Program-made: the position numbers and the translations under genes
The notes under the pieces: model-generated
Seen by the model: the letters and a program-made list of their open reading frames with translations, nothing else
Database searches by the model: none
What the model was told of the DNA's origin: nothing
Shown: positions 1 through 64,000 of the stretch, one piece after another
Layout of the letters: each line of letters starts with the position of its first letter
Numbering within the stretch: the first letter of the stretch is position 1
NCBI GenBank assembly: GCA_034687125.1
Contig: JAQGBZ010000179.1
Coordinates: 1 to 64,000, forward strand
Reading direction: 5' to 3'
From: Neelides folsomi
Lineage: Eukaryota; Arthropoda; Collembola; Neelipleona; Neelidae
Length of the DNA: 64,000 nucleotides

Positions 1-857
1 ATAAAGTTTTTATCATTAGAAGGATTAAGAGGGACAAACACTCAAATGAACGGACTTATTGGACAGTATATTACATAGTAGAGTAGGAAATGTATAAATC
101 TTAAAGCATGGATTTTATAAAAAGACCTCTAGTTGTTTTCTGTCTCTATGTCCCAGCTTCATACCAATCTGATATATATTTAAAAATATTCTTATAAATG
201 AAATTTAAATAAATTTCATTCAAATCTTAAGAATTATTTTGAATAATATACATTATATTTATTCTAATTGCCTTATTAAAGTAAAATTAAAACTTACAAA
301 TTCTTATTTACCAAGGGCCTATGATATATTAAGCACATAACATGTATCATATATAAATTTGTAAATAATATATATATAATATATACGGTTTGTATGTTTT
401 GGATATAAAATATATGCATATTTGAGCAAACATGTTTCAACTAAAGTTTAAACCAATTCTAAGATCTTTTCTACTTGTTTTTAAATGTGCTCACTATGTA
501 TTTGTATGTATGTATTATTTGCATCTACAGGAATAGGTAAAACAGCTATTTAACTCCATTATATTTTTAACTTTAAATAACTCTCTTTTTTAAAGTAAAA
601 ATACCACAATTATTAAACATTAAAAGCGTGGCATTTCAATTATTTTGATAATTTAATCCTTACCCACTCTTGCTAGTCTTACAATTTTATTTTGTATTAT
701 TTTTGCGCATATAACATAACATAGAGTAAATAGTAAATAATGATTAAGTTATTTAGGAGGTAAATTATTGGCACAAGTATGCGTTAATATCTGTATAATG
801 ATAGTCATATCATAATTTAAAATGTGGGGTAATTTTGATAAATAATAATCACCTTAC
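1..857. other. AT-rich sequence, probably intron of the orphan gene
   Basis: Downstream of the minus-strand exon that ends at 858. I looked for a second exon on the minus strand with a matching phase (two bases needed to complete the split codon) and found none I could support. The next exon is therefore either very short or beyond the window edge. Otherwise only AT-rich sequence is visible. Confidence 0.4.
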
Positions 858-1095
858 CATAAAGTTTTTTAGAAGTTTCTTCCACGTTTGAAACGTTAAA
901 AAGTGGCACATTTTTAGTTAAAACTTCTCCTTCGTTTACGAAAGCACTTAGAGATTCGAGTTCTAATGCCATTGGCAATTCATCGGTCAGTGGGATTTGA
1001 TTATCTGCGTAAATGATTTGTTTCTCATTGTTATTTGTATTCTGTTTTCGGGTTTGACGGTCGCCCCCGCCGGGCTTCTTCTTTTCTGTAGGCAT
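858..1095 (-). CDS. First coding exon of an unidentified protein (partial)
   Basis: A minus-strand ATG at 1095-1093 opens 79 codons plus one base and stops at a good donor (ATG|GTAAGG, GT at 857-856). The peptide begins MPTEKKKPGGGDRQTRKQN. It has a basic, Gly/Asn-rich start and then an acidic, leucine-containing stretch including ELESLSAFVNEGEV. No signal peptide, membrane segment or zinc-binding pattern is seen. The ORF runs a little way upstream of the ATG without another ATG, so this start is the best choice. Base composition is clearly richer in GC than the flanks, which supports coding. I do not recognise the family. The rest of the gene is not visible in the window. Confidence 0.5.
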
Positions 1096-4000
1096 GATGG
1101 TCAACTTCGGTGGTTCGAATGGAAGCTCCGGGTCACGCCAGTAGGAGACTCATTTCTTCTGCACGCCTTCCCATTGAAACTCTCCTTACGAGTATGTATA
1201 CATTATATGTAATATGTACTGTACAGGTAGTGAGGAAACCAATAAACCACATTAAGGTGGACGCGAAGGTCTTTAAATGAAGGAACCGCGGGAGCTCATG
1301 CGCCTCTTTAAATAATCATCGTTGAAGAGAAGCTCCTACTCATCATCCATTATTTAGACAAGAATCTAGCCAATATATATCATGAGTATGATTGATTGTA
1401 AATTACATGTCATAACCAGTCGAAAACTTTTGTTGACTCGTCATTACTTGACGTGGGTTCATTTTAGTAACTTACTAGCCACTAGTCAGTAGCTTTTGCT
1501 TCCTAAAAACTTACATTTTAGGTTGCTATCAAAATACAAATTATATAAATACAATATCATTAAATTACAGATTCATTAAAGAAGCTTAATATTTTAAATC
1601 TTGTAAGGGCGAAATTGGATTATATTACATGCATAGTTGGCCATTTTAAGAAACATATTGATATTTCATATTAAATGTTTAAACATAGTGCAGTTAGGTG
1701 TGACGAACATATTGATATACTTCTGTCCTGGGATCGTCAGAGTCTCGGTCATCTCCACAAGAGATGGACGAAACGACAAGGGAGTTAATAATAAACCTTG
1801 ACGGAGGCCGAAAGCACGATCATCTTTATTCGCATAAAGTAAACTGCAAATATTGTCCTGTCATTAAGCCTCATCCTATTCGTGTTTGAACCGCCTTGTG
1901 AACTATAAGAGTTTTACAATGAAGAGAGGCGAGAAGAAGTCTGAACCCAAGTTGACGGACCACCGTCTACCCTTCTCTTATTATAGTTATACGCTAGGTT
2001 AAATTAACCAATCTGTGGTTTATTAGCTTATTAGAAATTCATCATTAAAGTTATTCATTTTTGTTTTATAATTGAATATGTAAAACAACATGTATGTACA
2101 ATATGTACTAGAGTATGTATATAAGGTACTATCAAAAACAAATAAATACAATTTATACATGTTTTTGTAATTGATACATCAACTTGATTAAATTTATAGA
2201 TGGTATGGTATGGTTATTAGAATAGACGCAGGAGGTTTAATTTAATAAATAATATGTATTTATGGTCTTTATAAATAGGCTGTGCCATCATAATCAAATA
2301 ATCATAATCATAAATATAGTACTAATTGTAAAAAATTATTTATTTTCACAAGACTGAAAAATCATCCAGAGTTTATACGAGAACAAAGCTAGAGATAATC
2401 AAATTAATTTTAATGTGCCTTGTACTTATAAATACTCTAGTATATTACTTATAAGATAGTTTGAGAAAGAATTAATGAGAAAATTGTTCTTTGATCCGTG
2501 AAACTTTACCTCCCACAAATCTTTATTTACATTAGTTATGTACAAGCCCTGAAAGACATTTCGGCTTCCTATTTCGCATTAAAGCAAAACCGGGTATCAT
2601 GATTTAATTATAGAACACCCACAACGCTTTTGATTATCCAGAGAATTGCAAATGATGTCGCATTTTGGGCACGGCATATGACTTCAATGACGCAACGTGG
2701 TTTGGGTTGATTAATGAGAATCTTAATTATTATAACAGTAAAGGCCTATCATAAATTAATTGCCGATATAAAAATAAATTATATTTTATAGACCATTTTT
2801 GAAATGCATATTATTTTAAATAACATCAATGTAATAATAAATAATAACAATAATAAGTAATATTTAACTATTTATCTAATACTGTCAGTTAGGAATATAT
2901 TTATTATGCATATTATTCAGTCCTTTAAAATGAGAATTTCAAATTTCAAACTTACAGTTTTTGATAATTAATGACTTCATTATAATATTACGTCAGTACT
3001 TCACTTGTATTTAGTTATTTATTTAATCCCCTCTTATAATGCAAAATATACTTGTAAAAATTTACCATGTGTACCATTACCATATATAGGTATACTCCCT
3101 TTTATACAAATCAAAATGAGCCATTTTTCAAACTTTCTCAAACTGGAACAGATAATCTTTACTTTGCTCTGAAACTTGCATTACTTAACATACACATATT
3201 GTATGCAGAATACTTTCTTCCTCTGTTATTTCGTTTTTCCTTTGCATTTTGAATTGTTATCTTACAAGCAAAATTATTGTTACTCAAAAGTTTCGAATAA
3301 ACTTTCTTTAACAGAAAGTTAAATTAATTTGGAAGGGGTTTAATCGCAAGTATAACTATTTTATTTTTGTATACTATAATTAGTAGGTATATAATATTAA
3401 CTACCTAAGTACATTATAGACGTACAATTTTTACACATGTATATGACATATAATTTATTTGTATACTATTCTACAAGTGTAAAGGAAATAGGATTGAAAA
3501 GTACAAATTTCAGGTCTTTGAATGGAAATTTAGTTACCTTTTTTATACATATACATGTGTTATTTGTATGTAGCTCGAATGGACTTCTATTGTTCGTAAA
3601 CTACAAAACTGCCTACACACCTAAGCTTTTTTATTCTCCTCCAATTGAAAGTTTGATTTTTAAATATAAAAGTAAACTTTTACTACTTTTTGTTAGTTTT
3701 AACAATCTGGAATTTCAGATTTCAAAAATATTCCAATTATAATCTTTTACTATTCATGCTAAAAATGAAAAAAATCTTATTGTATATTTGGTTCCTCTTT
3801 AATTTATTGGATCATCTTCATAAGGATGTTTTTACACAATAAGACAACAAATATTGATAAACTTTAGTTGCTGAGATATCAAATTATACCTTGAAACTTC
3901 TGATGACGACATTTACAGATTATCATGTAACATGGACAATCATGTATTAACAATTAATAATTCTGTTTATTATTCCTTAGTTTAAAGGGGTATGGGATTA

Positions 4001-5932
4001 ACTTCCTCATTTTTCATGATTTATAGACCAAGATGGTATCCGATAGTTGTACGTAGGAGTTGGAGTTGATAAAGTCTGAGTCTTTGAGGATCTCTGTTTT
4101 GTGTGTCAGGCAGCGCAAGTCCCACCTTACCTTTATAAGCCCTCATGAAGGGAGATGAGAGACGAAGACGACCCGCAGGCCAGCAGCACTCAGCTCCTCC
4201 ACCAACTTCCACATTCTCGGAGGTCATCCAATTCATTGTTTGAAAGATACGTCTGTAAGTCACTGGGATCCACATTTCCATAACCATATCTTACCTGTCT
4301 CATTTCCACATCTCACCACGCACATCTTTAATCCAATATTCAACTCACAGTTCCAAGCTTGAAACAAGTTTTCTCTAAAAGAATTACTCAAAGTTCTTTT
4401 CTTTAACTATGCATATATTAAATATAATTTATTTATAAGCCCATCTGATACCCTGATTTAAATTCTCTTTTAATGCAAACACTTTATCAAATACCTTAAA
4501 GTATTACAAACTCCCTTTTATACCAAAGAGTTTTAACACGTTTTAACACTTTTGGGTTTAATATAATATCTGTAGTAAAATAAAAAATATAATTTTTAAA
4601 ATATCCTCTTTCTATCTTATTAATTATTTAGAGACTTTAAATAGCCGGAGTCTTGAGTGAAAGCATAACATGAATACCGAAATATTATATTAATAAGTAA
4701 TTTTAGAATAATGACAATAATGATATACCTGTATACATACATAAATACATACTTATATGGGACATATACAAAAACAATGGCAAAATTTTTATATTGCAAA
4801 CTTAACTAGGTATGTATAATATAATTCGTACTTATTTAATATTTAAACTATTGATTCATTATAATGATAATTAGCTAAAACTATTAACATAATTGAACAT
4901 TTCATTGTTAATTCCCCTGGTATTTTTAGAAAATTTTTATAACTCGGTTGTAACAGTAATAATTAAATATTTACTAAGGTTTAACATGTTTTATGCATTG
5001 AGAAGTGACGGAGGTTAAGTTGTGGTATTTAAAAATTAAGTTGTTTTAATAAATATACCCCACCTCATGAAAAATAAATACTCCATTATACATAATTAAG
5101 TTAAAATTATAATTTGATTTTATGGTTTAATTGGAATAAGCATGGTCATTCTTATGTACACAGATGTTCATTGTCTCAGGTCTCACAGTCCATGCATGGA
5201 CTATTACACGACCGGAGAAAGTTTGATAATTTCTTTTGGACTCGATCCAAAGCTAATTTCATTTCTTTTAACGAGCTTCCTGTGAAAGAAAAAAGGCATT
5301 TCTTATTCAAATATTTTGACAATATAAGTAAAATATGAGCACTTTAGCTTCCAATTAGGATGGACAAATTTAAGATTTATCTTATCTATTCTTTTATAAA
5401 ACTTTCCCCCGTTTTAACGCTCCCTGATCACACAGAACTACATGAATATTTACTAAAGTACATACTTATATTCTATATAATTTTATATATTCAATTATGG
5501 ACAATATGTCTATAACATTTTCCATATACACTCAGATATACACGTATAAATCTTTTACTTGAGAATAGCTAATTCCATATACTAGTCATATAGTAAATTC
5601 CTTAGTCCATATTTTTGCATGCAAAATGCTATATAGCAAAACTGGTAAGAAGTGCCCTGAAAGCCAACTAAAGATAAGTATAGAATAAATGACATAATAG
5701 ATATCTAAAACAAATAGTTGAATTTAACGATTAAAATTCACCGTCTTTTGCTCAAATTCAACAGTTTCTCTTGCATCTAGGCTGTATGAATTTAACATAT
5801 ATGTATTATGTTATACATATGTTACATGCAATATTTATTGAGGAAATTATCCAGAGTCAATGAGGGTGAGGAATGTGTGGTAAATGTGTTTTAGCATAAT
5901 CTCTTTGCTGACTTTGAGTAGAAGGTTGAAAG
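1096..5932. other. Long AT-rich spacer, no supported gene
   Basis: It holds the probable 5' leader of the minus-strand gene (about 1096-1300) and two less AT-rich patches (about 1730-1980 and 2510-2720). The second patch contains TGACG-type motifs. Neither patch has a usable reading frame. A separate exon-like island lies at 4131-4252. The remainder is simple AT-rich sequence with short ATAC-type runs. Confidence 0.5.
4131..4252 (-). other. Exon-like island, possibly a 5' exon of the minus-strand gene
   Basis: A GC-rich patch in AT-rich surroundings. On the minus strand it is bracketed by an acceptor-like CTTACAG and a strong donor (AAAG|GTAAGG, GT at 4130-4129). One frame stays open through it, but the encoded peptide resembles nothing I know. 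It could be a non-coding first or second exon of the gene whose first coding exon ends at 858, or it could be chance. Confidence 0.22.
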
Positions 5933-8900
5933 ATGGGTCAACGGATGAATTTCGTACTTTTCGTCCTCGTCATCCTCAGCGTGCGAAAGGAAGTCGAGGG
6001 CTCTTACATTGAGACCAACGAAATTTCACCAATCAACGTCAACGAGAGGGCAAGTGCAATTTGATGTTCAAACTTCTTACAACTTCTTCGTATATAGTAA
6101 ATCATATTCGCCCCAAATCGCTCCTCATTTCTATTCTACTTTATACTGTGCATATATAATATACTTGTTCCACTATAAAAGCATGCATGTTTATATTACA
6201 TTTCTTACATTTTATGTAGTGTATGTATGTCTTGCATATAAAAATTTATATATTTATATATGTACTATATATTAATTATTTTAAATACAATATTAATCTC
6301 AAAGACAATTTCAATTTACCTTCCTTTTAATAACATATAAATGGATATTTTTAGAAATTGTTCAATATAATCTTACATTCAATACAAACTAATTGTAGTC
6401 AATAAAACAATTTCTTTCATGTTGATTAACTTAATTTACAGCATGATTATGTGGGACTGCCTGCGTGTGGAAGGGGTTCAATATGCGGATTCCTTCAAGT
6501 TAATTCGCGTGGGATTAATGAACAGGCCATTTGTGCTTGCGATCAGAAATCTGGACAAATTTGTCCAATGACTTGGGATTCTTATGACGGTCACTCGATC
6601 ACCCAAGGATCGGATCAATATAAGGTACAATTAAATCCAAGTAATGTTCTATTTAAAGCTATGTATGCATAATATCAAATTAATTCCAATTAATCACCCT
6701 TTTACTAATTGAGAAAAATACTATTTTTAGTTATTTATTACCAGTAAATTATAATAAAAAATTATATGATATTATATATTATTAGTCACCTGATAAATAT
6801 AGTAAATTGAATATATTCACATACTTCTGTTATATAAATATGTATATATGATAATTTTGTAATAAAATAAGGCATTAGGATATCTTGAAACTAAAAATAT
6901 ATTTTTAGGAAAATACATATATAACCCGATTACATACTGTACGAATGTAGGAATACAATGGTAGGAAAAGCACTAGCTAATGTAAAGATATTCTCTTTCA
7001 ACTATCTGTATAACCTAAATATAAATTTTAAAAAGTTTATATTTATTCAAAGTTATAAATTTTAATGGAAATGGCTTTCATCAATTTAATACATATCTAT
7101 AGAATAAGTAGAATAGGTACAGACTAGGATATATAGCAATAGAAAATATATGTAAATGTACTTGCACGTGTAAATTAATCATAAGTACAATTAAGAAATT
7201 AATTATTAATTAATTTTGAATTGACAAAGACTATTCCATCAGACAAGTTTAATGTAAAGAAAATATATGTGGATTTCAGCAATGTCCATTAAAAGATATG
7301 TAGTACATTATTAATGTAACGTATTTGTAGTACAAGTACAAGCGATAAATGACTTTCACTTGATATCTTTATTTAAATCGTTAAACAAAGATTTCGATTA
7401 ATGAAAGTGCGTCACAGGAAGTTTTTACTAAATAGAAATTGTGAATAGCAATTTAAACTTCCTAAAACAGTGGAAGGAAAGACAAAGGTTAGAATTAGGA
7501 AAAGCAATTTTAAAATATAATTGCAAACATTACGAGAATTTGCAGCTAAAATGGAATATTGAGATATAATACTCTTTCTCTTCTTGCGAAAGCTCCAGCC
7601 ATTTTATAATGGAAATAAAAAACAATACGTTATGGAAATTGGTAATACTTTACATATATTAATACACATACATTTACATACTTTCATACATACAAATACA
7701 AGGGAAGTCAAACTAAATCGCTGACTTGATGATAGTGAAAACTCATTTTTATAATCAATGTTGTTACATACTTTTGTTCTTCAATTTCCTACAATCTGTT
7801 TATAAAAAATGTTCCATTTTGTAAATATGTACAATTTACCAAAAATTAATCAGTTAATTAAAGAAATATTTTATTTTAAGATCAAAAGAAGCTAAACACA
7901 GGTGTATTACGTACAATACCTTAGGTATTTGTTATATCTTATCCTAGATTTATGGAATGGAATATTTAATACATACCTAATACCTAGTAAAACTTCATTA
8001 CCTTATACTTATAACAACACGTATTTATGTATTTTTATTTTATCGAATAAGACCTTAATCATTATTAAATCTAAAACTTAATTTATCAATTCTGATCAAA
8101 ATGGTTATTTTGAAAATCGGAAAATCAGTTGATTTAAGAAATAGAACTTTGAATTTAGTAGTCGTGTCACTTGGGGTGTAAATAGGTTTTAGAGCTAATT
8201 ACATGTCAGCTTAGTTATTTCCCTCAATGGGGAGATAACCTTTGGCCGTATGGTGGGGACGAGTAAATAAGATTGCTTTTGGATCAACTTCCAGGCAATC
8301 CCAAAGGGCAACCCAAATATGTCTTTAGTCAATAGTAGTAAACTTTGTGGGTCTGGAAATGAGAGATGTGCTGATGAAATCCCTTTAATTAGTTTTGTGG
8401 CGAAGCTCCAGCCGTCAATGCTTGCAAAATGAATGAGCTCGCATACACATCTCGAATCGCCTTTTCCAAATTGACGGAAGAGACGGTCTCAAAGAGCGAT
8501 TTCATTCACTGTCATTGTCCAGATACTCACAACTATGAATTGAGCAATCAGGAATTCATAGACCTTGATGCAAATACAGAAGCTATGGATCTGGCCTACA
8601 ACTGCGTTCATGTAAGTTTTTAATATGGACATATTAAATACAAAATATCCTTCAAATATCTGGTTTAATTTAAGAACAATCTATGAAACCCACATTCGTA
8701 ATCCTTTAAAGCTTAAAATTCGAAATTCGAAACAAAGTCCCTTTCATTTAATATTTACTCTTTAGCCGATATTGGGATTAAACATTTAATTTGAAGAATT
8801 AGATACTCAGATGGATTTAAATTAGAGTTGGAACATTGTAAGCTTTTACAGCTAAACAACATATAAAGTAGAGTTTTGAGTAAAATGTCGTTAGTTATTT

Positions 8901-9617
8901 GTCTTCAGATTAACTGTTAAATTTGAGATTGCCCCTTCATACATAAATACCTAAATGCTTTAAATTTCAAACACATTCACAGAAAATTTTGAATTATATG
9001 AAATATAAATATGTAAATCCTATTTATGGCACCAGGCTTCCCAGTATGATTTAAGAATTTAATATGGATAATAAGTTACATATATTGCAGTTCTTGTGTT
9101 GGTATGAGAGTTCGGTTATTCTAACTTATTCGTGTACATAAAATAAATTTAAAGCTCTTTTCACTTGAACATAATACTTATATAGTATAGCATAATACTT
9201 AATTTAATACCATATGTAACTAAACATGTAGGATAGAATATATCAAAAATTAATCATAACATGGTATAAGGCTTGTATTTGTAAAAAATAACAGTAAAAC
9301 TTATGCTTCCATAGACCAATCATTTTCTATCATTTCATGACATTTACATATAATTTTAATATAGTTCATGTGATTTTATTATTCACACCCTCATACGATA
9401 TATTATTTAAAATAATTAAAAATGATTTTTGCAGCTCCGCAGATGCAACATGCAAAAGGGAGAGTATTGCAAAACGGTCAGTTCAACACCAAAAACCTTT
9501 TTAGTCAACCGAAATTGCGATTGTGAAGAAGGACTCAAATGTCCCACACTCACTGGAAATGGGAAAACTGAAAAATTTGGAATTGGACTCATTCACTATA
9601 TTCGTTGTCAACCATAA
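5933..9617 (+). CDS. Secreted cysteine-rich protein, 233 aa, internally duplicated
   Basis: Four exons, all phase 0: 5933-6049, 6442-6624, 8393-8611, 9435-9617. The N-terminus (MGQRMNFVLFVLVILSV) is a clear signal peptide, so the product should be secreted. The mature part has 16 cysteines and no membrane segment. Exon 2 (Cys48, 54, 70, 72, 80) and exon 4 (Cys177, 185, 201, 203, 209) share a pattern: two cysteines, exactly 15 residues, CxC, then a cysteine followed by Pro. Exon 3 adds Cys102, 111, a CHCP at 140-143, and Cys171; Cys231 is near the end. Intron 1 uses a GC donor (AGG|GCAAGT at 6050); the nearest GT would break the frame. AATAAA lies at 9622 and 9763. The family is not recognised. 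The fold suggests an extracellular ligand, inhibitor or structural protein, but function is unknown. Confidence 0.8.
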
Positions 9618-10069
9618 AGGGAATAAATTAAGATTCAAGTAAAGATTGTTTTATCATCCATTAAGTATGAATATAATTAAGATATACATAACACTTATAT
9701 GTACTATGTATTAGTATTAGTTCAAGCTGTAACAATTCTAAAGTTAAAAACTAGTGATTTAAAATAAACGTGTAGTATTTTAATTTATTAATTTCCATGT
9801 AATTGTTATTGTTGTAATCCTCACCATATTAAACATTTAATATATTTAAGTAATACTATAATACATACTGTATACATAGAGTATGTAAGACATGTTACGT
9901 AGATTGAAAACTATTACATAGGTAGATGTGATATATTAATTAAGTACGTGGATAATATTCTTCACATATACTATGCTGATTGATATAGTCATGTAGTGTT
10001 GATGTAGATGATAAATATAATGCATATTTGTAGATGTTAGAGTATTATATTATGTATTGTTAATTTTTA
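9618..10069. other. 3' region of the cysteine-rich gene
   Basis: AT-rich 3' untranslated and flanking sequence with two candidate poly(A) signals (AATAAA at 9622-9627 and 9763-9768). Nothing else is seen. Confidence 0.5.
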
Positions 10070-10700
10070 AGCCCCTGTCCACTAACAAGAGAGGTCATGT
10101 CAAAATGTGATTTCTCAAAGATCGTTCGATGGATTGTCTTGAAATTTTATAGCATATCATTACACTATATAATACCAACCATGCCAATTTTCAGAAATAT
10201 TCACTGATCGGAATACTAATTATGACGGAAAGTTCAAATTTCAGGTGTCCAGAAAACAAAAGAGATTCTCATTTCCCTTCGATTTAACAATACTCACTTA
10301 AAAGATATCGCAATTGATTTAGGTTTTTTGAGTCTAAATCATGTTAATATAGTTCACAATGCCAAAATTAACTTATATGAGTAAATGCGATCGAGTTTTA
10401 TAAGATATTTTCCTCGTGCAAAGTGAGGTCAAATAAAGTATTGCGAATTAAACATAAATTTGTCCATTTGTCCATTTAAAAAACCAGTACAATTGTATAC
10501 ACTGCCAACAATTAATTTAATTTGTGTAAGATTAATCAATCAATATAAATGTTAAGATGCAATGATTATTTGGTTCATTGTTTAATACACATTGTTCGAT
10601 TTTAGTTTTTCAACAAATTCAAATTCACTATTTCCCTCCTTATTTCACAACCGAACGATGAAATATTTACTGTTTTTGATAGTTCTATAACAAAATCTGA
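10070..10700 (+). repeat. Left inverted arm of the foldback element
   Basis: Inverse copy of about 10910-11495. Similarity is highest in the outer 430 bases and falls toward the centre, where the inner limit is approximate. Confidence 0.75.
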
Positions 10701-10909
10701 TCAACCGTTACGAGATTATCATAACCAAATACTTTTCCTGTATGTATAAAATATACAACTTTTGATAGAGTTTGATTCTCGCGATAAAGCTTGTTTATGC
10801 CTATCTTCCTTATGTATTTACAACAGCACTGATACTGTTTCACATGTTAGGTATTATCTATAACGTTGTATATTTTCTACTGTCCTGAAAAGTATTTTTT
10901 TGTAATAAT

Positions 10910-11495
10910 CTTTTTATTTTGCAGCATATAAAACTTTGAAAAACAGTAAATATTTTATTGTGCGGGTATAAAATAGGAAGGGAAACACCGAATTTGAATT
11001 TCTTGAAAAACGAATATCAATCAATGTGTATTGAACAATCTACCAAATAATTATTGTACCTTAATATTTATCTTTAGGGATCACATTTAGATAGAATAAA
11101 ATAGTTTTTGCCTGTATATACAATTGTACTGGTTTTTTAAATGGACATTTATGTTTAATTCGCAATACTTTATTTGACCTCACTTTGCACGAGGAAAATA
11201 TCTTATAAAACTCGATCGCATTTACTCATATAAGTTAATTTTGGCATTGTGAACTATATTAACATGATTTAGACTCAAAAAACCTAAATCAATTGCGATA
11301 TCTTTTAAGTGAGTATTGTTAAATCGAAGGGAAATGAGAATCTCTTTTGTTTTCTGGACACCTGAAATTTGAACTTTCCGCCATAATTAGTATTCCGATC
11401 AGTGAGTATTTCTGAAAATTTTCAAGACAATCCATCGAACGATCTTTGAGAAATCACATTTTGACATGACCTCTTTTGTTAGTTGAACAGGGGCT
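10910..11495 (-). repeat. Right inverted arm of the foldback element
   Basis: Inverse partner of 10070-10700. It is shorter, mainly because a block near the outer end of the left arm is absent here. Confidence 0.75.
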
Positions 11496-13359
11496 TATTA
11501 TTCAATTATTGCAAACATTAATTACAGTTGTACTAAAGTACTGTATATTATGCAGTTAAGTGGTATTGATAACTTATTCTATATCGTATTACATTAAAGT
11601 ATAGGATTGCTCAATATATTCTTAGAATTATTGTTATTATAAACGTTACTCAAGCTAGTGTGAATTTCTCTACCTCTTAAACCCTCCAATGTTAAAACTT
11701 AATTACAGCTTTTTGTTCAATTAAATCAAAATTTAAATGATCCATTTTTATGCCACTTAATTGTACAATATAGTTAAAATTAATTATGAAATTTTTATCA
11801 CAGGATTTAGCCATATTTTTCTATATTACAGATATTCTAAAAATATATTGAGCAATTCTATATTAAGTGGAGTAGATAAATACTTTTTAGTTAAACTTAC
11901 ATGGCTTAAACCTCGTAGGTACATATTTAGATGATGATATAAGAAACTATTTGTGAAGAAAGAAAGAATGGATGTGATGTAGAGAAGAGTAAATGCGTAT
12001 GTTAGCTTATTTAAGTAGATAACTAATAAATATACATATTTATTAGTCATGTCATATGCATATTTATACATAATTTTGATCCAATGGAATTTCAACAAAA
12101 GTGTTTAGCTAATTATATCAATATTCGTTTGCTCTTATATTTGAATAGACACAATTTCCTTATAATTTGTCAAAAACAAATATTGCATCCCTGCTAACGA
12201 TAATTACCTACATGCTACATATTATAGTACATACCATATAAGTACATATACCTACATACCTAAAAAGATAACTTGGTATAAGGCGCATTGCTTGTGTATT
12301 ATTATTACTTTATTACAAGTGGGACTGTAAGGAAAGTGATGTTCAGTTTATGAAGATTGGTAATACAAACGCATATTATATGTCAATTATCAATAATAAT
12401 AAAAAGTAAAATTAATAATACATTTTTATTAAATCTTGCAATTTCATTTTACTCTCTCAATCAAATATAATATTACCTATTACTATTATTAAATAATATT
12501 ATTTTCTGTATTTGTATCATTTCCCTTGCTTACAAATATTTTAATTGAGCAGTTGATAAATAAATATACCATTAACCATGCAAATAATTATTTATTTACC
12601 TATCCTATAAGAATTGGTCAAAATGATCATAGTACATACATATACTACATGTTCTAAATGTAAGTATCATACTAACTTTTATTTTATGTAATAATAAGAA
12701 TCCATTTAAATCGCTTATAACTAACTTTCATCCTACATGTAAATCAATCCAATTGACTAAATAAGTTAGGCGAATTTTCGATTATTCGATTTAAATTAGC
12801 ATCTTTCATGTTACTTGTCATAAAATACAAAAATATTTATTTGTTAGAATCCGATTTTGTTTCTAAATACAAATACAAATACGGATTCGGTAGGTCACAT
12901 TTATTTTAAAAACAACTAAATGAGTTGTATTTATTGCTAAAAATTCTTATTTCCAAATTATCACCATTTATAAGTTTTTGATTTTTATTCCCAATTTTAT
13001 ATTATTGAGTAAACACTGAAACAGACAACAAGATATAATAAGCTAATGAAACTCGAAACCCTATATAAAAGTACTATATATTATGTACAATGATTAATTA
13101 TCCGAATACATAAAACCAATCAACAAAGGTAAAAGAAATAGAAATCAAGTTGCAAAAAAGGAACCTAAACTATTAATCAATCATATTTATAAATATATGA
13201 AACGACTTAACTTATTCCTATTATATTTCGACTTCACCACATTATATTAACAAATAAATACTCTCAATTAAAAATTTTCTTAAATTGTCTGGTTATGATA
13301 TTAAACAATGACATTTGGTTGCGGGTAAAACGGGTGAATGCGGGTAAGTTATTTATTTA
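11496..13359. other. AT-rich spacer upstream of calnexin
   Basis: No coding exon, RNA gene or repeat family was recognised. A donor-like GCGG|GTAAGT lies near 13342 and could mark an alternative untranslated exon for the downstream gene. Confidence 0.4.
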
Positions 13360-13559
13360 ATTATTATATATTTGAAGTTGGTGAAACGGGGTAGCGGGAG
13401 AGAAAAGAGACGAATGGAGAGCTTCCAAGTGGAAGAGGCGACCGGGAATTGGGCGAAGTTCATTCAGTGCAGAAGTGGAGTTGAAAGAGAATTCGACGCC
13501 TCCACCCCACGCCGGCACTCCACTCGAAACCGACAACGACGACCGAGCCCGTCTTCACT
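13360..13559 (+). other. Probable first exon (5' leader) of calnexin
   Basis: A GC-richer block ending in a consensus donor (CACT|GTAAGT, GT at 13560-13561). It pairs with the acceptor TTTAG at 14093, just before the calnexin ATG. The left boundary is a guess. It contains an ATG at 13414-13416 whose frame is open to the donor. After splicing this frame enters calnexin in phase (see findings). Confidence 0.55.
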
Positions 13560-14100
13560 GTAAGTAAAAGGCCCTTTGACCCGCTTCTCCTCTTCCTCAT
13601 ACCCCGGTCAACCCAGAGTTTAAAGACCCAAGGTCCTGCTGTGGATCAAACCAAGGACAAACTTTAAAGTCCAAAAACACCCTAGAGTTTCTCAATACTG
13701 AGGACGAGAATGATTTAGGAAATTCTCATCTAACTAGCAATTAATTAATTTCCAACCACAATTTCTTTTACCAAGTTAAGCATCCAATTTGCTAGACTAT
13801 GTTACGAACTTTAGAAATTTCTGATCGCCGTTGAACTAACATTTAAATAATTCCATTTTTCACAATTAGTACAATTTAGATTATTAAATATAATATATTG
13901 GTATAATTAATGGAATAAGAGATTCTGAGGTTTATATTTATATTTTATTATATTATTATTGGGTTAGTCATTGGTCATAGATTAACCTAACTTTGGTTTA
14001 TTAAATGAAATGAGCCAATGCGGAATTTTTGATTTCGTACTTTTTTGTGTGATTTAATTTGTTTATTTGGTATTTAAATAATAATTGTTTTAGTACTACA

Positions 14101-16765
14101 ATGGGGCGGGGGTACGTGTTAATGTTGATGCTCCTTGGGCTCCTTGGAACAGCGAGATCTTCAAGTGAAGAGACATATTTGGAAGATGAGCTCCCCGAGG
14201 ATATTCCCGCACAGGTAATTAGCGAAAAATTAAATAATTATGACTGGGTTTATCAACAGCTAATAAATTTCTAATTTAAGGAGACCTCGGCACCTGTAGA
14301 CGAATATGAAAGTCCCTCTCCTTCAGGGGCAGTGTACTTTTTCGAGAACTTTGACGACGTCGACAGAGCTAAGAGACGATGGGTGACGTCGAGAGCCACC
14401 AAGTCAGCTGCTGACACTGTTTTTAAATATGACGGAATTTGGGATTTCGCCCTTCCCCAAAGGCTCATTTTCAACGGGGATCGGGCGTTGATTCTGAAAT
14501 CCAAAGCAAAGCACGCTGCCATTGCTGCCCGTCTCGATCGCCGCTTCGACTTCGACACTCGCCCATTTTTCGTCCAGTATGAAGTGAATTTTCAAAATGG
14601 CATGGACTGTGGTGGAGCTTACATCAAACTCCTCGGACACACAAAAGATCTCGATCTCACATCCTTCAGAGATAAAACACCTTACTCCATTATGTTCGGC
14701 CCTGATAAGTGTGGATCTGACATTAAGGTCAGCTGAACTTAAATGTTTTAAAAGCTAATTAAAACTATGGAATATAATTAAATTACGTTGCTTTTAACTA
14801 ATTGTAAGTAAGCTTGAAGTTTTATAAGCTGGATTTAATAATATTTTTATTCATTCACTTCCCAGCTTCATTTCATTTTCCAACACAAGAATCCTGTGAA
14901 TGGATCATTCGAGGAGAAACATGCAAAAAAGCCATCGAATCGTTTAGAAGAGAATTTCTCAGACAAGAAGCCACATTTGTATCGTCTCAAACTTGTAAGT
15001 TTGCCAATTTATTTATTCTCTTCTACACTTATAACTTGCAATTAATTCCATTAACCTTTATTATGTTCCAGACCCCAGACAATGGATTTGAAATTTCTGT
15101 GGACGGTTCTGTGGTCAACTCTGGAAATCTCCTTGAAGACATGGAACCTTCAGTGAATCCTCCTCGTGAAATCGAAGATCCAAGTGATGAGAAGCCAATG
15201 GATTGGGACGATCGTGAGAGAATTTCCGATCCTGATGCAACAAAACCTGACGATTGGGATGAGGACGCTCCACCAAAGATTCCGGACCCTAATGCTGTTA
15301 AGCCTACTGGGTGGCTTGAAGACGAACCTGTAATTTTAAACTGCCCTTTACATATTTCATTATTGTGGCCTTAGATCTTTGAATATTTTAATGATCTCTG
15401 TTAATTTCAATATTAGGATATGTTGGCTGACGATACAGCGACGATGCCTGAGGATTGGGACGAATCTATTGACGGGACATGGGAACCTCCAATGTTGAGC
15501 AATCCAGCATGTGAAGGAGCTGATGGATGCGGCCCTTGGAATCCTCCCCTCATCAACAATCCTGAATACAAAGGTAAATTGTTGAATAAATATGAATAAA
15601 ATTTTTAAGCTAGGTGCTGATAATTAATAAAAATTTAAATCATGATTTTATTTTAGGAAAATGGAAACCCCCAATGATTGCCAATCCGAGTTACAAAGGA
15701 AAATGGACCCGTAGGAAGATTCTCAATCCTGAATATTTTGAAGACAAGGAACCTTTCAGGATGACCCCAATTGTTAGAATAAATATAAAATTTAAATTGA
15801 CATTATATTTTGATATTAAATTAACTAATTCAATCCTTTGAATTTTAGGGAGCTGTTGGACTTGAGATTTGGTCAATGACCGATGGAATCTTGTTTGATA
15901 ATTTCATTATTGCTGATGATGAGCAAATCCTTGATGATTGGACTTCTAGGACTTATGAACTCAAAAGACGAGCTGTTGACAAGGATTCGGTAACTTTTTT
16001 GTTTCATCTCTCACATTTCATTATTTTTATCTCAATCGGGATTAATAAAATGATTTATTTTAATGAATTGAAGGAGGGTCTCATGGGTCGTCTCGTGTCT
16101 TACTCGAATGCTCATCCTTGGCTTTGGGCCATTTACATATTTGTCATTGGACTCCCCCTTGTTCTCTTTTTTACTTTCTGTTGCTCTTCTAAAGAGGTAA
16201 TTTTTTTAATGAACAATTAAGACTTGTAAACAATCAATTAATATTGTTTAATGTTTTATAATTACATTGTTTTGTTCAGGAAAAGAAACTTGCTGATGGA
16301 AAAAGCAAAAAAGAAGATGGAGTTGCTGGAGACGAAGAGCCGCTTCTTCAAGAAGATTCTGAAACAAAGGGAGAAAAGTCAAAGAAGGAAATTCGATTCG
16401 GAATGACGAAGGAACATTTGGAATCTCCGTTGGTCGCTGATGAGGAAGAGGAAGACGAGGAAGAGGAAGAAGAAGAAGAGGAGGAAGAGGAAGAACAAAC
16501 GTCAGACGAAGACGAACCGCGCCCAGATGAAGAAAACTCTCTCGGAAATACCAAGGTGGAAAGAGAAGACGTAGTTCATGCTGTAAGATCAATTTTTTAT
16601 AATCTTCAATTATCTACAGATATAAAGTGTTCTAGTTTATTTTTTAGTCGTTGTTTATAATGTAGAAGTAATATTCAATAATGTGTTAATGTAATTTGTT
16701 TTTACGTTTGACAGGGAGGAGACACAATGGATGTCCCAAGGAAACGACGATCTCGTCGTGATTGA
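14101..16765 (+). CDS. Canx: Calnexin, ER membrane lectin chaperone, 612 aa
   Basis: Ten coding exons: 14101-14214, 14281-14727, 14866-14994, 15072-15329, 15417-15573, 15657-15772, 15849-15989, 16074-16196, 16280-16582, 16715-16765. Calnexin binds monoglucosylated N-glycans on nascent glycoproteins in the ER and recruits folding enzymes. A signal peptide covers about residues 1-19. The globular lectin domain contains Cys148 and Cys182, with the same spacing as the family disulfide. The proline-rich P domain has [14 protein letters not shown]-type motif-1 repeats and GTWEPPM, GPWNPPL and GKWKPPM motif-2 repeats, and contains Cys348 and Cys354. A membrane span lies at about 468-490. The cytosolic tail carries a long Glu/Asp run and ends RKRRSRRD, like the basic ER-retention tails of the family. 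Length fits other calnexins. ATTAAA at 16822 is a likely poly(A) signal. Confidence 0.97.
16442..16498 (+). repeat. GAR purine tract coding the acidic calnexin tail
   Basis: A nearly pure GAA/GAG/GAC run in calnexin coding exon 9. It is translated as an uninterrupted acidic segment, which is typical of calnexin cytosolic tails though longer than strictly needed. Its simple-sequence nature makes it a likely site of length variation. Confidence 0.85.
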
Positions 16766-18720
16766 GCCAAGACAAACAATAATATCAACTGAACCTTTTT
16801 TTCATTTTATATGAATCTTTTATTAAATTTTATTCATAGTTTGTTCAACTAATATTTATGAATAGGTATATGTATATATTTATTCTTAAATACATATATA
16901 TGTTTATTTATTATTGTTAAATTTATTTACTTGTTCTCACTTTACTTTTTTTACTGTTTGAACAGTGATTTGTTATTTTGATTTGTTTCCATTTTCATTC
17001 GCGCCTTTGCTTTCCTTCGACTACTTACAAATATCCTTAAAATTGTGTGTAATCCAAGTTATTATATAATTATTAAGACTTTACATCATGTATTTAACTT
17101 TAAGTAGAGCATAATTTATGTATAATTATTCAAATTCTTGTTATTTCTATATTCATAGACAACTAACTTCTTGTTTCAGTGAATGAGTTAATGAAATTGT
17201 TAATTTGTTATGTTTTCTTGATGTGTTTGTATATTGGTATTTTTAGTAGCTAAATCGTCATTATAATCATGATAATTTAAAAGTTGAATTTAAATGGATC
17301 CAATATTTTAACATAAAAATGCGTTACCTTTCAACTTACTTTCTTATCTTGAGACATGTGTTAGTGAGTTTTTGAGTTTTTTTTTGGTCATATACCTAGA
17401 GGTTGTAAAATACATTCACATTCAATCTTTAAGTTTAATTTCTAGTTTTAATAGCAATAAGAATTTAAGGGTCAAATATTGAGTAGAGGTTAGTCTTGTT
17501 TTTTCAAACCAGGATTTTCTAAATGAATATAGCTGTGTGTTAATCGCAGGCCTTTTGTATTACAATTTGTCCAACAATTTGAAACCTCTCCTAATTAGCT
17601 GTAAGCATCTAAGGGTAAATTGAATGTCTTTTACATGAAGAGTGCATGGAGAGGAATATTTTTTGATTGAAATTCAAAGATGAACCTTCTCGATGGGCAA
17701 AAGAGAAATTTGTAATTAGAAAATTGTTATTGAACTTGGCTTCAATTGTTAGTCATAAGGAGGAATAACATTTATTTTACTCAAAGTACGTTCTAAAATA
17801 AGTTTGCTCATGTGTACAATTGGCACTCGGTTGGGAATGTATGAATTTTTGTGATTAGTTTACTAATTTTGTGTAGTTCAGGTCAGAGAATATTGGCTTT
17901 AACATCTCGTCTCGTTGAGTTATGTGAAACATGCGCATCCATACTGTATGCAATTAGTCATTTCTAAATTGACAACATATAAAGATACAATTATATCTAA
18001 ATGTCTTGTAAATGAAGTTTAAACAAATGGATTGTTAGTTAAAACATTTATTAGCTGTATACCACATACCTATTTGTAAATGTGGATTCGCAATTACATC
18101 ACCAATCTAATCGTATTTAATTATAAGGATGTCGTTATGCAGTGTTAGATCTTTGTCTTACTATAGAAAGGCACATTGTACTACCCGAATATTTAAATAT
18201 ACTTAAAAGAAATACTAAATTATGAACGTGTAAATTATAATTATTAAGATTTCTTGTGTAAACATGATTAAAAATATCGAAGATGATTCAATTTATAATT
18301 ATTGGCCACGCTTTCACATTATTATTAAATATCGAAGGGAAGAAAACATCTCCAGTCCAAACAAAATGGGTATATTGCGACAACAAATTATGACTAAACT
18401 AATACGTGAGACTTCAATATATCCTAAATACAAAATTGCATCATGTAAAAAGCACGTTGTCGCTGTTTTACTTGTGTGTTTAGAATTGACATGAGCCGGT
18501 GAACACTTTTGTACAGCGAATTTTTTAACTGAATGGTAATTAATGAAGACAGACAAATATATGGATTTTATACACAGCCGAATTAATGTTTATCACTTTA
18601 AAATTACTATTTCTTACTTCATGTAAACATTAATATTTAATATGTCTCAAATTTACCCCAATTAATTTTATCTTCTCTTTTATTGCCTTTAACAGTTCTT
18701 TGACGAATAAAAGTTAGAAA
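16766..18720. other. Spacer between calnexin and NAT10
   Basis: About 2 kb, starting with the calnexin 3' untranslated region. It contains one copy of a 52-base dispersed repeat (18057-18108). The NAT10 ATG follows AATAAAAGTTAGAAA with no TATA box in a suitable place. No other gene is seen. Confidence 0.5.
18057..18108 (+). repeat. 52-base dispersed repeat, copy 1
   Basis: Nearly identical (about four differences) and equal in length to 23751-23802. The shared core reads CATACCTATTTGTAAATG and continues to ACATCACCAATCT. Both copies lie in the same orientation in 3' flanks of genes. The flanking sequences are unrelated. Confidence 0.8.
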
Positions 18721-21700
18721 ATGGTCCGAAAAAAGGTGGATAATAGGATCCGAACACTTATCGAGAATGGGGTTCATTCATGCCATCGGTCTATGTTCGT
18801 AATTGTTGGGGACAAAGGCCGAGATCAAGTAATGTTTGATTATTTATTTCACATTATTATAATTAAACAGCTATATAATATAAATTATTGTTCGTTTAAA
18901 ATAACATAATATTAACTCATTCTTTTTCACAGGTTGTGATTCTTCATCATATTCTATCGAAAGCTGAGGTCAAAGCAAGACCAAATATATTATGGTGTTA
19001 CAAGAAGGAATTGGGATTCAGCAGGTTTGTTAAACTCCTTTTAAATACATTTTATTGACAATTCTATTATTTGTAGTATCTAATTTGTAATTTTTTGTTT
19101 TTAAATTAGTCATCGGAAGAAAAGAATGAGGCAACTTCAAAAGAAGATTCGATCTGGGAAGATTGACGTAAACGAAGACGATCCTTTCGAGCTCTTCATA
19201 GCCTCCACTAACATTCGATATTGTTACTATTCTGAAACCCATAAAATTCTCGGAAATACATTCGGGATGTGCGTCCTGCAGGATTTCGAAGCTTTGACGC
19301 CAAATCTGTTAGCAAGGACAATCGAGACTGTCGAAGGCGGAGGAATCGTCGTCATTTTGCTCAGATCTGTCTCCTCCCTCAAACAGCTTTATGCCTTAAA
19401 TATGGACGTTCATTCGAGGTTTAGGACTGAATCGCATCAAGAAATTGTTGGTCGATTCAATGAGAGGTTTAACTTAATTTTCATCCTTATTACTTTTAAT
19501 TTGTGAACATAGACTATGTTTATAATAATAATTTATTTGATTCTAGATTTATTTTATCTCTCGGCTCATGTCAGAAGTGTATTGTGATGGACGATAGTTT
19601 AAATATCCTTCCCATTTCTTCCAATGTGTTGAACATTGAGCCAATTGATGTCGGGAAAATGGAGGATTCGGCTGAAGATAAACAGCTAAAAGATTTGAAG
19701 CGAAGTATTGAAGACACGCCATTTGTTGATGTTCTTGTCAACAACTGCAAAACTTTTGATCAGGTACTAAATCCCATGATTAGTTAATATTAATGGTGTG
19801 AATTGTATTTAAAAATTAATATGTAATAGGCGAGAGCGTTATTGAAATTCATTGATGTGATTTCGGAAAAAAGCCTTAATGCGACTGTGTCTTTGACTGC
19901 TGCAAGAGGAAGAGGAAAATCGGCCGCTCTTGGATTGGCGATTGCTTCGGCTATTGCTTTTGGCTACTCAAATATTTATGTAACGAGTCCTAGCCCAGAG
20001 AATCTTCACACACTTTTTCAATTCATTTTTAAAGGTACATATTAAAATATTTTGAGACGAACTTTACAATTAACTTTTATGTACTTCAGGATTTGACGCT
20101 CTTGAATATCAAGAACACGTTGATTTTGACATTATTCAATCAACAAATCCCGAGTTTAACAAAGCGATTGTCAGGATCAATTTTTTCCGCGATCATCGAC
20201 AGACCATTCAAGTAATTTTCTATTTACACAGATTATGTTTCACTATGATGATATTAATAGAATTGTCATAACCATTCACATTTTTTTAATTATGTAGTAC
20301 ATTCATCCTTCTGATGCTCAAAAACTCGGGCAAGCTGAATTGCTTGTAATTGACGAGGCTGCCGCGATTCCGCTTCCTATTATCAAATCACTCTTTGGCC
20401 CTTATTTGATCTTTTTGGCTTCTACAATCAACGGGTACGAAGGAACGGGGCGGTCTTTGTCGCTCAAGCTTATCCAACAACTTCGAGATCAAAGCAGCAA
20501 ATTGGGAGAAGAAAACGCAAGTGAAAAGAAATCGGGGAAAATCTCCGCTCGGATTTTGAATGAAGTAAAGAATATTTTCTTTAATTTCTTTTTCAATCAT
20601 CAATTACCAGATGGGTTTTGTTTTTATAATTCTTTCAATTTTATATTCATACCTGAAACTTATATTTTACTAAAATAATAGGTCACGTTGGATGAATCCA
20701 TCCGTTATAAAAGCGGAGATGCGATCGAGAAATGGCTCACTGATATTCTCTGCTTGGATGCGACATTAACTCCGCCAATGAGTTCTGGATGTCCACCGCC
20801 AGAATCTTGTGAACTTTATTACGTTAATAGGTTAATTAAAAATGAAATTTCTGAATAATTGCAATATACATTATACAGATAATTTGGTATTATGAATACT
20901 ACTGTATAATTTGTATATGTATATGTGAATGAAAATGACTTTAATTTAACTTTTTAATAATAGAGACACGCTCTTTTGTTATCACAAAGCGTCCGAGAAT
21001 TTTCTCCTCAGACTCATGTCCCTTTATGTGGCATCACATTATAAGGTTCAATACTTTCAATTTATCTTCAATTTATGCTCATTTTCAAGATGATTTTTAT
21101 ATTAAAATTGTTTTTTTTAGAATTCACCTAACGATTTGCAACTTTTATCTGATGCGCCAGCCCATCATATATTTTGCTTACTTGGTCCTGTTGATCCCAA
21201 TAAGAAATCTTTACCCGAAGTATTTGTTGTTGTTCAAGTAAGTTCAAGATTTAAGAGGGAAATTAAAATGTAAATGTTGTTTAAATGAGAAAATTTGTAA
21301 AATCTTTTACTTCAAGGTTTGCCTCGAAGGGGAAATTTCTAGCCGAAGTATTTCTTCTGGACTTCTTCATGGAAAGAAAGCTTCTGGGGACATGATTCCT
21401 TGGACCGTGGCTCAGCAGTTTCAAGACAATGATTTCCCTTCGCTCTCTGGTGCAAGAGTCATTCGGATTGCAACTCATCCAGATTACCAACACGTAAAAA
21501 CTTTTACTTGCTATATATTAACAATAAGGTCTTTATTTGCATAATGCACTAAATGCACTTAATTGTCAAATATTGATTTATTCCTTTAAAGATGGGCTAT
21601 GGATCCAAGGCCTTGGAACTTCTTGAAAATTATTATGAAATGAAGATGGTGGATTTGGATGAAAAGCGATCATTTGTTCCTGAAAAGGCAATGAAGGTGG

Positions 21701-23153
21701 TTCAAGAGGATGAGATTCACTTGTTAGAAGAGAAAATCGGTATGGGATTATTCACAATTTTATTAAATTGTATATTCATACATTTAATTTCTAATTATTT
21801 TTTATTAAAGCACCGCGAAAGAATCTTCCTCCACTTTTGTTGAAATTAACGGAACGCCCTCCTGAACGCCTACACTATTTGGGTGTTTCTTATGGTCTCA
21901 CTCACAATCTTCTGAAATTTTGGAAAAGGGCTGGATTTGTTCCAATTTATTTAAGGTGGTTAACTTTCTTTTACTTATTTGAACCTGTGAATCTATTTTG
22001 TTAAAAGTAAAAAATTACATTGTTTGAATCGAATATGTAAATACCTATGATAATTACTTTTAGGCAAACTACAAACGATTTGACTGGAGAACATTCGTGT
22101 ATGATGTTAAAGATGTTGAAGGAAGCTTGTTCCAATCTTGATATCTCTTGGCTTTCCGAATATTGGTTGGATTTTAGAAGGAGATTCATCACTTTGCTCT
22201 CATTTGAATTCCGAACTTTTTCTCCGTCTATGGCCCTCGCCGTCCTTCAAAATAAGAATGAAAAGGAGCCCAAATCTGGTAAGGATTTCCCATTTTAGTT
22301 ATTTTTTGCTAAATTTTTATTTATGAGACTGTGGTTGAAATATATTTGTACATTTTTCTCTTAGAAATCGGCTTTCAGGAACTGAAGGCTCATTTAACCC
22401 AACACGACGTTAAAAGAATCGAATTATACGTGAAGAACATGGCTGATTATCATATAATTATTGATTTGGTTCCAACGCTCGCTAAGCTTTTTTTTCTTCA
22501 TAAAATGGGGGATTTACATTTGTCAATTATTCAAATGGTAAGTTCATTTTATACATTCATAAATTATTACATTAAATTCAAAACAATATGGTTATTTGAA
22601 GGATTAAATATAAAAATTATCCTTTTAGGGAATATTGTTGGGGATTGGACTCGAGCAAAAGAAAGTAGACGATTTGGCCAAAGAGCTTGAAATGCCTGGA
22701 ACTCAAATCCTTGGTCTTTTTAATCGAACGATTAAAAAGATGCTCGACTTCATCAACAAAACTTTCGAGTCGGAATTGTCTTCGGAGCTGAATGAATTGG
22801 AGGCTCGAGGAGAGAAACTCACTGCCGCCATGAGGCCAATCGAAGACCTTGCCAAAGAGTTGGACGAAGGAGCTTTGGAGCTGAAGAGGAAACAAGACAA
22901 GGAATTGGAAAACTTGAAGAACAACGACTTGAGTCAATATGCTATCAAGGGGAGTGAAGAGTCTTGGACCAAGGCCCTTGCCCTGCCAGGAGTAAAAATT
23001 AAATCCAGTTTGAGTGTGAAAGTTGGAGAGAAAAGAGCAGCTCCGGAACCTGAGACCAAACAAGGGAATAAAAATAAGAAAAATAAAGATTTTGGTAAAG
23101 GATGGAAGAAACCCGTCATGGGGAAGAATCGAAAGAAGCAAAAAACAATTTAA
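18721..23153 (+). CDS. Nat10: RNA cytidine acetyltransferase (NAT10/Kre33), 1032 aa
   Basis: Sixteen exons: 18721-18828, 18933-19024, 19110-19466, 19547-19763, 19830-20034, 20090-20211, 20298-20564, 20682-20830, 20964-21045, 21121-21237, 21317-21493, 21592-21739, 21811-21955, 22064-22278, 22365-22537, 22629-23153. The family makes N4-acetylcytidine in 18S rRNA and in tRNA Ser/Leu, using ATP and acetyl-CoA, and is needed for small-subunit biogenesis in the nucleolus. Seen here: N-terminal LGFSSHRKKRMRQLQKK, a Walker A loop (GRGKSA, about 285-290), a helicase motif II-like VIDEAAAIP (about 384-391), and a GNAT acetyl-CoA loop (ATHPDYQHMGYGS, about 624-636). A lysine-rich tail ends KNRKKQKTI, probably nucleolar targeting. 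All splice phases agree and length matches animal orthologues (about 1025). No missing catalytic element is evident. Confidence 0.97.
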
Positions 23154-24049
23154 TCATACATACTTATTTGTTTTAATTATTCTGAATTAAATTTACCACG
23201 TACCTAGTAATTAAATAGATAATTTCATACAATTAGAGTTTAAAAAACTTCACTTTAGTTTATTAGTTTAGTTCATTTATGTATCTGATTTACTTTGTAT
23301 TTAAATGGCATTACTAATAAATAAATTCAAACTTTATACATAATCCTAAAAGTAAAAAAAATTATTTTACATTGCTAGTCGGATAGTCTAGAAAGTAAGG
23401 TCAAAAATACTAACCAGTAAAAGAGTAGCAAATAACGGTAAAATCTTGCATATAAAACAAAAAGATTAAAAGAAAATCAACGATCCAAAATTTTAATATT
23501 TTGAATATAATGGTATGTAGAATTGTTGAGGTAGAGACGGATATAAAAACAGTGGTAAATATCTATCATACTTAACAGTCTTTTTATTCTTTTTGAGTTT
23601 ATTTTGGAAAATTTAATATAAGGCTCATTAGTAGTAAAAAATCTTCTAAGTTTTTTTCTCATACAATTAATAAAATTAAATTGGAATAACTTAAATCATT
23701 TTGGTGAAAAATGGACGCCAGAAAATAATTGTAACTTCCATTTGAATATGGTATATAACATACCTATTTGTAAATGTGGATTAGCAATTACATCACCAAT
23801 CTGTTATTTTCCTTTGAAATTATTATTATTGTTAGAATCTTATTACCTATCTTAGTTCATAGGTGTGTCTATGTAACTATATATGTACCTATGTATAAGT
23901 AAGGTCTGAATCATGTATTTAAATAAATAAAAGTTTTTGAATTTATGAGATTTTTTTAAAATAATATATTTATTAGCGAATTTTGTTTCATTATCAAAGC
24001 GAAATAAAATGAATAATGATTAGAACACTTTGAATTTTGATATGATGTT
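23154..24049. other. Tail-to-tail spacer between NAT10 and ZNF330
   Basis: Shared 3' flanks of two convergent genes. Poly(A) candidates are AATAAA near 23314-23324 (plus) and the complement of TTTATT at 23969-23974 (minus). The second copy of the 52-base repeat is at 23751-23802. Nothing else is seen. Confidence 0.55.
23751..23802 (+). repeat. 52-base dispersed repeat, copy 2
   Basis: Partner of 18057-18108, same orientation, downstream of NAT10. The two copies are equal in length and differ at only a few positions, although surrounding sequence shows no similarity. That favours a small mobile or conserved unit over a larger duplication. Confidence 0.8.
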
Positions 24050-27608
<3,559 letters not shown>

Positions 27609-27644
27609 AGGCCTGGTGCAGTTGAGGAGTTGGAGATTTGTAAA

Positions 27645-30600
27645 ATGGGGCTCCAAGCATTGGAATTCACCGATTGTCTCACCGACTCTCCCGGCTTTCG
27701 AGACAATCTTCATGCCCACGAGAAGGAATTGGAGAAAACAAGTGCTCAGATCAAGGGGTTGGTCAAAGACGTCAAGGAGATTCTCAATGCGGCCAAAAGT
27801 AAGTTATTTTAACCTTTTTTAAATAATGTCTGGCTTCAAATTTTAGTCTAAATAATTAATTGGTTGTCCCCTAGTAAGAAAAATTGATAAGCAAATAAAT
27901 TTAAAAAATAATTATTACATTGTATAATTACAATGACTTCAAAGTTGAGTTTTTATCTCGTGACACATTGACATTTGATCTCATGGTTTTATTTAAATAT
28001 ATTTATTCAACCCAGACTTAAAATTAATATAAAATGTCTATTCACACGAGTATTTATTTACCATATCTCATTTTGACCTTTTTATTGATATTGAATAAGA
28101 GCTGAGTGAGTAAATATATAAATTCCTTATTTAAAATTTAACTTGGTTGTAAAGAAATACTTAAATCCGTTTTATATCCATTTTATTCTCATTTTTTCTC
28201 AACGAAATTATTCGAATGGATTAATCAGAAATCTACTTTATCAATTATCAATATCACACACATTGTAGTAAATTCAAATAAAGTTTCTGTATTATCCTTA
28301 TTAAGAGAGAGAGCTTTATGAAAAATTGAGGTGAATGATTCCGTTCAAATCGCTTCATTGGCAACCAATGAACCTTTTCGGGCACAAAAAGGTAAAAAAT
28401 ACGACATTTCCAAGATGGATATCATTAGGATTAGGGAGAAGAATGACGACGGTTTGAGTCCATTTAAGTGGAAGGTCTTTTTCTCCTTTGGAGAGAATGA
28501 GGAGTAATGAGGTGGGAATGACTAGGCAGGAATTGATACACTTTACTACTCTCAATTCAAACCATCTCTCAAAACCAACTTCCCCACAATCTCTCATTTC
28601 CTCTCCAAATCATTGGTCGAGCCTCATCTTCCTCATTTCCCCATTTGAGGAAAATTGATCTCAAATAGCTCAATTCCAAAATCTTGAACAATCCACACGC
28701 CTTTTTTATATCTTTCCCTTGTCCATGCAAATTAATCCACCATTTTCAGGGTTACTTAATACTGGTAAACATTAGAGCTTAATAAATATCACATGAATAC
28801 ATTATATGGATATTATCTAATCAGAATATTGACTTTTATCTTCATGTATTCACGAAATATGGAAAAGCATTATATTTAGGATGGCTCACTGGGCTCATTT
28901 ATCATTATTACTCGTGTAGTTGGAAGTTTACAATATGTATGGGTTTGGAAGAGCAAAGCTGTGATTTGAGGGGAAATCTTCTAAAATTAGTGAAAATGGA
29001 GAGGGTTCATCGTGAATGCACTTTCGTGACTCAAATCCTCCAAATTCCCCTATCACAAATACACACGCTCGTCGATTGATGAGTTTGAGAGGTTTGAAGT
29101 TTTTATTCACACTTTGATTTGAGGCCCGACATTCCAATTTAATATCATTTTTGTATATTTACAAAATCATCTCTGCATATTTTCATATAACCTACTATAT
29201 AACATATTCGTGTAAGGACGAGCTATAAATTATTTTATATAAAGTACATTATTGTATATTCGTCCCAAGATTTCATGTTTTATTATTGATCGTATAAATA
29301 GGTAATTTTGAAAGACGTTCAATTTTTCATTCCCTTATAAGGGAAGTTGAATAATATTATTGAGGATTATTGAGATGTGGTTAATTGCCCTTGTAAAGTG
29401 TGTGTTGGAAGGTTTGTCATTCATGGGTTGTTGTGTTGAAGAGGAAGTCGAGATTTCTCCGACAACTTCCATGTAATGCTTAATGATGACAAATGTAACG
29501 GGGAATTGTCCATAATTAGCATTTAGGAGCTTGAAGATGACAAAAATGTTCTTCCCTTGCACACCTTTTCCCTTGGAGTGAGTCGGCGGATATTTAATCG
29601 CATCTTTCACACTCATTTCAATTCTTGGGAATAATAAAGGCTAATAACTCCAATGTGAAACATCCGCAATGAACTCAAATTTTGTCTGCACTTGTAACCA
29701 TGGGGATTTGTAATCGTAAAACTCGATTGACTCTTTTCTTACACATTCTTAATTCTTCAACTCCCACGCTCAAATGAGTCATTATCTCTTTGTTGGTGGA
29801 GATGGGTCCGTTATGAATCCACGGCTGACCGTCACTTTCCTATTTGGGGCGAGATTCAAATTTCCTCTCAAAGACGAGTCCTGGGCTCAGCTTTCTAATT
29901 TATGATAAATAAATTCAAAATGACCTCGCGGACATCTTAACTACTCTTTATATTAAATGCTAAAGATGATTCATTGGCAAAGACCTTTTGTTTCAATATT
30001 CATTTCCTTGTTAATTGTTTGGAATGCATCGAGAGATTTATCAAAATTTCTCTCTCATACGAGGAAACTGAAATACACTTGAACTTTTTATCTACCAGAC
30101 ATGGGAGGATTGATGAGACGAGTCAGATTTTGACAGTCATAGGAAAAATAAGTTCGTAACTTATGAAATATCTACCCCTATGTGTATGATATATGTAAAG
30201 TAGCTACCTATACCATATATGGATATTAGATAAGAAATTTTCAATATTTATTTGTGTGGATAATTCAAATTGGTCAATATTTTTCTTTCATTGTATTGTA
30301 ATATTTATTCATTTAGATATGAATAAGAAATAAGGGTATTATTTTTATTGTTTTTTATTCGGGTTGAAATTGTGGTTGAGCAAATAATTATTTTTCTTCA
30401 CAATTGGTGCATTTTGGCGGTAGTTTACTTTATTGCGTATTCAAAGCCTTAATTTCCTGTTTGTTTCTTGATTATTTTCTATATACGTCAAAAACCCCCC
30501 TTTGCAGACACATTGTTCATATACCTTTGCGTTGATATATTTAAGTGTTTGAGGATGAAGTGGTTGTGAATGGAAATAAGGACGCGTCACCGTTGCACGG

Positions 30601-33600
30601 GCTCATCCTTCTTTATTATCTTTGCTTCTGGACCAAATCGAATGTATTTACTTGACTTCATGGAAATCATTCTGTCATTCAAAATTCATTCAACTTATGG
30701 ATTCTTCAACATTCTTATTCTAATCATTATTCCACTAACATTTCACAATTTAAATTTCCCCTAATGTAAAATTATGATCATATTTAATATACAAATATAA
30801 ATCTCCTATTAATATGATGTGTAACCGAGTCATATGAATTGAGGTTTATAATTTGGCAATTGAGTGGCTCAGAATCGGAAAGGAAATGTTAGTAGAAATG
30901 AAATGAGGAAGTAGGGCACTTCATTTCCCCTTATCGCATTCTTTCATGATCGATCAAACTCGTTAATTATAATTTCATCGGAATAAAGGGCGAGTTGTTA
31001 AGAGCCAATCAATTTGACTAGAGATATTACGCGAACCTTTCTACTTGGAAAATTACAATTTCTCGTTTAAAAAACAAAATCATCTTGTGAACGAACCTCA
31101 GGGATTTATGACATTAAACTCAATGAAAAAAGAAAATTTCAAAATTTTAGGTCTCCCATTCACCATACTCTAAATGTGAGGTCAAGTTGAAGTTGAGAAT
31201 TATGAGGTGCCAGAGGATTGTTGATTGTAATTAAATTGCTCTACATTTCAATCCACCACCTTTTGTTTTTCCTTTGTTTGGAAGGGTGAGATTGGAGGCG
31301 TAATGAGCGAGGTTTCTCCTTACTTTTTGCAATTAATTTACAGGCGGCGGCTCTACATAGGATTCCATGTTAGGATCATAAATATACGCACACATTCCTT
31401 AACACATTCCTTCACTGCTCTGCCTTATTTAAGTTATTTATCATCAGGGGCCCATTGCACAATATTATTTTACTTTTTACTTTGCAAACTTCAAAAGTTT
31501 GCCCAAAGTTATATTTCAACTTTATATTAATATTATTTCTATTAAAATTTTTAATTGTCAAGGAAATTAATTAATTGGACAAACTTAAAACATGATATTG
31601 CAAAGTAAAAAGTGCAAAGTAAAAAGTAAAATAATGTGGTGCAATGGGCCCCAGGTTGAACAAATGGTTCTTCAAGGAAATCTTTTTTCCCTTTAACATT
31701 GAAACATTATCATGTTAAATGTATTTGAGTCAATGGTATTTAATAAATCTCTGTCCACACTAGATTTTACAATATCTCTTTTTGTGTATCGCTATAAACT
31801 GCAACAATTTAAACACGCGGTAAAATAAACAGAGTACATATTTTAATCTAACGGCAAATGTTTATCAATGAGAATTAGATCTGCATATATTGGAATTTAC
31901 GATCCAATGGAGGTGAAATTGATTCTGACTTTCATAATGAGAAAAGGCGTGGTGTGACGTTAGAAGAGAATTGACGTTGGAAGGTCATTTGTCTCCTTGT
32001 ATGTATGGAGTTAAGGTAGAAGGGAAATGAAGAGAGTTTGGGAGGAAGGGCTACTTTGAGAAACTTCTATTAATATGATCAAACATTTTCATCTTGATTT
32101 CTGGAGGGTTGAGAGCTTTGTAAAGTGAATGGATTGATGGATAGGGAAAAGGGAGTTCTCTCATCCTTCCGTGTCATGAGGAGAACTCCGAAGGGGGAAT
32201 GCTGAAAGGGAGAGGAGGAATGCGAGGAACAGTTTTTTTTCATCCCACTTCGCATAACATTCATCGCCCTGGTACATTCCATGTTTTTTATATATCACCT
32301 TTGGTTAATTTATTTAAGCGCGGGTTTTAAAATCAATTCCATTAATTTTTAGTAATTCATCTCTCTCTCTCAATTTCTAAATGATTGTGTAGTGTAATGG
32401 CCATGCCCCAATGGGGAATGATAAAAGAAGAGAGAATTTTCCCAGCTCCTCTTTCAATCTCACCTAGACAGAGAGAAAAGGTAAAAAAGATGAGGGGGAT
32501 AAAAGGCGATGAAAATGGATAATGAATAATGAGTTCTACTACCTGTGTAGTCTGATTATGAGAGCCCATTTAATTTGTAAAGCCCTACTTTCTAATATCT
32601 TCATTTTAATGAGATCCGTCCGGATTGTTTTGGGAGGTTTAAGGGGATTATGAAAGGCTTTTTTACTTATCAAGGTGAGCGATTGAGAAATGATTTAAAA
32701 ATGCGGAAGAGTTCGGCGGGAGATTCAACGATGTGGTTTTGACTACAAAGACCTGGTCGGAAGGGAGAGTTTCCTTGAGAGACCCTCAGGATATTCGGAG
32801 ACTTGTTCCCTTCAGGCGATGCGATCGCTCAAATTCTCCGCGACCTCCAAACCCACAATCCTCTTCTCCGAACCTCCCCAACGACCCTTCAATCCACAAT
32901 TGTGATGATAATATACTCAACTGGGACGATTTAACTAATGGGGATTAGGAAGGGACATTTGAGACATTTGGGCGTGAGTTGGATTTGGTGGTTTATTGAA
33001 ACACTTTTTCTTTAATGTGAGATATTAAATGAGTGTTTGGTGGGGTCTCCGGGGAGGTGGGAGAAATGAGACTAGAGACAGGTTCATCGGCTTACTTACT
33101 ACCTTCATAATCAAAGAGGCGTCGTTGTAGGACAGAAGTATAATTAACAAATTTTATGCTGGTTCCTCAATGAACACACGTTATGTATAGTACAAAGATC
33201 AATTTTGATCCTCCGCCCTGTTGGTGAACTTCTTGCTCACTTCATTCTTCCGCTAACCTCTTCTGTAATCATTGTTTATATCCGTATCGATTCCAAAGTC
33301 ATATTACTTGTTGTGCCACAGCTCCAATGTTCCTTAACATGTACGTGTTTAAATGTGTTACGTTTTACACGGGTTGAATATGGAAATGAGATTTTGACTT
33401 GTAAATTACTCAACTGATTTTTAATATATTCATAGTTGTTCACAACTTGTTGATTTTCTTTAAATTTTAAATAGCTCGACTTGACTTAAATGTTATGACT
33501 TATGAGGAACAATTTATCCTACTTTGGTTTCCATGACATAAATAATGGACATTTGAGTGAACCATAAATTCATTTTTTCTCCTACCCACGTGTCAATTCT

Positions 33601-36600
33601 GGCAGAGTGGATTGAGAGGAGGAAAGCGTCTTCGGTCCCATGAAGAAATTGAGGGATTGAGGAGCCGATGACGTGAAATTGTCAAATTATTTTGCAAACC
33701 CTCAATTCCAAAATTCTGACCATGGAGGTCTTGTATTGGAGATGGTGAGATTCCTGAGAGGAAATAACTCAACCATGGCGTCGTCACAATGATAAAAATG
33801 ACTTCCGTCCAACCACCACACCCTTCTTCTCAAATGAGCCAGCGGTTGACATGAGATTCTAATGGCTAATTTCCTCCTCCCATTAAATCAAACAACTCTC
33901 AGAACTCTTTCTTATTGAGCCTCAACGGAGAAGTCCAATAATTAACACGTGTCAGAATCACTTTATGGAATGTCCATGGATACAATAAACACAAGCTTCT
34001 CAATCTCTTGCTAATTTTTTTTTCGTCTTCCGCATGCAGCTTCTTTGTTTTTATAATTAATGTTCTTTGTATTTGAATACACATAGACCGTAGGTGTTCC
34101 TATATTTCCTTCATACTTATAAATGGTCTTTGAAAGACATTTGCCATATTTCACAAGTGGTGTATTTGAGATTATTTTAAAAATTGGCGTCATTTTGACT
34201 TTGAATTTTAAGTGTCGGTGGAACAAAAGTTTAATGGTTGTAGGCCAAGAGTCTCATGGCTTGTTTTTCTATTTATGCCCATTCAAATTTGATTGATTTA
34301 GGGTCTCGAGAAAAGTCTGTTTCTTGTTTCTTTTCTTCCGCTCCCACTTGGTCAGTTATTTTAAATGGAGAGATATTAAAGAGTTATTCATGCGGCATGC
34401 ACCAAGCATCCATGCCATGTGGGACCTTTAAAACCCTTTCGCCCCAAAACACACACGTGTACTTGATATTTACATATAGTTTAATACTCTGATTTATGGA
34501 TGATGTGTACTCATACATGTATTTGCATTTAAGATATTTTATGGTTTATATGGTATATCCAGTTTGAGCGTTTTTCCATCAAGAGGTTTCAATTTATATG
34601 AAAAGTGGTTGTTTTGAAAAGCAAAGGGCTTTTTTGACCTCGAAATGATGGTATTTATAGGTTTTGTGTAATAGTAAAAGCTTTTATTATCGTTCCTCCT
34701 CCTGATTCAGATTCCTCGCCCTTTTCTGTCAATATTAATTTTAAAGCTATTGTTTTGCTACAGCTGGATCTGCAGAACAGACGTATTTAAAAGTATTATT
34801 AGTTTGGGTATAAAAGTTATTTTTCTTCTCTGCCTCAAGGGCCATTATAACTCTACATGGAATTTAACGATCGATGTAAAAACATGAGTTTTATTTAATC
34901 TAATAATATAAATCGTAATAATAGAGAATGAGCTTAAATAATGTGGAGTGAGAAATTTAGAAACCGCAGGATTTTACGGAAAACTCCATGGCTCATTTAG
35001 CTAATGATGAATCCTAGCGGTTTGAACGTTCTTGTTTGTGAATCAGAGACGGATGAAAGCAGTTTATTAGCCAAAGGCGTGAGGTGGAAGATGGAAGGAA
35101 AAGGGAATTGTTCTCGGGAGTGGAACTTGATGAGGCGTTGAGGAATTCCAAGAAGGCATCTTTTTATTCCTTCAACCGGCATTTCCTCAACCACTCATCA
35201 CTTTCAATATTCGGATGTCTGAGAGTTTGGGAGGATTTAAAAGAAGAACATGGGAATGACAATAAAAAGGGGAGGGAAATGGACCGCTAGTTGAGCAAAA
35301 TTGTTAAGGATTTCTCTAATGTCCAACGAGGGTTTCACTCGACATCTTGACCTTCCTTCACATATGGAGATGTTTAAAATGGCGGGATGGAATAAAATCT
35401 TGACAGGTGTCATATTTTTATTCAAAATCCTTCTGGTTATTTATTCCTGATTTTCCACTTATTTGGAGAGCCTTGTTAGCGGAAGGCTCGGAGGGTCGCG
35501 AATTCCAATTAAGCCATAAGACATTTGATATGAGGCGGAGAGTTACGGGTTGTGAAGAATCGCGGAGGGTATTAATATTGTTTTTCTTTAATGTTTCTAG
35601 TGCTGTCGAGGGCTCAACGAGGACTCGCCGCTTCCCTCGAAAAGTTCCACTTTGAGTGCATTGGGAACAATCAGACGGACGACGAGATTGTAATTGCCCA
35701 ATCGCTCCGAGAGTTCGGCCTCCTCATTTCTGCCATTGAAGATGAGCGCGATAGGATGGTGAGTCATTGTTTTCATCCGAGATCAACTCATTAGACGTCA
35801 ACGCGGTTTTTTACTCATATGAAAAACCTATGTCCCTTTGCCCTCAAATATTAAAAAAACATCCTCAATAAACCATAGTTGTTAGACGCTTATAGAATTT
35901 TTCATTGTAGTTATCATATCCAACTTGTTTCTACTTGGTACATATTACTATGCAGCTTAATACATACATCTTACTATACTGCAGATATTTATATAAGTAT
36001 GTATATTTATATGGCCATTACAACTTCACGCTGACTTTGAGTAAATTGTTGTAGCAACAATGAAGCTCATCTTCGTGTTTGCAGCTCGTTCCTCCAACAC
36101 GCATTTGACATTCTTTTCAATGGCACTGATGTACGGACACATAACTGATATTTAACTATATTATGTGAGTAGAATAAACAGAAGGATAGGATTGAAACAA
36201 GCAAATTAAATTGAAATGTATTACTTTGTGTTTATAAGAGTTGTAAGATTTAAAAACAAATTTTGTTTATCTTTTTAAGGCATATTGTTATTGTTGGTAG
36301 ATAATTTTTTTTACTTTCGTTATTGATATGTATTGAGGAGACCTGGTTTTGATCAATTTGTGAGAAAGGAGGGATATTTTGTGAGTTTGTTTGTGAGGAT
36401 TTGTGGCCTCTAGGCGCCGAAGGAATACTTTTTCTCTCGACACGTGAATGAGGACAGAGTGCGAAAAAGTAAGAATCCATTAGGAGAGATGAGGGTTCAA
36501 AATTTGTGGTTTGGAGGGGCCGAGCGAGTGAGTAATTGTAAGCACCAACTTCCCCTGTGGCCGACTCCAAGGAATCCACACAGAGAGAAATCCTCTGGAA

Positions 36601-39600
36601 TGAGGCTTTTCCAATAGAGAGATAATCACCAGGTATTTATCTACCCCTACCATTTACAATGTCTGATGACAAGCTTAAAGGTCTTGGACACCTTCAATTC
36701 ATTACCACATTCATATCTTCCCCCTTACAAACCGCGACTCATTAGGAGATTTATTTCTCTTTCCTTGTATTTAACTGTAGATTTGGGGGATGGTGAGATT
36801 GAGGGCAAGAAGGGACAATGAAAGTGTCGTCTGTTTGGATAAGAATTAAACAACCTTTACTTTGTGTACTTCTTTTTTTCACATTATAGTCATCACTTGA
36901 TAGCTATTAAATAGAGACGAGGGAAATTTAGAGAGGTTCTTTAAATCCCATTTACAATTCTTCTATGGATTTTCACAACTTTAATCCTTTCCTTGGAACT
37001 ATGAAATGATTGAAGGAAGTTCTAAATGCATGTTTTGTCAATTTGTTTTTAGCTGGAGAAGGCGAATGATCAATTCATCAAGCCGTTAGATGACTTTCGA
37101 AAGAAGAAGATTGGAGTTGTAAAGGTGAGTCAATTTTGGATTTATAATGGTAATAAAAGGTTCGTGTTTAAGGTAATTGTTTTAGGATCGATGTGACATG
37201 ACCAATGAAAGGCAATTTATAAAAGAGACACATGATGACATACACTAACATGGCTCATGAATGAACTACAGTGGAGGTCCTGGGGTGAAGGATAGATGAT
37301 AGGAATTTATATTATGTACAATTAAAGGAATTAAATTATTAAGCACAGTAAATATAAAACAATGGTTTGACAATCATCCTCAAACGTTGGATTTTTGAAC
37401 TTCTTTTATGAAGTGCGAGGGAATTGCCTTCACTGGTTTTTGATCAAAGGTTCCTGTTCCTTGAGCAAACATATGGAAAGTATGTCGGGGCTCCACCGGC
37501 CTACTAGAAAGAGGAAAGTAGGTGGACAGAGAGATCGGCACAAACACCTTCGTCTACAAGACCTGATCCTTCCAACGTGCAACTCCGATTCTTGCACGAT
37601 TTGAGAACTACAGAGGCTCTGGGATAATATGGATCATTGGGTCTTCCTTATGTAAGGACGTGAGGAGCCAGTTTCGCCACATCCTCTTTCAACAGCCTCT
37701 ATGATTACAGAGGAACTTAACCTCCTGCTGGACCGCTTTTAATTATCTCTTCAGTCCAAACCCCTCATTTGGGAACCTAAATGCTGCTCAAGTTTTTTTA
37801 ATTTAATTGTGTATTAATTTTATTATTATTTGAAGCTCGGATATTGAATTTTGGATGTGAGCGTCGGTTGGGAAGCGATATGGGATTTAAAAGGTCATTT
37901 GGATGCGTAATATTTAATATTTATATATTGAATTACACCACCACCAACCCAAGTGTGGTTTTATGACCGTGTGTAAAGAGGCATTTACGAGGAGTTCCCG
38001 AGCAGTTCAGATCTCCTATTTGTATATGTAGGTAGTATGATAGCGGAATGTTTACGTCGTTTTTATTTCCTTTTGATATTTATTGCATATTCACTCTCAA
38101 GATTTAGAGACTTTTTTTTCACCAACTTCCAAAAAATAATTATTCAAATATGTTAAAACGATTTGGTCTTGAAAGTTCCTCATGAATTTTGCATTTTTCT
38201 TTACAGGATGGAAAAAAGAAATTTGAGAAACAAACCACAAAATTTTGCCAAAGTCAAGAACGTTACCTGAACTTGTCGACGAAGAAACAAGACGCCGTGC
38301 TGCAAGAGGCGAGTCTCGTGCCGAGCTCAATTTATACCCTTTCATATTTATGACTTTTCAGGATCCCGAGGTCCACTAAGGTTAAATTTGCATGTAAGGA
38401 GGTCGAGTGAGATTGAGTCATTTTCTTTAAATGTCTTGACAAGTTTGACATGACCAAGACAGTAAATAAATATAGGCCGTTTGTTTACTCCGATGAATAG
38501 AAATAATTCAAAGATGTTTCCCGGGTAGGATCAAATTCCCAGATTGGGTCTAATACGTCTTTGAGTAGATGGGTAGATGAGCCGGAGATGTTTCGGGGTG
38601 AATTTTACCCATGTTGGTAGGAAGTGCGCATCAAATCGATATCATCACTTTGAGACCCTCCAGTTGAACGTAGGGTTGAAAGGACGCATGACATTTATTT
38701 CTCTTGTATGTAAACTCAATTCCACTTTGGGATGAACAATCACTCATCTCATTTATTCCCACATTCCGCCCCAATTCTTCCTCAATGGCCCACCACCCAT
38801 CAGTGAAAAGAGTTGAGATTGGTAATTGACCAGTCAAGGGCATTGGACATACATTCTGGGTGTATTGTGGAACCATCTGAGTTTCAATTCTATTCCTGGA
38901 AATTCCCTCGGACTCGGAGAGTGTGAAGTGATAAGTGGAGAGACACATTCTTGAAATCAACGCACGATGAGATCCGCATGAAGATCCGTTCAAAATGACC
39001 AACATTGCGATTTTCTTTCCTCACTCCCAAGGTAGGAAATGGTCGCTTTGGTCAATTCACAGTATTTCCTCTTCGACCATAATTGAGAATGAAGTTAAGG
39101 AACTTTATGAGGAAAAGTGTTAAATTAATTCTCATTGAATTTATATAAAAGGAATTAAGTATATAAGCTACTTACTTAAGTAGCATTTGTAAAGGAAAAA
39201 ATCATTACATTTTAATTATTTTTTGTTTTTAGTGGTTTTTTACTTGAAATTGGGCATTTAATTATGATAGAAAATGGATAAGATTTACATATTAGGGAGG
39301 TAGAAGAGTGAAGGTGAAACTATGTAATTAGAGATTATTGATACATTGGAATGTCTTTACTTTGTCATATCTCTCACTTTCCGCCAGCTTAAGTATGTGG
39401 TGGTAATTAATTAGTGATGATAAAATGAAGGAAATTGTCCAACTCGACTTTCTTGAAATGCAAGAATGGGGATTTTAGTTGATGAAAGAAATGGTCGGAA
39501 GAGGATTCTCGGGTTTCACAATCTAATGACTTCTGGTCTTCCCCAAAACCCCTTTTTACTCCATTTGGTCATGTGTGGGAAAGGGTGATGGGCCGAGGTT

Positions 39601-42600
39601 TTTATTACTGATGGGATTAAAAAAATGAAAGAACGGATTTTTTCTCTCTTTACAGGCCGACGCATCGCTCGAGATGGAGCAAAGGCACTTTTGTCAAGCA
39701 AGCCTCAAATATGTGTTCCTGCTCCAAGAAGTACAAGAGTGCAAAAAATATGAATTTGTTGAAACGGTGAGGGATTTACTGGCCAAAGAGGGCGAGGCTT
39801 AATGGAGGATGATTATAATTTGAGTTTTCTATGGCAGCTCCTTGGGTTCATGTACAGTTGGCTCACTTTCTACCACCAAGGGCACGAAGTGGCTACCGAC
39901 TACAAACCTTACATGACTGATCTTCAGAAGAGAATCCAAAATGTATGGAATCCCCTCAGCGCCCCTCTTTTTTAATCTTTTTTTCTCCTTTCCAGACAAG
40001 AGAAAACTTTGAAACGACGAGAGATCAAACGAAATCACTAATGAACAAAATGCTAGAAATCCGAAAGTCTGTAAGTGCTCAGACATATCCAATTTCTCTT
40101 TTTGTGATTCAAATGATTGGAGTCATTAGAACCAATTGGGAATCAATTGGACCACACGTACATTCTCATTGTATTTATTCAATCCCAAATCATACATATA
40201 TACATATATATACAAATAAAACATAAGGGTTATTTCCTAAGGATGGGATAAAGTCATATTTTAAACCGCCACCTTGTCTCAGTCCTCATTGAGTGTCGAG
40301 AATACGGTAATAGACGCGGAGGATATTTTATAACCCTGGTTTGTAATTCCAAATCCCTACCAGTTTTCCTTCATTTGAATATCACAACTGCATTTTGGAG
40401 ATCCGACTCAAAGGAGATGGGAGAAGTACATGAGAGATGTTTGAGAGGAGAAGATAATGAGTTGGAATGTCTGAATATTTGTTTTTTTATTCCAGAAGGA
40501 CCCAGGTAGCCTTGACAAAATGTATACGCGGCAGGGATACCTCTACCTGATGGAAAAGAGTAAGTCCTTTTTTTACCACCCTCTTGGCATCTCTTTGGTA
40601 GAGAGTCCCGTACGAGATCCAAAGATGGGACTCGGGGAGTCTTCAGTGCTCTAATTGCTCCTTTTTTTGTTGCAGAGGCCCTCGGGACGACGTGGAGCAA
40701 GTTCTACTGTATGTATGAGAAGGCTACGAGGAAGTTCTCGATGATTGCTTACAATCAGATTTCAGGGAAAATTGTAAGGGCTCATTGTCTTCACTATCTT
40801 TTTCAATATGAATTGAAATGTGTAGACTCCTTTGTCTATATGTTTTGATGGTGATATTGAAAACGGGGGTTTATGAGAATAAAAACATCATTTGATATCC
40901 ATTAGACTGGAACTGATGAAATCCTCCTTAAATCCTGCATTCGCCGGATGTCAGACTCGATTGACAAGAGGTTCTGCTTCGACCTCATTGCCGAGAATCG
41001 TCCTGGAGTTGTTTACACCCTTCAAGCTCTGTCGGAAGAGGATCGGAGATTATGGCTTGACGCCATGGACGGCCGAGAACCTGTAAATTTCATAATCAAT
41101 TAATTTTTAATATTAAATTCCTTCTTATTGTAAGCTATAACATAGTAGAGTATATTTAGTTTAAAGTCATTGTGGATAATCTGAGTTAGGTGTTGACTAA
41201 ATTACTTCTTTTTTAGACCTATGGGCAGCCGGGGAAGGTATCGAAAGCGGAAGAGACGTGCTTGGACGAGTTCGGAGTTTCCTTCGTCCAACAATGCATT
41301 GGAGAGCTTGAGGCTCGCGGGTTGGAGGAACAAGGGCTTTATCGTCTAGTTGGGGTCACCTCCAAAGTAATGAAGCTTCTGACCCAAGGACTCGATCGGA
41401 GGAAGAGCGACAAACTTGCCCTGTCCGATCGCTGTGAATGGGAAACGAAGACCATCACCAGCGGCCTCAAAACTTACTTCCGGAACCTCCCTGAACCCAT
41501 CATGACCTTCAGATATCACGAAGCGTTTATCGCCGCTGCAAGTGAGAACCACAGCCGGATCCGAAAATCTTTATTTTCTCTTTGCCTTATTTTTATTTTT
41601 GTCTGTAGAGCAAGAAACGAGAGTACAAAGAATATCAGATGTTCACACGCTCGTCCACCGCCTTAGTCCTCCAAACTTCCGAATTTTGGACATCCTCATT
41701 GCTCACTTACAAAGGTGAGTTGAAAATGGGCATTGTGAATTCCTGATCTTTACCTATTTTGTTTTGTTCAGTATTGCTGCCAAGTCTGAAAAGAACAAGA
41801 TGACTGTGAGTAATTTGGGGGTCTGTTTTGGTCCGACGCTCTTGAGACCTGAAGAAGAAACCGTTGCGGCCATCATGGACATCAAGTTCTGCAATGTCGT
41901 TGTCGAGATTCTTATTGAGAATTATGAGAAGGTATTTTCCCTTCATTGTTTACATCATCTTTTGATGAATGTGAACAAATAGTCATTTATTATTTTGTTA
42001 ATAGATTTTCAAGAGTAAGCCGCCACCGAGTGAATTGCCAAAAGAGGTTCCTTCCGTGCCGACCGCTGCGGTTCCGAATCACAGGACCCAGCCAAGTCCC
42101 ATTAAACACGTCAGTTTCCACAACCTCCTTTTTTGTATTATGGCCTGGCCATAGATTAATATTTAATTACAATTTATTTTTATCATGTTTTAGGGAAGCT
42201 CGTACGCTGGGAGCGATGGATCTAAGGGGTTGTATGGGGAGACGACCAGGTCGTGGGAAGCAATCTCACTCAATGCAACGGGCCTTGGGCTTCATTATCC
42301 AGGAGGGAATTCGGTTCATTCCTCCTCCCATTCCAGTTCTTCAAATCAAAGTGGCGGGGAGCATCCGAACAATTTTCATATGGGATCCCATTCTTCGATT
42401 CCCGAAAGGGACGTAGGACCCACAAACCCAGCCAAGATAAGCAGAGTCGGTTTGGTCGAGAGCAAAGGGAACAGCTACTCTCAACCTTTCCTCGACAATC
42501 CTGGTAAGATGGCGAATATTTATAAAAAAAAGAAAATTCTCATTGGCTTAAATTCTTTATTTATCATTATTTTTTTAATTACAGATCAAGTAACTTCAAA

Positions 42601-43338
42601 TAGCAGCAGCTCAAGCGAGTCTGTGGCCTCGTGGCCGGGACATCCCCCAGCAATTGGACATCCCCAGCCACCTCCTTATCAACCACCACCAGAACTCCAT
42701 GTTACCACCAATGGAAGAGAATATGGTTCAATGTCAAGTATGATTTTAAATTAATTTTTTTTAATTTAATCAATTGAATTTGATATTTATTTATTTTAGG
42801 AGCCATAAAGAGTTATTCATTGATGCAACCTTCAAGTCCGTCAAAGTTTGATTACCAGATGTAAGTTTGATTATTGGGTAGAAAAGTTTAGCTCTTTAAA
42901 AATTACTTGCATAAACTTACTCACCAATTACTATTATAAAGACAGTTTTTATCAGTCGAAGTCATATAATATAACCATATTTAAATATATTTTAACAATT
43001 CATAGTGATGATATTAATATGATTTTTATATTTTAGGAAATGTGCAAGGACACTTTACACTTGTATTGGAGAACATGATCGCGAGCTTTCATTCGAGCCA
43101 AACGAAATTGTTACAAATTGTGAGTTACATTCATACAAGTCAAATGATTATTTAACTTTATTTAATTAAAAGCCTGAAATATGAACGCAAGGGCAATAAA
43201 CGATATGGAGATTTTTAATTAAATGATGTTTTTATTGTAATTTTAGTGCGACCTTCTTGTGAACCAGGGTGGTTAGAAGGAACTGTTCGTGGGAAAACAG
43301 GACTCATTCCGGAAAATTACATTGAGCCACTCTCATAA
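27645..43338 (+). CDS. Graf: GRAF/oligophrenin-family Rho GTPase-activating protein, 836 aa
   Basis: Nineteen coding exons: 27645-27798, 35601-35758, 37053-37124, 38207-38308, 39656-39766, 39838-39942, 39996-40070, 40496-40559, 40676-40773, 40906-41082, 41217-41541, 41609-41714, 41772-41931, 42005-42109, 42194-42503, 42585-42737, 42800-42860, 43037-43119, 43247-43338. The family bends membranes and inactivates Rho-type GTPases at endocytic and adhesion sites. Domains: BAR about 1-250 (starts [16 protein letters not shown]), PH about 265-370, RhoGAP about 385-570 with the arginine finger in GLYRLVG (about Arg415), a Ser/Pro-rich linker about 575-778, and SH3 about 780-836 (ends [12 protein letters not shown]). 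This is the order in ARHGAP26/10/42, which have the SH3; oligophrenin-1 lacks it. Exon 4 uses a GC donor (GAG|GCGAGT). The exon holding the ATG starts at 27609 after a TTTCAG acceptor, so an upstream untranslated exon exists. Confidence 0.96.
29330..29345. repeat. 16-base perfect palindrome
   Basis: TTCCCTTATAAGGGAA is self-complementary. It lies in the long RhoGAP intron. It may be a dimeric protein site or chance. Confidence 0.6.
31447..31652. mobile_element. Small MITE, about 206 bases, hAT-like ends
   Basis: The left end GGGGCCCATTGCAC and the right end GTGCAATGGGCCCC are inverse. The inverted repeat continues inward for about 40 bases through a TTATTTTACTTTTTACTTTG stretch. There is no coding capacity. 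The left end is preceded by CA, giving a CAGGGGC-type terminus common in hAT elements. A clear target-site duplication is not visible, so the exact ends and superfamily are uncertain. Confidence 0.7.
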
Positions 43339-45560
43339 AGAGAAAAGTTCTTTTTCCAGTATTTACAAGTGTTAAAATCGACATAGGCATTCATTTACCA
43401 TTCCTAAATAACCTTTGCATTCTTTATGTTAGCTTTTAAATCAACGAGTAAATGTTAAATTTGTTAAATTAAGATAAATACTATACAAATACTATTTAAT
43501 ATATATGAGACAAATACTTACTTATAATACCGTCAGATTAAGAGAATATTTCACTTCTTGATCCTTCAAATAGGAAATTGTTTACAGATAAACATTAAAT
43601 AATTATTCTCCAATTCTTCCTTTTTGCAATTAAAGATCCATTAAATATTAAGGCTTTTCCAATATTATTATTATCTCTTTATATGTATATGCTAGAGTGT
43701 GCATGGTTAACTAGTCCTATATGGACGATTATGCTAGAATTTTTTTGTAAAGATGAATCAATGTACACAAATGTATTTCATGTATATATCAGACGGCGAA
43801 ATGTTTAAAGCATATTATATACAGTTTTAATCTAATATATACTTGTGTTATTCTATTTAAAACTTTATTAATGCGCTTTTATAATATATCAGACTGACAT
43901 ATATATTATTGAGCTGCTCAAGGAAATTCAGTTATATGTCTCTTGAATGAAACATTCGATATGTATTCAATTTTGCTATAATATTGTAACATATATAACA
44001 TATTTACATGATGAAAAGAAGATTAGTTATTTATATACTTATTATATATATATATATATATATAAGATATATATATAAAATATAGTACCTTTATTTAGAT
44101 GTATAAGGAATATTTATAGCTTTAATGTAGATGTAAATAGGTAATATTGAGGACCTGATTTCATAGATGTAATCCTATTGTCAGGACACAATTATTTAAA
44201 ATGATGCCTTTGGCAAAGGAGTTGATAAAATTGAATGTAGCTCTGGTATTTGTTTGTGTTGGTAGCATTGGGTAATGTTTGATATTCGTAACATATGTGT
44301 ATTTAATATTAACTCAACGAGTGTTCATCTCGTTGCGTAATCCAATCTAAGCTAATTGTATTACCAATGATGAACATTCATAAAATCAATCTGGCTCCTA
44401 AGACAATCTCAAATGGTTCGATCGATTTCAATGAGAGTACTACGAGAATATTTACTTAAATATGGTGCAGAATGGAGTGAGGTTTTGGCCAAATCTCGAT
44501 GCGATGGTTCGTAAGTAGGGAGGAGGAGAAAGATTTATATATACTAAATGTATGTAGGGTTTAACGTTTATACTCTCGACATTCAAAAACTGGCGGTTCA
44601 ATTCCGCCTATTCTTTTAATTCCGCCATTGTCAAATCTTTGTTTCGCCAAAATGGAAATTACTGTAACTGAGTTAATTATTATACTTAAATATTAAAGTT
44701 TGTTGAGGAAGATTCTCAGGCGCAAAATTGAAAGCACAAAATACGTCAAGTTTATATGTGAGTAATCTTCATTGCTCGTATGAAAACCAACGCGTTGCTG
44801 ATAAGTCGATTCGGAGATTTTAATAATAATTACTTGAACTTTGAGTGCCATGTGCCATTCGTAAGGAGCTTTTTAAGTTTACTTTTAGCATTATCTTATG
44901 TATGTACTTTATTTACTTAATATATTTTATATGAATATATATTTAGTTTTATAAAATAGGAGCGGTTAGTATACGGAAATTCTCTTATGTTATTCTTAAT
45001 ACAAATATCTTGAAAAAAGGAGATATGAAGATGAGCGTCAACGTGTTAAGTTCATCCAATGATTATTTAAGATTATGTCTATAAATCTAAAATATTATAA
45101 TGAATTTTATTTATATAATATAAATAAATGAAATTTGAGCAAATTACCAATTGTGGCTTTTCTTCGAATTCATACAAATTCATACAATTAATAGAAATCC
45201 ATAAAAGATATTTATATTTTCTTAATGCGAATGATAATGGATAAATGGTCATACGTACAATACATGTGATTAAAAACATAGACTGTGCACCTTTTATCTA
45301 AATATATAATTTATATTCAAAGGTTCACTGTACTGTATTCGCCTTCAAGAGGGGTTTTTCATTAACAAAAGTTATCATGTATGTTAAATTTAATTTCTTT
45401 CAAAGTTCTTATTCTATTGAAAGGAGACGATAAACATTTGATTTGAGTGGAAAGCAGTGACTGGATCTTCCTGCTCTCATAGGAGAATGTTCAGATTGTT
45501 AAAGATTCTCCGATCCTGTTTTGCACACACACATAGTGAGAACGCGTGGACGCGGACAGT
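43339..45560. other. RhoGAP 3' region and AT-rich spacer
   Basis: Long AT-rich stretch with the RhoGAP 3' untranslated region at its start and an AT microsatellite at 44041-44079. No coding exon is supported. A tRNA T-arm look-alike near 44592 was examined and rejected. Confidence 0.45.
44041..44079. repeat. AT dinucleotide microsatellite
   Basis: A run of alternating T and A interrupted once by AG. Simple repeat in the spacer after the RhoGAP gene. Confidence 0.85.
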
Positions 45561-45565
45561 AGGCA

Positions 45566-45573
45566 TATAAATA
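45566..45573 (+). promoter_or_regulatory. Candidate TATA box for the BTB-HMG gene
   Basis: TATAAATA lies just before a long GC-richer stretch (about 45580-46722) that looks like a leader. No initiator motif was clearly found 25-35 bases downstream, so this is tentative. Confidence 0.3.
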
Positions 45574-46434
45574 AAATGACGGTGTCTGGGTTATAGATTA
45601 ACTGAGGATAAAAAGTTTATTCTATTTTCATATAAGGTCCTATTCCAGTCTTAAATATTCTATTTTAACCAATTCTACCTTAGATTTAAGTCTTGCTCCT
45701 TAAAAAACGGCCAGTGGAAGAAATCTATAAGCGTCCATTAAGGTGAGCCAGCGTGGTTCTTTCATCTGAATCATCTGGCATTTGAAGATTGGACTGTGCG
45801 GGGGTGTCCTGTAGCCATTGTTGTTCTTCGAACAAAACAAACCTCCTCGATATTCGTCTTCGTTTGTGGCAGTGAGCCAGAAAGAAGTCATACACGATCA
45901 TGCGGACTACCAGCTCGCAATAATATCTCTACCTCAGTTCTCCACAGTGAACCAGAGTCCGTATACTGCTTCCAGACGATTGTTGCCGTCTCTTGCGAAC
46001 CTCGCTCCAAAACAATCCTTCGTAATTGACCATCTTTAATTCTCCCCTCGTTCCTTCTCTTATCAGGAGAGTCGTGGAATTAATCCGCCTAACCATCCAA
46101 TCATCATTGGATCGTCGAGCCCAGGAGAGCCGGGAGTGAATTAAATCTTTAACTCCGATTTCTCCCTGCTTCTGTTGTCGCTCCATTGATTTCTCGGTGA
46201 GGCTTAGGAGTGAGGGCAGTTGCCAAGGGCAACAATTTAACCCTCAGCTTCTGTGTGTACAAAAGGGAGAAACCCGGGAGACCACTCCGACCTTATCCTC
46301 CCGACATTCTCCTTTCTCCTTGGGAGCATTCACGGATTTCTAAGAGACGTTGGGAACTGAGTGGAGGTAAAATCTGGGCAGTAAAGCTCAGCTGGGTTAA
46401 AGAGATCCCTTTGAGCTTTTAATAAGAGTCAAAT

Positions 46435-46501
46435 TTTGGGAGTTTGTGATTTCTAAGAGGAATTTGGGAGTTTGTATTCAAATAAGAATTTGGGAGTTTG
46501 T
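46435..46501 (+). repeat. Three copies of TTTGGGAGTTTGT in the BTB-HMG leader
   Basis: Perfect 13-base copies start at 46435, 46463 and 46489, spaced 28 and 26 bases apart. A CTTTACAG acceptor-like site follows at about 46520. The repeats may therefore lie in the last part of a leader intron or in the leader RNA itself. Confidence 0.65.
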
Positions 46502-46722
46502 TGAAATTCAATTTCTTTACAGAGAAAGCCAACGGAGATTTCATCATAACTGGTCATAGTGAGAGACATATGACTCCGGTTCAAACGACCTTCATTCTAG
46601 TCAAGGATCCAAGTTGTTTGAGGAAGGAGATCGGAACGTCATAGGAGAATCAGGAAAGACGGTCGAAGAATCCATTTAGTCAATTTTTACTACTTTGAGA
46701 TCCGCTAAGGATTAATTGTGAA

Positions 46723-49700
46723 ATGGCATCATCACAACAATTTAATCTCAGATGGAACAACCATACGAACAATCTAATCCAGGTACAAGGTTTTTAACCA
46801 TCCTCCGCATACAAAGGAAACACAATAATATTTTAAACTTTTTTTAAATTTCTCCCCAGGTTTTCTTGGATCATTTCGAGAAGGAGCAAATGGTCGATGT
46901 AACTTTGAGTTGTCAGGGAAAGTTCCTCAAAGGGCATAAAATCGTCCTTGGGGCTTGCAGCCCTTATTTTCAAGTATTCCTCATATAAATTTTCATATAG
47001 TTTTATAATTTTAAAAATTAGGAAACTCTAAGATATACCTTTCTAATATACTATATATATTTATATATGTATATTAATAATATGTAATTATTTACAATTC
47101 TGTTTAAAATTTAACATTTCTTAAAATCCTTTATTATACGTGTTTAATCACTAGGAAATCTTTGATCGACATGGATCGACGCAACATCCAGTTATCATCC
47201 TCAATGGGCTCAGATTCGAGGAGATTCGAGCCATTGTTGAGTTCATGTACAGAGGAGAAGTGAAGGTAAACGAGATATTACAAGTTATTAATATTATTAG
47301 AGCGAAATGTGGTTCACTTATAAAAAGCCCCTTTGTTGCATCGACTATTATTATCTGGCGTCAATTAAATAAAATTCCAATGGCTGATTGCCATCAGGAT
47401 TGTTACAAGATGAGACTCGCTGTTCGCCTTCTCATCTTCACCTTGAGAGCATTGGGAGTCAATCAGGTTTTTAACGAGGTTTTCCTCTTGCAGGTTTGTG
47501 AGAGTGATCTCGAGAGCCTCCTCGCCACTGCTGAGAATCTTCAAATTAAGGGACTCTCCAATGTCCGGGCGACGCGTCAAGGCTCCAAATCTCCAACGTC
47601 GAATGGACTCACTGCATCGACGGTCAACCTCTCTTCAGAACCTTCAACCCGATCGGGAACTTTCCCCATTTCGTTGAATACCTCGACTGTTAGTCAGGCC
47701 AATGGTCGAAATGGTTCCACTCTACACGCAAACTCTCAAGTAACTCACAAATTGACAAAATTAATACTAATTGATTATTTAATTAACTTGATTGTTTATA
47801 TTGGATTTTAGGCTTCAATACAACAGGAAAATAATAACGATGTGGGCGGAACTCCCCTACATTTGAGGCGGAAACGGGCAAAGACGACTTCTCCTCATAA
47901 AGATGTACATCGGAATAATTAATTAATATTAGACAAATCCAATTTAAGTTGGGAGATTGAGATTTGTGATATAAATTGTTATATGACTACTCCATTAAGA
48001 TGAAGGAGTTTACATAATATACTTGTATATACTTACTTACATACTACATGTGTAATGTGTACTTGTATACTATCTGCATAATACATATTTATATGGTATA
48101 TATTTAAAAGGTGAAAGAGATGAGTCCGGAAATCAAAGATGTTCATCGGACCATCCCAACCGGGACCACTGTGTCGATTGAAGACGATAATAGCGATGAT
48201 TTGCCAATGACGATTAAAATTGATCATCCCTACATTCGTGACATTGATGAAGAGGAAGAAGTGGAATGGACAGATTCAATTCCTGTAAAGGAAACAACTG
48301 TGAGTATTTTTATTATATTACCTTCCAATTCTGTTTGCCCAATTCAATCGATTCTCATCTTATTTCCTCTCTGTTAAATATCCCGTCAAATATTCCATTA
48401 AAATAGTTTCTTCTTCTTCTTTTTTCATTCAACATTTTTTAAATCTCCGTGTCAATCAGACAATATTTTAATTGAAAAGTATTATACTTATTTATCACAT
48501 ATGTATCTATGCTATACCTATACTTAAATTATATCTTACCTATGTGAATTTGTATACCTTCAACATACATTCTATGTAGTTAGTGCATCGAATATTTCCT
48601 CTTTGATTAAACATAAATATATGTATATAATATAAAATTTAACAATAATAACTATGTAGCAGTGTGTTATACATAGGCTGAGACAAGAGGTGTAAATTGT
48701 ACATTAAAGTTAATATGTAGATCATTTACGGCATTATATTTATACCAATATGTGTGTATAACATGCTAATTAATAACATAATATTCTTCTTGACTTATTC
48801 TGTATTTCTGATAATTATCTCGGTTTTGGAACTATAGGAGAATTGTGACGGGAATCCAGAAGCAAAAGGTCAGTTTCAGCTTTCACTCTCTTTGTTTGGG
48901 GGATTTTTCCTTTTTTCAAACAAATATTTTAATTGCTTATTCTTTTTATCCCAACTTTTATTCTTTAATGCATTTCTGCATTCTTTTAAATTAGAATGTA
49001 ATATCTTTTATATTATATGGCATGAATCGATTCATCATTTATTTTTGAAATTATAATTTAAAATTTTGTAAATACCGTATAGTATATGTTTTGATACATT
49101 CCTTGATAACTATATTATACCAATATTATTAGTTTTATTCCGTTTATTATTTATGTTAAAATCTTCCATTAACTTTATATAATTATCTGTATAATAATTT
49201 AATATTCTTTCCAACTTGATTTTTGCCCCTTTCTTTGGCCACTGTGTGTTTGAGTTAGCTTGTGAGGATATTGAGATGAATGGGGTGGTTGGGTTTAGCG
49301 AGTGTAAAAAGCTCACTGAGGGTCTCATCTGCAGCTGGTCACATGTCGGAGCCGAAGGAAAAAATCCCTCGACCTCCCAACGCCTTCATGATTTTCGCCA
49401 ACGAGTGGAGGCGGAAATTGGCCTCACAAAACCCCAACGAGTCCAACAAGGAAATCAGCGTCCGTCTTGGCATCATGTGGAAAAATCTCTCTGGGGAGTC
49501 GAAGGCAAGGATTAAAAAATTATTTTAATAAGTACAAATATCTATTGTAATGTTCCTTGGTTGAAAGGTAAATTAATACTAATTGTATTAATTTTTTAAA
49601 TTATCCAGGAGGATTATTTTGCCGCGTCTCGACAAGCGAACGAAGACCATAAGAAGAAATATCCCGACTATTACTATAGTCCCAAGGAAGCTCGGATGCG

Positions 49701-49842
49701 GAAACGCTGGAAACTCCAACAACAACACGTGACTCAGCTCATCCACAGTGGACAGTACAATCCGGTTCATCTGGTCAAAGTATTCATTAAAGACGAAGAC
49801 ACGGAGGGCGGCGTGGGGAAGAAGCAAAAACTTCACGCTTAA
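46723..49842 (+). CDS. BTB domain - HMG box fusion protein, 415 aa
   Basis: Nine exons in one continuous frame: 46723-46782, 46860-46973, 47155-47265, 47494-47739, 47812-47904, 48111-48299, 48838-48868, 49335-49504, 49609-49842. Residues 1-113 form a tramtrack/bric-a-brac BTB dimerisation domain (QFNLRWNNH, VDVTLSCQGK, HKIVLGACSPYFQEIF, FMYRGEVKV). Then comes a Ser/Thr-rich linker with a basic LRRKRAK patch, and an acidic segment (DIDEEEEVEWTD). An HMG box covers about 293-370 (IPRPPNAFMIFANEWRR, NKEISVRLGIMWKNL, KKYPDYYYSPKEAR), in the SOX/MATA style. Exon 7 is a 31-base micro-exon needed to keep the frame. The HMG exon has a GC donor (AAG|GCAAGG). AATAAA is at 49889. Probably a nuclear DNA-binding regulator. 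The exon 5/6 junction (GAT|GTACAT, TTAAAAG|GTG) is the weakest link. Confidence 0.78.
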
Positions 49843-51348
49843 CGCATTCCACTCTCAATGTCCCAAGACCAAAACTCACGTTTTTTATAATAAATTGGTC
49901 GCCCTTTACCATCTCTATTTTATCTCTGTATACAAATGGACTAAAACTATTAAACTTATTCTCTACTAAATAACTTTCGCTCCTTTTCACAGGATTAACT
50001 CCGATTTGTGAGAAAATTACCAGTATGAGTTTTTAACTACATTTGTATTTAAGCCAAATTAACAACAGTTTTAGTTTTTCCTTTCTGCTCAAAAATTCAT
50101 ACTGACCAATTGTGAGACAAATGGGATGTACAATAATGTGAAAAGTAGTCAAAGTAAATATTTATAAATATTTTATGTTAAAAGTGTGGAGAAGTGAAAT
50201 GTTCATTTAACCTTCACGTTTCAACTAATTACTACATTTTATGTTACCTGCCATTTTATAGTAGAAAAAATACTTGTTTATATATGAGAGTTTTCTTTAT
50301 TTTAGTTTGATTTATTATTAAGTTTGATTTTTGATTTAATTAATCTTCAAGTTAATTGTTGAATCTTCATTTCTACTATTTGTGTTTAGAATCAAAAGAT
50401 CTTTTTGAGTTTTGAGGATTAGCAAACAAACGAAAGCATATTTAATAGAAAATTTATGTGCTACGCTACAACCGTCTCTTTAAAACTAACTACCTAATAC
50501 AATTCAATTAAACTAAACGATAATTAATAAAATAACGCTAAAATTTAAAACGCAGATTGTAATTTATAATTGTAATGGTAAAATATATAATTATTAGTCC
50601 TTTTATATAAATTTAGTTAAGGATATAAATCTAATTAAATTGATAATTTAAGGTTTATTTGAGCCAAATTGTTTTCGTAGACGCTTAAAATTATTCATGT
50701 TTGTTCATGGATAATAATTAGTCATTTCACGTTTAAGAATGTATATTATGAACTGATAACATTGATCACATGCTATTCACATCTTATTTGTGCTAAACAT
50801 AAGTTGTAAAGTTAACTACAAATGATCCTAGTAAATAGCTTGATAATAAATAACAATACAACAATTCTTGTAACAACTATATTAAGCGGCACAAGAAACG
50901 AGAAACGATTGAATAAATTAAATTGCTTCTTACAAATAGAATTCACTGCGTCTTCGTTGATGACGCCATAAGCCTGAGTTTTGTTACGTATGTAGAGATT
51001 CATTTTTGCAAAGGAGAAGTTCATGCGAAAAAACTTGCACATTGTATATTTAGCAGAAGATCGGCCAATTACATGACCAAGGGGGATGTTTATTTGTGCG
51101 CATTTAACTCCTGGTGCTTCGATCATTCAATTCATTGTGTCTTCAATTGATTCATTTTCGCACGTGTGGTGTTTTTTCGTAATTGCACTCATGGAAAAGT
51201 ACGATTCATTTTTCACACTTCCTCGTTTTTTATTTCCAACTAAGGATTCACATACATTATGAACAAATTCTCTGTATAAGACATTTGAACACTTTTGACC
51301 AATATTTATATAATAATTGACTACATCGTGTATAGAATATTGTATATA
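49843..51348. other. Spacer after the BTB-HMG gene
   Basis: Begins with the 3' untranslated region (poly(A) signal AATAAA at 49889-49894). No zinc-finger or other alternative C-terminal exon of the BTB gene was found here. A frame at 50812-51126 (minus) has no recognisable features. Confidence 0.45.
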
Positions 51349-51757
51349 CCGTCATTGGCCGAAAGATATCCAGGGACATCTTTAAATTTTTCGACCACTT
51401 ACCCCCGGATATCTTTCGGGCCCCTGATATCTTAAAATAAATTTACAAAAATGGAATAAAAATTCCCTTTTCTCCTCCGGAAGTACCAAGCTTTTTGCCC
51501 ATATTGTTAATTAAAATGATATGCAATTCGATTTAAACGACATTTTTAAATGTTCTATTTTAATTTTAATATAAGATCAACAATAAATTTCTTTTGGGGC
51601 TTTTTAAATATAAATATTTAAAGAAAAATGGGATAAAAATGTGTACTATACGTTGTATATTATGCGCTTTTGCTATTAACATACAATATGTACCCTGGTA
51701 CCCGGATATCTTTAATAAAATTGCTTCACCCCCCGGATATCTTTCGGCCAATGACGG
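51349..51757. mobile_element. MITE, 409 bases, TA target site
   Basis: The left end CCGTCATTGGCCGAAAGATA and the right end TATCTTTCGGCCAATGACGG are exact inverses. The element is flanked by TA at 51347-51348 and 51758-51759. The terminal inverted repeat is about 23 bases. An extra inverted copy of the GGATATCTTTCGG part lies at about 51407-51420 and a shorter one near 51705, so the left end alone can fold back. No coding capacity. The TA duplication fits Tc1/mariner-type mobilisation. Confidence 0.9.
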
Positions 51758-51759
51758 TA

Positions 51760-53191
51760 TGTATGGTTATATGTATGACCATGGTTGACTATTTGATAAA
51801 TTCATTAATAGGGATATGTTAAGTAATAATTAATTCTATAAATATTCCAAAAGGGGTAAACGTGCGGATATGCGTGAGGAAAACGAGGGAATGGAAATAA
51901 TGGCCATTTGTCATTCACAATTAAGTTGACGAGTGAGGAAGGAAGTGTGCGGAGGATCCAATAAAACTTCCACCTCAGCTCATGTCGAGAACCAGCATAA
52001 TTCCAAGGATGGTTCTTTGTAATTATGATAATTCACATCCTTGCTTTTCTCCCGTTCACATCAATATCCAAATTCTGAGAAATGTTGAGAATCAGATGGT
52101 CAACGGCGTATCGTTAATGACTCAATGGGACTTCAATTGGCCTTTAAGTTTCATTTTCATGAACGGACATTGGAGAGTTCCTCCTACAATTTCCAAGAAA
52201 TCCGTGAAATTCTTATTGGTCTCTATTTACTTAACTAGGGTACCAATTAAACAACAATTTTTTTTACATAAATGGCCAGTTCAATGAAATATATGTACAA
52301 CATTAATTTATGTATTACATCTAATATTATTTTTCCTATTATTTAAGGGTAAAATTATACTAGGTAAAATTATTAAAATTATACTGGTAGATACGTCTTA
52401 CATGTATCTGTATTTACAAACATAATAAGTATGTTTAAAAGAAATTCAAAATGTTTGAATATTATAAAAATTAAATATTTTTTAAAAATAATTAAATTTT
52501 CATAATTCGACACAGACGGCAATTTTATTTAAAAAGAATTACTTTATTAAAACTTTTGCTTTTTATGTCAGCAAGTTTTTTTTAAATGATGCTGCTTGAA
52601 TCTTTATGAATTTATTTAATATGCATGAAAGTAAGGTTATATAATATGCATTATATTATATGGACATCTCTATCGTCAAGATAGTAAAGAGGAAGAAAAA
52701 AATGTTAATGGGAAAAGATATCAAATTTTATTTTGTCGAGTAATAATCCAATGTCTAAGCATAGTGAGATCCAAATGCTCTTGTTGATACTGCTTAAGTA
52801 AATAATGAGGATTCCTACTTAAAATTCGCTAACTAATTTCAAGATTCCACATTGAAGTTGAAGGCCAGGCTGATTTATCGTTGAAGGGGATTTACACATG
52901 TCGCCCAAATTCATGAACCCAACTTAAGCATTTCCATTTTTTCATCTTCATCATTTGCATGGTTGAGGCCGAGTGAGAGGGCAAATGAATGACAACATTG
53001 GTGATTTCCATCCTACACCAAAGGAATGGATTTATCTTCTCATTATACATACAAGTTATTATTATGGCCATTAGACTCGTCATTCCACCTCCTTCATCTT
53101 GAGTACCTGAGTCGCCTCAGCTCAACTTCCAGTGCGTAACTTGGTCGCTATTGTTCTCACCCAAGCGTCATCACAAGACTCGGGAGGTTCA
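51760..53191. other. Spacer upstream of the serine protease homologue
   Basis: No coding exon recognised. Frames at 51982-52287 (plus) and 52892-53083 (minus) lack family resemblance and splice context. Confidence 0.4.
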
Positions 53192-53305
53192 TATAAAATG
53201 AATTCGCCAATTCTCCATCTCCAGTTCCACAGCTGCTCTCAGACAATTCGCAAAAAACTCTTTAGTTTTAAATATTTCATACCATTTTGTTCTAACATTG
53301 TTAAA
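53192..53305 (+). promoter_or_regulatory. Candidate promoter and first leader exon of the protease homologue
   Basis: TATAAAA at 53192-53198 is followed 31 bases later by an initiator-like TCCAGTTC (A at 53223). A donor-like TTAAAG|GTTCGT sits at 53305/53306. A TAG acceptor immediately precedes the ATG at 54104. Together these make a plausible leader exon of about 83 bases and an intron of about 800 bases. This is an inference from spacing. Confidence 0.4.
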
Positions 53306-54103
53306 GGTTCGTTCTACTAACTTTTCCAAATTATTATTTCCTAATTATTAAATTATATAGAATTAACCCTCACCTCATAAGGGCTCACAATTTATCGGTC
53401 CATTGAAATCCATTAACCATTTATCCAAATCTTGAGAAACCTTAAAAATTACAAATTTGACATTGACATTGCGCAATAAATTAATAATTTGAGGCTTTGA
53501 CTCTTGAGGACAGTCAGTCTATTAAAATTAAAACACATAGCGTCTTCGGATACAAAATTTTGTATGAGGCAAACTGCGACATTTATTCCCTTTTTTCTTT
53601 TGCTGCACGTTGGTAATGTAATGTACTAGGTACCATTTTTATTCAGACAGAAAGTCTACTAGTAGTTAAAAATTGCTTGGATATGGTTGCATCCAGTATA
53701 ACAAATGCAAATTTTATTAGGATGTCATCAATATGGAACTGTTAAACGTCTTCAATATTTAATAAGATTTATTTCATTTATATTCTGACTGGGTTTAATA
53801 ATGTATGAGAAAGTCAAATCTCAAGCAAAGCAATAAAGCAAAGCCCAAAGTGTTAAAGAAATGGAAGTTGACTTTGTGAAAATTTCTCACTTATCCCCTC
53901 AATAATTCCCCTTCGTTTTTCAATTTCAATTTCAATTTGAACGATTTAAATTCTTAACTAATTAAATGAACAATTAACAATATAAAACCAAAATCGGTTA
54001 TTTTCCATATTCCAAACAAAAGCTATTACGTTTACATTATATTTAATTGTACGATTAGAGATTTAATTGATCCTTTAATGATTTAAATTTAAATAAAAAA
54101 TAG

Positions 54104-56284
54104 ATGAGGTTGCATATGAGTCTTGCCGTTTTGGCGACAGTGGCCACGTTAGCTTCATCTCAATTATCCTTTGGAGGCGGAGGATCAACAACTTCAACAA
54201 CGGCATCTCCCAATGGAAGTGTTGCAGGACGTCTTGGCCTTTTAGCCGACTCTCTTGGTTAGTAATTTATTACTTAATATAATTACTAATTATCGTTAAT
54301 AAGGAAGTTGTTGAGCAGTTTCTAGAATACACTTATATTTAAATCAGATTTTAATAAATCAAGTATATTATTAGGAATTGAGCCAGTTCCACTCGGAAGC
54401 CTTCCAGAAGATACGAAAGCCTACACAGAGAATATTCCTGGGAATTACGGCGGTTCAATTCCCCAGAGTCCTTACACTGCTCCAGCTCCTCCAGGCAATT
54501 GCAAATGCACACCAAAAGATTATTGTAATGGGAATAACAACGGAGGAGGAGGACAAGGAGGAAATTACAACGGAGGCGGCGGTCAAGGCGGAAATTACAA
54601 CGGAGGTGGAGGTCAAGGAGGAAATTATAATGGAGGCGGAGGTCAAGGCGGAAAATATCCAGATAATGGGCCAATCGGTGGTGGTGGACAAGGCGGAAAA
54701 TATCCGGACAATGGTCAAATCGGCGGTGGTGGACAAGGAGGAAAATACCCAGATTCGGGCCTCATTGAAGGAGGAGGTCAAGGAGGAAGCAACCCAGAAA
54801 CCGATGGATCAGGAGTCATTGATATCAGAATTGTCAACAGGGTAAATAATTCAAGATTATTATCAATTGAAACAATAATTTTTATATTAATTATTATTAT
54901 ACTAATTATTAATTTTAAATGATATCTGCATATTTTAAATTTTAAATAATTTTTCTAGCAATGCCCAAATGGTGAAATTTTTTGCTGCGCACGTAATGAC
55001 GGCGGAAATGGAGGAAATGGTGGGAATGGAGGAATTATCCCAATTTCTCCCAACTCATGTGGAGTTAACCGAATTATCCACGTTCCCGGCCACGTTCCCG
55101 AACATGGACAAGTAAATTTAAACATAATTTTTAATCCTTTCTGTCCAAACATGACCAAAATGAGAAATTCCCAGTTTCACACTTCAGTATTTGATGTTTA
55201 TGACTCAATAGGCGGACTTTGGAGAATATCCTTGGATGGCCGTGATCCTCGGGAAAGGGAATAACTACGTTGGAGCTGGAGCCCTTCTTAATAGCTATTA
55301 CGTTCTCACAGCTGCCCACAAAGTTGCCGAATTCAGGTATAGAATTTAAACATGGTTCATTTAATAAACTATTATTAGATTTAGTATTGTCAACTTAAAT
55401 TATTTGCTCACAGGAAGAACTTTGACGTTCGTCATGGCTACACCAACTTGAAAGTGCGTTTGGGTGAATGGAATGCTCAAGATGATAGCGAGCCGAACAA
55501 AAATGTTGAAATTGAGATCGAAAGCATTGAAATTCATCCGGCATTCAACTCACAAAATCTTCAAAACGATGTCGCGATTGTGAAGCTCGCTCAGCCTATC
55601 AATCTCGAAACTTTCCCTCACATTAAGTCAGTTTGCTTGCCGACCAATGGAGCAAGCTTTTACGGCCAAAGGTATTTTTATTCTGTCATTGTACTTTTAT
55701 AAAGTCATTAAATATTCATCTAATATATAGTATGTACTATATACATATTATAGCTCATATTGAATCTTACATTATAAAAACTGAATTGATTGTAATTTCA
55801 TTATTGAATTTTTAGATGTTGGGTGGCTGGATTTGGAAAAGACGCATTTCAAACTGGGAAACATTCATATTTGATGAGGGAAGTTGATGTTCCAATTGTC
55901 GAGAGCAACGAATGTGAACAACGTCTTCGAGGAACTCGTCTTGGAAGTTATTTCAACCTTAATAGGAAAAGCTTCATTTGTGCAGGAGGAGAAGAAGGAA
56001 AGGACGCTTGCACTGTAAGCTTAAAATTCATGATTTAGTTAATCGACATTAACGATGTCAAATGAGACAAGGCGGGATTTAAAATTGTACTTATTTTGAA
56101 GGGCGATGGCGGAGCTCCACTCGTTTGTCAACAAAATGGTTATTTCAATGTTGTTGGTCTCGTCGCTTGGGGAATTGGATGTGCAGATCAAGGAGTTCCA
56201 GGCGTTTACGTCAATGTGGGAAATTACGTCAATTGGATTCAAGAACAAATCAATGGGAATGGAAATGGAAACGGCAACTACTAA
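54104..56284 (+). CDS. CLIP-domain serine protease homologue, inactive, 512 aa
   Basis: Seven exons: 54104-54257, 54375-54841, 54959-55111, 55212-55336, 55414-55671, 55816-56014, 56102-56284. A signal peptide (MRLHMSLAVLATVATLASSQ) directs secretion. A CLIP-A type domain is formed by Cys94, Cys96 and Cys102, then IDIRIVNRQC (Cys209) and a CC pair at 216-217. Between Cys102 and Cys209 lies a glycine-rich repeat stretch far longer than the usual loop. The protease-like domain has the family entry ADFGEYPWM, catalytic-type His294 (LTAAH) and Asp352 (NDVAIVKL). The catalytic serine motif reads GDGGAP, with Gly455 in place of Ser, so it cannot cleave peptides. Such homologues act as cofactors in arthropod prophenoloxidase and Toll cascades; that role here is inferred. 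AATAAA is at 56503. Confidence 0.94.
54542..54787 (+). repeat. Glycine-rich coding minisatellite
   Basis: About seven tandem units of 30-39 bases in exon 2 of the protease homologue. Early units read GGGGQGGNYN and later ones GGGGQGGKYPDNGQI. Units remain similar at the DNA level, which suggests recent expansion or ongoing homogenisation. Confidence 0.9.
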
Positions 56285-56366
56285 AATCAACTCATTAATA
56301 TTCTTAATTTATTTAAATATTCAATTTCTAATATACTCAATCTATTCATCTTAAACTTTCAAATGT

Positions 56367-56396
56367 AAGCTATTTGAAGCTATTTGAAGCTATTTG
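56367..56396 (+). repeat. Three perfect 10-base repeats in the 3' untranslated region
   Basis: AAGCTATTTG repeated three times without a mismatch, about 80 bases after the stop codon of the protease homologue and before its AATAAA signal. Confidence 0.9.
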
Positions 56397-59300
56397 CAAG
56401 TATAATTTGCGAAGATATTATAGATAGTTATTGTTAAGGTATTTAATAATTATAATATACAAAATTTTAAATTTGTAAAATAATAATTAAAATGAATTAT
56501 TGAATAAACAAAGTACCAAAATTTGATAGTTTTTGTCTTTTGAAAGTTTTGAGGGCAATTGGAAAAGAATTTAAATGGTATTGAAAGTAAAACACTAAGT
56601 CATTGGCCCTTCCATGAGAATTGATTAAACGTCCATGAAAAGTTGTGGACCTTTGGATGTCTGTCAAGGGTGAGATTGAGTGTCTGAAGTTGTTGGAGTG
56701 GAGAGGGATGATGAGCCACAAGGAAGGTGCTGATCCCTCTATATAATTTTAAAGGTCCAATAAACTTTATATTATTGTCAATAAAGATTAAACACTTTTC
56801 CCTCGACTTTCCCCCTATTGCCTTTCACTCTCTTCTTCCATCCACGGTTCCTTTTGGTTAATTAAATAAGTTAAATAACAAACGTTTCTTATCCCCTCAT
56901 TACCAACTTGCTTTTACCTAACAGTTATTTGTTAATGTTATTTGTATTTGGCAATTTTAATTTCAGAACAATACCTTCCCTATTTTGTATTACCAAAACA
57001 TGGTTCAAATTTATTTAATATTATTCATGATCATATTGCATTAATTTATATCTCAGAGTATTGCTAGCATTGTTTTCCAATTATCAACTTATAGACATCT
57101 TGAGTAAAATGGAAGAGAGCTTTGAGATTCCGAGGTATTGGGAGGAAGAGCGTGGGAAGAAGATTGGAGTGGGAGATGTGGGAATTGGAAGCGGAATGAA
57201 TCGATGATTGAGGAAGGACTCTGAGGATGGATTACCCCTAAAGCCGTATTGGCCGAGATGATCCATATGTCTTGATCTATGGAGGTTGGACTGTGAGAGG
57301 ACAATAAAGCAGGGCAGGAGTAATAATTTAGAAGGATCATTTGGCTCGTAAAGTCCTCCTTTTGGAATCTCTGATGAGTAGGAGGAGTTGAGCCTTTACG
57401 TTCCGAGACGAATCGGGGATGATTTTAGGGAAATGATTTGAGGGAGCCGAAGATTTCGTGAGGAAAAGGAAATGTTTTATTATTGGCAATTCAGAGGGCC
57501 ATAATATTATTGGAGTGCAATTGAGAGTTTACTAGGCCGCCACAAATTATGGGACTGAGGCGGCGTCTCTGGTCCCTCCTCACTTGTTGACAACTCCTTT
57601 AGCCAAGGGAAGTTTTGGTCCCTGTGGTCAGACTCACTGTGCTTCGCCTCGCAGCCCTGCTGAGCCTCTCGGCTCAACACGCCGCCATAAACACGGAGAA
57701 ATGTGACGAGCCGGCCGTCAAAACTTTACAAGCCCCGGAACGGCCTGACGTTATTATGAGACTCCGTCGCACCCAAACATCACCTTCATCAAGACATCAG
57801 GAGACGGGGTTGTTAAGAGACACTTAATTCCCTCGTCCTTCTTTACTTCTTCATCCATCATTTGGCCATAAATTACTCAGAGCACCGATTAGCTCAAATT
57901 GACTATTTTATCCTTCTTGGCCCTCTCCCCCTCATTCCCACACTTTCATCATTTACAACCCGAACCCAAAGGATCATTACGACTCGATCATTCCCTCAAT
58001 CTCACAAAACAATTATTACAAACAACTCAATTTTAAACAAATATCTCTTTATTACTCGTTTATTATTAATATCTATTCCTTATCATATCAGACTAAAATA
58101 TATTCCAAAATATTCACCAATAAGTATTTTGGTATCTAAATATGTATTTTAGTACTAATAGTACATTTGTATACGGCATAATGAGAATATTCACTACATG
58201 CGTATTCTTTTATAGTCGTGAGTATTATTACCTCGTTTGTGTATACAATAAATCTATACAATTTCAAATTCATTGTACTACACAAATGGAGTTTGAGAAA
58301 ATGTCTTTGTGAGGATCCATGTGAACTCATATAAAAAGCATTGTGCCAAGTTGTGCCAAGTTTGTTTTATTGCATACAAATGTATGGTTTATTTTCATTC
58401 AAAGTAAATAAAAGACGCACATGTTTTTTGTATTTAAAGATATTATGAGTGGAAGTATTAGGTCAAGCATTGTTTAATTATTGGAGCTTTTGGACCATTT
58501 GAACAAATTCCAAAGATTTGTTTTTTCGTGTCATAAAGATGAGAAGTTCGTGTAGACGTCGTGGGTTTAGCATAATCCTTCATGCGCCATTGAGAAAAGT
58601 TTATAGGAAGAGTTCTTGGAACGGAGCTCATCAAAGAGAGCGACAGTTAAAAGCCATTGAAGGAACCGCCGCTTCTCGCTAATTCTCCTCCTCTGCAGTA
58701 GACGACTAAAAGAACTATTTAAATATACTTCACTAGGAGAATTACAATCTATTTTAACCTAAAGTGTCCACAAAGTAATTTTAAGAATGTCTTAATTAGT
58801 GTCTTTGTTTACAAATACTATTGTTAAGTGTAAATAATTATAAAAATAATATAAAATTTATACAAATATAATAAGCAAGTTTGTTTTCTGATGTGTTTAA
58901 GTGTGACTCGTGTGATTACAAAAGGAAAAGGGAGCTTATTTGTAAAGCTCATTTGGTGAACGTAAAAAAAGAACCCTTTGGAATTGATTGATTTAAAAAG
59001 CATCCAAGTTGAAAAATGAGAAATTTTACATTTATGTAAGTTATGATGGCATTATGAAGGAACGATCTCTGTAATTTGATAGGCCAGAGGTTCATAAATA
59101 AAAAAGGAGAGGGAGAGGAATTTAGGAAGCAGTTTTATGGTAAAGGTGGAATGTTGAATAGAGATAGGGAGATTATTGAAGGGAGAAACTCCGACGTCCC
59201 CATAGCAGTTGCTCCGATCCACTCCGAGATTTATTGGTCCCAATTTACTCGTTTCGAGCCATTCGAAAACCCAAGAATCGCCCATTCTCTCCGCACAATT

Positions 59301-62300
59301 TCTGACTCAACATCCAACCCACCAATTCCCAATCACGGAAGCACATGAGATCCAACACTCTTTATTAATATAAATCTTCCACCTTTAGCTCCAGAATAAA
59401 ATGTGTATTCTTCCACATTTTGTATTTTTTGGGGGTCCTTGGACCAATTGAGGAATTTGGGATCTGTAGGGGGGGAATTGACCATCGCGCGTGTTGGAAG
59501 AAAAAGGTGATAAAAAGGGAACCTAACGAGACAGGGAGAGCAAATACATAAAAGGTTTTTTAACCAGGAAGCATTAGCACTTTCATTGTAATTAAGCTCG
59601 TGCTCGAGACTTGTGAGTTGGGGAGAGTGGGGACTAAATAGCCCCTTTACTGCATCCACCCCATTACGAGAAGGGGTAATTTGGCATGAGAGTAATTGGA
59701 GCTAAGGAAAATGTAAAATACTTTTACGACCCTTCTATTTCTCAATGGCAAATGAATCCCAAATGAACTTTTTCGCACGTTATCCGCCCATTAAACCCCC
59801 AAATGCCCATGTGACATTTTCTCTTTCCTCTCCAAATGATGAATTTCCAATTCTCCCCATTATAACTACAATCATACACATTGCATACATAAATACATAC
59901 ATATGTAATGTATGATGTATTAAAATCATGATATTATATAGAGTATGAACTAGGTATACACGATATTCATAAAATATGGATATTCATATGTATAGCATAT
60001 CATAAATATTATAAGGATATTCATCTTGGGCATTATACATTGTTGTTATAGGTCTCTTGAAATAAAGTCTATTGATGATTTACACAGAGCCCATTGGGCC
60101 TGTCGTGTTTTAGAGACAAGGATGCTCAATTGAATGTTGGAGGCATTAAGGGGAGAGTCATTGATTATTACGTCCAAGCACGCGACTATATCTCCCAAAA
60201 GAAGTTATGATAGGCGTTGTTAGTCTCTGGCTGCAATATAAGTTTTACGACTCTCTCTCTCGGATTGTAATCGGGACAGCCATGCGAGATGGAAGTTGAG
60301 TGGTTGGGTCGGCCAAAGAGGCACTTTTTCTCCAACCCTGTTTTCCTAATAAGATGGTGAAGGGTGGAGAACAACAGTGGTTCTATCCAGAAGTACCTTC
60401 AGCCTTCAAAGCAGCCGACGGCTCTTGTTTTATGGTGCCAATTCCATCGAGCAATTCTCCCAATAGAACCTCTCCCTCTGCATAGGAACCTCTTTTTATG
60501 CTTTCCTCCGGGCGAGGACGAAACACCGCACTTGGCCTTTCAATGAACGCTCGGTTTCAAGTTCGGTTTCAACACTCACAACATTTCCATCCAACAATCA
60601 CCAATTACGACACTTCTCAAAACTTAGATTTTAATCAAACTCGCCATTGTCCATACAATTACTTCAACTCTAGAGACTAATTGAACCCCACTTACACTTA
60701 TAGGAATATAGAAAATACTCAAATTTTAAATGACTAAATACATCAATTAATATTATGTAATTCTTATGCATTTTTTAATATTCTACTTAAATACTGTTCA
60801 TTGTATTACCAAGCATGAAAATGAAAGATGATGAAAGAAAAACCAAGATGGATAATATTATACAAGTCTTTAAGAGCAATTTAAACAAATTTTTAACACC
60901 TTTTATTACATACGACTCTGTGGCAATTATCCTAATTACGGCCGATATGGTCCATTATTTAACAAATGAAGGCAAAGGGGATAACCTTTATGACGAAGCC
61001 ATTGAAAAGATCCATTTGTTTGGCAATCCATTCTTCTTAATTTACACATTTGTGAATCGTTGCCGCTTTTGTCTTTACATTAAATATCGAAGTTAAACGG
61101 GTGTTGAATTGGAGAGCGGTTGTATCTAACGATAAGTTTATTAAGAATAAGATTTACAATCTTGTAAGGGCCCTATGGTACGGGAGTCAGATTAATGCAT
61201 TGTGTATTGTGACTTATTGTGACTCGAAGTTCTCCTAATGGAGTTGAGAGCTAAATGAGAAATCTCTCCTCAGTTTGATGACCCGGCTGACCCATATTTT
61301 GGAGCAATTCCAACTTGATGTATTTATTAACCAAACCCTCCGATGAAAAGTGAAGGCTGTAAATATCAATTCGGCCCTTCAGCCAACTGTACACTTAAAT
61401 GACATCGAGGAAGGCTCTTAAGGTCTCCGCGTCCGGTTCTCTCCAACAGAAGGAAAGGATCAATTCCCTTTTTGATTTCGGTCCTTTTTCTCACTTTTTA
61501 TTTTTCATCTCCATCATGTATCTTGTCAAAACAAGGGGGTTTGATAACGGGGCTTTTAAAAGACCTCAGATGTAAATAGAGCCAATTATAACCAAGAACA
61601 TTTTATTGGTCTTCCAGTTATGGAATGGGTTCCAATTGTGGTTTTTTGTCCTATTAATGAAATGTTTTTTGAGGTCCGTGATGATGGTGGAAATGGAGTG
61701 GGGGAAGTCCGTGATGGGAAGGGCGGCTTGAGGGATCAATAATAATTGGCCTGCGTCGGCCCATTTGTTTGCTCTTCTTCCAACGACGAGGAATTTGACA
61801 ATGACAACTTAATTTGGAACCGGGGAAGTTGGGAATTACGCCATTGTTTCTCTCCAGTCTGACAGCATAAGCGGGCTCATTTTCATTAAATGCTAAATGG
61901 CCTCGTCTCCACCCTCGGAGATTGAAGGGGGAGGGTTGAGGTTCCCCTGCCGTTGGGACTCCCATCGGTTCACCAAGAAATTCTCTTTTTATCCATTCTG
62001 ATATTTCCTTCTCGAAACACATGGACTTCCCAAAGACGCCTTCAAAGAGACGAACCGGGCAAACAAACAGGTCCTAATCCCACTTCTCCCTTTATACTCT
62101 CAAAATCCTCTCGAATGGACAAATGTACCTTTTATGAACATTGTGATCCATATGGAAGGGATATGGTAGCTCCATGGTTATGACCCATATGGGTCATTTT
62201 GTCATTTATACGATATGGGGGCAAGTCAAATGGTCAAAAGTGAGAACGTGTGTTGAGATATGAAGAGCCGTTTTGTCCTCGTCGTTGAGTTGGATGCGGA

Positions 62301-64000
62301 TTGACAATGAGCTTTGGGGCTTATCCGACTGGCGGTGAAACTCAAGAGCCAATCGGGATGTCAAAGGAGGAAAGAAATCAAATCTCGCCAAATCCCCCTC
62401 TCAAATTTAATCTACCTCGGGATTAGACCTTTAAATACCTTCCAAAGAGGCCGAATGAAATTCCTTATCTTTTTCATTTCTTTGTATGAAAAACCGATTT
62501 GTTGGGAAATGATATCATTCATTCCATTTTCCATACCTTCATTTTAACATAATATGCCCAATGATACTCTGAAACCTTTCAAATATCATAACATTTATCT
62601 ATGTAATATCTCAATGTTTATTATACAAATGGATTGTTCAATTGAACTTCAATTGGAGTGTTGATGCTTCAATTTTAAATCATATTATGTGACTGAAACT
62701 ATAATAAATAATGATTTAATGATGCTCGATTGATGTCTGGATTTGAATGTACTGGATGTTTAATTTATGATGCTTCAAGTAACAAAGACATTTTTGACAT
62801 ATATAAGTAAAGTTTAATCAATCAATTCTCATTAGGTACTTGAGTGTGAATTGTATAATAATTTCTTAAGTACGAGTTGTATAATTAATAAATGTGTATA
62901 TTTAATACATATCAATTAGCGTCTTCCACTCCACTGTAATGTTATGAACAAAAATACTTAACTACTTTTTAACTCTTTCAAACTGCAAAGATTCTCAGAG
63001 ATTTTATATAATTAATAATACTATTATAGTATATATCTTATTATATTCAAATAAAACAATTAATATCATTGTAGTTAAAACTGTATTTAAATATCCATTT
63101 AATATAAACCATCCACACGTATTTGATTCCTTTCACACCAACTATTTAAATGTAATGGCAAAAATAATGTGATATTTAGTATAATACATTGAATGTACAA
63201 TAAGCAAAATTATTCCTATAGGTTTTCTCTTACAATCTACACATCTAACAATATGAGTTATAAATTACTTTGTAAAATACGCAAAATGTCGTTAAATGAC
63301 GTGTTCACAAAACACTTGTAATTTATAATTAAGTTACATTTATAATAAATGGACTTTGCAGAAAAATTTTCGTGTTGACGTACGATATCTCTACATATGT
63401 TATTATGTACTTGTATAGTATATCAGCATATGTTAAATAGATTGTATAAACTATTACATACTATTTAATACTATAATACGATATTAGCACTACATTTACC
63501 TAGTTAATAGCATCATTGATAAATTATCTTAAGCCTTAATTGAAATTGCATAATAAGTTGATTGAAAATTCTTTTAATGCACGAGATGTCTATAATATAT
63601 TTATTCACAATTTTTAACTTAACTAAAAGAACGTACATTATGTATATTATAGTTATTATAGTCCACATGTCTCATGCGTTTACGACTCCTATGGGAAAAG
63701 CATTTTCCTTCTCAATACACAAACTTCGGTCTACATTCAATCCTTCGCATTATTCATGATTTAATGGCCATAAAAGAACATGAGGATTGAAGCCATGTTC
63801 TAAATACAAAGGGAAACCGAAGTCTGCATAATTTAATAAGGAAAAGTCAAGTGAAGATTTTCAGTGTTTTTTTCTAAATATTGCCTCAAAAACCGGTATA
63901 TGAGAATGTTTAAAGGTCATATCTTAACAATAAAGGTCACGCCATAACAGAGCTACTTTATAACAATACATTTTTAATAATGAAAACCATTCACAATCTA
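56397..64000. other. Gene-poor region, no supported gene
   Basis: After the poly(A) signal at 56503, the stretch 56.6-62.5 kb is noticeably less AT-rich than the first 13 kb, and has pyrimidine-rich patches with many short open frames. I checked the longest (59333-59659 minus, 61654-62022 minus, 57615-57827 plus) and saw no family resemblance, signal peptide or splice chain. From about 62.55 kb composition returns to very AT-rich. It may be an intron or regulatory region of a gene outside the window. Confidence 0.4.
62180..62197. promoter_or_regulatory. 18-base perfect palindrome with nuclear-receptor half sites
   Basis: ATGACCCATATGGGTCAT is fully self-complementary. It contains TGACCC and GGGTCA, an everted pair of nuclear-receptor-type half sites separated by four bases. 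Only the sequence is seen; binding is inference. Confidence 0.35.

What the first reader, a model, noticed from the sequence alone, without database searches (positions are those of the whole stretch)
46723..49842. One reading frame joins a BTB domain to a SOX/MATA-class HMG box
Nine exons splice without a phase conflict from a tramtrack/bric-a-brac type BTB domain to an HMG box near the C-terminus. Arthropod BTB proteins of this class usually end in zinc fingers, pipsqueak or HTH domains, and HMG-box factors normally lack BTB. The HMG box has RPPNAF where SOX proteins have RPMNAF, giving it a fungal MATA-like look. A dimerising HMG factor would be a new architecture as far as I can recall. 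The HMG exon also has an internal ATG (Met285), so a separate HMG-only gene or isoform is possible.
Basis: partly seen in the sequence, partly recalled or inferred. Interest (0 to 1): 0.75.

Follow-up and report, generated by a model that had tools for sequence, protein, structure and literature searches.

The report
Springtail BTB–HMG fusion transcription factor gene
A springtail gene joins a self-assembling BTB domain to a SOX-like DNA-binding HMG box in one protein; relatives in springtails and eleven insect orders show that this pairing is real, old and apparently overlooked.

Summary
Nine exons at 46723-49842 (+) splice into one 415-residue frame with a tramtrack-type BTB domain (Pfam 4.7e-24) and an HMG box (4.8e-21). 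All nine exons align with one Allacma fusca protein (65% identity over 97%), so two adjacent genes is very unlikely. The host is a springtail, not a crustacean. The architecture is not unique to it: 57 of 126 database proteins held carry both domains, from Collembola and 11 insect orders, under unrelated automatic names. Their BTB domains form one clade (100/98), pointing to a single old fusion. Insects, a barnacle and spiders also have HMG-only proteins with a similar box; none was found in this genome. The box is 40% identical to SOX2 and 38% to a recalled fungal MAT box, so 'MATA-like' is not supported. Most likely it is a nuclear factor that multimerises through BTB and binds short SOX-like sites; both steps are inferred. 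No paper on a BTB-HMG class turned up in the listings. A new variant of tramtrack-group BTB factors.

The parts
46723..46782 (+). Exon 1 (start codon; TTK motif FNLRWN, residues 7-12)
   Evidence: motif position
46860..46973 (+). Exon 2 (BTB core; GKFLKGHK with F42)
47155..47265 (+). Exon 3 (BTB core; HPVIIL, the B3 strand used between dimers in TTK-type BTBs)
47494..47739 (+). Exon 4 (end of BTB domain, low-complexity linker)
47812..47904 (+). Exon 5 (linker; basic RRKRAK, possible nuclear signal, about 47866-47883)
   Evidence: RKRAK also in Allacma
47905..47922 (+). Read-through of exon 5 into intron 5: five codons then TAA, giving a possible BTB-only form of 213 residues
   Evidence: sequence; no evidence that it is used
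48111..48299 (+). Exon 6 (acidic linker with DDLPMTIKIDHPYIRDID, 48195-48248; SUMO-site-like IK[VI][ED])
   Evidence: 31 of 58 proteins have IK[VI][ED] in the linker, shuffled mean 0.66
48838..48868 (+). Exon 7 (31 bases, linker)
49335..49504 (+). Exon 8 (first two thirds of the HMG box, from 49364; GC splice donor)
49609..49842 (+). Exon 9 (rest of the HMG box to 49674, basic C-terminal helix, HLVKVF stretch, stop)
   Evidence: an L[VI][KRE][VI] tail match in 20 of 58 proteins only
49889..49894 (+). Polyadenylation-like hexamer (AATAAA or ATTAAA pattern; AATAAA by the sequence)

Best explanation
A single gene encodes a transcription factor of the tramtrack (TTK) BTB group whose DNA-binding module is a single, probably sequence-specific HMG box, not zinc fingers or pipsqueak. 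Shown: one frame that splices without conflict, both domains, conservation as one protein across hexapods, one clade of BTB domains. Inferred: the BTB domain forms dimers or higher multimers, as TTK-type BTBs do. A nuclear signal and a SUMO-site-like acidic stretch lie in the disordered linker. Each HMG box bends DNA at a short SOX-like (ATTGT-type) minor-groove site. The multimer thus binds clusters of weak sites cooperatively, most likely as a repressor or chromatin organiser. It arose once, when a TTK BTB was joined to a copy of an arthropod HMG-only gene, before springtails and insects parted.
For: Single frame and splice chain; both Pfam domains; collinear one-protein relatives, Allacma 65% over 97%; 57 BTB+HMG proteins, of which the 48 named ones come from Collembola and 11 insect orders; BTB clade 100/98. 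FxLRWN, F42 and the hydrophobic B3 positions (V71, I73) match those that PMC11426971 names for TTK BTBs and their hexamers (passages; mapped with a recalled LOLA sequence). HMG positions equivalent to SOX N10, F12, M13, R20, N32, S36, W43 and Y74 are kept in 54, 55, 55, 55, 52, 55, 55 and 49 of 55 rows (their role is recalled). AlphaFold model of the Allacma relative with 57 sequences: BTB mostly and HMG box strongly confident, linker mostly under 50. The Foldseek list includes hexameric CG6765, 8rc6. HMG-only relatives in insects, a barnacle and spiders.
Against: No RNA, binding or expression data. The HMG tree does not make BTB+HMG one clade (6 changes, many open forks), so a single origin rests on the BTB tree and shared domain order. 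The model's pTM is 0.40 and says nothing of multimers. A loose FxLRWN pattern in the first 60 residues is missing in 13 of 58 proteins (some are truncated or extended models), and IK[VI][ED] in 27 of 58, four of which had no linker that the script could delimit. The 50 Foldseek rows shown, of 551, are BTB structures; none shows the HMG box.
Confidence: 0.75

Rival explanations
1. A lola/mod(mdg4)-like locus: the BTB exons are shared and the HMG exons are only one of several alternative 3' ends, with a BTB-only form made by reading through exon 5.
For: The first six introns are in phase 0, which makes such exon swaps easy; read-through of exon 5 ends after five codons; PMC11426971 says many TTK factors have isoforms differing in the DNA-binding domain; several relatives are annotated as isoform X2 or X5.
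Against: Eight open frames tested between 49.7 and 53.1 kb hold no Pfam match at E 0.1, and the next stretch tested with a match is a clip-domain serine protease homologue at 54.3-56.3 kb. This was not an exhaustive scan; short exons and distant exons were not tested.
Confidence: 0.15
2. Two neighbouring genes, BTB-only and HMG-only, wrongly joined by the reader.
For: The in-frame stop just after exon 5 and Met285 in exon 8; separate BTB-only and HMG-only models exist for Lycorma (P0054, P0060, contigs of the same length).
Against: All nine exons are collinear with one Allacma protein; 57 one-protein relatives, among them long frames on short contigs, e.g. 661 aa on a contig of at most 3446 bases (P0029), as spliced RNA would give (inference; the contig was not seen).
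Confidence: 0.03
3. The HMG box is an HMGB-like, non-sequence-specific DNA bender and the protein is a chromatin architectural protein.
For: Pfam HMG_box_2 also matches (1.7e-5); RPPNAF resembles RPPSAF of HMGB1 box B.
Against: Asn at the position of SOX N10 is kept in 54 of 55 rows, where HMGB1 box B has Ser; Asn at N32 in 52 of 55; identity to HMGB1 box B 31% against 40% to SOX2.
Confidence: 0.1
4. The HMG box is of fungal mating-type (MATA) origin, for instance by transfer.
For: RPPNAF; in the tree the recalled MAT a-1 row falls beside the spider rows, support 89/78.
Against: That row has a branch of 4.87, among the long ones whose place the tool calls unsure; identity 38%, no higher than to SOX; the box occurs in insects, a barnacle and spiders.
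Confidence: 0.02

Closest known systems
TTK-type BTB transcription factors (Tramtrack, Lola, Bric-a-brac, Mod(mdg4), CG6765)
   Same: N-terminal BTB with FxLRWN, same hydrophobic B3 strand, DNA-binding domain at the far end.
   Different: HMG box in place of C2H2, HTH/pipsqueak or FLYWCH, the DNA-binding partners named in PMC11426971 (section 9 and passages read; 'HMG' occurs 0 times in its text; its figures also have 'other domain types' that I could not see).
SOX family (SOX2, SRY, SOX30)
   Same: One HMG box; conserved Asn, FM wedge, Ser and C-terminal tyrosines.
   Different: 37-41% identity, RPPNAFMIF not RPMNAFMVW, BTB domain added.
Arthropod HMG-only proteins called 'Sex-determining region Y protein', SOX-like or uncharacterized (P0064, P0065, P0067, P0122, P0124)
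   Same: 50-69% identity in the box; RPPNAF and EAR kept in 15 of 15 such rows.
   Different: No BTB domain in Pfam; own tail, with QAFGSTEIGR[FY] in P0064, P0065, P0067 and P0068.
Allacma fusca unnamed protein (P0001), Folsomia 'tramtrack beta', Orchesella 'bric-a-brac 2'
   Same: Orthologous by tree and architecture.
   Different: Names are automatic and do not mention the HMG box.

Membership tests
TTK-type BTB | FxLRWN motif at the N-terminal strand | tested here: met
   FNLRWN, residues 7-12; motif definition from PMC11426971
TTK-type BTB | large hydrophobic residues at two B3-strand positions and F42 (numbering of LOLA) | tested here: met
   V71, I73 and F42; positions from PMC11426971, mapped with a recalled LOLA sequence
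TTK-type BTB | hexamer formation | not testable with these tools
   single-chain model only
SOX family | RPMNAFMVW signature and roughly half or more identity to the SRY box (criterion recalled) | tested here: not met
   RPPNAFMIF; 37% to SRY, 40% to SOX2
sequence-specific HMG boxes (works like) | Asn at SOX position 10, FM wedge, Ser 36, Tyr 74 (meaning recalled) | tested here: met
   54, 55 and 55 (F, M), 55 and 49 of 55 rows
fungal MATA-HMG | closer to fungal MAT boxes than to SOX | tested here: inconclusive
   38% to one recalled MAT a-1 box, 40% to SOX2; tree unresolved
BTB-HMG proteins of hexapods (unnamed group) | TTK BTB and RPPNAFM HMG box in one protein, BTB inside the 100/98 clade | tested here: met

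The most novel reading that the evidence does not exclude
BTB-HMG is an unnamed, ancient class of hexapod transcription factors that presents up to six SOX-like HMG boxes on one TTK hexamer, clustering and bending DNA at dispersed SOX-like sites. It was missed because the fly and butterfly lineages seem to have lost it.
Probability: 0.35. Interest if true: 0.7.

Novelty: new variant of a known kind. Interest (0 to 1): 0.5.

Why it matters
It adds an HMG box to the DNA-binding partners known for tramtrack-group BTB domains and would give a SOX-like factor built to multimerise, the first that I know of (recall). No fly or butterfly member came up in the searches, so fly-based surveys would not show the class. 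Knock-down in Tribolium, Gryllus or Folsomia would test it directly.

Tried and rejected
Crustacean host: rejected, both trees place the gene with Collembola. Fungal MATA affinity: not supported. A second copy in this genome: none; beside the window's own two exons the search gave five matches of 34-44% identity. Alternative zinc-finger exons: of the 150 best zf-C2H2 matches scored out of 1616 candidates in this genome, none lies on the window's contig C179; the cap makes this weak. BTB-HMG outside hexapods: the barnacle query returned 13 proteins; those from barnacle and spiders are HMG-only. The search is limited to proteins sharing short words and of similar length, so this is not proof of absence. 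No Rfam match at gathering score in the window. Structure of P0001 without alignment was useless (mean pLDDT 43.5).

Literature: searches (asked only for MATA-HMG). For most hits I saw the listing only; two searches listed 20 of 54 and 20 of 26 papers. Opened: PMC11426971, passages and section 9 in full; PMC4033408, passages only (it gives 4 'Others' among 55 BTB genes of Tribolium, and 'HMG' occurs 0 times). Supplementary files were not open to me, so a mention there cannot be excluded.

Full report
The gene. From ATG 46723 to TAA 49842 on the + strand, nine exons splice to 415 residues. Seven introns are GT-AG; intron 8, inside the HMG box, is GC-AG. All introns are in phase 0 except the one between exons 7 and 8 (phase 1). 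Pfam finds BTB at residues 24-118 (4.7e-24) and HMG_box at 292-360 (4.8e-21).

One gene, not two. The best relative, P0001 of the springtail Allacma fusca, is collinear over the whole length (E 6e-167, 65% over 97%). Each of the nine exons aligns with it: identical over aligned residues, exons 1 to 9, are 17/19, 31/38, 29/37, 46/81, 19/31, 25/63, 6/11, 51/55 and 58/77. At 6 of 8 junctions both flanking residues are the same, at E6|E7 one, at E4|E5 none. Two partial models that lie near springtails depart from the alignment at the places of introns 1 (P0058) and 8 (P0059), as they would if those introns are shared; this is an inference from protein letters.

How widespread. With a local alignment test, 57 of the 126 proteins held from three searches carry both domains, 51 only BTB and 18 only HMG. 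One search had 135 hits and listed 120; the other 15 were not seen. By the names (orders assigned by me) the 57 are: Collembola 4, Ephemeroptera 2, Odonata 3, Orthoptera 3, Phasmatodea 4, Blattodea 3, Hemiptera 4, Thysanoptera 2, Hymenoptera 9, Coleoptera 12, Neuroptera 1, Siphonaptera 1, without organism name 9. No named one is from Diptera, Lepidoptera, Crustacea or Chelicerata. The search reaches only relatives sharing short exact words, so absence is not proof. Database names are automatic and contradict each other (bric-a-brac 2, tramtrack beta, lola, fruitless-like, SOX-30-like, kelch-like 4).

Origin. In a tree of BTB domains (113 rows; two of the 58 BTB+HMG proteins, the window's included, dropped as too short), the 56 BTB+HMG rows and two BTB-only rows form one clade with support 100/98. 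It lies apart from the fly BTB rows. Six BTB domains of this genome were long enough to enter, of 30 loci fetched and 88 exon-level matches; five lie on the other side of the tree and one (L012, C6:88742) just outside the clade (85/76). The tool notes that the bootstrap had not settled. The two BTB-only rows look like partial models: P0054 of Lycorma has an HMG-only counterpart, P0060, on a contig of the same length, and P0058 seems to start and end in intron. In the HMG tree (81 rows; P0047, P0053 and P0059 dropped as too short), 12 HMG-only rows, the barnacle among them, group with 92/91 (below the tool's star), and the three spider rows lie apart. Three 'HMG' rows (P0057, P0060, P0061) fall among the BTB+HMG rows and look like split or partial models. 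The tree needs 6 changes for BTB+HMG and many forks are open, so by itself it does not show a single fusion. The simplest account is an arthropod HMG-only gene, one copy of which was joined once to a TTK BTB before springtails and insects parted. In this springtail genome no HMG-only relative was found; the five other matches are 34-44% identical.

The HMG box. Window box against: this genome's C10 SOX 43%, SOX30 41%, SOX2 40%, MAT a-1 (recalled) 38%, SRY 37%, HMGB1 box B 31%, LEF1 (recalled) 27%. The positions that in SOX proteins contact bases or wedge into DNA (recalled) are kept across the family. So it is not a SOX protein by the usual signature, but it should work like one. The proline of RPPNAF is shared with HMGB1 box B as well as MAT, and does not make it fungal.

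The BTB domain. FNLRWN, F42 and V71/I73 fit the features that the study of TTK hexamers ties to dimers and to dimer-dimer contacts (PMC11426971). By a loose pattern, 45 of 58 proteins have FxLRWN in the first 60 residues. That study reports TTK BTBs as specific to arthropods, apart from a few plant cases that it puts down to lateral transfer, and names C2H2, HTH and FLYWCH as partners (section 9). An AlphaFold model of P0001 with 57 sequences gives the BTB domain block means of 83-97 (one block at 66), the HMG helices about 90-98, a long basic C-terminal helix near 85, and a linker mostly under 50; overall pTM is 0.40. Foldseek's list includes hexameric CG6765 (8rc6); the 50 rows shown of 551 are BTB structures.

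The linker. In 31 of 58 proteins it has IK[VI][ED] (shuffled mean 0.66); in 23 of the 31, by my count of that printout, IxDID follows, as in DDLPxxIKVEPPxIRDID. The window has IKID. A SUMO site is a reasonable guess; 27 of 58 lack it, four of which had no linker that the script could delimit.

Mechanism. Shown: gene structure, domains, conservation. Inferred from family knowledge: nuclear multimer, SOX-like minor-groove binding, cooperative binding of clustered sites, repression or chromatin organisation. The strongest rival is that the HMG end is one of several alternative ends; eight downstream frames tested show no other domain.

Surroundings. Near genes are unrelated: calreticulin family, NAT10, NOA36, RhoGAP, and a clip-domain serine protease homologue. 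Another TTK BTB gene with a pipsqueak exon lies on the same contig outside the window, at C179:82681.

Novelty. I found no paper describing BTB-HMG proteins (mostly listings). The proteins sit in databases, unnamed as a class. I rate it a new variant of TTK BTB factors.

Noticed in passing
window 54326-56281 (+): Clip-domain serine protease homologue (CLIP_1 0.0011, below cut-off; trypsin pieces 2e-8 to 3e-10). The active-site stretch reads GDGGAPLVC, so the catalytic serine seems lost, as in PPAF-II-like homologues (recalled); a glycine-rich repeat precedes it.
   Followed up: partly
L010 (G000:C179:82681-82974 and downstream): Second TTK-type BTB gene (QQYCLRWNN) with a pipsqueak HTH exon (PF05225 7.7e-12), about 33 kb downstream of the BTB-HMG gene.
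   Followed up: partly
P0064, P0065, P0067, P0068, P0122, P0124: Arthropod HMG-only proteins with the RPPNAF box may be a family of their own; four insect members (P0064, P0065, P0067, P0068) share a tail stretch QAFGSTEIGR[FY]. No literature search was made for them.
   Followed up: partly
window 49505-49608: The intron splitting the HMG box has a GC donor (AAG|GCAAGG); P0059, near springtails, reads on after the same residue as VQ, which suggests a GT donor there.
   Followed up: partly
window 14275-15371, 20298-20675, 24363-24848, 41217-41663: Exons of calreticulin-family (calnexin-like), NAT10, NOA36 (ZNF330) and a RhoGAP protein.
   Followed up: no
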